Shown piece by piece: positions 1-64,000 of a stretch of DNA of 64,000 bases. The position numbers and the translations under genes were made by a program. Numbering within the stretch: position 1 is the stretch's first letter; each line of letters begins with the position of its first letter. The DNA comes from Zygnema cylindricum. Its lineage: Eukaryota > Streptophyta > Zygnematophyceae > Zygnematales > Zygnemataceae. The notes under the pieces are model-generated. The model was given only the letters and a program-made list of their open reading frames with translations. It did no database searches and had not been told where the DNA came from. The stretch is from assembly GCA_037447655.1 (NCBI GenBank), contig JBBHKE010000176.1, positions 595,455 through 659,454 of the forward strand. Direction: 5' to 3'.

Positions 1-119
1 TTGTGGTGGGATTCGTGTTTGGATTTCCCATTGCAACCGAAGATCGTATGTTCCATTTTTTTATTGTTTTTTAATAAGAAAGGGAACTGTGTAATACAAT
101 TCACGTAAAAAAAAAAATA

Positions 120-3100
120 TGCTATTTCTTTCCATCTCACCCTCCCTTTCCCTCCTTAACATATTTTAAGTTGAAATCATGTGCTATGTCTCTCTCCCAC
201 TCTAATTACCTCTCTCTTTAACATAGCTTTCTTCAAAAATCATGTGCTATTCCTGGCTCGTTTCTTTTCACTAATATGGTGAGCACTATAATGCATGTGC
301 CTTCTCTCTATCATTTTTCCTTCTTATTTCTCTTTTCATGCATAACTTATCACTAAAAACATGTGCCTTTTCTCTCACTTTCCTTTTCTCAGCAAACAAA
401 CGCCGATAACAAGTTTTTTTTTCTCTCTCTCTCTCTTCCGTTTTATATCTCAATCAACTTAATATGATTAGCGTGAAAAAGTGTGTGCTCACTCTCTCGA
501 CCCCCTTTTCCTCTTACACCCTTTTTCTCTCTTTTATGTGTTTAGGAATCGCTCACCAACTTTCTTTAATATACCTACCATTTCTAGCATGTGCTCGCTC
601 TCTCTCTCTCACTTTCTCCCTCCCTCTCTTTAATGTACTTAACATTAAAAAGCACATGTTGTCTCTTGGTCTCTCGTAATTCACTTCATGTGGACAAGCA
701 TGTATTCTCTTTTTGTCCAGCGTTAAAAAAATTGTTTCCGCATCTCTTTCTGTATCTCTCTCTCCATTTTTAATCATGCTCTATTAACTTTGTATCGTAA
801 AACAAGTGTGCTCTCTCTTTATCTCTCCCTCTCTCTCTTCAGTAAACTGAAAATGGAAAATCTTGTCCTCCCTCTCTCGCTTCCTCTCTCGTTGTTTTTA
901 ATAACATCAAAGTTCAGAAACACGTTTTCACTACCTCTCTCTCCTCAATATATATAACATTTAGATCTTGTTAACTATTGCAATTTCTCTCTCTGATACA
1001 CTTCACGTTCAAAAATAGGTCGCCACTCCCTCTCCTAAACATTATCAACGTTAGAAACATGTGCCCTCTCACTCTTTTTTTGTCACACTCACACTCTCTC
1101 TCCTACATATGCTTGTTGCCAAAAAATCATGCGCTCTTCTGTCCCCTCTCTCCTCCCGTGCCTTTTTCCCATAACGTTAAAAGCATCGCGCTCTCCCTCA
1201 CCTCAACATAATGCCAACAATAATGTGCAGCCGCTCTCTCTTTCTGTTTCTATATGTTTCTATGGTAAGGATTTTTGGCTCTCTCTCTCTCTCCCTCTCC
1301 CCCGATCTCTATCTCTTTCTCATAAAAAATCATCCGAAAAAATTTGCGTGTTATGTCTCTCCCGCTTTCTCTCTCCTTATCATAACGTTAAAAAGTTGCT
1401 CGTGCTCCCTTCTTTCTCTATCTCTCCTTAAAACAACTAACATTAAACTGTACATACACTCTCACTTTCTCCCTATCAGAAATTCAAAGTTAACGTGTAC
1501 TCTCTCACTCCTCCCTCCGCCTCTCTCTCTTTAATATGATGAAATCGAACGTATATGCTATTTCTACGTCCCCCCTCCCTCTCAATTAATGTGTTTATTG
1601 ATCTCTTACCCTCTCTTTATCTCTCCTTAATGTACTCTTTATAAAGATGTGTTATCACTCCCTTTCTCTATCCTTTTCCATCTCTCCTTTTAATAACCAA
1701 CTGATAGAAAGTAACCAGATGGTCTATCCCTTTCCCCCTTGAATACAATTTATTTTAAGTTATCACTCTCGTATTCTGTTTTGATTTCCGTAATAATACC
1801 TATAATATCTAATAGCAAGTACTCTCTCTTTCTCTCTCTGTCTCCCCCTCCCCCCTCCTCCTATCTCCCCTACTTATAATTCAATTTAAGAAAGTTTTTC
1901 TCTCGTTCTTTCTCTCCATCCTTGTGTCTCTCTCCTTAATGTGCCTTGCATTAAAAGTCATGCTCTTTCTCTTTCTCTTTGGTATGGTGCGAAAAGGGTT
2001 CTTCACTTATTCTCACTCCTTCCCTCTCTCCATTGAATTTACTTAATGTTATAAAGAAAGGTGTTTGTTTTTGTCTCTCACACTCTTTCCCCCTCAATAA
2101 AATCAATGTAAAAATAATGTTCTCACTTTCATGCGTTCCTTAAAATCTTCTCTGTTAACCATAACCATGTTCTCCCTCTCTCACTTTTTGTTCAAAATTG
2201 TTAAGATTTAGATGAACGTCCTTTCTTTTTTGCGCTCTCTTCCTATTATACTTAACACTAAAAATAATGTTTTTTTTTCTTTTTGTTGAAATACATGATC
2301 CTAAACAGCATGTGCTCTATCTCTCCCTCGTTAACATGTTTACCGCTACAAAACTTCTCCTCTTTCTATCTCGTTTTTCACTCCATTTATTCTTTTCCCC
2401 TAATCATTCGTAAGAATGTGCTCCCTCTTACTCTCTCAGTCTCTCCTTAAACTTTTCTACTTAATGCAACAGTATAATCTTGCGCTCTCTCTCTCTCTCT
2501 TAATCATACTTTCCAATAAAAGGTATCTCCTTTTTCTCTCTATTGCCTTTTTGTTTTCATGATTATACTAATTGCTGAAAAGCATGTGATTTTGTCTCTA
2601 TTGATCTCTCTCAATAAAGATAACGCTAAAAAGCTTTTGCTCCCTATCTTCAATACACTTAATGTTAAGAACCATCCGTTTTCTCTCACTCAATATCAAA
2701 ATTCATAATGTTTAGAAGCACGCGCTCTCTCTCCCCCTCTCTCTTTGTATCATACAAAACATTAAAAATCATATGCTCTCTTTCTCTCGCTCTCTCACTC
2801 ACTCTCTCTATCTAACTTTAATATAACTCAGGTTAGAATTAATGTGCTCTTTAAACCTTTCTCTTTAAGAAAAAACTTTAGAAAGCATGTGCATGCTTCC
2901 TCTCATTCTCAATGTACACAATGTAAAGAAAATGTTTTATCTCTCCAACTCCCTCTTTGTCTCTCCAAAGTTTACTTAATTCTAAAACATGTTTTCTCTC
3001 TCCCACTCTCGCTTTCCTTCAAATACTTCACATTTAAATGCTTGTGATGTCTCTCTCTCTATTCCGCTCTATCATCTCAAATAAAGGAATAAAACATTCT

Positions 3101-3850
3101 CTATCATAAGCCTCCCCTCTAGCGCTTTGTAGCTTACTCTCTCTTTTTTCTTCCCTCTCCCTCCTCCTCTCTCATAAGCACATGCTATTTTTGTTGCCCC
3201 CACTCGTTTATACACGTAACTTTTAAAAGCGTGTGCTCCCGCTCTCTCTCTCTCACTTATCCTCTCTCTCCATCTCCCTCTCTCTAGCCTTTATTAAATT
3301 GATGTTAAAGAGCATGTGCTCCCTCTCCCTCTTTTCTCTCCTAAACACGTAATCTCTCTCTTCCCCACTCTTTTGTCTCTCTCATATGTTCTTTACGGTA
3401 AAAAGCATGTACTCTTTCTACATCTAACGTGCTCTCTCAACTTCCTTGTCTTTCTACCTTTCTACTCTCAAAGTTTAAGAGGAATTTCTCTCTCCCTCCT
3501 CTCCCTCACCTAAATGTATGTAATTTGCAATATTATATGTTTTTTTTATCTCTATCCCTCTCTCTGTATCCCTATCTCTTTTCTATAGTTGTTGTGAAAA
3601 TTCTTACGCTCTATTACTCTCTTTTTCTGTAATATACATAAAAAATATTGTTCTCAAAATCATGTTTTCTCTCTCTTTTTGCCTTTCCCTATTTTTTCCA
3701 TATACAATGTGCAAAAAAATTCTCTCCTCTCTTCCTCTCTCTTCGTAACAAAATGAACATAAAAAAGTATGTTCTCTTTCTCATTATTTCTCTCTTTCTC
3801 TCTCTCTCTCCTTGATATGATTTAATGCATTTTCCTATTTCCCTTTATCT
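120..3850. repeat. CT-rich degenerate satellite with a recurring AT core
   Basis: About 3.7 kb in which runs of CTCTCTCT alternate with an AT-rich core. The core reads approximately TTAATRTACTTAACRTTAAA followed by AAGCATGTGCTCTC, and recurs roughly every 60-80 bp with many substitutions and indels. Clear copies lie near 180, 590, 640, 3300 and 3390. The plus strand is almost pure pyrimidine between cores. Short open frames rich in Leu and Ser here are by-products of the CT repeat, not genes. The right edge meets a copia LTR fragment at about 3861. Bases 1-119 show nothing I recognise. Confidence 0.8.
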
Positions 3851-3860
3851 GTCCTCTCTA

Positions 3861-4056
3861 GTGGCTTAAGCCACTCTTTAGTCCTTCCTATGGAGTTGAG
3901 GCAGCCATGGCTCCATTGCTCTCTCTCTCTCTCCTTCAATGACTACAACAAGTATGGGGGCGAGAGAGAGAGAAGAGATAGAGGCATGCTGCCTACATTT
4001 TCTTTTCTAATAAATTTTAGACCTAGAAAATATACTAAAAACTACTTATTTCAACA
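3861..4056 (-). mobile_element. Copia LTR fragment (5' part of an LTR, minus strand)
   Basis: Read on the minus strand this starts TGTTGAAATAAG and continues with blocks shared with the other copia LTRs here: TTTTCTAGGTCT, a CCCCCATACTTGTTGTAGTC block, and GGAGCCATGGCTGCC. About 196 bp remain before the sequence passes into the CT-rich satellite. It abuts the reverse transcriptase of the copia remnant at 4057-7152, whose frame it interrupts, so it is probably a truncated insertion. No target duplication could be recognised because one end is missing. Confidence 0.75.
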
Positions 4057-4060
4057 CCAA

Positions 4061-6010
4061 TCAGGCTTTGTATTCGTCGAGGGATCCGTCCGCTTTTTGT
4101 TTAACGCGAAAAACCCACTTTGAACCGATGGCTTTGCGACCTGAAGAAAGAGGAACAAGATTCCAAGTGTTGTTGGATATGAGGGCGGAATACTCAGCGT
4201 CAACTACACTTTTCCAAAGGTGAGAGTCAGGGCGTTTGAGAGCGGATTTGAGAGAGAGGAGAGTGGAGATTAGAGAGGCAGAGGCACTAGTTGAATAAGC
4301 GCAAGCAAGGGATGCATGACCCATGGTCTCAATGAGGCGAGACGAAGGGCCATGAGATCTGGTCGGGTATCAACGAGAAGTATCTGGGGGGACAACTGTG
4401 GGGGATAAAAGAGGGTGGGGATCTGAAAGGAGCGGAGGGTGAGGGAGTATAGTGGACGGAAGAGAGGAAAAGAGAGGATCGTCGTCATGGGTATGGTGAG
4501 AGGACCGAGATGGGGAGGGAGAAGGATCATTTGAGATGATGGGGTTATTGATAAGAGGGGTGGGAAGAAGAGAGGGGAGTGGAGGTGGGGAAAGTGGGGG
4601 AATTGAGAGAGAAATAAAGTCGGGTGAGGATTGGATGGGGGTGGGGAAATCACAAAGAGAGGGATAAGAGGACAGGTTGACGGGAGAGGAGGGAAGGGAA
4701 GGACGGGAGAGAGTTCGGAGAAGGGGGGATTCGTTGAAAGCAACCTCGCGTGTGGTGATCACACGACAACGCGAAGGGCACCAAATGCGATAGGCTTTTG
4801 AGTTAGGGGTATACCCTACAATCGTTCCACGAAACGCGCGAACACCCCATTTCCTGGTAGAATGGGTAAGGTCCTTATTCCACGCTTCGCAACCGAAGGT
4901 ACGAAGGTGGCGGACATCGGATTTTATAGAGGACCACGCTTCCATGGGGGTAATGTTAGGCCTAGCACTTGTCGGTCACAAGTTACGAAGATAGTTAGCG
5001 CATATGGTTGCCTCAGCCCAAAAAAAAAAAGGCAAATTTGCGAAATATAACATAGATCGAGCCATTTCAGCTAAAGTACGATTTTACCTTTCGACAACGC
5101 CGTTCTACTGAGGAGTGTATGGTGCACTCAACTGGTGCGAGATGCCATGGTGAGCGAGGAAGGCGGGAATTAGTGAGACATAAACTCGCCACCGCTGTCA
5201 GTGCGTAAAGCCTTGATGCGCTTGTTATGAAATTTTTTGCAAGCGCTTTAAATTCCTGAAAAGGTGCAAAAACGTTAGATTTATGACAAATAGTGTACAC
5301 ATAGGAAAAGCGGGTGGCATGATTGATGAAAAAAACAAAGTACAAGGAGCCACCAAAACTGCGTGTGCGCATGGGACCGCATACGTCAACGTGAATGAGA
5401 GCAAGTCTTTGCGTGATAATGGTAGCACTGATAGGGAAAGATTGGCGAGGCATTTTGCCTTGAATGCACCCATGACAAAAATCCAATTTTTTGTTAGAAA
5501 AAGAGTTGATTCCGGTTACAAGTTTTGGCAAAGAAGTTAAACTAGCGCTATTTAAATGCCCATAGCGTAAATGCCAAAGGGAAAAATCGTCTACACAAGC
5601 ATTTAAAGCAAAAGGGACGCTAATACTTGATGCAGAAAGATTTTTAGGATAGTAGGATTGTAAAAAATACATAGAGTCTTTTGCTATTCCAAAACCTACG
5701 CTAATTTTGTCTTTTTTGCTTAAAAATTGAACGCTATCTTCATCAAACTCGGCCTTAACGCCGTCAGTCATAGCGACTCGAACAGAAAATAAATTCCGAG
5801 CTAAGCCAGGGACTAAAAAGACATTCTCAATGTGAATCGAGGAATTTGGAACGCGGACGTGGCCGGAGTGAGTGGCCAATAGCATTCGGTCGTCCCCTAA
5901 ACGTATCTGCATAGGGGAGAGTAAAGGAGTTAAATGTGTAAACCAATCAGATCGAGGAGAGAGGTGATGACTGGCACCACTATCGATGATCCAATCATTA
6001 TGCGTGGCAT
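4061..6010 (-). pseudogene. A1 pol: protease, integrase and truncated RT
   Basis: The aspartic protease site DWIIDSGASHHLS is intact near 5990-5950. The GAG-pre-integrase zinc region follows (WHLRYGHLN ... CHGCIQGK, about 5520-5400), then the integrase core start HVDVCGPM. A frameshift near 5240 separates it from LRTDSGGEF, which carries the second catalytic Asp. The integrase C-terminal part (4945-4700) has HLRTFGCEAW and a GYTPNSKAYRIW block. A Pro/Ser-rich spacer precedes the RT start NTWNLVPLSSGRKAIGSKWVF. The RT is cut just after YKA at 4061, so the catalytic YVDD region is absent. Confidence 0.8.
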
Positions 6011-6129
6011 GAGATAAAAACGCATACCCAGGTGTAAAAGAAACGTCCAGACCGGCGTGGGCGAGATTTCCGTAGCCGAATTCCGGAGCTGGGGGAGGAC
6101 CAGAAGGATTTGCGGATGCGAGAGGAGGA

Positions 6130-7152
6130 TTAGACGAAAAAGAGGGGAGAGGTGGAGGGATTGGCCAATGGGGATTGTATGACGCGAAATGGGCGGCGGC
6201 AAATGGGGTGGAGTGATGTGGAAATTGGGATGGAGGAGGATAAGGGTAATGGTACGGAAAATTTGGGGAAAAACAGGTTGCGGGGAGGACTGGGGAAGTG
6301 GAGTAGGAGTGGGGAGAACGTGAGCCATTTTGGCGTCACCGTTGGAATTGGAATTTGACGCCTCTGCAGCTTTTTTGCGTGCCAACTTGCGACATTCGGT
6401 TGCCGTGTGTCCTGGCTTTTTGCAATAATTGCAAATGACAGACGGCGGCCCCCCCAAGTTAGGTTTAAAATTTGAAGCAAAGTACGCGTTGACTTGGGAA
6501 GGGTTAGATGCGGAAAAAGACAAGATTTTTGTTTCTTCATGCATTAATTTTGTACATAAAATGAAAAACGGATCGGATTTTCAAGATTGTCAAAAGATGA
6601 GATGAAAGGTGCGAAAGATTTTGGTAAGCCCCTTAATAAAGTGGATGACAAATCTTCAAACAAGATTACCCAATCACTACACACTTCCCTGAAAATAGGT
6701 CAACTGTACTTATCCAATATTGCATCGAATCTGTCGTCTTTCTTCAATAAATTGAAAAATGCTCGCTTTTGAATGCGACGAGCCGCCCAACCTGTTTCTA
6801 CGTACGCGGCTGTCAAACAAGACCAAGCGTCGGCCGACGTGAGGGCGGCTCGAATGAGTCGCGTTTTTTTTGTCCTTAGCGCCATTATTAGGCGTGCGTG
6901 AGCGTTGTTGTTATTGACTTTCCATTCCGCGATTTCTTGAGTTTTGGTTGTTTTGGTCGCCGCGTCATCTGTAGTATTAATGAATGGTGGTTTAGATATG
7001 CTAGTGAAAAAATCCCAATTTTTCTCTAACTTAAAATGATGCATGGCAGAAAATGACCAATCATATAAATTTGAACCATCGAACTTCTGAATATTATTGG
7101 AAGTTGTGTGGTTTGACCCATAACCTATAGGAGTAGGATTATTGGACGCCAT
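6130..7152 (-). pseudogene. A1 gag: nucleocapsid-like polyprotein, broken
   Basis: Gag forms the virus-like particle of a copia element. The N-terminal frame (7152-6700, 150 residues) begins MASNNPTPIGYG and contains KFDGSNLYDWSF, the usual copia gag start with its conserved Trp. After a break at about 6700 a second frame carries the zinc knuckle CNYCKKPGHTATEC (about 6430-6390), a complete C-x2-C-x4-H-x4-C motif that binds RNA. A Pro-rich linker follows. The gag is split by stops and frameshifts and cannot be expressed as one protein. Confidence 0.75.
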
Positions 7153-7490
7153 AATAAAAGACAGAGAGAGTCAAAACATTTGGAATTGTGTGATCGAGAT
7201 TGATAATTGTGCTATGAAACGAGATCCTTTTATACAAAGTTACAAAATGCTAATTACTATGGATAGTACTATACTACGCTACACAAAGTAGATTTGGGTT
7301 GCTACACAAAGACCAAATCTATTAGACAAAGTTGACCGACGAAAAGAAAAGGAAAGAATAAGACCAAAAGTACAATTATAAGACCGCACTTGAATAAGTG
7401 AAGTACGGTTTTGTTTTGGTTAGATTTCAAAGAGTGATAGCTATGGACATAGACACATATCTAAGTATGAGACGTTTTGCTATAGTTTTT

Positions 7491-7886
7491 TTATGTTCCC
7501 AATTTTTTTCTGTCATTTTCTTTAGTTTTTGATTCAGTTATAACCCCTTCAAGTAGAACCATAGTCGAGAGTCTATCTCCCCTCACCATCGCTGTTCCTT
7601 CTCCCTTCTCCCCTTTTTCCCCTTCCACGGCAAGGTTTTTTCCTTCACCTTCCGTTGCATCTGAACTCCGGTTGATATTCACGGCAACCTCAGATAATTC
7701 TCCATAGCAAGCTCCTCCAAAGCCAGGTGGCGAACATCTTACTTGTCCCGAAAAAATTCCCCATAAGTGCTTCTCGAAAAGCAACCCCTCCATCGTAAAC
7801 TCCCAATAAGTGAAGTCTGTTCCATCGAACATAGGCACCCTAGATGGTGGGCCCATGACCTGAAATTCTATAGGCTCCATTGCCAC
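7491..7886 (-). pseudogene. A2 gag 5' fragment starting inside the LTR
   Basis: A 131-residue frame begins MAMEPIEFQVMGPPSRVP. The first ATG lies in the last bases of the adjacent LTR and the primer-binding site encodes QVMGPP. It then matches the gag N-terminus of elements D and F (MFDGTDFTYWEFTMEGLLFEKHLWG) and decays after about residue 60. It is truncated at 7491 where the A1 leader begins. This is the start of a copia gag of the B/C/D/F type. Confidence 0.75.
7846..7860 (-). other. Primer-binding site, internal initiator tRNA-Met type
   Basis: Minus-strand GGTCATGGGCCCACC lies directly after the LTR end TTTCA. It differs by one base from GGTTATGGGCCCACC, the complement of the anticodon arm of plant-type initiator tRNA-Met. 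That tRNA sequence is from memory. The same site follows the LTR in elements B, C, D, F and H. Confidence 0.7.
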
Positions 7887-8987
7887 ACAAAATTGGCAGA
7901 TAAAAAGAAGCTAATCTAGATAGTGCCGACTCCAAGTTTATATAAACCCAAATGATTGACCACTTGACAATCACAACCCCATTACAGCTTCACCCCTGTG
8001 AAATAAGACTTTATGTGTGCTCAGTTCCACCACAAAATGCAAAGTTAGAAAATGAGATTTGGACACATTCACCCATTTTGATTTTCCCTTAGAAATACAG
8101 CCACCAAGGCAAGCAAAACTCTTAGCGACTACACCCCTGTGTAGCTTTGACTCCTTTGAGGCTGTAGCAAAAGGAATCACTGAAATTGGTCAACTGAATT
8201 GATTGTTATGGCTGGTAAAAGTTTTCTTTTTATACAAGATGCTCTGTGGGAGAGGCGGCTACCTACCCAAAAATATTCTAAGTCCTAAACCCCTCTCTAA
8301 ACCCTCTAGTACTGAGGTGCTGACCAATAATAAGACTATACAGTACATAAAGTACAGATGCCGATGCACTTTATGTAGGGACAATGTACGTCGTCGCCAT
8401 TATGCGACTTTTGTCACATTTGCATTTGTTGTGTTCCATTCGGGAGATTCCGTAAACCCGTATGATGTTGCCACGTGTCATCCGGAGTGGCGGAGTCCGC
8501 AAATCGCTAAATTGTCCTTTTCGCGAGACGGACGCTAACCACAGCCGTCCGATGGATATCGGTATTTAATATGAATCGTCGAAACAAATGTCCGTACTAT
8601 TTATTTCGCCTGGTACTAATAGCACAACTGTTTCTATGTCCTATAGACCGTAATCTAGTTAAATGGGAAAACCTATGTGTATGTGTTTAAATACATATCA
8701 AACCCAAAATACCTTAGCACAAGTCCTAGACTAAACGGACAAAGCTAACTGCTACTGTGAAGGACGGCAGGTACCAGGATCAAATCATGGGTTTGTCATT
8801 CCTTTTGGTATATCAACTCAGATTTACTACCTTTCTCTCTAGACAGCTTAGGCAGCCATGGCTCTAGCTCCCTCTTTAGCCTCTAGTGACTACAACAAGT
8901 GTGGGGGCTTGGAGAAGAAGTTAGAGGCAGACTGCCTCTACTATTTTCCTATCCTAAAATAGACCTAAAAATTACTCAAATATGAAC
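7861..8987 (-). mobile_element. Copia LTR (1127 bp), shared by remnants A2 and A3
   Basis: On the minus strand this runs from TGTTCATATTTG (8987) to GAATTTCA (7861). A polypurine tract AATAAGGGGAG lies just upstream, as before a 3' LTR. A primer-binding site and gag start lie just downstream, as after a 5' LTR. It contains the shared blocks TTTTTAGGTCT, CACTTGTTGTAGTC and GAGCCATGGCTGCC, a TATA-like TATAAAAA at 8234-8227, and a CTAAGTCCT block typical of these LTRs. A single LTR therefore serves as the end of one remnant and the start of the next. Confidence 0.75.
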
Positions 8988-10326
8988 ACTCCCCTTATTT
9001 TCTAGTCTATTTTCTTTTCGACTCTCACAAAAAAATAAACAAACATCCCCTTCCCTTTTTCTTTCTTTTTCTTTTTCCTTTCATAAAACATAAGAAAATA
9101 CTCTCATATTTAACACAATGCATTAGATGAATCGAAATAATAATTGCATCACACATTTTATTTAACATCCCACTTTTCAAAAATCCGAGCAATGATTTTA
9201 TCCACCTCATCACTTTTCCATCCGCACACAAACCGATTTCACCTTTGCAATCAAAACAGCCAGCCTAGTTTCCAATCAGCAACATCCACCCAGATGCTAA
9301 CCCTTTTACAGGGACGCCCTCATAACTGTCATCACTCCTTTTAGTGATTTCAAACCCATTACTTCTAAAAAATGAACTTTCATCACTCTCTCCCATGGAT
9401 TTCTTTCCACTCTTTCTTTCTAAATTTATCCCCAATAAGTATTTTTCCTCCCCTAAACCTTTCATTGAATATTCCTCTTCTCCCCTATCCTTTAAAACCC
9501 CTTCGAGTTTCACTTCTCCCCTTTCCTCGGAATTCGTTGAAGTCTCCCTTTCCGACCAGTTTTCTATTTCCAAAATTCCTATAAAATTATCCTCATTAAT
9601 GTTATCTTTCCCGTTTTCTTTTATGGATCCTAGATCTGACTTTCTCATTTCTAAGTCATACACTCTACACTTATCGAAATCCTCTAGTACTTCCCTTATT
9701 CCTCCAAAGGCACACCGTTGCCTTCATGGAATTTCTGCGTACTTCTCTCTTTTCTCCATTCTACCGATGTGAAGAAGCTCCAAGATTTCTTCATCCTCTT
9801 TCTCCTCTTCCCCTTCTTCTTCCTCATTCACATTCCAAGTTCTTCAAACAAGGGCATTCCTTCATATAATGACCCGGTTTCCTACAAAAGAAGCAAACCC
9901 TTTTTTTCAAAGCTCCCCTTTCTTTTCCTCTCCCTCTCTTTCCACCAAAGTTCCGATAAGGTTTACCTTTGTCTTTCTTCCTCTAATTACGTTTTCGCTC
10001 GTCACCAGCGTTCCTCACATCACGCTTCTGCAAGTCACCACCAGCTGTAAATGAATTCTCCGTGTCACTTCACCTACGAAGCTACAAAGTGCTTTCCCTC
10101 ACAAGAATTATTTCCATGGTAATGCTCGAAGTCCATGAGGAGACATCCATTGCCTGCGTACGGTAAATGATGTCTTCGTACTCATCTGAGATATTCATGA
10201 TGAGTGTATTAATCTTTCTCTCCTCAGATTCTACATATCCCGCACTAGAAAGCTCAACATATAATGCAACAATATCATTGCAAAACTCTATCATACTACC
10301 GCCTTTACAAGCATAGGCCTCTATTT
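8988..10326 (-). pseudogene. Decayed copia body A3 (gag and pol scraps)
   Basis: Read right to left. Gag at 10294-10082 (MIEFCNDIVALYVELSSAGY ... ILVRESTL) matches the gag of D (MLDFCNELATLFMELESAGK). A zinc knuckle CFFCRKPGHYMKEC can be read at about 9900-9850. A poorly conserved acidic stretch follows (9663-9265). KSLLGFLKSGMLNKMCD near 9190 resembles the RNase H segment KSLLGELGHLKSGVQKIFCD of D. A polypurine tract abuts the LTR at 8988. Most of pol is missing, so the body carries a large internal deletion. It is cut at 10326 by element B. Confidence 0.65.
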
Positions 10327-11324
10327 TGTTAAAATCACTAGATTTAGGGGAGGTATTTTCTAGGTCTTAATTGAAATAAAAAGGGAAAAAAAAAGCATAG
10401 GCAATCTCCCTTCACCTTCTCTCTCTAGCCCCCATACTTGTTGTAGTCTCTGAAGGAGAGAGAGGGCGGTGGAGCCATGGCTGCCTTGGCTCCATACGTA
10501 GGGCTTAAGAGTGACCTAAGTCACTCTCAACCAAAAAGGTTGAGTCAGGTAGGACTCGAACCTCCAACTGATAGGGCGAGGCGTAGCCGTCAACCCTTAC
10601 CAGTCTGTCGTAGTAGTCTGTTAGGATATATGGGGTTTGATAGCTATTTAAACAATATATAGGCAGCTAATCCAATTAACGGAATTACAAATAGAATACA
10701 TAGAAACCAGTTGGAGTTTTAGTTCGCACGAAACAAATGTACCGCACATTTGTTTTTGAACGGCTGTCGTTTAAAGCCAGTTTTTATCCGATAGCCCGCA
10801 CCATCGCTGAGATCCTATAATGGCCGCCTTGGCGGTTTTCGGTCGTGACATGACTTGGCGACATGTGGCACGATGTCAATGAGAAGAGGAAATCCCGGAG
10901 AGCATGAGGACATGTCCGAAGGAGACAAATGTCCACTCCATGGGCTTGTCATACACAGACCATACAGAAAGTATATCGGCCGTAGTACCTTTCTGTACTA
11001 TACAGTCTTCTGATTGGTTCCGTACCTCAATAGATAGAAGTTGTGAGAGGGTTTAGGACTTAGTAGATTGAGGAGATAGTCGCCTCTCTCTTAATAAGCT
11101 TGTATAAATATTGGCATCTTGGCCACTCCATAACTAATCGTCAAGTTGGGAATTTTCAGTGATTTTACTTCTTCTGGACTCAGGAGAGTCCAGACTACAC
11201 AAGGGTGCAGTCAGATTATCTATTTGACTGCTTGGGTGGTAGTTGCTTTAGTTGAAAGTAGGTTAGTTTAAAATTACCTAGAGGCTTCCTCAATTTTGGT
11301 CCAAATGGGGGACACATAATTGCA
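10327..11324 (+). repeat. Element B 5' LTR
   Basis: Terminal TG...CA, 998 bp. It contains the shared block GGAGCCATGGCTGCC near 10470, an antisense tRNA-like module (10540-10612) and a TATA box TATAAATA at 11103-11110. CCATAACTAATCG and an ACTACACAAGGGTGCAG block follow and are conserved in the other LTR families, consistent with the transcription start and R region. Confidence 0.9.
10540..10612 (-). other. tRNA-like module in the B 5' LTR (antisense)
   Basis: On the minus strand GGTTCGAGTCC (10562-10552) is a perfect match to the Pol III B-box consensus GGTTCGANTCC. It sits in a T-arm-like context (GGAGG, loop, CCTAC). CAGACTGGTAAGGGTTG about 40 nt upstream is a weak A-box/D-arm match. No acceptor stem pairs, so this is tRNA-derived sequence rather than a working tRNA gene. 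Confidence 0.6.
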
Positions 11325-12318
11325 GGTTATGGGCCCACCCTCTATGGTGCCCATAATCAACAGATCTTGGTTTATTTAGTGGGAAGCTATGATGACAAAG
11401 GCATTGTGTGAGAAACAATATTGGGGTATTGTTAGTGGACTAGTAAAACTTACGTCTTAAGGAACTCCACCAAGGTTTGGAGGAGTGAGGTTTTTTGCAG
11501 CAAGATCTGCTCCAACGCAAGAGACAGATAATAGGTATAGCACTGTGTCTCAAAAGGGGGAAGGAAAGGAGACACCTCTCACTCCTATTGCCACGGCACC
11601 CGGAGCGGTAGCCAAGACGACAGAGGAAAACGACGTTCAGATGTGGGAGTAAACTAACATGAATGCCAAGCACTTCATTTTGAGGCACCTCACTTAAGGT
11701 TTGGCGACCTCTCACCTTCACATCTTCAAGGCCGAGGAGTTGTGGATGACCTTAGTGGAGATGTATAGAGCTGGAACCATTCAAGAGATCAAGTTGGTTG
11801 AGCAATAGCTGACGAGTTACACTTGCAAAGGAGGAAAGATGTTGGACAATTGCAATAATTTCTCTTGTCTGTACACGGAGATGGAAAGTGCTGGATGGAT
11901 AGGCATTATGAAGATAAAAGTTAACACTCTCATCATAAAGTTGCCGGAGGAGTATGAAAAAATAGTGTACCGAGTGCAAGAAATGGATGATAGTGCTATG
12001 AAGTGGAACACCGTGGTTCGAATGATACTTGTGCAGCAAAACACCATTGAGATTCGGAGAGGAGGAAAGAGAGTTCAAGCTCTAGTTGGCGAAACAGACC
12101 AGTGGAAAAAGGATCCGAAGAAGCCGTACAACAACTTCAAATGGGAAAAGAACCAATTTGAAGAACTGAGGACTCTAAAGGGCCTTTGCAATTTCTGCAA
12201 AAAGCCGGGGCACTTCATAGCAGATTGCATCAAGCTATCAGAGCTGAGGCTTCAAGAAAATTGTGGAGGGGGTTTTCTCGGAGGGAAGAAGAAAGCACTT
12301 GTGGTCACAAGAGTGTAA
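11325..12318 (+). pseudogene. Element B gag, several stops
   Basis: The primer site GGTTATGGGCCCACC (11325-11339) opens the frame VMGPPSMVPI. The gag then shows WGIVSGL, NMNAKHFILRHLT and MYRAGTIQ, and from 11839 an open stretch of 159 residues (MLDNCNNFSCLYTEMESAG ... NTIEIRRGGK). The zinc knuckle CNFCKKPGHFIADC is intact (about 12189-12230). In-frame stops occur in the first 500 bp (for example near 11374, 11458 and 11650). It is related to the gag of D and F throughout. Confidence 0.85.
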
Positions 12319-12379
12319 GGAGAGAACGAGGAGGACAAATCTTCCGAGGAGGAAGATGGGGAGCTTATTCTTCACGAGA

Positions 12380-15300
12380 ATCTACAGGAGAAGGAGATCC
12401 CTCAGAAACAAAAGTGTTCCCTTGAGCTATTCGAAAAGCTCCAGAGGAGGGATGGATCATAAACTTAGGTGCATCCATGCATATGTGTCGTGACAGGCAC
12501 CTCTTCACTAAGCTAAGAAAGATCCCTACTGTGCAAATAGAGTATGGGGATGAGAGAGTAGTTACCACAGATCTAGTGGGCTCGATAGATTTGAAAGTCT
12601 TAGTGGAGTGTAAGACTTCTATTCTCACATTTTTAAATGTGCTCTACATTTCTCAGCTAAGTAAGAATCTTGTGTCTACCTCTGTATTAGATGACAAGGA
12701 TTTTGATACCTTCACTAGAAAGGGAGTCTTTACAACTAAGTATGGAAATTAAGTCTACTAACAAGCAGATAAGGGTAGCCAAGGAATGTTTAGGCTTAAC
12801 CTGAGTAATGAAAAGAATAGTGCTTACTATGCTAGTGTCCCGAGTTTGATGATCTGGCATAAGCGTTTGAGACATGTGCATTTTGACAAACTAAGGGAAA
12901 TGAAGAAGCTGGGTGTAGTAGAAGGCATTCAATTTTGGGATAATGAAATGATGGATGATTTATAGTGGCTCTGCCCAAAGTAAGGCTCACAGACTTCCCA
13001 TTCCCAAAACTGCCACACATAGAGGTGAGAAAGTTCTAGATCTGGTCCACACAGACATCTGGGGACCAGCCAGAGTACCTTCGATTGGGGGGAAGAGGTA
13101 AATGCTGACAATTACTGATGATTGGTTCAAATATTTTAGAGTCTACTTCTTAAGAACAAAGTCTGAAGCACCAAAGTACTTTAAAGAATATAAAGCCTGG
13201 AGTGAGAAGTTTCATAGAACCCCCATTAAGAGAATAAGGAGTGATAATGGGGGAGAGTACACCTCTAACCAATTTGAGGATTATTTGAGAGATGAGGAAG
13301 TTCAGCATCATAAAATTGTACCAAATAATCCCGAACAGAATAGGGTAGCTGAGAGGTTACACCGGACTTTGGGAGATAGCGTATTCAGTATATTAGCAGA
13401 TAAGAAAATAGGAAGAAGATTTTGGGTAGAAGCCATGAACTATGCTAACTACATTAAGAATAGAGTCCTCACTACAGCTGTTAAAGGGATGACCCCTTAT
13501 GAGAGATGGGTTGGAAGGAAACAGAATATCTCTCACTTGAAAGTATTCGGTAGTCAAGTTTACAGTCTTGACAAAGATAAGAAAAACTGGAAACTAGATG
13601 CTAAAGGGAAACCGGGATATTTTGTGAGATATAACGAGGATGTCAAGGGGTATACAGTCTATGACTTAGCTAAACAAGATATCATTCTAGTAAAGCATCT
13701 AGTTGTCATTGATAAAGGGAAGTCTTTTGATCCCTTCAAATACACTAAGAAAATCAGAATCATTTTTGAGTCCAAGAGTGAGGAGAACTTGGATCTTCCC
13801 AGAAGGGACACTAGTAAAAACATGATTCCAACTCCAGGGGAGATAAAAGATGGGGGAGATATACCGGAATCCTCTCATATTCCTACACACTTTGAGGAGA
13901 GAGAGGATGAGGAGTTAGAACCGGTTTCCATGTATAGGGGAGCTGATGAGAGAGTGTGGAGGAATCTAAGGCTTCCCTCTATTTCAGCTTCGATCTTTGA
14001 GGGAGGACGGAGGAGTTGCAAAAGACTTCAAGAAAAACAGGCTGCTCACAAGGTAACAAAGCTTTCTCACCCAGAAGAGCCTCACTCATACTCGGAGGCA
14101 ATAGATAGTCCAAAGAAAGAGAGATGGGTCAGAGCCATAAATAATTAGATGGCTTCAATCATGGAGGCAAATACGAGGGAAATGGTGGACTGTCCACCAG
14201 ACAGAAAAACTATTCGTTGAAAATGGGAATTTAAACTTAAACTGAATCCACATAATACCATTGAGAGATATAAGGCTAGGTTGGTAGCAAAGGGGTTCAC
14301 CCAAAAAGAGGGGATAGATTATGAGGAGACCTTCGCTCAGTAGTTCGATTCCCATCTGTAAGGATTCTCCTTAGTCTTCTTGCAGGGGGAGACATGGAAA
14401 TACATCAGATGGATATTAAGACCACCTTCCTCAATGGTGAACTCGAGGAGGAAATCTTCATGCGGCAACGAGAAAGATTTGTAGAGGAAGGAGAGGAAAG
14501 CAAAGTCTATAAACTTATAAAGTCCTTATATGGACTAAAGCAGGCCCCTAGACAGTGGAATAAGAAACTAGATGAGTTTTTTACCAGTCTGGGGTATATT
14601 CGGATCAGTTTAGACCATTCTATTTATATGTTTGAGGATAAGAATGGTGTGACTTTTATTGCAATTTAGTGGATGATTTGCTGGTATTGAGTAAGTCTAT
14701 GGAGAAGATAAAAAGGATAAAAAAAGATCTTAGAAGTAGATTTGACATGAAGGATTTAGGGGAGGCTAAGTATATTATGGGAATTCAAATGGAAAGAGAT
14801 AGGGGGAAGAGAATAATCAGACTTACTCAGAAAGAGGCTATGAGAAATATGTTAGAGAAATTTCAGATGAAGAATGCAAACAGTTTTACCACTACAATAG
14901 ACTTGAAGAAAGTAAGTGATCAAAGAGTAGAACGAGGAGTGATAATGCTAGATGATCAGATGAGTCCAGAAGTGAGGCATTTTATGAAGTATATTCCTTA
15001 CAAACATGTTCTAGGAAGTTTGATTTACTTTATGAATTGTACCAGACCTTACATACTTGCAGCAGTTGGAGTCCTCAGTAGCAGTCTTAATGATCCCTTG
15101 AAAAGAGACAGGGAGGTAGCCAAGAGAGTAATGAGGTATCTGGTGGGAACTAGGAATCTATGGTTGCATTTTGGAGGGGAGCACACTAACATCACTACTT
15201 GGAGTGATGCCAGTTACGGGGATGCACCTATGAGAAGATGCATTTTTGGGTATGTATTGTATGTGGGGGAAGGTGCTTGCTGTTGGAGCAGTAAGTAACA

Positions 15301-15667
15301 AAAGGTTGTTGCCCAGTCCACTATGGAGGCTAAGTACATGGCCTCTTGTTCTGCTGTGAAAGAGCTGATGTGGGTGAAGTCTTTGTTACAAGAATTGGGG
15401 TACATGAAGAAGGGAGTGCATGAAATTTTTTGTGATAATGAGGCTGCAATTGAAATTGCAGCCAATCTAAAACATCAATTCAAAGCTAAGTATATGGACA
15501 TAAGATTGAGTTTTGTGAGGGAAAAGGTAGAAAATAAAATTGTGAATTTGGTGTATAGGAGTGATGGGAAAATAGTGGCTGATATGATGACAAAGCCTGT
15601 GCCATCTCCCAAGCTAAAGTTCTGTAGAGAAAAGTGTGGATTAAAAGAGAAACTAAAATTAGACTAA
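12380..15667 (+). pseudogene. Element B pol (protease, integrase, RT, RNase H), broken
   Basis: The protease region reads GWIINLGASMHMC near 12455; the usual DSGAS has become NLGAS, so the catalytic Asp is lost. The integrase core is mostly open at 13102-14148, with RSDNGGEYTSNQFEDYL and NPEQNRVAERL providing the second Asp and the Glu. RT resumes at 14394 (MEIHQMDIKTTFLNGELEEE ... SLYGLKQAPRQWN). One base is missing in the Tyr codon of the YVDD motif at about 14666, shifting the frame. RNase H follows (TWSDASYGDAPMRR, STMEAKYMASCSA, FCDNEAAI), ending at 15667 just before the polypurine tract. Confidence 0.9.
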
Positions 15668-15680
15668 AAAATATGGGGAG

Positions 15681-16626
15681 TGTTGAAATCACTAGATTTA
15701 GGGGAGGTATTTTCTAGGTCTTAATTGAAATAAAAAGGGAAAAAAAAAGCATAGGCAATCTCCCTTCACCTTCTCTCTCTAGCCCCCATACTTGTTGTAG
15801 TCACTGAAAGAGAGAGAGGGCGGTGGAGCCATGGTTACCTTAGCTCCATAGGCAGGGCTTAAGAGTGATCTAAGTCACTCTCAACCAAAAAGGTTGAGTT
15901 CGGTAGGACTCAAACCTCCGACCGGTAGGGCGAGGCGTAGCCGTCAACCCTTACCAGTCTGTCGTAGTAGTCTGTTAGGATACATGGGGTTTGATAGCTA
16001 TTTAAACAATATATAGGCGGCTAATCCAATTAACAGAATTACAAATAGAATACATAGAAACTAGTTGGAGTTTTAGTTCGCATGAAACAAATGTACCAGA
16101 CATTTGTTTTTGAACGGCTGTCGTTTAAAGCCGATTTTGATGTGACGGCCCGCACCATCGCAAATATCCCGTAATGGCCGCCTTGGCGGTTTTTGGTCGT
16201 GACATGACAGGGCGACATGTGGCATGATGTCATTGAGCTCCATGGGCTTGTCATACATAGGCCGTATAGAAAGTACATCAGAAGTAGTACCTTTCTGAAC
16301 TGTACAGTCTTGTGATTGGTTTCGTACCTCAGTAGATAGGAGTTATGAGACGGTTGCGGACTTAGTAAATTGAGGAGGTAGGCGCCTCTCTCCTAATATG
16401 TTTGTATAAATATTGGCATCTAGGCCACTCCATAACTAATCGCCTGGTTAGGTGTTTTCACTGATTCTACTTGTTGTAGACTCAGGGGAGTCCAGACTAC
16501 ACAGGGGTGCACTCAGATTATCTATTTGTCTGTTTGGGTGGCATTTGCTTTAGTTGAAAGTGGGTTAGTTCAAAAATACCTAGAGGCTTCCTCAATTTTG
16601 GTCCAAATGGGAGACACATTATTGCA
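15681..16626 (+). repeat. Element B 3' LTR
   Basis: 946 bp, starting TGTTGAAATCAC directly after ATATGGGGAG and ending ATTGCA. The TATA box is TATAAATA at 16405-16412. The antisense tRNA-like module is at about 15895-15966, with B-box GGTTTGAGTCC, one base from consensus. Compared with the 5' LTR it lacks about 50 bp and has many substitutions, so the insertion is not recent. Confidence 0.9.
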
Positions 16627-16734
16627 GGTCCAAGTTGAATGCATCTAAAAATGCTCCTAAATAGGGAAGCTGATGCCCTGTCCTTTGAGTTTAACCATAA
16701 ACATGCGTATATGTGCAACCGAATTCCTCCTTGT

Positions 16735-16935
16735 TTCTTTGTTTCTTTGTTTCTTTTGTTCTTAAGAAACCTTTTTTTTCTTTCTTTCTTTGTTTCTTTC
16801 GTTCTTAAAAAACATTTTTTTTCTTTCTTTCTTTGTTTCTTTCGTTCTTAAAAAACATTTTTTTTCTTTCTTTCTTTGTTTCTTTCGTTCTTAAAAAACC
16901 TTTTTCTTTCTTTCTTTCTTTGTTTCTTTGTTCTT
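16735..16935. repeat. 43-bp minisatellite, about four copies
   Basis: The unit combines TTTCTTTCTTTCTTTGTTTC with TTTCGTTCTTAAAAAACATT. GTTCTTAAAA recurs at 16801, 16844 and 16887, a period of exactly 43 bp, with less perfect copies on both sides. The plus strand is pyrimidine-rich. 16627-16734 holds no recognisable gene and does not continue the gag into which B inserted. Confidence 0.85.
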
Positions 16936-17741
16936 TTTTTGCTTTGATATTGCTTTCTTTGTTTATTTAAAAATGTTATTAAAAAAAAATTGGTTCACAT
17001 TTCATAATCTCATTACAGCAATGTAACACTTGACCAGGGGTTGAGAAGGGTGTATTGATTATTTTACATTTGTTGCATTATAATTTTTTTGATTATTGTT
17101 TGCGATTGTAAAAGAAATGATGTTTTTTTGTCTTATCTTTTATATTTAGATTTTCATTCATGATTGGTGCAGGTATGGTGAAAGTCTTGCACGTCTTGTG
17201 TAAAAATATTTGTGGCGTGTCTTCATTTGAAATTACGTCATTGTGTTTATTCTTTCGGAAGTGGGTTTTTTAATTTTGTAGCTTCTGCAAGCATCAAAAG
17301 AAGAGTGACTTCTAAGCCTATTATCCATAAAAACGATAGTGTGATTTAGAGGTCAGGAGCAGTTTACTGCGTTTCTTCGACATTGGTCTCTCCTAAATGA
17401 AAGTCTTTGTTAAGCATTTCTTTTCTAGTTGATGAGTTAAAATTAGCCAGAAACGTGTGTCGTATATTATGTTCAAAACGCTGAAAATAATATTTTCAAA
17501 GATAAATCAGACATACAGTTGAAGAGCAAATGAGAGGGGACGCAGAGAAAGGAAAAGAGCAATAGCAAAGAAAAGGAACTTAGCAAGATAAAGGGAAAGT
17601 TTACGTGAGGGAGAAGTAAAACAGAGAAGGAGATCTTTCTTAAGAAATATAAGTTAAAGATTATCCATCGTTTACGTTAGAGCCTTCATTGTTTCTAGTT
17701 TGGCAATATCGAACGTTTTTGTTTATTATTTTTTTTTGCAG

Positions 17742-18089
17742 TGTTGCCTGCAACAACCTACCTCTTGATTGGCAAAGTTTCGCTATCTTTTACCACGATC
17801 TCTAAAATCAACCTCTCCTTCAATTACTTATCGGGTACACCCGTTTTTTCCGTAAACGAAATCGAAACTTGCGGAGGGATTCAAAGTAATTATTTTGACT
17901 TCCAAGACTCCTGTCTTATTTGCAGTCAAGACGAACAGAAGGACAACTCAAGCTGTAATCGTTTTTGCAAAGCTTCCCAGACAGTTGGAGCTTGCGGGGG
18001 TAACGGAATATATTATAATACAAGCACTTTTACATGCGTATGTGACGATGGATATAATCTTTTTGAGGATCCTGGGGTTTGTGCTTTCA
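17742..18089 (+). CDS. Exon of a possible host gene, cysteine-rich EGF-like
   Basis: Not assigned to a named family. An open stretch of about 116 codons is preceded by a pyrimidine tract and TTTTTTTTGCAG (a good 3' splice site) and followed by GTAAGT at 18090 (a good 5' splice site). It begins with a leucine-rich-repeat-like segment (INLSFNYLSGTPVFSVN). A Cys-rich region follows: CLIC, CNRFCKASQ, then ACGGNGIYYNTSTFTCVCDDGY, which has the spacing of the end of an EGF-like module. This suggests a secreted or cell-surface protein. The upstream exons were not identified. It could be a fragment left in repeats. Confidence 0.45.
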
Positions 18090-19615
18090 GTAAGTTTTTA
18101 AGCTCAAATATATATGTTTTTACAGTGGAGTTGTAGATGGTTTCTGGGTTTTCTTGGAAGGTCTTTGAAACATTCTTTAAACGGTAGTTAGGGTTCAATT
18201 TATTCCTTAGAAAAGGAGTTCATTAAGAAAGACATTATGTTCTTATTACAATTTATCACTTCAATAACCCAATCATGAAAAAAAACTCCATCGTTGGTTC
18301 TTGTTTGACATAACTTCACTTCAAACCTTCATTAATGAGAATGTTGTCGACATGTTTATGTGGATGGAATAAAATAAACTCTGTTAGAATCGTGACTCAA
18401 TGTGAAATAAACCCAATCCGAAGCTATAAATAGCAAATAAATTTTGAATCAAACTCGAAGTTTTGTTGAGTTTGTTAGAAGCATCGTTGTAGTGACAATT
18501 TAGGCAATCTCTCTTCTCCAGTCCACAACATTATAGTGGGTATTCCAGAAGACCGTTTGTTAACTATAGGTTGATCATGATTCTTGGTCATTTCAAAACT
18601 ATAACACAACTGCAAGTTTAAATTGGAGGGTTTAGGGGTCTTTTGATGACAAAAAACCTTCTTCATGTATAGATGATTAAAAACTCGCGTGAATGAAGAA
18701 ACGTGCTTAGCGATCATCGGATGGACCGTTTTATAAACGTGTGATAGCATTGAGATTTTTTGGTGTGCGTAATTTTGTTCAATGCGCAATTTAGTTTCAG
18801 TTAAAACGAACCTTTGGTTGAAGAAAGGGAGACCATGAATAACTATTCATATACCATGGTTTTTTTGTAGTGTTTAATATATTAATTTCGGAGGGCCGCT
18901 TATCGTCAATGCTGTGAGCAAAAAAACATTATTATATACATTTAACGTTATGTTATGTTAAGTGGCCAAAAGAAACCGGCACCGTATCAGTGTGTTAAAG
19001 GGTAATAGCTATTCAAATTGTACCCACCGAGGCGACATGGAATGGCATCTCATGTGCAACTGTTTTCTAATTTCAGAGTTTTTTTAGAATTTTGAAAGAT
19101 TCAATTTAAAACTTTACCGTGGACCATTTGTGTAGATACATGTGGATTCCGCTTATTCACACCAAAATTTCAAGTGTCTTCAAAGCAGACCAAATATTTT
19201 CGTTACACCTTACCGGCTTTATGCCGAGCGAGGAAGGAGACACTCCTTCCTGGATGGTGGCCACCAGCTGGAACTGGGTGAGGAGGAAAGCAATAGAACA
19301 AATTACGGATCAAAATATTTGCAGTGAGAATTACATTTACACCTAAATACCTGTTTATTTTTGCTAAGCATTGTTATTTTATGCTGGTTTAGCATTTCTT
19401 CTCTTTAGCATTTGTACAATGTCATTTTATACCCCAAGTTTTGAACTCAATCTTGCTCCGAGAATTTGTGATTAGTTTGATTGTTCCAAACATATTCATA
19501 ACAAAATGTTTGAGCCAAATTACCTGAAGTTATCACCCGTACTAGGTTTATTAATTCTACATGTTGGACAGGTATCTAATTTCTACATTATTTTTGTGGT
19601 GGATTTTCGTTGCAG
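18090..19615 (+). other. Probable intron (1.5 kb), no other gene seen
   Basis: Begins GTAAGT and ends TTCGTTGCAG. Joining the flanking exons keeps the reading frame (one base of a codon on the left, two on the right). It is AT-rich with short spurious open frames on both strands. The stretch at 19119-19346 has no recognisable domain. Confidence 0.4.
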
Positions 19616-19680
19616 ATTCTTGTTCGATTTATGCTCCAATCGCAGCCATAGAAAGCACGTATTATATAGTCAATAGAGGT
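19616..19680 (+). CDS. Possible next exon of the same host gene
   Basis: Follows TTCGTTGCAG. In the phase set by the upstream exon it reads NSCSIYAPIAAIESTYYIVNR before a stop. A further cysteine-containing open stretch (VNATCDAKGWPPTTLNF...) lies at about 19731-19850, after TTTTATAG, and may be another exon. I could not find a donor/acceptor pair that joins them in frame. The gene model breaks off before the copia fragment at 19990. Confidence 0.35.
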
Positions 19681-19989
19681 CAAATCCCTCTTCCCAAAAT
19701 TCAAGAAACGCATATTTTTGATTTTATAGTGTGAATGCAACGTGCGATGCTAAAGGATGGCCACCAACAACTCTCAACTTCACTGCGAATACTGGGCTTG
19801 TGCTCACAAGTTATAACAGTGGATCAACAAATTGCCCTTCGGTAAACTTCGAACCAGGTCACTTCGAACTAGGTTTGACGATAGCTGGTGTGATGTGAAG
19901 ACAGATAAAAAATGAAACTGAAGTACAATCAATAGCTTATTTCATAGACATTAAAAAATTATGTATTTTTCAAAATTTGACTGCACATA

Positions 19990-21232
19990 GCTTGTTGTTA
20001 AAGAAGCCGCAAGAAAACCCAATTACACAAAATTTAATGGAAGACAGTCAGAGGCATTCGTATATATTAACCGAAACAAATGGACGAACAGGTTTAGTCC
20101 ACGAAGTAGGAGTGGGATTTTTGTCAGATATAGTGCGAATTCGAATCAATACCGAATCTTCAATCATGTGACGTGGAACGTAGTGGAGTCACGGAATGTT
20201 GAATTCCATGAGAATTTAAAGTCGGCCATGGAATATTCGAACGGCAAGGAGCGACGCTTGGATTTTGAAGAAGAAAACAGTTTGGAGGAGTTCGAAGTGG
20301 CGGATTCGTCAAATGAGGAAGACAATCATTAAGAGACTCCAAAACGAAAACCGAAATTTTGTAAAGTTTCAAATTTTGACAATTTTGATTTGGAATCCAC
20401 TTTGAGTGATGATAAGTCTGAGATTTCAAAATTATCTTTGAAAAGTCAATATAGTGAAAAGAGTTTGCCAACAATTTCTGAAAAGAGTGAAAAGAATGCA
20501 ATGCAAGAAGAAGTGATTGATAGGAGAATTAATCGAGAGAATAAGGGAAAAGCACCTGAGAGACTAAGTCTTCAAATGAAAGCTAGTGATAAATCTCATA
20601 ATTTTATTTCAGAGGCTAAGTTAAATGAATTACTTTTATAGCAATTATTGCAAGAGAGTGTTAGTGGTGACCCGAAATCTTATACGGAAGCTAGAAATTC
20701 GAGTGATTGGGAGTCTAAGTGGAAAGTTGAATTTGACAAAGAATATAAATCTATTGTTGAGAATGAGACTTTTGAGGAAGTAGAACTACATGAGGGAAAG
20801 AAGGCCATAGATTCTAAGTGGGTATTTAAGACAAAAATTGGTGCTTCCGGTGAATTAATAAAGTATAAAGCAAGATTAGTATGTAAGGGATTTCAATAGA
20901 AAGAGGGAGTGGATTATACGGAGACCTATGCTCTCGTGGTCAAGTTTGATTATTTGAGGATGATCATCTCATTTGCGACAGCCTGGAAGAAGCATATCCA
21001 TCAATTGGACGTGGAGACCGCTTTTCTTAATGGAGATCTCGAGGAGGAGGTTTATATGAAGATTCGAGAAGGAGTACCATCCAAACCGGATTTAGTGTGG
21101 AGACTCAAAAAATCCTTATATGGGTTGAAGCATGCTCCAAGAACATGGAATTTATGCTTACATAAGGTTTTGATTGACTTTGGATTTGTAAGAACAATTT
21201 ACTCGAAATCAAATTACCTATGCACAAAATGA
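19990..21232 (+). pseudogene. Copia fragment: integrase C-terminus to mid RT
   Basis: The integrase end appears first at about 20010-20200 in a shifted frame (RQSEAFVYINRNKWTNRF, IFVRYSANSNQYRIFNHV, WNVVESRNVEFHE), matching the KxxGIFVGY...VVxSRDVxF region of copia integrases. After an acidic linker, one frame with stops at 20639 and 20897 carries RT: IDSKWVFKTKIGASGELIKY, YKARLVCKGFQ, HQLDVETAFLNGDLEEEVYM, SLYGLKHAPRTWN. It ends at 21232 before the catalytic YVDD motif. No LTR was found. The lineage differs from elements B-F. 21233-21600 holds nothing recognisable. Confidence 0.85.
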
Positions 21233-21599
21233 AAATGATCGCAAAAAATTAGTACGGTTCAACAAACATATAAATAAATGAACTGACATGAAATTTCGCA
21301 CGTCAAAACGAAAAAGCTAGACATGCGGTCAATTGAGGCATGCATAAAATAGCTGCATGATAAAATCGACCGCTGGCCAGTTTTAAAACCAAGAAAATAT
21401 TCAATAGCACTGGAGATCCAAACATGCTGCTGCGCGACGCCTTTTTTTTGCAGACGATTTTTCTGAACTGATTAATGATGTTTTTCTCAACGGATCTTCC
21501 TTCTTCTTTCCCTTTTCGCACGCCCGCACGATCACCGATCCTCCCCCCTGAACCACCCTCCTTTTCCTCCCTCCCTCGATCCTCTCTCCCTCCTCCTCC

Positions 21600-22440
21600 C
21601 ACTATAGCCTACTGACCCATAGATTACCCTGCCACCCTCCTCTACCCCCCTAACAAATGTGTTTCACACAACACAGATTACTCCACTGTGAACAGATTCA
21701 TCTCAAAATTCTCCAATATGCACTATATTCTAGACAATGTCATCTCCTAAAGTTAAAGCCAAATCCACAAGGGCATCCAAAAGAAATGAGCTGCAGAGTT
21801 TCCTGCAAAATTTAGTTTCGTGCGCCCGGGATAAAATATGCAGCGTTTCAAGTGTGAGTGTACCTTTGCGTACCTCCAAATTTCCTCCACGTTTTTTTTT
21901 TCCTTTTTTCTTCTTCGTTCAATTGCCACCATTGCTTGCGCTCTGTTGCTTGGCAACGTTGATGCCCTTCGTTGCTGCGTTGCGAAGCAAACTGCTTCCA
22001 CTGATTCACCATTGCTCCAACTACGTTGCTTTGTTGCGTTGTTGCGTCGCGACTTGAACTGCTTTGCTGATTCACCACTGCTCCAGCTGCGTTGCTTTAC
22101 TCTATTAGTTTGATATCGTAGTTGAGCTGCTCACAACTGCTCTGCTCACACATTACACTCTTTTGTGTTGATGCCACTGTCACACTATTAAAGGTAAGTA
22201 TTACAAAAACTTATACAAAAATTATTCTAAGTCCTAGAAACTCCCCTCGCAGCCTCGTCTAGTGAGGACTAAAGCTTTCAAACTCAACACTCCTCTAAAG
22301 CTTTAGACTTTGTACTTCACTACGCCTACAGATTCTTCTATTCTAATAAAGGCAAGGACTTATAAAATATTCAATAGTTTGATAATTCCCTCTCACAGCC
22401 TCCACTACTAAACATTCATACACTAGTAACATTAAGATTT
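21600..22440 (-). repeat. LTR-like repeat, likely 3' LTR part of remnant H
   Basis: 21640-21800 (CACAACACAGATTACTCCAC ... ATGAGCTGCAG) matches 24255-24440, as expected for two LTR copies around the H body. A TCTAAGTCCTAG block near 22225 is shared with other copia LTRs here. 21950-22110 contains two related ~70-bp copies rich in GTTGC/GCTGC (CTGATTCACCA(T/C)TGCTCC). Ends are approximate; the left edge is near 21600. Confidence 0.5.
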
Positions 22441-22450
22441 TATCAGACAT

Positions 22451-24232
22451 TTAGTCACCATACCAGCCACTCCAATATATCTCACGTTTATACAATGATT
22501 TTTCCTTATGAAGATGTTGATTTTTCCACTTCAAAAATGGTCTTTCCGATCCTTTGTGTGATTGCCTTTGGAGCTTCTTTCTTCTCCAATTGGTCTTCTT
22601 TAATCTGTATATTCTTCGTGTTCTCTTACTACATTTTGCTCTCCTCATAGAATTTAAACTTCTGTCATGGTGTGTCTTCCCATTACTTCTATAACATGGT
22701 GATATCCTCACTAATGTTTGGTCTTTTCTCGTAGATTTGTCACTCCTTTTAAGTGTATGCATTTTGAAAAATTTCGTGCTGATTCCCTTTTCATTTAGCT
22801 GCTCTTTCCTGTTTCTAATTTTCTTTCTTGTTTTCCACATTCCTCCAATTTTATGACTTTTTCCGCTCTCATAAACTTCCATTCTAGCCTCCTATTCTCA
22901 ACAATTTCAACCGGTTTTTTGCTGAGTTCATTTAAATCCACAGTATTTTGCGCCTTTGATGTTAATTCCCCATCTTGTGTACCTTCTTTATTTTTTGTCT
23001 CATCACCTTCTCTAAGTTTTGTTTTCAATTCACTGTTCTCAATATCCAAAGAATATTTTTCAACCAATTTTAAATTTACTTTTCTAACTCCCCTTTCTTC
23101 AAGAATCTTTATCCTTTGTAAGTCATTCTCACACACCAATCTGTCACACAAAAGAGTCACAAATACCGAGTCTTTTTCACTCTCTTCTTTTTCCACACTA
23201 TATTTGGTGACAATAATTTTTCCAGTCCTTTCCACTTCCATGTGCCCTTCTCTTCCTTCAACTCCTCTTACTTTAATCACTTTTTTCTTCAATAAGTTTG
23301 TGTCACTCACCGATCTATCATATGGAACATTGACAGTAATCGAATCTTTTTTTGTTACCTCTTAAGTAAATAAATTTGTCGACGAAAGGTGTAAGCCTTT
23401 TGTCATCCGTCGAATCTTTTCTCTCACTCATAAAAGCATTTGGTTCCCTCCTTGTTGAGGGTCTAACTTGGTTATTGTCCCATCTATCTCTAAAATTTAT
23501 TGTAACACATGCGCTTTTATATGGTGGACATACCCTGAAGGTCTGTCCTAAATCTTTACGGTAAAAATAATTCTTAGGTCGAATTCCAAACTCACTACTA
23601 CTATTAATTTTCTGAAACTGAGACTTCGATTCCTTCATATTCCTCTCATTTGACAAAACCCTTTTACTAGCCTTTTCATCTAAAACAAATCTTCTTGCTA
23701 GAGTTAAGCTCCAATCCTTTTTATCAATTATAGTCAATCTATCTAATGCACTCTTATATTCTTCAAATAGGCTTCTAACTAATAAGAGAGCTCGTTGAGC
23801 ATCCGTAAGGTTTTCTCCTACCAAATCTTTTTCTACAAATAATACTTCTATGTCAATATAGTGTTTCTCCATACTACCTCCTACATACTTGTATTCAGCT
23901 AATTTTGTAACACTGCTAAGCCAATGATATACAAAAGTCTTTACATACATACATTCTAAGCACTTCAATAATTCAGCTGCACTTTAAAAACTTAGGTATG
24001 ACATTACTAGTTCCTCACTCAAGGAGTTCTTGATAACCCTTAGACACTCATGGCTCTTTTTTTTCCATCCATTTGATGTTTCGGCCAAAGCACCATCCAC
24101 CACATCCATTAGCTCTATCATCTCGAAGTAGCTCTCCAACATTCACCTCCAATAATGAAATTTAGATCCATCAAATATGGGTTGCCATGGGTGTGGGCCC
24201 ATAACCTGTTGTCCATAGCCTATTTCAGCCAT
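22451..24232 (-). pseudogene. Remnant H: copia gag start plus unidentified frames
   Basis: On the minus strand the frame opens MAEIGYGQQVMGPHPWQPIFDGSKFHYW from ATG at 24232. Its QQVMGPH is encoded by the primer site GGTTATGGGCCCACA (24206-24192). A 216-codon frame at 23968-23318 continues gag-like sequence (TDAQRALLLVRSLFEEYKSAL). It also has a ruined zinc knuckle, YFYRKDLGQTFRVC, where the first two Cys and the His are replaced. Two further frames, 23310-22795 (Lys/Glu-rich) and 22882-22451, are not recognised. No protease, integrase or RT was seen, so H is deleted or non-autonomous. Confidence 0.6.
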
Positions 24233-24566
24233 GGATTACTCATGGAAGCACCACTGACTACCCCCCAAACAGCTGTGTTTCAGACAACACAGATTACTCC
24301 ACAATAAAGAAAATCACCTCAAACTTCTTCAAAATGCAGTATATTCTACACACTATCACCTCCCAAAGTTATAGCCAAATCCAAAAGGGATCCAAAAGAT
24401 ATGAGCTGCAGAATTTCCCAAAAACACCTGACGGGCTACCAAACTAACCACTTAGACTTCTCACAGAATTCTACACAAACAACAAATCAAACTGACACTT
24501 CACACACATATAGTTCCTAGATTATAGAATACATCCACAAAGTTTCACATCAAAGTAGCAACCACT
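24207..24566 (-). repeat. LTR end of remnant H (5' LTR side)
   Basis: Directly abuts the H primer site: minus-strand ...GGCTATGGACAACA then GGTTATGGGCCC. 24255-24440 is the direct-repeat partner of 21640-21800. The upstream limit of this LTR is not clear because the sequence runs into the CTCCTCCCCT satellite at 24567. Confidence 0.55.
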
Positions 24567-25513
24567 GTGATAAACCCCTCCACCCCTCATCTCCCCCCTC
24601 AACTCCCCCCTCCTCACACCTCCTCCCCCCTCCTCATTCAACACCCCTGTCCTCCCCTCTCCTCCACTCTCCTACCCTATCCTCCCCTCTCTCCTCTCTC
24701 CTCCCCCCTTCTCTCCCATATCCTCCCCTCTCCTCCCTTCTTCTCCCCCCTCTCCTACCCTCTCCTCCTCTCACCTCCCCTCTCCTCCCCGCTCCTCCCC
24801 CTTCTCCTCCCCCCTCTCTTTCCCTCTCCTTCCCTCTCCTTCCCTCTCCTCCCTTTTCCTCCCCTCTCCTCCCCTCTTACCTTCTTCTCCCCCCTCTCCA
24901 CCCCTCTCCTCCTATCTCCTCCCCTCTCCTCCCCTTTCCTTCCCTCACCTCCCCCCTCTCCTCCCTTCTCCTCCCTCTCTCCTCTCCTCTCTTCCCCTCT
25001 CCTCCCCTCTCCTCCCCTCTCCTCCCCTCTCCTCACCTCTCCTCCCCTCTCTTCCCCTTTCCTCCACTCTCCTCTGCTCTCCTATCCTCTCCTCCCCTCT
25101 CCTCCCCTCTCCTCCCCTCTCCTCATCTCTCCTCCCCTCTCCTCCCCTCTCCTCCCTTCTCCTTTCCTCTCTCTTCCCCTCTCCTTCCCTCTCCTCTCCT
25201 CTCCTTTCCCCCTTTCCTCCCCTCTCCACCCCTCTCCTCCCCTCTCCTCCCCCTTTCCTCCCCTCTCCCCCCACCTCTCCTCCCCTCTCCTCCCCTCTCT
25301 TCCCCTCTCCTCCTCTCTCCTCCCCCCTCTCCTCCCCTCTCCTCCCCTCACCTCCCCTCTCCTCCCCTCTGTACCCGTTTCCTTCACCCTCTCCTCCCCT
25401 CTCTTTCACTCTCCTCTCCTCTCATCCCCTCTCCTCCACCTCTCCTCCCCTCTCCTCCCCTCTCCTGCGATCTCCTCCCGTTTTCTCCCCTCTCCTCCCC
25501 TCTCCTCCCCTCT
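24567..25513. repeat. CTCCTCCCCT decamer satellite, about 950 bp
   Basis: Near-uninterrupted tandem repetition of CTCCTCCCCT and close variants. The plus strand is essentially all pyrimidine and the minus strand all purine (GGGGAGGAG). It leaves long open frames on both strands (for example 320 codons of Ser/Pro/Leu on plus and Gly/Glu/Arg on minus); these are repeat artefacts. The sequence could form G-quadruplex or triplex structures. Confidence 0.95.
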
Positions 25514-26164
25514 GTTGGATCTTAAATAAAATTCCCACTCAAAATTAAAGCTAAAAGAAAAATATAAAACATAACACAACAAAAGCTCAAAATAGACAAG
25601 AGGATAATCGGCCAAAAAGAATTATAAGTGTTTCTGGCCGAAGCCTCTTTACATCAACTCTTCTTTTCTCGTCTTCTCTCTTCAAAGATAAAATCTACAC
25701 TCTTAAAAGATCTCTCAATAATGATCATACTCCTTAACTCCTTTATTCTCCAAATGGATCACTAAGGATCCTTAACATCTTTTAATTGACCACAAAGGAT
25801 CCGCCCTCTCTTAATTCACAAAAAGGGTCTTTCTCTCTTTCTTTTAATCGACCACTAAGGATCTTTAGCATAATCTCGTAATTGATCACAAAAGATCATC
25901 CCCTCTCTCTTAATTAATCACAAAAGATCTACATCTTTAATCATTCAATTGATCCAAAGCTAAACCAAGGAAAACTCTACAGCTAAACTCTACTGCCTAT
26001 AAATCTGCAACTCTACACTAAGAGACAACAAAGTAAGACAAGCAAGACTTAGCGTCGCAACGAAGTCCATCCCTAGCTAACTATCGCACAGTGCAATGAA
26101 ATTTCCACGAAGCACGAAGGATGTCGCACACTCCAATGATATTTCCACGAAGCACGAAGGAAGG
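25514..26164. repeat. Degenerate GGATC-containing repeats and a 39-bp duplication
   Basis: Between 25740 and 25980 a motif like TTAATTGACCACAAAGGATC recurs about six times at 40-55 bp spacing (GGATCACTAAGGATCC, GACCACAAAGGATCC, CGACCACTAAGGATC, GATCACAAAAGATC). At 26090-26165 a ~39-bp unit containing AATTTCCACGAAGCACGAAG is present twice. No gene was seen. The copied sequence stops where homology to the G LTR starts. Confidence 0.65.
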
Positions 26165-27350
26165 CGCAAGCTGTCAAGCTCATGTGCTTTTCAGGCACAC
26201 CTTTATATCCTTAAGGATTTCCGAGCCCTTTCTCCCTTGTACGGTCCCAAGAGTGCGGAGGAGTAAGTGCACCAAGCCGGATCAGCTCCTTGGGTTTTCT
26301 AAAATGAGCGGAACGCACTTTACTTCGAGCCTAACGGAGGCCGGACGACCAAGTTATTCCGCCTCAAAGATTGCAAGTCCGTTACTTGGGATCAGCAGCC
26401 ACGAGTCCTTTTGGAGGGTACATTGTGGATCACAACGTGTTTTTCCAGATTGTCGTCTAGATTATGCTGTTAGCTGTCCGTAGAAGTTTAGTTAGGGTTC
26501 AACTGACTTTTGGTCCATTAATTACCTAAGGTAAAAGTTTGGCACTTCCGTGTCATTTTCAATACTTCGTCTTATAATAGTGGACTAAATAAAAACTTCC
26601 GGCCGCGAATCTAGCCACAATCAAATACATAACTTTTTTCCCTAAGTGTATTACAGATTAATTTTGCATATGTCAATTCAATTACACTTGTTTGCCACTG
26701 ATTGGTTAATAGCATAGCTTTTACTTTTGGGCTTGAGATTGGACAAACTTTTGATGTACAAAGCACTTGGGGCCTAAGAAGATAGGTTGCTTTACAGTAC
26801 TGTCTCCTGTGAAAACCCTCATAAATTCCAAAAAAACTTATTAAGGAGAATCTTTGTTTTTTTTTTTGACTCTATTGCCATCTAGGTTTTCGATCTGTCG
26901 TTTCTGGGAATCACAGTCCGGGCGGGTAGTTGGCACTATCTAGTTTTTGGGTGATTTTTTGACTTTTTGCTGTTTCAAACCGAGAAGAGTCTGGTCGGTT
27001 CCAAGCAGCATACACCCGAGGTTGAAGGAGCTCCATCTTTATTCAGGATACTACTAGGAAAGGGGTCGCCTTTTTCTCATTGTCATCGTTGATTATTGGG
27101 TTATTTTCAGCTTGCTTTGCCATTTTTCACATTTTCTATCTTTTATTCTCTTTTCTAGGGCAAGGTGATATTGTTAAACCTGGAAAGCCAATCATATTTA
27201 ACTATATATTTCTACGTGGTGGTGAACATGTGTCTTCGTCTAGAGTTCTTTTTTGTTTTGGATTGACCGTTCTGGAGTAAATTGAAACCCCTTGATCATG
27301 ACAGTGGGTTTTGAGGGAACAAGTGCAATAGACAACCCGTAGACAAAGCA
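26165..27350 (+). repeat. Element G 5' LTR (3' part only)
   Basis: About 1.19 kb matching 62050-63229 closely, for example CCTTTATATCCTTAAGGATT near 26200 and TTTGAGGGAACAAGTGCAAT near 27310. The first ~285 bp of the LTR (present in the 3' copy at 61765-62050) are absent and replaced by the 39-bp duplication region. It ends AGACAAAGCA at 27350. The following CTAAACTAAAAAGCAACC does not look like a standard tRNA primer site. Confidence 0.75.
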
Positions 27351-28512
27351 CTAAACTAAAAAGCAACCATGTCTGCTCGGATTAGAGGGGATTGAAGCTT
27401 TGACTGAGGAAGCTCTCATTTTGGAATTGAGCTCCGGCTACATTCAATACATTTTCTCTTACCTTTCTAATCATGGTGGGAGGAGAGACCGGATAACGGA
27501 TCCGAGGCAGTGGCGGGAGCGGCCCGCTGAGAGGAGAAGTCTCAAATTTCAAGGAGTCGTACTTTATAGGCTGTCTTTGATTCTCCAACCAACGAACCTG
27601 TTGGTGCTTCTTCTACTCCTCCTCCTCCCAGTCTGACTCCCGAACATTGCCTTTCCTTAGTAGAGGCGGCTAAGGCCTTTGTTGAGGAAATGAAAGAAGC
27701 GCGGGCTCATGCCCAGGAAAGGAACCGAGTGTCTCCAAAGGCCCAGCCAAAGCGGCAGGCGTAGAGGGAGCCCCATTGGGGTCCTCTTCCGGAGGTCACG
27801 CTTCACACCAGATCCAAGATATTTGGGCTGAGATCCAGATTGACCCCGGGGTTTTGACGGATCCACATCGCCCAGGTTGGTAGGAACTCCTTGCCCATCA
27901 CGACCTCCATGAGTTGAAGGTGAACAAAGTGTTGGTGTAGAGAGTGGCTTGGACAGATCCAGTCAACATCCTTCCACCAACAATATTTTCACGGGCTGGT
28001 ACTTCCTTAGTGGGAGGGGGATCCACACCTTTCAGGGCAGCACCTTGAACCAGAGGAGGATACAGTTCCGTTCTCGAGGAAGAGGACATAAGAGTCAACT
28101 CGCGTACTTAGTTTGTCAGTCCCACAGGGCCTTTTTCTTCCCATTTCACCAATTATGAAAAGGAATAAAAAGAAATGGGGGTTATCTGGATCCTTACTGG
28201 AGATAGCTCGGGGATCACATTTTCGGATTTCGAAATGTTGAGGAAGTTATTCACACAATCCAAGATCAACAAATACAAGGGAGGAGCCATTCTGGATGAC
28301 TTCGAAACAACCGTCTTTCCTATGATGATCAACAACCTTTCTGGAGGGGCGTTGGCAGATTACAATGAGCGTCAACCTCTTTTGATCGCTCCTAGCATCA
28401 ATAGATTGGATCCAGCCCTTGATGCTGGCGTATTAGAAGCGGAGGCTGACTTGGCTGCGGCGCCTGCAACCCTCTGACTGCTACCTTCACACAGGACATG
28501 AAACTACAGGTC
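27351..28512 (+). pseudogene. Element G gag, first part
   Basis: Several open stretches in different frames: 27400-27636, and 28175-28477 (TGDSSGITFSDFEMLRKLFTQ). None has a motif I recognise. They are assigned to gag by position after the G LTR and by continuation across the E insertion at 28513-28517 / 47315-47319 (CAAAG). Function is inferred only from context. Confidence 0.45.
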
Positions 28513-28517
28513 CAAAG

Positions 28518-29445
28518 TGTTGGTTTTTGAAAGCTTAAGTCTCAACAAATTTATAAGACGGCGGGAAAATAAATGTTTAGGGACACGCGTCGCCACTTGA
28601 AGCATAGTGAATGTTTTAATGGTACCGAAACCATCATTGGAACAGCGCAGCTGCGACGTAGATAAAACAAGCGCAGCTGTGGTTCATTCTTGATTTGGTT
28701 CGTACGGACGAACGCAGCTTGCGACGCAACAAGACAAACGCAGCTGCGGCTATTTTTGGTATGAGACAACGCAGCTGCTGCGAAGCTGCAAATAGTCAAA
28801 TGTTATCTAGAACAAGACTACGTTGCTACTGTTGAACACGATCGATTCAATCAACGAGATTCGAAGATGACTTATCGACAAATAACTTTACAGCAATTGA
28901 GTGGACACATCCGGACAAACGTAACTAGCCGGCAGCGAGTATTTATACAAACACTTAGTACGAATTCTCAATAATATTAGTTGTACAGTCGTAAATTAGT
29001 TTTAGCGTGATTAGGAGTAATTAGATCTTAGTGGTAGTTTTATGTTTTGACATATCTCTTAGGAACACCTGTATCGGCGGTACATCACTATGTAATAGGA
29101 CAACTAAAAGTAGATACTCACTAAGAGTACAAGAGTTAGGACTTAGAATGTATATTGTATCCAGACTTCCAAACTGTGTAATCAGCAAAATGTTTTTGGG
29201 AAACTTTTGAGTTGCATATCTTGGTGTATGTTGGATCAATTGTGCTAAAACTTTGGGAGTTGTTAGACTTTGTGATACACTATACTCTGGTATAGTTCAA
29301 AGCAGTTTTTGGACCATTGTGGCAACTCAATTGAGCTGTAGAAAGCAACTTTTTGATAGGATTCTTGGTAAGCTTCTGTGTTGAATTATGTCTAATTCTA
29401 CTACACTGCTGCAGCTCCACTTGCTCCAGTGGTCGTGGAACAACA
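28518..29445 (+). repeat. Element E 5' LTR
   Basis: 928 bp, TG...CA. The upstream part (28630-28795) contains five or six copies of a GC-rich motif centred on GCAGCTG (GCGCAGCTGCGACG, GCGCAGCTGTGG, CGCAGCTTGCGACG, ACGCAGCTGCGGC, ACGCAGCTGCTGCG). These contain the CAGCTG E-box core and may be promoter elements. No tRNA-like module was seen in this family. Confidence 0.85.
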
Positions 29446-30390
29446 CGTTATGGGCTTCTCATTAAGAATTCCTATCATTTTGGGGGAAAAATATGTTTAT
29501 TGGGTTGATATGGTGGAGACACACTTCGAAAATGTTAACCTTTTCGATATTTGGATGGTTCATTGTCGGAAACGGATCCGTCTTGGTCAAAGAAAAATTC
29601 GCAGGCTCGCTCACTTTTGAAATTCTGCATCTCATAAGAATTGGCTATGTCACGGATAAAAATGAAAAAGGTGATCGATATCTGGAAATCTCTCAAATAT
29701 GATTTTGAAAAGGCTAATGTCGAGTAAGAACTATTTTTGGCCGGAAAAATTTGGGACTACAAATACACGAGTGGCAATATAGCAGAATATTGCAACAAAT
29801 TTTGAGTTCTAATAGATTCTCATGCTTGTGCAGGTGGATCTTTTCCACATTTTTAGCAGGCTGCTTTGCTAATGAGAGGTCTTCCAACTACTATGAAAGT
29901 AGAGTCTAATAGGCTGAAACAGAAAGATAAAGCTAGCTGGTTGCTACATTTAACTATTAATTTGTTATTTGAAGAGGAAGCTGACTCTAAAATTCTTAAT
30001 GGTGAAAAACAAGCTGAGGCATTTTGCACAGAATTTGACAAAAAAACTCAATTTAATCAGCAGAGAAATCAGTTTAATCAAAATCAAAATCAGTTTAGAC
30101 AGTTTAATCAAAGAGGAAATAGACATTGTTTAAATGCATGTTTTTATTGTAATGAAAAAGGTCATGGATACAAATTCTGTCCTAAGCTTCAGAAAGCTAA
30201 TGAAACATGTATGTACTGGCGTGGATGGCAGTAGAGCCAATTTCATCAAGGCTTCACGGGATCATCACAACAAGGAAATGCACTTTTCTCGGCATCGTCA
30301 TCTTATCAAATGAGTCTCTTTCACTCCCTGACACCGAGGATGAAGATATTTTTGCTATGGCGACAGCAATGGAGGGAGCAAAAGACAATG
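29446..30390 (+). pseudogene. Element E gag
   Basis: Starts at the primer site (CGTTATGGGC, 29446-29455) in the frame VMGFSLRIPIILGEKYVYWVDMVETHFE, which aligns with VMGPHSRVPIFNGTGFIYWES of D. It shifts frame after about 29600. An open piece at 29866-30234 carries MLMRGLPTTMKVESNRL, an Asn/Gln-rich stretch and an intact zinc knuckle CFYCNEKGHGYKFC. Stops and frameshifts separate the pieces. Confidence 0.8.
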
Positions 30391-30962
30391 GATAGATAAT
30401 GGACACGGGAGCGTCGGCCCACATGTGCTGGAACAAGGAAGTTTTCAACAATCAGAAATCAACAGTAGAGAAAAATATCTACTATGCATGTGGAATGAGT
30501 GTGCAAACACGAGCTGTAGGTGATGTCTCCTTGCTAGTTGATGTAGAAGGAAAGGCAGTTGAAAGAACTCTTCATAATGTTCTCTATGTACCAGATTTTA
30601 AGATATATTTGTTTTCAACATCTTTGGTAGAAAGTAAAGGGTTTGAGGTCAATCTGAAACATGGCAGCCAGGTTATTAGCAAAAATGGAAAAATTGCAGT
30701 TACGGGAACCAGAGATTCCAACAAATTGTATCAAATGGATATGCCCAATAATAAAGAAAATGATGTTTTGTGTTCCGGTGTATTACCCTCAGATGAGCTT
30801 TGGCATAAAGGATTAGGCCATGTGAACTATAACAATTTGAAAAAGATGTTCAATGCTGTCAAAATAGAACGAGTCACTTTGTCAAATCAGACACCTAAAA
30901 CGTATGATGGTTGTGCACTAGGAAAAATACATAGATTACCATTTCCTCAAGAGTTAGACCAT
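30390..30962 (+). pseudogene. Element E pol, part 1: protease and integrase zinc region
   Basis: Protease site IMDTGASAHMC at about 30396. The preceding Trp codon of the usual GWIMDTGAS has become TAG, so the frame is closed there. About 189 codons follow: NVLYVPDFKIYLFSTSLVESKGF (protease body), then ELWHKGLGHVNYNNLKKMF ... YDGCALGKIHRLPFP (integrase His/Cys region; the first Cys of the C-x2-C pair reads Tyr). The frame is cut by element C after EELDH-equivalent sequence at 30962 and resumes at 37160. Confidence 0.85.
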
Positions 30963-31852
30963 TGTTGAAAAGAGGTAATTAATAGTTGACTTCCCTATTT
31001 TAGTTTTGTTTTAAAGAAAGAGAGTGAGGATCAAAGGCGCGCCATGGCTACCGCCATATTTAGAAAGTGGCAGTTTTTGCAGTTAAGGGTATTTTACTAA
31101 AATGATGCCTAAGTCTAGATTTGAACCTGTGACCTCTAGATTCTCTATAGCCTAACGCCTTAACCATTAAGGCGTTACGAAACGATACACGTGATGGGTT
31201 TCATAAATATATAAACATTAACGTAACAGCTAATTAACAGCAGACTAACCAAAAGGAGCAATTTCTGCATGTAAGCGAATCTGAACCGTGTAAAATATGT
31301 TTTGATCGGACGGCCGACATTATAGCCGCCACGCGAAGTGAGTTTTTTGGCGGCATACGGAGATAGCGTCACGCGGTGCCACGTAGCGCCACATTATTTG
31401 ATACCGGAGAAGATGGGAGGAGGAACCATGGCTACCGATATGACAGGTGTCACCTTGTAGACCTTGTCGTACAATGGTCGTACAATAAGTACATCGCCCA
31501 TTGTACCTTCTTGTACTTTATAGTGTTCCTATTGGACTAGGGCTTAGTAGTAGGTAGTCGTGAGTAGGCAGACCGAGACTTAGTAATATTTAGGTACCTC
31601 TCTCTCTAAGAGAGCTTGTAACTATAAAGGTCATCTTTGACCAGCCATAACTTACTGCTCGGGTGAGCAAATTCAGTGATTCTTTTTGCGTTTGACTCAA
31701 TGGAGTCTTGTCCTCACAAAGGTGAGAGTGGTCAGAATATTTATGTGCCTGGGTGGCGCTTATTCAGCGGGAAAGTAGAAGGGGCAAATATTATCCTAGA
31801 GACTTTACATAGGCTGCTCATTCTGTGGGTCAATGGAGACCACAGAATTTCA
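30963..31852 (+). repeat. Element C 5' LTR
   Basis: 890 bp. It contains GCGCGCCATGGCTACCGCC (31036-31054), the antisense tRNA-like module (31110-31185), a TATA-like TATAAAG at 31623-31629 after AAGAGAGCTTGTAAC, and GGTCATCTTTGACCAGCC. The conserved CATAACTTACTGCTCGGGTG follows. Confidence 0.9.
31110..31185 (-). other. tRNA-like module in the C 5' LTR (antisense)
   Basis: Minus-strand CGCCTTAATGGTTAAGGCG resembles the A-box/D-arm of a Ser/Leu-type tRNA and lies in a perfect 10-bp inverted repeat (AACGCCTTAA / TTAAGGCGTT). AGAGGTCACAGGTTCAAATC about 30 nt on contains a B-box match (GGTTCAAATCT; consensus GGTTCGANTCC). AGAGGTCACAGGT is shared with the TRIM tRNA-like copy at 58533-58604. The module is retained in the 3' LTR at about 36412-36482. 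Confidence 0.65.
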
Positions 31853-32860
31853 GGTTATGGGCCCACCCTCTAGGGTGTCCATATTTGATGGATCAGACTT
31901 TCTTTATTGGGAAATGATGATGGAGGGAGAACTATTTTAGAAGCATCTATGGGGCATAGTGTCTGGACAAATTCGATGCCCACCTCCACTTGGGTTTGGA
32001 GGGACACGTTTTTCTGGCACCTCCGCCTCTACAGTTGGTAGAACATCTGCCACCATCACCGAGGATGAAGATGAGGAACGAGAGGAGATTGTCATGGAAG
32101 GAGAAAAGGGAGGAGTTGCAACTCAAGTGACACCATTGCCGAAGACGATACCAGCAGCACCACCACCAAAAACGGCGACAAGGGTTCAGATCGAAAGATC
32201 GGAGTATGAAAAGTGGAACTACAAAGACAAGGTTGCTAAGCTCTTAATTCTTTAAAGTGTAGCAAAGAGCATTGCCATTCCCCTTATGCATGTCAAATCT
32301 TCATCTCAGATTTGGATATCACTAGTTAACAAATATAAGAGTGGATCATTGCAGCAACAACAGTTGGCCGAAAATAAGATTGCAGTTATACTTATAAAGT
32401 AGGAAGTATGAATAATTATTGCAATGATTTAGGAGCATTATTTGGAGAGTTAGAGAGTGCAGGTAACTCATGGTCCGAGAGACAAAGAGGGAACACATTA
32501 ATGATGAAACTACCTGAAGAGTATGAGAATATCATTAACCGATTGCAGGACATGGGAGATAGCAATTGGAATTAGGATGACACAGTGGGAATGATTTTAG
32601 TGAAAGAAAACACCATAGAGCTTAGGAGAGGGATTGTCTACAGGAGCTGATTGGAGGAAGCGTGATGAGGAGAGAGGGAAAGATCTTTATCGAAACTTTG
32701 GTGGAAGAGGACAAGGAGGTGGCAGATTTGATAGACAGGGAGAGACACTTCTCGAGGAGGGTTATGTCACTTCTACAGGAAACCGGGATACTATATGGCA
32801 GATTGTGTCAAACTTGCAGATCTTCGACTGAAAGATGGTCAAAGAACCTCAAGGGATGGA
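31853..32860 (+). pseudogene. Element C gag
   Basis: Primer site at 31853-31867, frame VMGPPSRVSIFDGSDFLYWE with an early stop. Open parts: 31959-32255, then scattered frames (SGNSWSERQRGNTLMMKLPEEYENII near 32460-32540; NTIELRRG near 32610). The zinc knuckle near 32770 reads CHFYRKPGYYMADC: the second Cys and the His are both Tyr, so zinc binding is lost. It is clearly homologous to the gag of B, D and F. Confidence 0.8.
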
Positions 32861-32891
32861 GGAAAGAAAAAGGCTTTCGTGACTCAAGTTC

Positions 32892-35800
32892 ATGATGAAG
32901 AAGTGGAAGGAAAAACTGAACCAGAAGAGGAGCTTGAGGAGCTTCTTCTTAATCCGAAAAAACATTGAAAAGCATGTCGACATTCCACGGAGACAAAAGT
33001 GTGCTTTTGGAGGTAAGAGGGATCCACCCGAGGATGGCTGGATCATAGACTCAAGGGCTTCAATGCATTTGTGCAAAGATAAGCGGTGGTTCACTAAACT
33101 GAGAAAGATCCCAACAGTTGAGATAGAGTACGGAGATGGTAGAGTAGAAACCACAAGTCTTGTTGGAACTGTTGACTTGAAGGTTCTAGTTGATGGAAAG
33201 GCCTCAATTGTAACACTCTCAAACGCTCTTTACATTCCTCAACTTAGCAAGAACCTAGTCTCAACAACTGTCCTAGATGAAAAGGAGTTTGAAACAGGAA
33301 CTAGGAAAGGAATCTTCACAGCAAGCTTTGATAATGAGGTTTATTTCATAGTTGAGAAGGGCAGTCAATGAATGTTCAGAATTGTTCTTTGCAATGAAAA
33401 GAGTGTTCTCTACTCGTGTGCAAGTGAGATGATGCTTTGGCATAAAAGGTTGGGGCATGTGCATCTAGATAGATTAAAGAAAATTAAAAAAAAAGGAATA
33501 GTGGAGGGTATTACTTTTGAGGATGATGAGACCTTTGATGATTGTAGTGGATGTGCCTAAGGGAAGATTCAGAGACTTCCATTTCCAACGGCAACCACAT
33601 TTAGGAGAGAGAAAGTATTAGATCTAGTTCACACTGATGTTTGGGGACCAGCTAGGTATGCTTCACATGGCCGGAAGAGATGGATGTTAACCGTCACAGA
33701 TGATTGGTCTAGATACACGAAGGTATACTTTCTCAGACATAAGTAAGAGGTATTAAGATGTTTCAAAGAGTATATAGTATGGAGTGAAAAACTACACGAA
33801 GCCTCAATAAAAGAGATAAGAAGTGATAATGGGAAAGAATACACCTCAAGGGAATTTGAAGAATATCTTAAAGAAGAAGGAATTCATCATGAGAAAATTG
33901 TTCCCTATAATCCGGAACAAAATGGAGTAGCAGAAAGAGTGAATAAAACTTTAGGAGATATGTCCAAAAGTATGTTAACTGATAAGAGGATAGGGTTGCA
34001 GTTTTGGGCGGAGTCTATGAACTATGTTAATTTCATCAAAAATAGAGTCCTAACTTCAGCAAATAAAGAGGAAACTCCGTATGAGAGGTGGACAGGAAGA
34101 AAGCCTGATTTGTCTAGTTTGAGAGTGTTCGGAAGTCAAGTCTATAGTTTGGATTCCGATAAGACTAAATGGAAGTTAGAGGGGAGAGGGAAGCCAGGAT
34201 ATCTTGTAGGATATGATGAGAGCACAAAAGGATACCAAGTGTATGACTTGAAAAAGAGAGATATAATTTTGGTAAAACACATAGTGGTGATGAATGAAGA
34301 GAAGTCCATTGATCCATTCAAATATAATAGGGAAGTCAAAATCAGATTTGAAACGGATCAGTTTTTTGACTTTCACTTTGAAAATGAAGAGAAGGAAGAG
34401 GGAGAAAAAGAAAAATCTGCAGATCTACCAAAGGAGAAGGAGGAAAGGACAACACCCGAGGCAACGCCACAATACGAAGTGGAAACCGATGAGGAACTTG
34501 ATGAGACACCGGAATTGGAAGATAGGGGAGCTGAATATCTCCCAAAACGAAACCCAAGGATGCCTTCCATACAGGCGTCCGATTTTGAAGGGGGAAGAAG
34601 AAGTAGTAAACGACTTCAAGAAAGACAAGTAAATAACCAACTCACAAAGATGTCTCACCCAGATGAACCTCAAACATACTTAGAGGCCATAAACACTCCA
34701 GAAAGTAGCCAGTGGATCACAGCTTTAAATGAAGAAATGGCCTCTATCATGGAAGCCAATACATGGGAGTTGGTAGATTGTCCACCGGACCGAAAACCGA
34801 TTGGATGTAAGTGGGTGTTTAAACTTAAATTAAACCCGGATAATACCATTGAGAGGTACAAAGCTAGGTAAAATGCAAAAGGTTATACTCAGAAAGAGGG
34901 GATAGACTACGTAGAAACCTTTGCACCTGTAGTCAGGTTTCCTTCTATTAGAATCCTTTTAAATATAGCCGCAGCGTAGGATGTGGAAATCCACCAGATG
35001 GATATTAAAATTGCCTTTTTGCACCGAGAGTTGGAAAAAGAAATTTATATGAGGCAACCAGAAGGATTCGTGGAAAGTGGGGAAGAAAACAAAGTTTGCA
35101 AACTCATAAAGTCACTCTATGGGCTTAAGCAAGCCCCGCGACAGTGGAATATAAAGCTCGACGAATTTTTGACCGGTTTGGGGTATATCAGAATTAGTTC
35201 AGATCACTCTATATATTTATTTGAGGATGATAATGGAGTGATATTTATTGCTATTTATGTGGATGATTTGTTGGTCTTAAGCAAGTCCTTAGATAAAATT
35301 AACAAACTAAAACGGGATCTTAGAAGCAGTTTTGACATAAAAGATCTTGGTGAAGCAAAGTACATTTTGGGAATTCAGATGGAGAGAGATAGAGGGAATA
35401 GAATTAAAAAACTCACTCAAAAAGAAGCAATTCGTAATATGCTAGAAAAATTTCAAATGGAGAAAGCAAACGGATGTACTACTCCCATGGATTTGAAGAA
35501 AGTGAGTGAGGGGAGTGAAGAGAGAGGAATATTGATCATTAATGATGAGATGGATGAGATAGAAAGGAAATTTATGGAAAATATCCCTTATCGGCAGATT
35601 GTAGGCAGTTTAATTTATTTTATGAACTATACCCGTCCGGATATAGCTGGAGTTGTAGGTGTCCTTAGTAGAAATCTAAATGAACCAAGAAAGAGAGATT
35701 GGGAGGCTGCCAAAAGGGTGATGAGGTATCTGGTGGGGACAAGGGAATTATGGTTGCATTTGGGAGGGGAGCACACTGACATCACCACTTAAAATGATGC

Positions 35801-36251
35801 CAGTTATGGAGATGTGCGTTTAAGGAGGTGTACGACTGGATATGTGTTGCAAATTGGATCCGGTGCATGTTGTTGGAGTAGCAAGCAACAAAAAGAAGTT
35901 GCTCAGTCCACTATGGAGGCTGAATACATGGCTTCTTGTGCTGCCACCAAAGAATTAATGTGCTTTAAATCTCTTCTTGAAGAACTTGGGTTCATCAAGT
36001 CTGGAACTCAAAATGTTTTTTGTGATAATCAAGCTGCTATCTCTATTGCAGCTAATCCAAAACATCACTTCACAGCTAAGCATATGGATATTAGACTAAG
36101 CTTGTTCAGAGAGAAGGTAGAAAATAAAATTATTAAACTGGTTCATAAAACTGATAGAGAAATAATTGCACACATGATGACAAAAGCAGTGCCTTCCCCT
36201 AAGTTGATTTATTGCACAGAAAACTGTGGATTAAAATTGAAAAGTGACTAG
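32892..36251 (+). pseudogene. Element C pol (protease to RNase H)
   Basis: The protease site reads GWIIDSRASMHLC (near 33040); the Gly of DSGAS is Arg. Stops close the frame at 33369, 33558 and 33742. The integrase core includes VHTDVWGPA, RSDNGKEYTS and NPEQNGVAERV; 33939-34871 is open through the integrase C-terminus (KIRFETDQ...) to RT (TWELVDCPPDRKPIGCKWVF). Stops follow at 34869 and 34977. 34983-35792 is open and carries an intact YVDDLL. RNase H (CTTGYVLQ, STMEAEYMASC, FCDNQAAIS) ends KLKSD at 36251. Confidence 0.9.
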
Positions 36252-36264
36252 GAATTAAGGGGAG

Positions 36265-37154
36265 TGTTGAAAAGAGGTAATTAATAGTTCACTTCCCTAT
36301 TTTATTTTTGTTTTAAAGAAAGAGAGTGAGGATCAAAGGCGCGCCATGGCTGCCGCCATATTTAGAAAGTGGCAGTTTTTGCAATTAAGGGTATTTTACT
36401 AAAATGATGCCTAAGTCTAGATTTGAACCTGTGACCTCTACATTCTCTATAGCCTAACGCCTTAACCATTAAGGCGTTACGAAACAATACTCGTGTTGGG
36501 TTTCATAAATATATAAACATTAACGTAACAGCTAATTAACAGCAGACTAACCAAAAGGAGCAATTTCTACATGTACGCGAATCTGAACCGTGTAAAACAT
36601 GTTTTGATTGGACGGCCGGCATTATAGCCGCCACGCGAAGTGAATTTTTTGGCGGCATACGGAGATAGCGTCACGCGGTGCCACGTAGCGCCACATTATT
36701 TGATACCGGAGAAGATGGGAGGAGGAACCATGGCTTCCGATATGACAGGTGTCACCTTGTAGACCTTGTCGTACAATGGTCGTACAATAAGTACATCGCC
36801 CATTGTACCTTCTTGTACTTTATAGTGTTCCTATTGGACTAGGGTTTTGTAGTAGGTAATCATGAGTAGGCAGATCGAGACTTAGTAATACTTAGGTACC
36901 TCTCTCTCTAAGAGAGCTTGTAACTATAAAGGTCATCTTTGACCAGCCATAACTTACTGCTCGGGTGAGCGAATTCAGTGATTCTTTTTGCATTTGACTC
37001 AAGGGAGTCTTGTCCTCACAAGGGTGAGAGTGGTCAGAATATTTGTGTGCCTGGGCGGCACTTATTCAGCGGGAAAGTAGAAGGGGAAAATATTATCCTA
37101 GAGGCTTTACATAGGCTGCTCATTCTGTAGGTCAATAGAAAACACAGAATTTCA
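36265..37154 (+). repeat. Element C 3' LTR
   Basis: 890 bp, same ends as the 5' LTR, preceded by the polypurine tract TTAAGGGGAG. The TATA-like box is at 36925-36930, and the tRNA-like module with the perfect inverted repeat at about 36412-36482. Confidence 0.9.
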
Positions 37155-37159
37155 AGTAT

Positions 37160-39786
37160 AAATCTACTAAACTTTTGTAGCTTATTCATTCTGATGTTTT
37201 CAACCCTGCAAAGGTACCATGTGCGGTGGGATGAAATATATGGTTACATTTACAGATGATTTTTCTAGGTTTACTAAGGTCTACTTTATGAAGGCTAAGA
37301 GTGAAGTCTTCACTCTTTTTCAACACTACAAAACGTGGGCGGAGAAACTACACGGTTTGCCGATTTTGGAGCTCAAATCGGACAATGGCGGGGAATACAC
37401 GTCAAAAGAGTTTGAAAACTTCTTACTCAAGGAAGGTATAACTCACAGACTAACTCTTCCATACTCTCCGGAACAAAATGGGGTTCGGAAAGACTAAATA
37501 GAACAATCACAGAAAGCTCTAGGTCCATGCTTGCGGATAAGAACATGGATCCGAAATTCTGGGCTAAAGCGTTAAACTGTGCAGTTTATATCAAAAATAG
37601 GATAGGTTCAAAATCAATAGCAACATCTCCTTACAAAATATGGACGGGTAGAAAACCGGATGTCAGTAATTTCAAAGTTTTTTGATGTAAATGCTTTATT
37701 TTGGATACGTCTACAGATAAATGGAAACAGGAACCTAAGGGGTTGCCGGGCATTTTGTTAGGGTATGATGATCATTCTAAAAGCTATAGAGTCTTTGTAT
37801 TTGAGAGGCAGAAAATAATCTTAGCAAGAAACATAGTTGTCAAAGATGAACTAGACTCGATAGACTTATTTAACATGACAGAGCAGCAAAGGCAGCACAA
37901 AGTACAGAATTATGTCTTTTTAGATTGCATTCAAAATATTGTTCCACCGATGCAACATTCACCAATATAAACACAAGATTCGGAACATAATCGAGCTTCG
38001 CAACAAACAGAGAGCAGTCACTATCTACAGATAGCAACCAGCGCAACGACTGGGAAACAAACCAACAGTCATTGCCAACAGATCGCAACCAGCGCAACAA
38101 GCGTAGCGCAAGGGATCTGACAATTTTAGCCTCACAATTTCCGAGGAAGAAGATCCAATAGCCGCCTCCAAACAAGCTCTCACTTTGTCTACTCGGCAAC
38201 CTCAGGGGAGCCTCTATCCATCCGGGAAGCCTTCTCATCACCGGAGTGGAATCACAGGATTGAGGCGGCAAACGATGAAATGAAGTCGATCATGGAGGCT
38301 CAGACATGGCAGCTTCAAGACCTTCCTCCGGATCGAAAAGAGATTCGTAGCAAATCGATATTCAAGGTGAAGTTAAATCGAGATAATACCATTGAACGAT
38401 ATAAGGCTAGACTTGTTGCAAAGGGATATAATCAAAAGGAAGGAATTGATTTTGAAAAAACTTTTTCTCCGGTTGTAAGATTTCCAACAGTAAGGATTTT
38501 GCTATCTCTAGCTGCTATAGATGATATGGAAATACATCAAATGGATGTAAAGATGGTATTTTTGCATGGAGAACTAGAAGATACCATTTAAATGTAGCAG
38601 CCTGAAATGTATGCAGAACCAGGAAAATAACACTTAGTATGCAAACTGCTAAAATCTTCGTATGGCCTTAAACAGGCCCCAAGGTAATGGAATTTAAAAC
38701 TTGATGAATTCTTAACTAGTCTAGGATTTAGAAAGATAAGCTCTAATCACTCAGTCTATGTTTTAAAATGTGAGAATGGAATTGTGTACATAGCGGTGTA
38801 TGTAGATGATTTACTACCAGTTAGCAAATCAATGGCAAAAATCAACAAAATTAAAATTGCTTTAAACTCACGATTCGAGATGAAATACCTTGGTGAGGCA
38901 AAATAAATTTTGGGCATCCAGGTAGAGAGGGACAGGAAAAACAAATTAATAAAATTGACTCAAAAGGAAGCTATAGGGAACATGTTAGATGAATATGGAA
39001 TGCATGGGGGCAAAAAGATGTGTAACACCAATGGAGTTTCGGCATAAGTTAGAAGGGGAAGAAACAGAACCGGGTGTTATTGTCAGTGAAACTTTTGAGC
39101 CAGGGGAGGATGATCCTATGGCTCTAATACCTTACAGATAGATAGTGGGAAGTCTAATATATTTCATGAACTGTACCCGTCCGGACATCGATGCAGCAGT
39201 TGGGGTACTGAGCAAAAATCTAGAGAATCCGAAGAAATCTGACCGTGATGCAGCAAAAAGAGTTTTAAGATACTTGGCAAGAAATAAAGACTTCAAACTC
39301 ACACTAGGTGGAGGAGAAGTGAAGCTGCAAACATGGAGTGATGCGAGCTATGGCGACATGCCAAGCCGAAAATCCACCACGAGATTTGTTCTGCAAATTG
39401 GGAACGGGACTTGCTGTTAGGGCAGCAAACTCCAGAAGGTCACGGCACAATCAACAATAGAGTCAAAATATATGGCAGCAAGCTCGGCCCTCAAAGAACA
39501 CTTATGGGTGAAATCCACGTTGCAAGAGCAACGATACATGCATGTTGGTCCACAGGTGATCTGGTGTGATAACCAAGCTGCCATTACCATTACCTCTAAC
39601 CCAAGTCACCACTTCAAAAGCAAGCTCATGGATTTAAGATTACTCTTTGTAAGAGAAAAAGTGTTCTCTAAAGTGATTAAATTATGTTATTTACCAGATG
39701 CTAAAATGATAGCAGACATGCTCACTAAAGCTCTTCCTGCTCCTAAATTGAAGTATTGTAGGGATGCAGTAGTATTAAGTGAATAG
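37160..39786 (+). pseudogene. Element E pol, part 2: integrase core, RT, RNase H
   Basis: Resumes with KSTKLL(stop)LIHSDVFNPAK and is open at 37219-37497: MVTFTDDFSRFTKVYFMKAKSE, LKSDNGGEYTSKEFENFL, YSPEQNG. A frameshift follows (RTITESSRSMLADKN ... TGRKPDVSNFKVF). A linker at 37975-38150 carries two ~48-bp copies containing GCAACCAGCGCAAC. RT runs from 38280 (TWQLQDLPPDRKEIRSK) with stops near 38589 and 38628; YVDDLL at 38800 is intact. RNase H at 39145-39786 ends AVVLSE and the TAG stop that is part of D's target site. Confidence 0.9.
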
Positions 39787-40826
39787 TGTAGAAACTAATG
39801 GATTTATTAGTATTTTCTAGGTCTAAATAGAAATAGAAAGAAGCCGAGGCAGTCTACCTCTAACTTCTCTCTCCAACTCTCAAACTTGTCGCAGTCACTG
39901 AGACATTGGAGAGGAAGCTAGAGCCATGGCTACCTTGGCTATCCTAAGGTTTACGGGAATTTTATTCTAGGGTTTATTTATTTATCTAAAAGATATGTGC
40001 CGGCAGCGGGATTTGATCACTGTACCTACCGGCCGGCATTGGGAAGTAGCCGGTAGCCTTAGCCGTTAAGTCTAGGATTAGTGTTAGGTACTATATAGTT
40101 CGATAATTATTTAAATGTGTACACATACGATAAATTCATTTAACTGTTACGGATTACGGGATACATAGATCCGGTACGGATAACGATACGGATTACGAAT
40201 CAATACCGCGCATTTGTTTCGGAAGTGAAATAAATACCGCGCATGTATTTATTACGGCCACGATTAAATCTGAATTTAATCGGACGGCCGGGATTAGCGC
40301 CGAGATCGCGGAGGAAGATTTCGGCGGTTTGTGGCCATCGCCACATCGGATGACGCGTGGCGAAATTCCGTTGGATTGTGGAATCTCCGGAGATTACGGC
40401 ACCGAATTCGGATTTGACATGTGTCGACATTTTGGCCATGTCGTACAATGTCCGTACATAAAGTACACCGGCGGCTGTACTTTTACGTACGGAACTCAAT
40501 TCTGATTGGTTCCGTACATCAGTAGATAGAGTCTGTGAGAGAGATAGGACTTAGAAAAATTAGAAGATAGGACCCTCTCTCCCAGAGAGCTTCTGTACAA
40601 AAGGTCAACTTTGACCCTCCATAACTTACTGCTCAGGGGAGCAAATTCAGAGATTCTTTTTGCTACCGACTCAGGGGAGTCTTGTCTTCACAGGGGTGCA
40701 GTTGGTCAGGGTATTTGTCTGCCAGGGTGGCAGTTATTTTTGCTGGAACACAGAGGGGTCAGAATTATCCTAGAGGCTTCTTGGAAGCTGTCTACTCTGA
40801 GGACTTATGGAGGTCTCAGAGTTTCA
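39787..40826 (+). repeat. Element D 5' LTR
   Basis: 1040 bp, TGTAGAAACTAATGG...GAGTTTCA. It includes TAGAGCCATGGCTACC near 39920, the antisense tRNA-like module at 39998-40075, a CTCTCTCCCAGAGAGCTTCTG inverted-repeat element before a weak TATA (TACAAAAGG near 40596), then GGTCAACTTTGACC and CATAACTTACTGCTCAGGGG. The same blocks lie at the promoter of C and F. Confidence 0.95.
39998..40075 (-). other. tRNA-like module in the D 5' LTR (antisense)
   Basis: Minus-strand CTTAACGGCTAAGGC resembles a Ser/Leu-type D arm. GTGATCAAATCCC resembles a B-box/T arm (8 of 11 consensus positions), with AGTG/CGCT able to pair. Between them a long GC-rich arm (CCGGC...GCCGG) is like the extended variable arm of class II tRNAs. 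It is degenerate. The same module is in the 3' LTR at about 45390-45467 and in both LTRs of F (52291-52375, 57668-57750). Confidence 0.5.
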
Positions 40827-43800
40827 GGTTATGGGCCCACACTCTAGGGTACCAATCTTTAATGGAACTGGCTTCATATACTGGGAAAGTATTATGATAG
40901 GAGCTCTATGCGAAAAAAGGTTTTGGGGGATAGTGAGTGGACGGTTGGGGCGTCCATCAAGTCTTGGAATTCCTCCAGGGTTTGGAGGAACCAGATTCAC
41001 CAGGAAAGAGGACCCACCTTCAACGGAGGAAACAAAGGAAGGAGAGGTGGTGGACAAAGGAAAGGAGAAGGAGACGACCACACCAATAGCAACTGGTTCC
41101 ACATTCATGTCACCTATTCCGAGGAATGAGGAGAATGATACTGAAACCTGGGACTTCAACAATATGGCGGCAAAGCACTTCATCCTACGCCATCTCACTC
41201 AAGGACTTGCATGTCCTCATTTGCAGGTAGAAAGGGCATCCGATCTTTGGATGGCTCTCATAGAGATGTACCGAAGTGGTACGATTCAGCAACAACAGTT
41301 GGCTGATCAGAAAGTTAAGGAGTATGTATACAAAGGGGGAAATATGTTGGATTTTTGCAATGAGCTTGCTACACTCTTCATGGAGCTAGAGAGTGCGGGA
41401 AAAGCCTTTAGTGAAAAAGAAAAGGTTAACTGTTTACTGATGAAGTTACCTGATGAGTTCGTGAACATAGTTTACCGTGTGCAGGACTTGCCTGACTCAA
41501 GGTGGATATGGAACTCAGTGGTAGGGATGATCCTGGTTCAAGAAAATACAATTGAGATCCGAAGGGGAGGAAAGAGTGGCCAAGCCTTGGCAACAGCGAC
41601 TGATTGGAGGAACAGGGATTCCCGAAAACCGGTCGGAAACTATGGGGGTAGGGAGCAGAAAAAACAAGCAGATGAGTTCGAACCAAGGGCTCCCAAAGGT
41701 CTATGTCATTTTTGTAAGAAACCGGGGCACTATATGGCAGAGTGCACAAAGCTAACCGAGCTTCGGTTAAAGGAGGGGCAGACCGGTGGTACCCCGAGAG
41801 GAAAGAAAAAGGCCCTTGTCACACAGGTACTTGAGGCTGAATCCGAGGACGAGGACGATGAGCTCCTTTTGGATGAGGAGTTGGAGGCGAAAAATGAGGT
41901 CGAAATTCCACGGAGGCAGAAATGTGCTTACGGTGGATTGAAAGGTGAAGCAGGCTGGATTGTAGATTCAGGTGCCTCCATGCACATGTGTAAGGATAGA
42001 CACCTGTTCACTAAGATAAGAAAGATTCCCACCGTAGAGATAGAGTACGGGGATGGGAGGATAGTCACCACTACTCTTGTAGGATCGGTAGATCTAAAAG
42101 TGTTAGTAAAAGGAAAGACATCCATATTAACATTCTCCGATGTATTGTTTATTCCGGAGCTGAACAAAAATCTTATCTCTACATCAGTATTAGATGATAA
42201 GGGTTTTTTTACTAGCACTAGGGAAGGAGTCTTTACTGCTAGTTTTGAGGATGATGTCTATTTCATTGCTGAGAAAGGTAGCCATGGGATGTTTAGGCTG
42301 ATCTTAAGTAATGAAAAGAAGAAACTTTACTATGCTGGTGTTCATGATATTATGATGTGGCATAAGAGGCTTGGGCATGTGAATCTAGATAAGTTAAGAG
42401 AGATGAAAAAGATGGGAGTGGTGGATGGGATTCAGTTCAGTGAGAGTGATGATATAAGTGATTGTAGTGGATGTGCTCAAGGTAAAGCACACAGATTACC
42501 CTTTCCTAAAACAGCCACCTATAAGGGAGAAAAACTTCTAGATCTAGTACACACAGATATTTGGGGACCGGCTAGAGTGCCCTCACCGGGGGGGAAGAGA
42601 TTTATGATGACTATAACTGATGATTGGTCTCGGTATTCCCGGGTATATTTTTTGAAAAACAAGTCAGAAGCTGAGGATTGTTTTAGACAATATAAAGCAT
42701 GGAGCGAAAAACTCCATGAAACTCCAATCAAGAGAGTAAGGAGTGACAATGGTGGAGAGTATACTTCTAACTAGTTTGAGGATTTTCTGAGGGAAGATGG
42801 GGTTCAACACCAAAAGACAGTTCCAGAAAATCCGGAACAGAATGGGGTAGCTGAAAGGTTAAATAGAACACTAAGTGATAGTGCTAGAAGTATGTTGTCA
42901 GATAAAAAGATAGGAAAAAGGTTTTGGGCAGAAGCAATGAACTGTGCTAATTACCTCAAGAATAGAGTTCTTACTTCAGCTATAAAAGATCAAACACCTT
43001 ATGAGAGATGGACAGGCCGGAAACCAGACATATCTCACTTAAAGGTTTTCGGCAGTCAAGTATTCAGTCTAGATACTGATCGGTCCAATTGGAAGCTAGA
43101 TCCTAAAGGAAAACCGGGATACTTATTAGGATATGATGAAGATGTTAAAGGATATAGAGTTTATGACTTAAAAGGGGAAGATATAATCTTAGTAAAACAT
43201 CTAGTAGTTATGGATGAAGGAAAGTCTGTGGATCCCTTCAAATATACAAAGTCAGTAAAAATCAGATTTGAGTCAGAAAATTCCGATGACTTTGAGCTTC
43301 CTAACTATCCAGGTTTTAGAGAAGATGACATTCTTGCAGGAACAAATCAGACCGAAAAGGACTCGGCTGTGGAAACTCCAGTGACAACTCTACTCGAAGC
43401 GGAAGACGTGGTGGAAATTGATTCGGAATCAAGGGATAGGGGAGAAGCTGAGTTTGTTCGAAAGAATCCACGAGAACCATCTATTCCGGCATCAGATTTT
43501 GAGGGGGGGAGGAGAAGTAGCAAAAGACTGCAAGAAAAACAGGTTAATAACAAGGTAACTAAACTATCTCATCAAGATGAACCTCAATCTTATAGAGAGG
43601 CGATGACTTGTCCAGAAAAAAACCGGTGGAAGACAGCCATCAATGAGGAGATGGCTTCAATCATGGCAGCCGATACTTGGGAGCTGGTGGACTGTCCACC
43701 TAACCGAAAACCAATCGGTTGTAAGTGGGTCTTCAAATTAAAACTGAACCCAGATAACACAATCGAACGCTACAAGGCCAGATTAGTGGCAAAGGGATTT

Positions 43801-45165
43801 ACACAAAAGGAAGGAATTGACTACGAGGAAACCTTTGCCCCGGTGGTCAGATTTCCCTCCGTCCGCATACTTCTCAGTTTAGCAGCGGCGGAAGACATGG
43901 AAGTGCATCAGATGGACATCAAGACAGCCTTTCTGCATGGAGAATTGGAAGAGGAGATCTTCATGCGACAACCCGAAGGTTTTGTGGAGGAAGGAGAGGA
44001 GAGTAAGGTATGCCGGCTGATTAAATCTCTTTATGGTTTGAAACAGGCACCTCGACAATGGAATAAGAAGCTTGATGAGTTTCTTACCGGTCTGGGATAT
44101 ATTCGGATCAGCTCAGATCACTCAATCTATGTTTTTGAAGATGAGGAAGGTTTGATATTTATTGCAATTTATGTTGATGATTTGCTTGTATTAAGTAAAT
44201 CAATGGAAAAAATTAACAAACTGAAAACCGATCTTAAGGGGAGATTTGAAATGAAGGATATGGGAGAAGCAAGATATATTTTGGGAATTCAAGTAGAGAG
44301 AGACCGGAAAAGGAAAATTATAAAACTGACTCAAAAGGAAGCAATAGGGAACATGCTTGAAAAATTTCAAATGGATAAAGCTAATAGTTGTACAACTCCA
44401 ATGGAGTTGAAAAAGGGAAGTGAGGGGAGTGAGGAAGAAGGAGTCATAGTCTTAGACGAGGAATTATCTCCTGATGAACAGAAGTTCATGCAGACTATTC
44501 CTTACAGGCAAGTAGTGGGAAGTCTAATCTATTTTATGAATTGTACCCGGCCGGATTTAGCTGCAGCTGTAGGAGTGCTGAGTAGAAGTCTAAATGCTCC
44601 CACTAAGAAGGACTGGGAGGCAGCTAAGAGAGTCCTTAGATATTTGGTAGGAACTAGAGATCTATGGTTGCATTTGGGTGGGGAGAATACTGACATCACT
44701 ACTTGGAGTGATGCCAGTTATGGTGATGCTCCGATGAGGAGATGTACTTCTGGATATGTATTATATGTGGGTGATGGGGCTTGCTGTTGGAGTAGCAAAC
44801 AGCAAAAGGTTATTGCTCAGTCCACCATGGAGGCTGAGTATATGGCCTCTTGCTCTGCTGTAAAAGAATTGATGTGGGTCAAGTCTTTGCTTGGTGAGCT
44901 TGGTCACCTTAAGAGTGGTGTGCAGAAAATATTTTGTGATAATCAGGCAGCAATCGCTATTTCTGCCAATCCTAAACACCATTTTAAAGCCAAACACATG
45001 GACATCAGACTCAGCTTTGTTAGAGAGAAAGTAGAAAACAAAATAATCAGTTTAGAGTACAGACCAGATAGTGAGATGGTAGCAGATATGATGACCAAAC
45101 CTGTGCCTTCCCCTAAGCTAATTTTTTGCAGGGAGAAGTGTGGTCTGAAATTAAAGATTGACTAG
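40807..45165 (+). pseudogene. Element D gag-pol polyprotein, one nonsense codon
   Basis: A single frame of 1452 codons encodes the whole copia polyprotein. Landmarks by residue: gag from 1; zinc knuckle CHFCKKPGHYMAEC at 300-313; protease WIVDSGASMHMC with catalytic Asp 387; integrase zinc region WHKRLGHVN...CSGCAQGK from 518; integrase catalytic Asp 584, Asp 647 and Glu 683 (35 residues between the last two, as in DD35E enzymes); RT motif YVDD at 1122-1125; RNase H with Asp 1302 (TWSDASYGD), STMEAEYMASC and FCDNQAAI. The only defect is TAG at 42772-42774 (codon 656) where F has CAG (Gln): a single C-to-T change. The first ATG lies in the LTR; the second (residue 9) is in the primer site. The domain order protease-integrase-RT is diagnostic of copia. 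Confidence 0.95.
40827..40841 (+). other. Element D primer-binding site inside the gag frame
   Basis: GGTTATGGGCCCACA directly follows the LTR end. It complements GTGGGCCCATAACC of the initiator tRNA-Met anticodon arm (tRNA sequence from memory) and is read in frame as (Q)VMGPH. The ATG at 40831 pairs with the CAU anticodon. Confidence 0.75.
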
Positions 45166-45178
45166 AAAATAAGGGGAG

Positions 45179-46218
45179 TGTAGAAACTAATGGATTTATT
45201 AGTATTTTCTAGGTCTAAATAGAAATAGAAAGAAGCCGAGGCAGTCTACCTCTAACTTCTCTCTCCAACTCTCAAACTTGTCGCAGTCACTGAGACATTG
45301 GAGAGGAAGCTAGAGCCATGGCTACCTTGGCTATCCTAAGGTTTACGGGAATTTTATTCTAGGGTTTATTTATTTATCTAAAAGATATGTGCCGGCAGCG
45401 GGATTTGATCACTGTACCTACCGGCCGGCATTGGGAAGTAGCCGGTAGCCTTAGCCGTTAAGTCTAGGATTAGTGTTAGGTACTATATAGTTCGATAATT
45501 ATTTAAATGTGTACACGTACGATAAATTCATTTAACTGTTACGGATTACGGGATACATAGATCCGGTACGGATAACGATACGGATTACGAATCAATACCG
45601 CGCATTTGTTTCGGAAGTGAAATAAATACCGCGCATGTATTTATTACGGCCACGATTAAATCTGAATTTAATCGGACGGCCGGGATTAGCGCCGAGATCG
45701 CGGAGGAAGATTTCGGCGGTTTGTGGCCATCGCCACATCGGATGACGCGTGGCGAAATTCCGTTGGATTGTGGAATCTCCGGAGATTACGGCACCGAATT
45801 CGGATTTGACATGTGTCGACATTTTGGCCATGTCGTACAATGTCCGTACATAAAGTACACCGGCGGCTGTACTTTTACGTACGGAACTCAATTCTGATTG
45901 GTTCCGTACATCAGTAGATAGAGTCTGTGAGAGAGATAGGACTTAGAAAAATTAGAAGATAGGACCCTCTCTCCCAGAGAGCTTCTGTACAAAAGGTCAA
46001 CTTTGACCCTCCATAACTTACTGCTCAGGGGAGCAAATTCAGAGATTCTTTTTGCTACCGACTCAGGGGAGTCTTGTCTTCACAGGGGTGCAGTTGGTCA
46101 GGGTATTTGTCTGCCAGGGTGGCAGTTATTTTTGCTGGAACACAAAGGGGTCAGAATTATCCTAGAGGCTTCTTGGAAGCTGTCTACTCTGAGGACTTAT
46201 GGAGGTCTCAGAGTTTCA
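45179..46218 (+). repeat. Element D 3' LTR
   Basis: 1040 bp, preceded by ATAAGGGGAG and followed by the duplication AATAG. Nearly identical to the 5' LTR. An antisense 99-codon open frame is identical in both LTRs, but I see no reason to call it a gene. Confidence 0.95.
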
Positions 46219-46223
46219 AATAG

Positions 46224-46385
46224 CTGAGTTGCTACACTCCTATACTGCCATGCTGCGCTAGTCCGACAGCAGGAATGTAGTGGGACTATGTGACTTGCTA
46301 AAATTGCTACGTTGCTATGCTGCGATGCTTCGCTAGTTCGACATTGCAACTGCGTTGGCATAATGAGTCTAAAGCATTAGGGGAG
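46224..46385 (+). other. Element E 3' untranslated segment
   Basis: The tail of E between its pol stop codon (used by D as target) and its 3' LTR. Rich in GTTGCTA/GCTGCG words (TTGCTACGTTGCTATGCTGCG) and ending in the polypurine tract ATTAGGGGAG. No coding sequence. Confidence 0.8.
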
Positions 46386-47314
46386 TGTTGGTTTTTGAAA
46401 GCTTAAGTCTCAACAAATTTATAGGACGGCGGGAAAATAAATCTATAGGGACACGCGTCCTCACTTAAAGCACAGTGAATGTTTTAATGGTACCGACACC
46501 ATCATTGGAACAGCGCACTTGCGACGCAGATAAAACAAGCGTAGCTGCGGTTGATTCTTGATTTGGTTCGTACGCACGAACGCACCCAGTGACGCAACAA
46601 GACAAACCCAGCTCCAGCTATTTTTGGTATGAGACAACGCAGCTGCTGCGAAGCTGCAAATAGTCGAATGTTATCTGGAACTGGACTACGTTGCTACTGT
46701 TGAACACGATCGAGTCAACCAACGAGATTCGCAGATGACTTATCGACAGATAACTTTACAACAACTGAGTGGACACATCCGGACAAACGTAACTAGCCGG
46801 CAGCGAGTATTTATACAAACACTTAGTACGGATTCTCAATAATATTACTTGTATAGTCGTAAATTAGTTTTAGCGTGATTAGGAGTAACTAGATCTCAGT
46901 GGTAGTTTTATGTTTTGACATATCTCTTAGGACCACCTGTATCGGCGGTACATCACTATGTAATAGGACAACTAAAAGTAGATACTCACTAAGAGTATAA
47001 GAGTTAGGACTTAGAATGTATTTTGTATCCACACTTCCAGACTGTGTAATCTGTATATTGTTTTTGGGAAACTTCTGAGTTGCATATCTTGGTGTATGTT
47101 GGATCAATAGTGCTGAAACTTTGGGAGTTGTCACACTTTGTGATACACTATACTGTAGTATAACTTGAAGATGTTTTTGGACCATTGTGTCAACTTAATT
47201 GAGCTGTAGAAAGCAGCTGTTTGATAAGATTCTTGGTAAGCTTATGTGTTGAATTATGTCTACTTCTACTACTACTGCTGATGCTCCACCTGCTCCAATT
47301 GTCGTGGAACAACA
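46386..47314 (+). repeat. Element E 3' LTR
   Basis: 929 bp, TGTTGGTTTTTG...GGAACAACA followed by the duplication CAAAG (47315-47319). Many substitutions relative to the 5' LTR, so E is clearly older than D. Confidence 0.9.
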
Positions 47315-47319
47315 CAAAG

Positions 47320-49400
47320 AGGTGCCTATGTTAACCAACTCTAGCAATCTAGACAGCCCTAGCAGCAACCCGCATGGTTGCCAATCCCAACCTTTGTACC
47401 ACCCTTCTTAACATCTAGAGACTCCTCTACAGCGAGAGGAACGAGCCTACGATGAAGGAATTCACGGAATTCTGATGTTTGAAGAACGTGACTCCGCACA
47501 CCCTCTTTAACCGACTCTCCAACCTTTGTCAGAAGACAAAGTTGTCCACTATTGATCTTTTGGCGATGGCAACCAAATATTTCATCGCAGTCCGTAATTC
47601 TTTGCGCAAACAGGGCAAACTGCTTTGAATAATTTGATTGCCAGACACGCAATTCATGACATTAATCCCTCAACTAAGGACATTTCCCTGGTTGCGGTGA
47701 AGTTCTACGATCACTTCGTCCACAGTGAGACAAGGGAAAATGCGGTGATCAGCAAAGCCCGCGCAAATTTTGCAAGATTTGTCGAGGAGATCTCCTTCAG
47801 TGAGAAGGAAAAGGATAAATTTCAAGCTTTGTGGAATTTCAAAGGGAAGCAAGTGGATGTTAGCGGGTCAAAATTGGCAATAGGAGTAGACGACAAAGTT
47901 TTTCTTTACAATTGCCTAAACTGTCAACAATCTCGTCAGGGGTGGGAGCACTACACACGGAATCTTAAACCGAAGCTGGCTTTGAAGCGAAATGAATGGG
48001 AAAAAGAGCGTGCAGAAAGGACTCGGAAGTAGCAAGAAAGGTTCAAAAGGGAAGGAGGGGGGGAGAGAACGCCAGAAACTAAGAACACTTACCGTCCAAT
48101 TTTCCGAGGAGAAACCGCCAAAATGTCGCAATCCTTAATGCGACAAATCAAACTTCCAAAGTTTGATGATGCCCAGATCTCAAGTGAAATCTGCAGTAAA
48201 TACATCTCCAAAGGAACAAAATGCGATCCTTGGGTTTTCCGCAGGCATATGGAAACGTAATGTTTCCGAAAGAATGGAGTTCCTAGAGAAATGATGCAGT
48301 TTGCCCTATTCACTAGAGAACGAGAATCTGCCATTAACCCTCTCCCACTTCAACTCCTCTACCCTTGAGGACGATGAGTTCCGCTTACCCAAGAGGAATC
48401 GGAGCGAGCACCAGTGGCTACAACAAGACTTACACTGGAATTCATCATCCAAAAGCAAAGGTTGTAATTGGCCGCAATGGCTATAGAGTTTGCTATCCTC
48501 CGCTTTGGATCATCTTCTCGACCTGCTTTGCTAACTGCAACACAACAACTCCAAAAACATGAACAGGAGTTGTTACCAAAACTCGCGGAGCTTGAGCTTC
48601 TAAGCATAACGGGTGATAATGATGAGGACTTATTAGGGTGGGATCTGAAACCCCCAAGTGCCCACCATGCCCAAACTTTCCAGTCTGGAGCTTGAAATGT
48701 TGGGGTGGGAGATAGCCGCCGACAACTCCGCAATTCCACCTTGATTCAAAGACAGGACAGGCAAAAAATGGGTTAGAGGGACCACAAACAGAAAGCTACC
48801 GGTCCTTTGTCCTTTACTCCCCGAGAAATAATTATGAACAACAACATTGGCCTCAAAATCAAACCCATTCATCCGCCATCTCTTCCTCCCAAACCTAAAT
48901 TGCCTCCCAGTTTCAAGAACTACCAGAGCGAGTACAATAACGGGAAAAGGAGTCACTGGAACGAAAGAAAAAAGACAATCAGGACTGGTACGAGAGATAC
49001 ATGGCAGAATGCCTAGAAGATGACACTCCCCAAACTCCGCCAATCCCAGATTTTGGCTCCAAGAACAATGAGGAAGAAGGACAGTATAAGGATCTGCACA
49101 AACCAGATTCACTCCCATCTTCAGCGAAAGGTACCATTCTTTCCTCCAAACCGGATGTCATGCTAGTGCGGCACCTCATGCCCTACGCCCTCACCCACGT
49201 ATAAACTCTAGCATCCTTCCACAAACTACCCAAAGAAATCCTAATTCAAGCATTGGGAGAAGGAATCCACTCTGGAAAAGGGAGGGGCGACAAGGCCAGT
49301 TCGCCAACCGCAGTCGTTTTGTTCCCAGATCCGAAAACCCCTATAGTGGATAGGGACTACAAAGCCTTATCACTTGCTGCTATACTTAACCCAACATGAA
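47320..49400 (+). pseudogene. Element G gag, second part
   Basis: Continues the G gag after E. The best open stretch (47625-48032, 135 codons) reads MNNLIARHAIHDINPSTKD ... ARANFARFVEEISFSEKEKD and ends in a basic region. 48033-49200 has shorter open pieces in changing frames, with Pro- and acid-rich linker-like sequence (EDDTPQTPPIPDFGSKNNEEEG at 49010-49080). No zinc knuckle was found. It is assigned by position between the G LTR and protease; the sequence alone does not identify it. Confidence 0.5.
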
Positions 49401-50340
49401 ACTTCAAGCTCAACGGGTACGGAGGATACCAGGACGTTGTGGTCGACACAAGAGCGCTCCCCAATCTCATCACCACCTCTTAGTGTTGGGTATTGAGGAT
49501 CTATTGCCGATATTTGATATATATCGAATTTTAGGTTCCCAATAATCGATATATCAAGACCATGTACAGAGCTAAATATCCAGATTTTTTTATTTTTTTA
49601 CGGATTATTTTTTTCAAAAAGCCCCTCCCCTCCTCCCCCACCGTGAGGAATCCGAGGGGCTCGTACGATTTTGCGTACGATCAACCGTACGCTCCCTGTA
49701 GAGTACCTATACGGTAGCTGTACGGACACTCATTTATTGTGATATATATCGCGAAAAATTATGTTGGTCGCGGTACGATATATCAAGAACTTTGCTCAAT
49801 CGATATTCGATATATCGAATATCAAAATTATCGCGATATGAAACTACCCGATACCCAACACTACCACCTTCGCTTTGTAGAAAATGACCAACGTATCTGG
49901 CGTGAAATCTGCCCAAGCAATAACTACTTAAGCACCGTAAGAAATGGCAATCACCGCGTCCATGGGATTATCAAAGCTATATAAATCGAGTTTTCTGACA
50001 AGGGAGGCCAACGGGTGAAAATTGAGCTTCCCTTCTTAGTGGTGGTAGGGACCCAATTCGAAATTCTATTAGGAATGGATACGTGGTCCTGGCTAAATAT
50101 GAGTTGAAGTGTGTGGAAAGAGCAATGTACCATTCAGGCTTCCGCAAATCCCGAAGGAACCAAAGTGGTGGTTCCTTTGGATTTATGGAATCAAGGGCAG
50201 ACAAATTTCCTGGTGTGTGGTTGCTACCCGGTGTATACTACATCCTCTCTGACAAAATTGTTTGGTAGTTCCACAGATATAGCCAAAGAAATCTAGCAAT
50301 TCCCCATTTCCAAGCAGTGGGAAGAGGAATAGAAGAATAG
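49400..50340 (+). pseudogene. Element G aspartic protease, split by a MITE
   Basis: The active-site segment DVVVDTRALPNLITTS (about 49436-49480) corresponds to the DTGA loop of retroviral-type proteases with Gly replaced by Arg. It is interrupted by the MITE at 49481-49863 and continues with TTFAL...NDQRIWREI. Further on, ELPFLVVVGTQFEILLGMDTW (about 50023-50085) is the conserved C-terminal flap/ILGMD region of gypsy proteases. Stops are present in several places. Confidence 0.7.
49481..49863. mobile_element. hAT-like MITE, 383 bp
   Basis: Terminal inverted repeats TAGTGTTGGGTAT and ATACCCAACACTA (13 bp, perfect). The ends fit the YAGNG pattern of hAT transposons. The flanks CCACCTCT and CCACCTTC agree at 6 of 8 positions, consistent with a decayed 8-bp duplication. 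The interior has several palindromic CGATATATCG/GATATATATC words and no coding frame. It interrupts the G protease. Confidence 0.8.
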
Positions 50341-51799
50341 ATTACTACAGGTGGCAAAACTCTGACAGGGAGTGGATCAAACTTTCTCAACTTTACCAAT
50401 AAAGGAAGTCGTTTCTACACCCTTGTCTAATGCTTCCAAAACTAGGTTTGGTAACAAGGAATTCAACCGACATGTGGTGTCATTGACAGTCCCAGATTCT
50501 AGATTACGAATTTTATCTCTATTTTTTGGAATCAATTCGAATTTAGAAGTTGTTCTAAAAACAAGATATCGGGTAGTGTCATATACAGTTGTGGAGATAT
50601 TACAAGAGGCAAGGGCTGTCAGCGAACGTCGCCTTCACTAACTTCAATCCCTGCCTTTTTCAAAGCTCAACAGAGTCTTCCGCAAATTATAAAAAACATC
50701 ATGAAACCCCATCTAGCTAGTTTGGAAAGAATAGATCTAGTGATGGCAAGATGGCCTTGTTAGTGATACTCCCTAGCGAGACAAGGAAGAGGGCATCAAG
50801 ACCGCAGGAGCGGAACATTTTATCGGATGATCCAATTAATCTCGTGGATTTAACAACTCCAAGACCCACCGGTGGGGTACTTTTTGGAGAATGTCCACCA
50901 AGGATATGATTAATAGAAACACGTTGTGGACAGCTAGAATCAGATAACCCGAATTTTAGGAGCTCCCTTGGTTTTCGACGTTTCCCAGATGGAATCAAGA
51001 GCACATGGAGTCGCAGCATATTGGACCAATATGATCCCGATTCTAGTTCTCCAACAGGTATTGGATAATCAGACCCCCGACCTAAACAGTTTGATGTAGC
51101 AGATAATTGGGGAAGGTAGGATGGCCAGCCCTGTGATGCAACCCGACCGCTCCCCCTTCTTTCGGTGCAATCAACCAAGATTTCCACAATAGGCACTTCC
51201 CACATAGGTTTCTTTCCCACAAAGCCACGCATATAGGAAGGGAGAAGCGGGAATGATTTTTGACAGTAAAGAGGGTATCCCCACGCCATCGACAATCGCA
51301 AAACGAAAACAAGCCATGGGATTCCATAAAGGCACCACGGCAACACCCGGTATTTCTGAACCCTAAAGGTGCAGCCTTATTTGGTGAAGTATGCATTTGA
51401 ATTGCATCACATAGGTACTGAAGCACGCACTAGCTTTTCCCAATCTCTTGTCCCCAAAATCACAAGCTATTTACCTTCAAGCTCCTCATTTGTTAGCAAT
51501 GAAGGCAACTTTGCAACTTCAGGGGGGGGAGAGAAGGGAGGAGAAAAATTCACATTTCACCACCGCAGGTTTTCACAGTGGGGGGGGGGGGGGGGGGGGC
51601 TCAGATGGCCACAGCTTAGATGGCAACAGCTTAGCAAAAGTTGTCAGCAGTACTGTCCTAGCTAGAATGGTAGGGGCAAATCCACCGGTAAGGTTGGAAT
51701 TCGAGATTACCTCTTGGATATACCGCCGATGTTTTGGCTGCCAGAGAGCCTGAGAAAATTGATTAGACCCTGGGGAAGCAGTTGGCCCCTTAGCAGAAT
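50341..51799 (+). pseudogene. Element G protease-RT linker region
   Basis: Read on plus, short open pieces in changing frames continue G (50372-50641; ETRKRASRPQERNILSDDPI and VDLTTPRPTGGVLFGE near 50780-50890; 51369-51665). No domain was recognised. The 209-codon minus frame at 51346-50717 is antisense to this and is not supported. A run of 20 G lies at 51580-51599. Confidence 0.4.
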
Positions 51800-52038
51800 G
51801 CGCGATTTTCCAAAATGTTGATTGAAAACAAGCATGTGTTCTCATGCTCAGAAACAGATGGCGGTATCTACAAAGAAAAACCTTTCTGAATTGAATTGAT
51901 CAACGAGATAGCTACTATTTGGCAGAAGCAGTATCCTCTCAGCTTCAGAAAGAAGGAATTCATCACAGATAAATTCTAGACTTTGGTGGAAGTCGGATTG
52001 GTTTAGGAAAGTACAGGACTTCATGGGTTCGCCTCTAT
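51800..52038 (+). pseudogene. Element G reverse transcriptase, N-terminal part
   Basis: Reads NKHVFSCSETDGGIYKEKPF, ATIWQKQYPLSFRKKEFI and TLVEVGLV...STGLHGFASM, with several stops. This is the H-x-F-s/DTG...P.R...K..i...L..G.I..S.S.WASP region of gypsy RTs. It is cut at 52038 by the TRIM (duplication GACAG) and continues at 58998 with TVLPPNKDSSGKTVDFHICG. Confidence 0.7.
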
Positions 52039-52075
52039 GACAGTGTTGATTTCTGTGAAATCCGGGATTCGATAT

Positions 52076-53102
52076 TGTAGAAATTAATAGTCTTTTAAAG
52101 TATTTTCTAGGTCTGAAAAGAAATAAGAAAGAAGCCAAGGCAATCTACCTCTAACTTCTCTCTCCAACTTCTCAAACTTGTCGTAGTCACTGAGAAATTG
52201 GAGAGGGAGTTAGAGCCATGGCTACCTAGGCTATCCAGAGGTTTACGGGAAAATATATTTTAGTTAGGGGTTTTATTTACTAAAAGATATATGCCGGCCA
52301 CACGATTAGATCCTGGTACCTACCGGCCGGCAGACTGCCGATAACTGTGAGCCTAAGCCGTTAAGTCTAGAATCAATGTTATGTACTATGACGTTTGATA
52401 ATTAATTAAACACTTATACGTAGGATAGTTCATTTAACTGAAATAGTTTTACGGGAGACATAGATCCAGTAATGTAAAAGTACGGATTACAATACTGATT
52501 TGAAAAGAATACCGCACATTTATTTATTACGGCTACGATTAAATGTGAATTTAATCAGACGACCGAAATTAAACATCGAGATCGCGGAAGAGAATTTCCG
52601 CGGTTTTTGATCATAGCCACATCGGATGACACGTGGCGGAATGACATTGGATCGCGGCATCTCCGAGGATTAAGGGAGCGAATCCGTATATACCACGAGT
52701 CGACATCCAGGCCATGTCGTACAATGTTCGTATAGAAAGTACACCAGCAGCTATACTTTTGTGTACTGAAATGCAATCTGATTGGCTCCGTACATCAGTA
52801 GATAGAGTCTTTGAGAGAGATAGGACTTAGAAAAATTTGAAGATAGGACCCTCTCTCCCAGAGAGCTTCTATACCAAAGGTCAACTTTGACCCTCCATAA
52901 CTTACTGCTCAGGGGAGCATATTCAGAGATTCTTTTTGCTATCGACTCAGGGGATTCTTGCCTTCACATGGGTGACGTTGGTCAGAGTTATTGCCTGCTA
53001 AGGTGGCAGTTATTTTTGCTGAAACACAAAGGGGTCAAGGTTATCCTAGAGGCTTCTTGGAAGCTGTCCACTTTGAGGACTTATGGAGGTCTCAGAGTTT
53101 CA
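52076..53102 (+). repeat. Element F 5' LTR
   Basis: 1027 bp; the same block structure as D (GAGCCATGGCTACC, antisense tRNA-like module at 52291-52375, CTCTCTCCCAGAGAGCTTCT, GGTCAACTTTGACC, CATAACTTACTGCTCAGGGG). Confidence 0.92.
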
Positions 53103-54190
53103 GGTTATGGGACCACCCTCTAGGGTTCTAATGTTTAATGGAACTGGCTTCATATACTGGGAAAGTATGATGATAGGAGCTCTATGCGAAAAAAGGTTTT
53201 GGGGGATAGTGAGTGGACGGTTGGGGCGTCAATCAAGTCTTGGAATTCCTCTAGGGTTTGAAGGAAGCAGATTCACCAGAAAAGAGGATCCACCTTCAAC
53301 GCAAGAAACAAAAGTAGGAGAGGTGGTAAACAAAGGAAAGGAGAAGGAGGCGACCACACCAATAGCAACTGGTTCGGCATTCATGTCACCTATTCCGAGG
53401 AACGAGGAGAATGATATTGAAACCTGAACTTCAACAATATGGCGGCAAAGTACTTCATCCTACGCCATCTCACTTAAGGACTTGCATGTCCTCATTTGCA
53501 TGTAGAAAGGGCATCCGATCTTTAGATGGCTCTCATAGAGATGTACCAAAGTGCTACAATTCAGCAATAAGAGTTGGCTGATCAGAAAGTTAAGGAGTAT
53601 GTAAACAAATGGGGGAAGATGTTGGATTTTTGCAATGAGCTTGCTACACTCCTCATGGAGCTAGAGAGTGCGGGAAAAGATTTTAGTGAAAAAGAAAGGG
53701 TTAACTGTTTACTGATGAATTTACCCGATGAGTTCAGGAACATAGTCAACCATGTGCAAGACTTGTCGGACTCAAGGTGGATATGGAACTCAGTGGTAGG
53801 GATGATTTTCGTTCGGGAGAATACGATTGAGATCCGAAGGGGAGGAAAGAGTGGCCAAGCCTTGGCAACTGCCACCGATTGGAGGAACAAGGATTCCTGA
53901 AAACCGGTCGGAAATTATGGGGGGAGGGAGCAAAAAAATCAGACCGACGAGTTTGGACCAAGGGCTCCCAAAGGTTTATGTCATTTTTGTAAGAAACCTG
54001 GGCACTATATGGCAGAGTGCATTAAGCTAACCGAGCTTCGGTTAAAGGAGAGGCAGACTGGTGGTACCCCGAGAATAAAGAAAAAGGTCGTTGTGACACA
54101 GGTACATGAGGCGGAATCCAAGGACGAGGACAATGAGCTCCTTTTGGATGAGGAGTTGGAGGCAAAAACGAGGTCAAAATTCCACGAAGG
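53083..54190 (+). pseudogene. Element F gag
   Basis: Begins MEVSEFQVMGPPSRVLMFNG, with the first ATG in the LTR and the second in the primer site. Stop at 53425 after NDIET, where D has NDTETWDFNN, caused by a small deletion. Resumes at 53574 (MADQKVKEYVNKWGKMLDFC ... NTIEIRRGGK) to a stop at 53898. The zinc knuckle CHFCKKPGHYMAEC is intact near 53980-54020. An acidic linker (EAESKDEDNELLLDEELEAK) precedes the protease. Confidence 0.9.
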
Positions 54191-54199
54191 TAGAAATGT

Positions 54200-57100
54200 G
54201 CTTACAGTGGATTGAAAGGTGAAGCAGACACGATTGTAGATTCAGGTGCCTCCATGCACATGTGTAAGGATAGGCACCTGTTCACAAAGATAAGAAATAT
54301 TCCCACCGTAGAGATAGAGTACGAGGATGGGAGGATAGTCACCACTACTCTTGTAGGATCGGTAGATTTGAAAGTGTTAGTAGAAGGAAAGACATCCATA
54401 GTAACATTCTCCGATGTATTGTTTATTCCGGAGCTGAACAAAAACCTCATCTCTACATCCGTATTAGATGATAAGGGTTTATTTACTAGCACTAGGGAAG
54501 GAGTCTTTACTGCTAGTTTTGAGGAGGATGTCTATTTCATTGTTGAGAAAGGTAGCCATGGGATGTTTAGGCTGGTTTTAAGTAATGAAAAGAAGAAACT
54601 TTATTATGCTAGTGTTCATGATATTATGATGTGGCATAAGAGGCTTGGGCATGTGAATCTCGACAAACTAAGAGAGATGAAAAAGATGGGAGTGGTGGAA
54701 GGGATTAAGTTTAGTGAGAATGATAATATAAGTGATTGTAGTGGATGTGCTCAAGGTAAAACACACAGATTACCCTTTCCTAAAACAACCATCTATAAGG
54801 GAGAAAAAATTCTAGATCTTGTACACACAGATATTTGTGGACCGGCTAAAGTGCCCTCACCAGAGGGGAAGAGATTTATGATGACTATCACTGAAGATTA
54901 GTCTCGGTATTCCCGAGTGTATTTTTTGAAAAACAAGTCCGAAGCTCAGGATTGTTTTAGACAATATAAAACATGGAGCGAAAAACTCCATGAAACTCCA
55001 ATCAAGAGAGTAAGGAGTGACAATGGTGGAGAGTATACTTCTAACCAGTTTGAGGATTTTCTGAGGGAAGATGGGGTCCAACACCAAAAGACAGTCCCAG
55101 AAAACCCGGAACAGAATGGGGTAGCTGAAAGGTTAAATAGAACACTAAGTGATAGTGCTAGAAGAATGTTGTCAGATAAAAAGATAGAAAAAAGGTTTTG
55201 GGTAGAAGCAATGAACTGTACTAATTACGTCAAAAATAGAGTTCTCAGTTCAGCTATAAAAGATGAAACACCTAATGAGAGATGGACAGGCTGGAAACCA
55301 GACATATCTCACTTAAAGGTTTTCGGCAGTCAAGTATTCAGTCTAGATATGGATCGGTGTAATTCGAAGCTAGATCCTAAAAGAAAACCGGGATACTTAT
55401 TAGGATATGATGAGGATGTTAAAGGATATAGAGTTTATGATCTAAAAAAGGAAGATATAATCTTAGTAAAGCATCTAGTAGTTATGGATGAAGGAAAGTC
55501 TGTGGATCCCTTCAAATATACAAAGTCAGTAAAAATCAGATTTGAGTCAGAAAATTTCGATGACTTTGAGCTTCCTAACTATCCAGGTTTTAGAGAAGAT
55601 GACATTATTGCAGATACAAATCAGACCGAAAAAGACTCGATTGTGGAAACTCCAGTGACAACTCTACCCGAAGCGGAAGACGTGGTGGAAATTGATTCGG
55701 AATCAGGGGATAGGGGAGAAGCCGAGTTTGTTCGAAAGAATCCACGAGAACCATCTATTCCGGCCTCAGATTTTGAGGGGGGGAGGAGAAGTAGCAAAAG
55801 ACTGCAAGAAAAACAGGTTAATAACAAGGTAACTAAATTATTTCATCAAGATGAACCTCAAACGTATGGGGAGACAATGACTTGTCTAGAAAGAAACCGG
55901 TGGAAGACAGCCATCAATGAGGAGATGGCCTCAATTATGGCAACTGATACTTGGGAGCTGGTGGATTGTCCACCTAACCGAAAACCAATCGGTTGTAAGT
56001 GGGTTTTCAAATTAAAACTGAACCCAGGTAACACAATCGAGTGCTACAAGGCCCGACTAGTGGCAAAGGGATTTACACAAAAGGAGGGAATTGACTACGA
56101 GGAAACCTTTGCTCGGTGGTCAGATTTCCCTCCGTCCTCATACTTCTCAGTTTAGCAGTAGCGCAAGACATGGAAGTGCACCAGATGGACATCAAGACAG
56201 CCTTTTTGCATGGAGAATTGGAAGAGGAGATCTTCATGCGACAACCCGAAGAGTTTGTGGAGGAAGGAGAGGAGAGTAAGGTATGCCGGCTGATTAAATC
56301 TCTTTATGGTTTGAAACAGGCGCCTCGACAGTGGAATAAGAAGCTTGATGAGTTTCTTACCAGTCAAGGATATATCCAGATCAGCTCAGATCACTCAATC
56401 TATGTTTTTGAAGATGTGGAAGGTTTTATATTTATTGCAATTAATGTTGAAGATTTTCTTGTCTTAAGTAAATCAATGGAAAAAATTAATAATTGAAAAC
56501 AGATCTTAAGGGGAGATTTGAAATGAAGGATATGGGGGAAGCAAAATATATTTTGGGAATTCAAGTAGAGAGAGACCGAAAAAGGAAAATTATAAGATTG
56601 ACTCAAAAGGAAGCAATAGGGAACATGCTTGAAAATTTTCAAATGGATAAAGCTAATTGTTGTACAATTCCAATGGAGTTGAAGAAGGGAAGTAAGCGGA
56701 GTGAGGAAGAAGGAGTCAAAGTCTTAGACGAGGAATTATCTCCTGAAAAACAGAAGTTCATGCAAACTATTCCTTACACTTAAGTAGTGGGAAGTCTAAT
56801 CTATTTTATGAATTGTACCCGGGCGGATTTAGCTGCAGCTGTAGGAGTGCTAAGTAGAAGTCTAAATGCTCCCACTAAGAGGGATTGGGAGGCAGCTAAG
56901 AGAGTCCATAGATATTTGATAGGAACTAGGGATCTATGGTTGCATTTGGGTGGGGAGAATACTGACATCACTACTTGGAGTGATGCCAGTTATGGTGATG
57001 CTCCGATGAGGAGATGCACTTCTGGATATGTATTATATGTGGGTGATGGGGTTTGCTGTTGGAGTAGCAAACAACAAAAAGTTATTGCTCAGCCCACCAT

Positions 57101-57437
57101 GGAGGCTGAGTATATAGCCTCTTGCTCTGCTGTAAAAGAATTGATGTGGGTCAAGTCTTTGCTTGGTGAGCTTGGTCACCTTAAGAGTGATGTGCAAAAA
57201 TTTTTATGTGATAATCAGGCAGCAATCGCTATTTTCGCCAATCCTAAACATCATTTTAAAGCAAAACACATGGATATTAGACTCAGTTTTGTTAGAGAGA
57301 AAGTAGAAAACAAAATAATCAGTTTAGAGTACCGACCAGATTGTGAGATGGTAACAGATATGATGACCAAACCTGTGCCTTCCCCTAAGCTAATTTTTTG
57401 CAGGGAAAAGTGTGGTTTGAAATTAAAGATTGACTAG
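54200..57437 (+). pseudogene. Element F pol (protease to RNase H)
   Basis: The protease site TIVDSGASMHMC is intact. 54212-54901 is open through the integrase zinc region (WHKRLGHVN...CSGCAQGK) to a TAG replacing the Trp of TDDW. 54917-56155 is open through the integrase core (RSDNGGEYTSNQFEDFL, NPEQNGVAERL) into RT. A one-base loss near 56113 (EETFAR for EETFAPVVR) shifts the frame. RT continues at 56116-56496, where the catalytic motif reads NVEDFL instead of YVDDLL, so RT would be inactive. A further shift near 56490 and a stop near 56781 precede RNase H (56787-57437). Confidence 0.92.
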
Positions 57438-57450
57438 AAAATAAGGGGAG

Positions 57451-58507
57451 TGTAGAAATTAATGGTCTTTTAAAGTATTTTCTAGGTCTGCATAGAAATA
57501 AGAAAGAAGCCAAGGCAATCTACCTCTAACTTCTCTCTCCAACTTCTCAAACTTGTCGTAGTCACTGAGAAATTGGAGAGGGAGTTAGAGCCATGGCTAC
57601 CTAGGCTATCCAGAGGTTTACGGGAAAATATATTTTAGTTAGGGGTTTTATTTACTAAAAGATATATGCCGGCCACACGATTAGATCCTGGTACCTACCG
57701 GCCGGCAGACTGCCGATAACTGTGAGCCTTAGCCGTTAATTCTAGAAGTAGTGTTACGTAATATAGGGTTTGATAATTATTTAGACATTTATACGTAGAA
57801 TAGTTCATTTAACTGGACTTGATTACAGGAGACATATATCCAGCAAATGTAAAAGTACAGATACTGGTACGGATAAGAAACCAATTCCGCGCATTTGTTT
57901 CTTTAGTGAAACGAATACCGCGCATGTATTTATTACGGCTACGATTAAATGTGAATTTAATCAGACAGCCGGAATTTACGCCAAGATCGCGGAAGAGGAT
58001 ATCGACGATTTGTGGTCATCGCCACATCGGATGACACGTGGCGGAATGACATTGGATCGCGGCATCTCCGAGGATTAATGGAGCGAATCCGGACATACCA
58101 CGTGTCGACATTTAGGCAATGTCGTACAGTATTTGTACAGAAAGTACAACGGCAGCTCTACTTTTGTGTACGGAGGGGAAATCTGATTGGCTCCGTACAT
58201 CACTAGATAGAGTCTGTGAGAGAGATAGGACTTAGAAAAAATTAGAAGATAGGACCCTCTCTCCCAAAGAGCTTTTGTACAAAAGGTCAGCTTTGACCCT
58301 CCATAACTTACTGCTCAAGGGAGCAAATTCAAATATTCTCTTTGCTATCGACTCAGAGGAGTCTTGCCTTCACAAAGGTGAAGTTGGTCAGTGTTATTTT
58401 ATGTCGAGTGGCAGCTTTTTTTACTAAAACACAAAGGGGTCAGGGTTATCCTAGAGGCTTCTTGGAAGCTGTCCACTCTGAGGACTTATGGATGTCTCAG
58501 AGTTTCA
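57451..58507 (+). repeat. Element F 3' LTR
   Basis: 1057 bp after ATAAGGGGAG, followed by the duplication GATAT. Antisense tRNA-like module at about 57668-57750. It differs from the 5' LTR by numerous substitutions and indels. Confidence 0.92.
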
Positions 58508-58532
58508 GATATGTCCTATACTAGGGAAAAGT

Positions 58533-58604
58533 GAGCCGGCCAGGGATCGCACCTGTGACCTCTGACTTGAGTTGTTAGAGCACTACACACTCTGCCACCA
58601 GCTT
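58533..58604 (-). ncRNA. tRNA-like sequence in the TRIM LTR (copy 1)
   Basis: 72 nt, homologous to copy 2. Acceptor AAGCTGG/CCGGCTC (one A-C mismatch at the end, one G-T pair); GGCAGAGTGTGTAGTGC as D arm; T arm CAGG-TGCGATC-CCTG with B-box GGTGCGATCCC. It is more mutated than copy 2 but still foldable. ACTTTTCCC follows as in copy 2. Confidence 0.6.
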
Positions 58605-58816
58605 GATGTAGAGATTGGTGGATCTGTACCTATTTATTTTAGGCAGCATCGAGTGTGACGTATCACATTTTACCCAGTATTCAACCGGCATTCACATGCC
58701 AATCCAACACCCCCCCTCACGAAACGTCGATCACACCATCTGCAATCCCGCTGTCTCGGATACCATGTTGATTTTCGTGAATCAGGGATTCCGTACATCC
58801 CATACTAGGGAAAAGT

Positions 58817-58887
58817 GAGCTGGCCAGGGCTTGAACCTGAACCTCTAACTTGAGCTATAAGAGCACTAACCACTGTGCCACCAGCTC
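58817..58887 (-). ncRNA. tRNA-like cloverleaf in the TRIM LTR (copy 2)
   Basis: 71 nt on the minus strand. Acceptor stem GAGCTGG/CCAGCTC (7 perfect pairs); D arm GCAC-AGTGGTTA-GTGC; anticodon arm CTTAT-AGCTCAA-GTTAG (4 of 5 pairs); 4-nt variable region; T arm TCAGG-TTCAAGC-CCTGG. The B-box GGTTCAAGCCC is close to consensus and the A-box region TGGCACAGTGG is good. Position 33 is G, not U, so decoding is unlikely; the loop would give anticodon CTC. ACTTTTCCC follows; its T4 run could act as a Pol III terminator. Expression is not shown. Confidence 0.7.
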
Positions 58888-58997
58888 CATGTAGAGCTTG
58901 GCGGGTCTGTACCTATTTATTTTAGGAGGCTTCAAGTGTGACGTATCACATTCTACCCTATATTGAACCGGCATTCACGTGCTAATCCAACAGACAG

Positions 58998-59530
58998 TTC
59001 TCCCTCCCAATAAAGATTCGTCCGGGAAAACTGTAGATTTCCATATATGTGGAGATTTTCGCATGCTGAACACTGCCACCATCTTTGACCGGTATCTGAT
59101 GCCGACCTCGGAAGAAATATTCTACTCCCTTGCTGGTGCCACTATCTACTCCACTTTGGACATGAAAAACGGTTTCCACAAGATTGCTATAAAACCAAAG
59201 CAACAGAAAATAATAACATTTTGGGCAGGTTCTTGGCTTTATGAATGGATTTATATGCCATTCGAGCTTAATAATAGGCTGGTCAAATTCCAACGGGCAA
59301 TGGACGAAGTAATCCGAGGAATCGATTGTGTTCGGTGCTATATTGATGATGTGATCATCTTCTCAAATACCTTTGAAGAACACTTGGAGCATATCCAAAT
59401 TGTCCTCCAAGCCCTTCAAGCTGCGCGCTTCAAATGTCACCCGGGCAAAGGTATTTTTGGGGTATATAAAACCATTTACCTTGGTTATGGGAACTCTGGG
59501 TCCCCACATGGTCAAGGTAGCAGCCCTTAA
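58998..59530 (+). pseudogene. Element G reverse transcriptase, catalytic part
   Basis: Reads TVLPPNKDSSGKTVDFHICG, DFRMLNTATIFDRYLMPTSE, YSTLDMKNGFHKIAIKP (first catalytic Asp), TFWAGSWLYEWIYMPFELNN (the usual YE.. MPFGL.NAPA region, changed) and CYIDDVIIFSNTFEEHLEHI, which holds the YIDD active site. The order of motifs and the FxxHLxHxxxVL sequence are those of Ty3/gypsy RTs. It shifts frame near 59500, in the YLGH motif. Confidence 0.9.
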
Positions 59531-60120
59531 TGCTCTTCCCCTAGCGCAGGGCATTTCGGCCCTTCGCACCTTTCTGGGTCTAGCAAACTACTATCGGTGG
59601 TTTATCCCCGAGTTCAATAGTCACCTTTAGCCCCTCAACCAACTTTTGCGGAAGGACCAAAGATGGCAGTAGGCCGGAGAACAACAGATCGCCTTCTAGT
59701 TCTTGAAAGATTCTTTGAAGCAACACCCCGTGCTTCGGATGCTTGATCACCAAATGCCTTTCCTCTTTTACACTGATTAGAGCAGGTTTAGATAGGGAGC
59801 GGTTTTGGCTCAAGTCGATGATGTCTGTGCTGATTATGTGGTGGCCTCACCAGCCGGAGCAACAACAGAGTAGAAGGGAATAAAAGCAGTTACCACGGAG
59901 AGCTACTCGCAGCCGTTAGGCAATCCAACATTTCCGGCCTTATTTGTACAGGGTTCATTTCACCCTAATCACTGATCACCAACCCTTGAAATGGATCACG
60001 GAAAATAGTAAGTTAACCGGCAAACTCGCCAAATGGGTTCTTATCCTACAAGAATATGATTTCGACATTGATCATATAGCAAAGTAAATCCATGGGAATG
60101 CCGACCGACTTAGCTGGAAT
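59531..60120 (+). pseudogene. Element G RT end and RNase H, many stops
   Basis: LRTFLGLANYYRWFIPEFNSHL (RT connection, 59560-59627) is well conserved. Then PLNQLLRKDQRW, FLKDSLKQHPVLRML and PFLFYTD (RNase H start, catalytic Asp), followed by stops. LITDHQPLKWITENSK and LILQEYDFDIDHIA with the HGNADRLSW-like end can be followed near 59965-60120 in shifting frames. Confidence 0.75.
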
Positions 60121-61480
60121 CGTGATCCCTCCGCCATCGATTATACCGGAGCTTGGCATGATGAGGACCCTGAAATCAGTCTAAGACTCATCCGGGCATC
60201 CTCCCTTTTCATATGGCTTCCCCAATCTGGGGGGGGGGGGACTGCCAAATTTTTTTACCGACATGGAACGGCAGGCGCATATAGGGGCCGGACGGAAGGA
60301 TATCTGGAACAACCTCAATGTTCTCCAATCTATCCATCAGGGGTCGCCTCTTCCCCACTTGACTCGAATCCAATTATCCAGAGTGTAGTGTTAGATGGCT
60401 GCGTATGATTCGGACAAAGGCGTTCTCCTTTTGAAATTGTCACATGGCACAAGGAAGGTAGTTCCTCCCCCCTCAGACCGATAAACTCTAATTTCGAATC
60501 TCCATCAACAATGTGGACATTTCGATCAAAAGAGGACCACTTCCTTTATTGAGGGCTCTAATTCGTGGCACGGGTTGCGCACCTAAATCAACAAATTTGT
60601 GTAGACTTGCTCCTCCTGCGATCAAGTCAAAGCAGCTTTTGACAAGAAAGGCGGAACTGAACTTCATTCGCTTCCTATCCAGTTGGGACCTTTTCTGACC
60701 AGCAGGCGGGGGAATCGTTTCATGCTCGTCATGATATAACATTTTTCCAAGTGGATCGAGTTGGTGGTTTTGCCTAGGAAGGAGTTTAAGGCAATTCCAA
60801 ATGCCTTTTTGCAAAGGGTTTTAGCCCAATTCGGGGCACCTGCAGAAGTTCTAACGGACCAAGGCTTCCAATTTTCCAAAGAAATTTCAAACCTCTTTGA
60901 AAAATGCCTTGCCGATTATTGGCTGACAAGCCGTGACCACCCGCAAGTTGACGGTTTGGCCGAAAGGTGCGTATAGACAGAAAAGCGGTCACCACGAAAA
61001 TATGTGGTTGAAGAAGATTTGGGGGAGTGGGACAGAAGGGTGCCTTGGATTGCTATGGGATATCGATTTGGTAGAAAAACTTCTTTTCACTCCTATAGTC
61101 CTTAATTCATTTTATTCAAACGGCATTCAATCTTGCCATGGGCTGCTTTGCCCTAAGCGGTGGTCATCGCGGAGACGAATGACAAGGGGACTGTGGAAAA
61201 ACTGATCGCCAACCGAGCCAAGATATTCCATTGAGAGATGCCTCTCGCCATGGGGAATTTACAAGCGGCTAAGCACTGGGATCACTTGTGGTACTCCCAC
61301 CGCCAGAGCGGGAAAAATGTGCCCTGGCAGCGACAACTTATGTCAAGGGACTTTGTATATCGGATGCAACAGAAAAAAGACACGCTGGATATTTCTGCTG
61401 GTTGGGTAATTTTGAGAGTGGTGGAAGTTTCCAACAAGGGGGTTGTTACATTGGATGGTCAAAGAATTAAAGAGAATTAA
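60121..61480 (+). pseudogene. Element G integrase
   Basis: The zinc region can be traced at about 60510-60640 (HQQCGH ... CSSCDQVKA, an HHCC arrangement). The core includes FSKWIELVVLPRKEFKAIPN, AEVLTDQGFQFSKEI (second catalytic Asp) and SRDHPQVDGLAERCV (Glu), at about 60750-60975. The core Asp before FSKWIE lies in a damaged stretch with a stop. A C-terminal part follows, with 61238-61480 open (MSRDFVYRMQQKKDTL, VVEVSNKGVVTLDGQRIKEN). A run of 13 G lies at 60228-60240. Confidence 0.8.
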
Positions 61481-61720
61481 AGCAATGTGGCCCTTTGCTA
61501 TCTTTGGGGATTAGAGGACAAACCCACTTTCCACTCAACTGACTTTGCCGATCATCCTTCCTCTTCATCAGCTTGCAATCAATCCTCCCAACTGCACGAC
61601 GTCTTGGTATGCAATCAGTGTTGTCAGTGTTGGCATCCAGCTTGTCTCCCCTCCTCATCGGAAACATGCCCTCTACCTTCCAGCTCATGGTTCTGTGGGA
61701 ATTGCGAATGGAGCGGGTAA
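61481..61720 (+). pseudogene. PHD-like zinc finger at the end of G pol
   Basis: In the same frame as the integrase C-terminus, after one TAA (61478-61480), about 80 codons end in VLVCNQCCQCWHPACLP...PSSSWFCGNCEW. This fits the second half of a PHD finger: C-x2-C-x4-H-x2-C, then W-F-C-x2-C. PHD fingers commonly bind histone H3 tails. The first Cys pair is not intact (LCYLWG and a lone Cys in SACNQSS are candidates). It ends at 61720, about 40 bp before the 3' LTR. Whether it was one protein with integrase depends on the TAA being a later mutation. Confidence 0.65.
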
Positions 61721-61764
61721 TCATTTATTTTTTTCATATCATAGTCACGGTTGACTAAGAGGGG

Positions 61765-63229
61765 TGGGAAATTGGGATACCAGCCCAATTACAGAGACCC
61801 CAATCCCTTTCCCCGGCTAGGTGGGGAAAAGAAGGGGGAGAGGATTTCTTTCGCCTTCCCATGCTCTCATTCCCATTCCTCGTTCAAGTGTCTCTCTTAT
61901 TTGGCATGCATATCTATGGTAGGGATGTGGGCAGCAGTGGGCATGATCATTTTTTATGGGAAGCACTCGCATTTGAAGGTTATTTGCAAGACTCCTATGT
62001 CAATGACTCCGTGCAAGGTGCCCTTCTCTTATGTTTTGCAGGCACCCTCGACAGTTGTCAAGCTCGTGTGCTTTTCAAGCTCACCTTTATATCCTTAAGG
62101 ATTTCCGGGCCCTTTCTCCCTTCTACGGTCCTTGGGGTACGGAGGAGTGAGTGCACCAATCCAGATCAGCTCCCTAGATTCAATAAACTAAGCGGAACGC
62201 ACTTTACTCCACGCCTAACGGAGGTCGGACGACCGAGTTATTCCACCTCAATGATTGCAAATCCGTTACATGGGATTAGCTGCCATGAGCCCTTTTGTAG
62301 GGTACATTTTAAATCGCCACGTAACTTTCCGGATTTTCTTCTAGATTATGCTACTAGCTGTCTATAGAAATTTAGTTCAGGTTGAACTGATTTTTGGTCC
62401 ATTAATTACCTTAGGTCAAAGTCTGGCACTTGCGTGTCATTTTTAGTACTTTGTCTTAAAATAGTGGACTAAATAATAACTTTCGGTCGCGGATCTAGCC
62501 ACAGTAAGAAGAATAACTTTTTTCCCTAGGTGTAGTATGGATTAATTTGTCATATGTCAGTTCAATTACACTTGCTTGCCGTTGATTGGTTAATAACATA
62601 GCTTTGACTTTTGGGCCTCAGATTAGACAAACTTTTGATGTATAAAGCACTTGGGGCCGAAGGAGACATGTTGTTTTTCAGTACTGTCTCTTGTGAAAAC
62701 CCTCAAAAATTCCAACAAAACTTCTTTAGGAGAATCTTTGTTTTTTTTACTTTATTGCCATCTTGGTTTTGGATTTTTCTTTTGTGGGAATCACAGTCTG
62801 GGCGGGTAGTTCGCAATATCTGGTTTTTGGGTGATTTTTTTACTTTTTGTTGTTTCTAACCAATAAAAGTCTGGTCGGTTCCGAGTTGCGGTCACCCAAG
62901 GTTTAAGGAGATCCATCACTATTCACGATACTATTGGGATAGGGGTTGCATATTTTCATTGTCATCGTTGAATACTGGGGTATGTTCAGCTTGCTTCGCT
63001 ATTTTTCACATTTTCTATCTTTTTTTATCTTTTTTGGGGCAAAGTGATATTGTTAAACCTGGAAAGCTAATCATATTTATCTATATATTTCTACGTGGTG
63101 GTGCACCTATGTCTTCGTCTAGAGTTCTCTTTTGTTTTGGATTGATCGTTCTCCAGTGAACTTAAACCCCTTGATCAGGACAGTGGGTTTTGAGGGAACA
63201 AGTGCAATAGACTTCCCGTAGACAATGCA
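61765..63229 (+). repeat. Element G 3' LTR
   Basis: About 1465 bp, from after the polypurine tract ACTAAGAGGGG to CAATGCA. 62050-63229 matches the 5' LTR part at 26165-27350. Exact ends are approximate. Short open frames inside (61751-62367 and others) correspond to no known protein. Confidence 0.75.
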
Positions 63230-63230
63230 C

Positions 63231-63515
63231 ACGAAATTGGGATACCAACTCGATTACAAAGACCCCAATCCCTTTCCCCGGCTAGGTGGGGAAAGGAAGG
63301 GGGATGGGATTACTTTCACCTTCTCATGCTCTCATTCCCATTCCCGGTCTAAGTGTCTCTCCTATTTGGCATGCATATCTATGGGAGGGATGTGAGCAGC
63401 AGTGGGCATGATCTTTTTTTGTGGGAAGCACTCGCATTTGGGGGTTATTTGCAAGACTCCTATGCCGACGACTCTTAGCTGGGTGCCCTTCTCTTATGTT
63501 TCCCAGGCAAGCTCG
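63231..63515 (+). repeat. Truncated second copy of the G LTR start
   Basis: GAAATTGGGATACCAACTCG ... CTATGCCGACGACTC repeats the first ~280 bp of the G 3' LTR (61767-62045) with about 10-15% differences. It directly follows the end of that LTR and then stops, so two LTR copies lie head to tail. Confidence 0.75.
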
Positions 63516-64000
63516 ACAACACGCTTTCTTCCTTGGAAACGACTAACTCAAAAAGTTGACTTTACACATGTCACTTCACGAACACACCTGCACGAAAAAT
63601 TAAACACCTGCGCACGCAAAAAAAAAGTCACGCGAAACGAAATCATACATTTTTTTCGCTGACTCATCAAATATTGATGCGAAACGAGGTCGTACCTTTC
63701 GCCGCAAAACCCCTATACTCCAGAAGGACAAAAAATCAAACGTACACAAATGTGTACTTGCAAATTGAAGTCGAGCACTTCATACGCGAACGTAATGTGC
63801 ATTGCGTTCATTGAAGCGCCACTTCTCGCGATTCTACAATGAATTTAACAATCCCCCTTTCATTTGCAGAATCGTGAAAACTCCTCGAAACAAAAATCCA
63901 AGCGATTTTGTCCTCTTTGACAATTGGCACAATGATGTAACAATCCCCTTCTTCATTGTGGGAATCATCGAACTCCAAATTCCTCCAAAAATATAAGTCA
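63516..64000. other. No recognisable feature
   Basis: AT-rich sequence with short open frames only. Words such as ACAATCCCC(T/C)TTC recur near 63850 and 63940, and GCGAAACGA near 63630 and 63680. Nothing supports a gene. Confidence 0.4.

Follow-up and report, generated by a model that had tools for sequence, protein, structure and literature searches.

A TRIM with tRNA-derived sequences in its LTRs, probably of the Helenus type, in Zygnema cylindricum

On the minus strand of a 64-kb stretch of Zygnema cylindricum DNA (the window) lies a short non-coding element whose two repeats each carry a tRNA-like sequence. Is it an LTR retrotransposon with a tRNA-derived unit in its LTRs, a chance pair of SINEs, or a carrier of genuine host tRNA genes? 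We conclude, with a probability of roughly 0.85, that it is a Helenus-type TRIM, that is, a non-coding LTR retrotransposon with tRNA-derived sequence in its LTRs.

Re-analysis of the window returned the same figures as the sequence-only reading: 512 bp on the minus strand when the nested Copia element F is left out of the length, LTRs of 229 and 227 bp with TG...CA ends, and a 56-bp interior. The adjacent primer-binding site (PBS), the G7 polypurine tract (PPT) and the exact GACAG duplication were likewise all confirmed. The features are as follows.

52039..52043 (left) and 58993..58997 (right): GACAG target-site duplication of the TRIM, exact
58992-58766, minus strand: 5' LTR, 227 bp, TG...CA
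58816..58887, minus strand: tRNA-like sequence of the 5' LTR (Rfam RF00005, 44.7 bits, E 2.9e-6 for the whole window)
58811..58814, minus strand: T4 run, Pol III-terminator-like, just 3' of the 5' LTR tRNA-like part (element position 179)
58765-58710, minus strand: interior, 56 bp, non-coding, with TGGTATCCGAGAC at its start and G7 at its end
58753..58765, minus strand: primer-binding site TGGTATCCGAGAC, adjoining the 5' LTR; initiator-tRNA-Met type, by resemblance
58710..58716, minus strand: polypurine tract G7, directly before the 3' LTR
58513..58709, minus strand: first part of the 3' LTR, 197 bp (whole 3' LTR 229 bp, TG...CA)
58532..58604, minus strand: tRNA-like sequence of the 3' LTR, decayed (RF00005, 23.5 bits)
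58527..58530, minus strand: T4 run, just 3' of the 3' LTR tRNA-like part (element position 463); proposed end of a Pol III RNA
52044..52075, minus strand: last part of the 3' LTR, 32 bp, cut off by Copia F
52076..58507, plus strand: Copia element F, 6.4 kb, nested in the 3' LTR of the TRIM and not part of it
52071-52075 and 58508-58512: GATAT duplications of Copia F

The PBS sequence of the TRIM family is TGGTATCGGAGCC. Copia F is a later insertion than the TRIM. The LTRs of the TRIM are 84.6% identical (K2P 0.175), which marks the window's element as an old copy. If one GACAG is retained, a single reading frame of the three runs from a stop roughly a dozen codons upstream across the junction and into the reverse transcriptase of a neighbouring Gypsy element. 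The TRIM thus probably inserted into a Gypsy pol gene, either already broken at that time or broken since.

Both tRNA-like sequences are on the minus strand, which is the sense strand of the TRIM, and Rfam RF00005 placed them within one base of the positions first proposed (58533-58604 and 58817-58887). The Infernal search suggested for the LTRs thus recovered a tRNA match in each, above the gathering score of 29 bits in the 5' LTR and below it in the 3' LTR. ARAGORN called a single tRNA in the whole window, at 58815-58887 in the 5' LTR. The description of this sequence as a cloverleaf with good boxes stood in part: in the alignment, the acceptor stem (7/7) and D stem (4/4) are complete and the A box is perfect, but the anticodon and T stems are one pair short each and the B box has 2 mismatches in 11 positions. 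Moreover, the cloverleaf was not the minimum-energy structure when either of the two window sequences was folded alone. No further T4 run lies between the two tRNA-like parts, which is unremarkable (P 0.93 under element composition, 0.14 under window composition).

A search of the genome (352.8 Mb in 2689 contigs) with an LTR query gave at least 66 matches, a lower bound since the best 40 of 711 candidates were scored. Our sample of copies, all places with listed LTR matches except the window's own, comprised 39 loci: 18 with two LTRs, one with three and 20 with one near-complete LTR, 59 LTRs in total. The sequence-only reading had called for a search for further full copies flanked by 5-bp duplications, and the 39 loci include such copies with the LTR/interior structure of the window element. 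Exact 5-bp duplications flanked 10/18 two-LTR, 0/1 three-LTR and 6/20 one-LTR loci (16/39 overall), compared with 2/1950 comparisons in a shifted-position control. Eight of the 18 two-LTR loci had no exact duplication; element ends were set by a script and the LTR ends of L009 and L038 are visibly wrong, so some of these misses may be false. Among the 19 multi-LTR loci, a 57-bp interior was found in 16, an opening TGGTATC in 16 and a closing run of at least G7 in 16. TGGTATC also adjoins the LTR in three of the 20 one-LTR loci, which are for that reason read as cut-off elements.

Two-LTR copies such as L010 and L012 measure about 515 bp, and the identity of LTR pairs ranged from 0.891 to 1.000 (19 pairs). 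L027 and L047 look recent, since each combines zero substitutions between its own LTRs with exact duplications. The 5' and 3' LTRs of the window were 84-91% and 82-90% identical, respectively, to other copies, whose mutual median was 94.4%; within its family, the copy in the window is thus both old and outlying. At L026 and L052 the TRIM takes a three-LTR tandem form, resembling the tandem arrangements reported in Cassandra and in further TRIMs (PMC7215508, PMC4717578). At L036, a U2 snRNA match (68-195, 118.8 bits) lies ~400 bp from the TRIM copy. At L062 and L059, the sequence that follows the TRIM (CTTGGAAGCTGTCC...) matches the Copia F LTR seen in the window, which shows that this Copia type is also a target of TRIM insertion. 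Pattern scans of viral and genome contig collections (non-plant; one pattern each) yielded 0 matches and say little.

An ordinary SINE, with the LTR-like repeats produced by two chance tandem insertions, would explain why each repeat holds one tRNA-like unit, and it predicts that the unit also occurs by itself. We therefore used the 72-nt tRNA-like part by itself as a genome query and obtained at least 41 matches including the window's (best 40 of 563 candidates scored). Of the 40 other matches, 37 were flanked by 20 bp or more of LTR sequence on either side and the other three belonged to LTRs that are truncated or broken (L059, one; L061, two), so that no free-standing unit was present among the 40 scored matches. 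This search yielded 15 further stretches, of which 11 had a complete LTR, three of these with exact duplications. The tandem-SINE reading is also at odds with the TG...CA ends, the PBS directly after the first repeat and the G-run before the second, the exact duplications of 16/39 loci, a repeat that reaches 105 bp before and ~50 bp after the tRNA-like part, and a window 5' LTR that lacks any run of five or more A. The genome copies contradict this reading, as do the LTR ends, PBS, PPT and duplications, and it was rejected as vanishingly improbable. A SINE inserted within an LTR was also dropped: the direct repeat around the window's tRNA-like part is only a 5-mer, a length reached by 84% of shuffles. 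The TRIM thus resembles SINE2 elements in its putative tRNA-derived A/B box promoter, its non-coding nature and its multiple copies, but differs in having LTRs, a PBS, a PPT and 5-bp duplications, with none free-standing among the scored copies.

We then compared the tRNA-like part across the 59 LTRs. ARAGORN (default settings) called a tRNA in 50, all in sense orientation and 47 of them named Glu(ctc), and made no call in nine. With cmscan, 41 Rfam tRNA matches exceeded the gathering score, at 29 of the 39 loci and with up to 56.9 bits; the other 10 loci had no Rfam tRNA match above gathering. Scored against TGGCNNAGTGG and GGTTCGANTCC, the A box was perfect in 52/59 LTRs and the B box had at most one mismatch in 40/59. 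All pairs were formed in the acceptor stem of 47/59 copies, the D stem of 53/59, the anticodon stem of 47/59 and the T stem of 41/59, and 1175 of 1230 stem pair cells were formed when summed over copies. A T4 or T5 run followed the tRNA-like part within 15 nt in 59/59 LTRs of the 39 other loci, and 57/59 LTRs contained a single run of four or more T. Position 33 was G in 56/59 copies. Decoding tRNAs have U at this position.

This last observation bears on whether the element has captured or spread genuine tRNA-Glu(CTC) genes of its host, as the 47 Glu(ctc) calls and stems each complete in 41-53/59 copies might suggest. Besides G33 in 56/59 copies, the host tRNAs themselves argue against such an origin: no parent was recognized among 32 distinct host tRNAs (40 stretches from 63 scored RF00005 matches; 24,620 candidates), the closest being a tRNA-Trp that agreed at 51/67 positions, although this sample, with 11 isotype/anticodon calls and without tRNA-Glu, could have missed the parent. 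We consider host tRNA-Glu genes highly improbable. In the same sample, the best match to the primer site was 9/13, again with tRNA-Trp. One practical consequence is that automatic tRNA annotation of the host genome may count TRIM LTRs as tRNA-Glu genes, as ARAGORN does.

Conservation along the LTR was close to uniform, with mean majority fractions of 0.965 in the tRNA-like part, 0.964 before it and 0.970 after it, and the boxes and stems show no clear excess of conservation over the remainder of the LTR. Of 226 four-column windows, 6 are kept in all copies and TTTT is among them, so its full conservation is weak evidence. As the copies are close relatives, conservation among them says little about selection.

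How could such an element be transcribed? In the model that we favor, the tRNA-like sequence of the 5' LTR would act as R region and internal Pol III promoter. Pol III would start at or just before it, read through the T4 of the 5' LTR and stop at the T4 of the 3' LTR, giving a ~360-nt RNA with the tRNA-like stretch as an R repeat at both ends. The LTR would then consist of ~105 nt of U3, ~77 nt of R (tRNA-like part plus T4) and ~45 nt of U5. The like ends of the RNA would serve strand transfer, priming would rely on an initiator-Met-type tRNA, and copying and integration would be carried out by proteins of a putative autonomous LTR retrotransposon. Cassandra transcripts are similarly described as running from the 5S of one LTR to the 5S of the other (PMC10886601). 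Against the model, some of the Pol III traffic should terminate at the T4 of the 5' LTR after ~80 nt, and read-through is therefore required. That the R region coincides exactly with the tRNA-like part, so that one tRNA gene would serve as promoter, terminator and strand-transfer repeat with its decoding residue given up (G33, 56/59), is a tentative proposal to which we give somewhat less than even odds. If true, an LTR-retrotransposon RNA synthesized by Pol III would offer a tractable test case in a plant whose genome holds recent copies.

Alternatively, this may be a Pol II TRIM of the ordinary kind that carries its tRNA-like stretch, left in the LTR by the past insertion of a SINE or tRNA, as a passenger that has ceased to drive transcription. 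Such an element would still be Helenus by structure, so this alternative overlaps with our main conclusion and disputes only the transcription step. An AT-rich stretch, AAAATAAATA, that precedes the tRNA-like part by 27-36 bp in the window 5' LTR and is present in the 3' LTR too, would suit it, as would an AAATAA within 50 bp upstream in 28/59 other LTRs and the lack of excess conservation over the rest of the LTR. However, most copies keep their stems (each in 41-53/59), the A box, a near-perfect B box and T4, and the same boxes are kept in other Helenus families (PMC10886601). We regard a passenger role as unlikely. A CAA motif is described upstream of plant tRNA genes (PMC11700998); CAA occurs at -13 in the window 5' LTR but within 50 bp in only 10/59 other LTRs, and was dropped as a family feature. 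With many copies, stems complete in most of them and T4 in every LTR examined, the claim that Pol III can transcribe an LTR retrotransposon from a tRNA-like LTR becomes directly testable in plants.

The surroundings of the element provided several further observations. Across eight repeat pairs of the window, C/T differences occurred at 94/489 CG, 124/596 CHG and 214/2666 CHH sites, which reads as the footprint of CG and CHG methylation and thus points to a plant. One pair (28516-29446 / 46384-47315) showed 17/54 differences at CHG, far above CG (3/62). Copia element E (39783-46222), with 99.7% identical LTRs and long gag-pol frames, is a recent insertion with its older relative F nearby. Primer sites of the sequence GGTTATGGGCCC were found at 11325, 24195 (minus strand), 31853, 40827 and 53103, the last with one mismatch; in four Copia elements (11325, 31853, 40827 and 53103) the site directly follows the LTR end. 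We take GGTTATGGGCCC to pair with the anticodon arm of initiator tRNA-Met. Priming by half-tRNA-Met has been reported in plant Copia lineages for Osser, Bryco and part of Gymco-II only (PMC6317226). The Bryco and Gymco groups come from mosses and gymnosperms.

The window also contains, at 24590-25513, ~90 copies of a TCTCCTCCCC-like 10-bp unit with 77% matches. Elsewhere, the host assembly carries PF00504 genes, with chlorophyll a/b-binding clusters among contigs C519, C2590, C1116, C610, C1077 and C889. Separate clusters of weaker PF00504 matches in the same contig set may be ELIP-like; expanded ELIPs are typical of desiccation-tolerant plants. One PF00504 protein had its best total with the two-domain LHC chain 9vfj (stretches of 273 and 237 bits), whereas its best single stretch was with 5xnl chain 3 (421.6 bits), next to which 7oui chain 2 ('Chlorophyll a-b binding protein 3') stood among the matches. 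We read these matches as Lhcb3, the 5xnl and 7oui chains being presumably those of pea and Arabidopsis. A rust fungus as source of the window, an idea prompted by the half-tRNA-Met primer sites of the Copia elements and by the existence of Helenus in fungi, was rejected because of the excess of CHG transitions and the chlorophyll-binding genes in the assembly. Taken by themselves, these features would suggest a land plant, probably not a flowering one.

Finally, we compared the element with known systems. The sequence-only reading knew of no named family of this design, a claim that no longer holds: TRIMs with tRNA-derived sequences in their LTRs were named Helenus in 2024 (Kojima 2024, PMC10886601). 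Their published hosts are fungi, animals and one plant, Selaginella moellendorffii, and the families were described on sequence evidence alone, Pol III transcription being left unproven there (PMC10886601). The family studied here shares the structural characters of Helenus that were compared. Rfam and ARAGORN both place tRNA-derived sequence inside the LTRs, in the window and in genome copies. The element is non-coding, has two LTRs and, with 512 bp in the window, is well within the size of a short TRIM (<1000 bp in the Helenus screening). PBS and PPT stand at the interior ends (TGGTATC and at least G7, each in 16/19 multi-LTR loci), and 5-bp target duplications, as in plant and fungal Helenus, occur at 10/18 two-LTR, 6/20 one-LTR and 3/11 further loci. 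An A box (TRGCY...YGG) and a B box (GGTTC) are present in genome copies. Helenus-1_SMo of S. moellendorffii has a 120-bp LTR and an 85-bp interior (PMC10886601), as opposed to ~229 and 57 bp here, and the name Helenus is applied here by structure, not by sequence comparison.

In the open-licence PMC literature, titles and abstract openings among the matches listed pointed to only PMC10886601 and a meeting report mentioning it as work of this kind. The kind is thus already known, and we found no earlier report of the present family in that literature. A survey of 48 plant genomes described 156 TRIM families, and the word tRNA is absent from its main text (PMC4717578). Membership in Cassandra was rejected because the window held no 5S rRNA match at the Rfam gathering score, and none at E up to 1 in 58500-59000. 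Ajax follows the same TRIMp3 idea as the TRIM described here but carries partial 5S rRNA and comes from two nemerteans (PMC10886601). The family shares with Cassandra, another plant TRIM, LTRs that contain a Pol III-type small-RNA gene, a PBS of the Met type (TGGTATCAGAGC in Cassandra, PMC7215508) and tandem copies, and differs in holding a tRNA where Cassandra LTRs hold 5S rRNA. The window anatomy and the genome copies together support the analogy first drawn for this locus, a Cassandra-like design in which a tRNA replaces 5S. The family represents a second plant case of Helenus, with many copies; among the copies examined, two have substitution-free LTR pairs and exact duplications.
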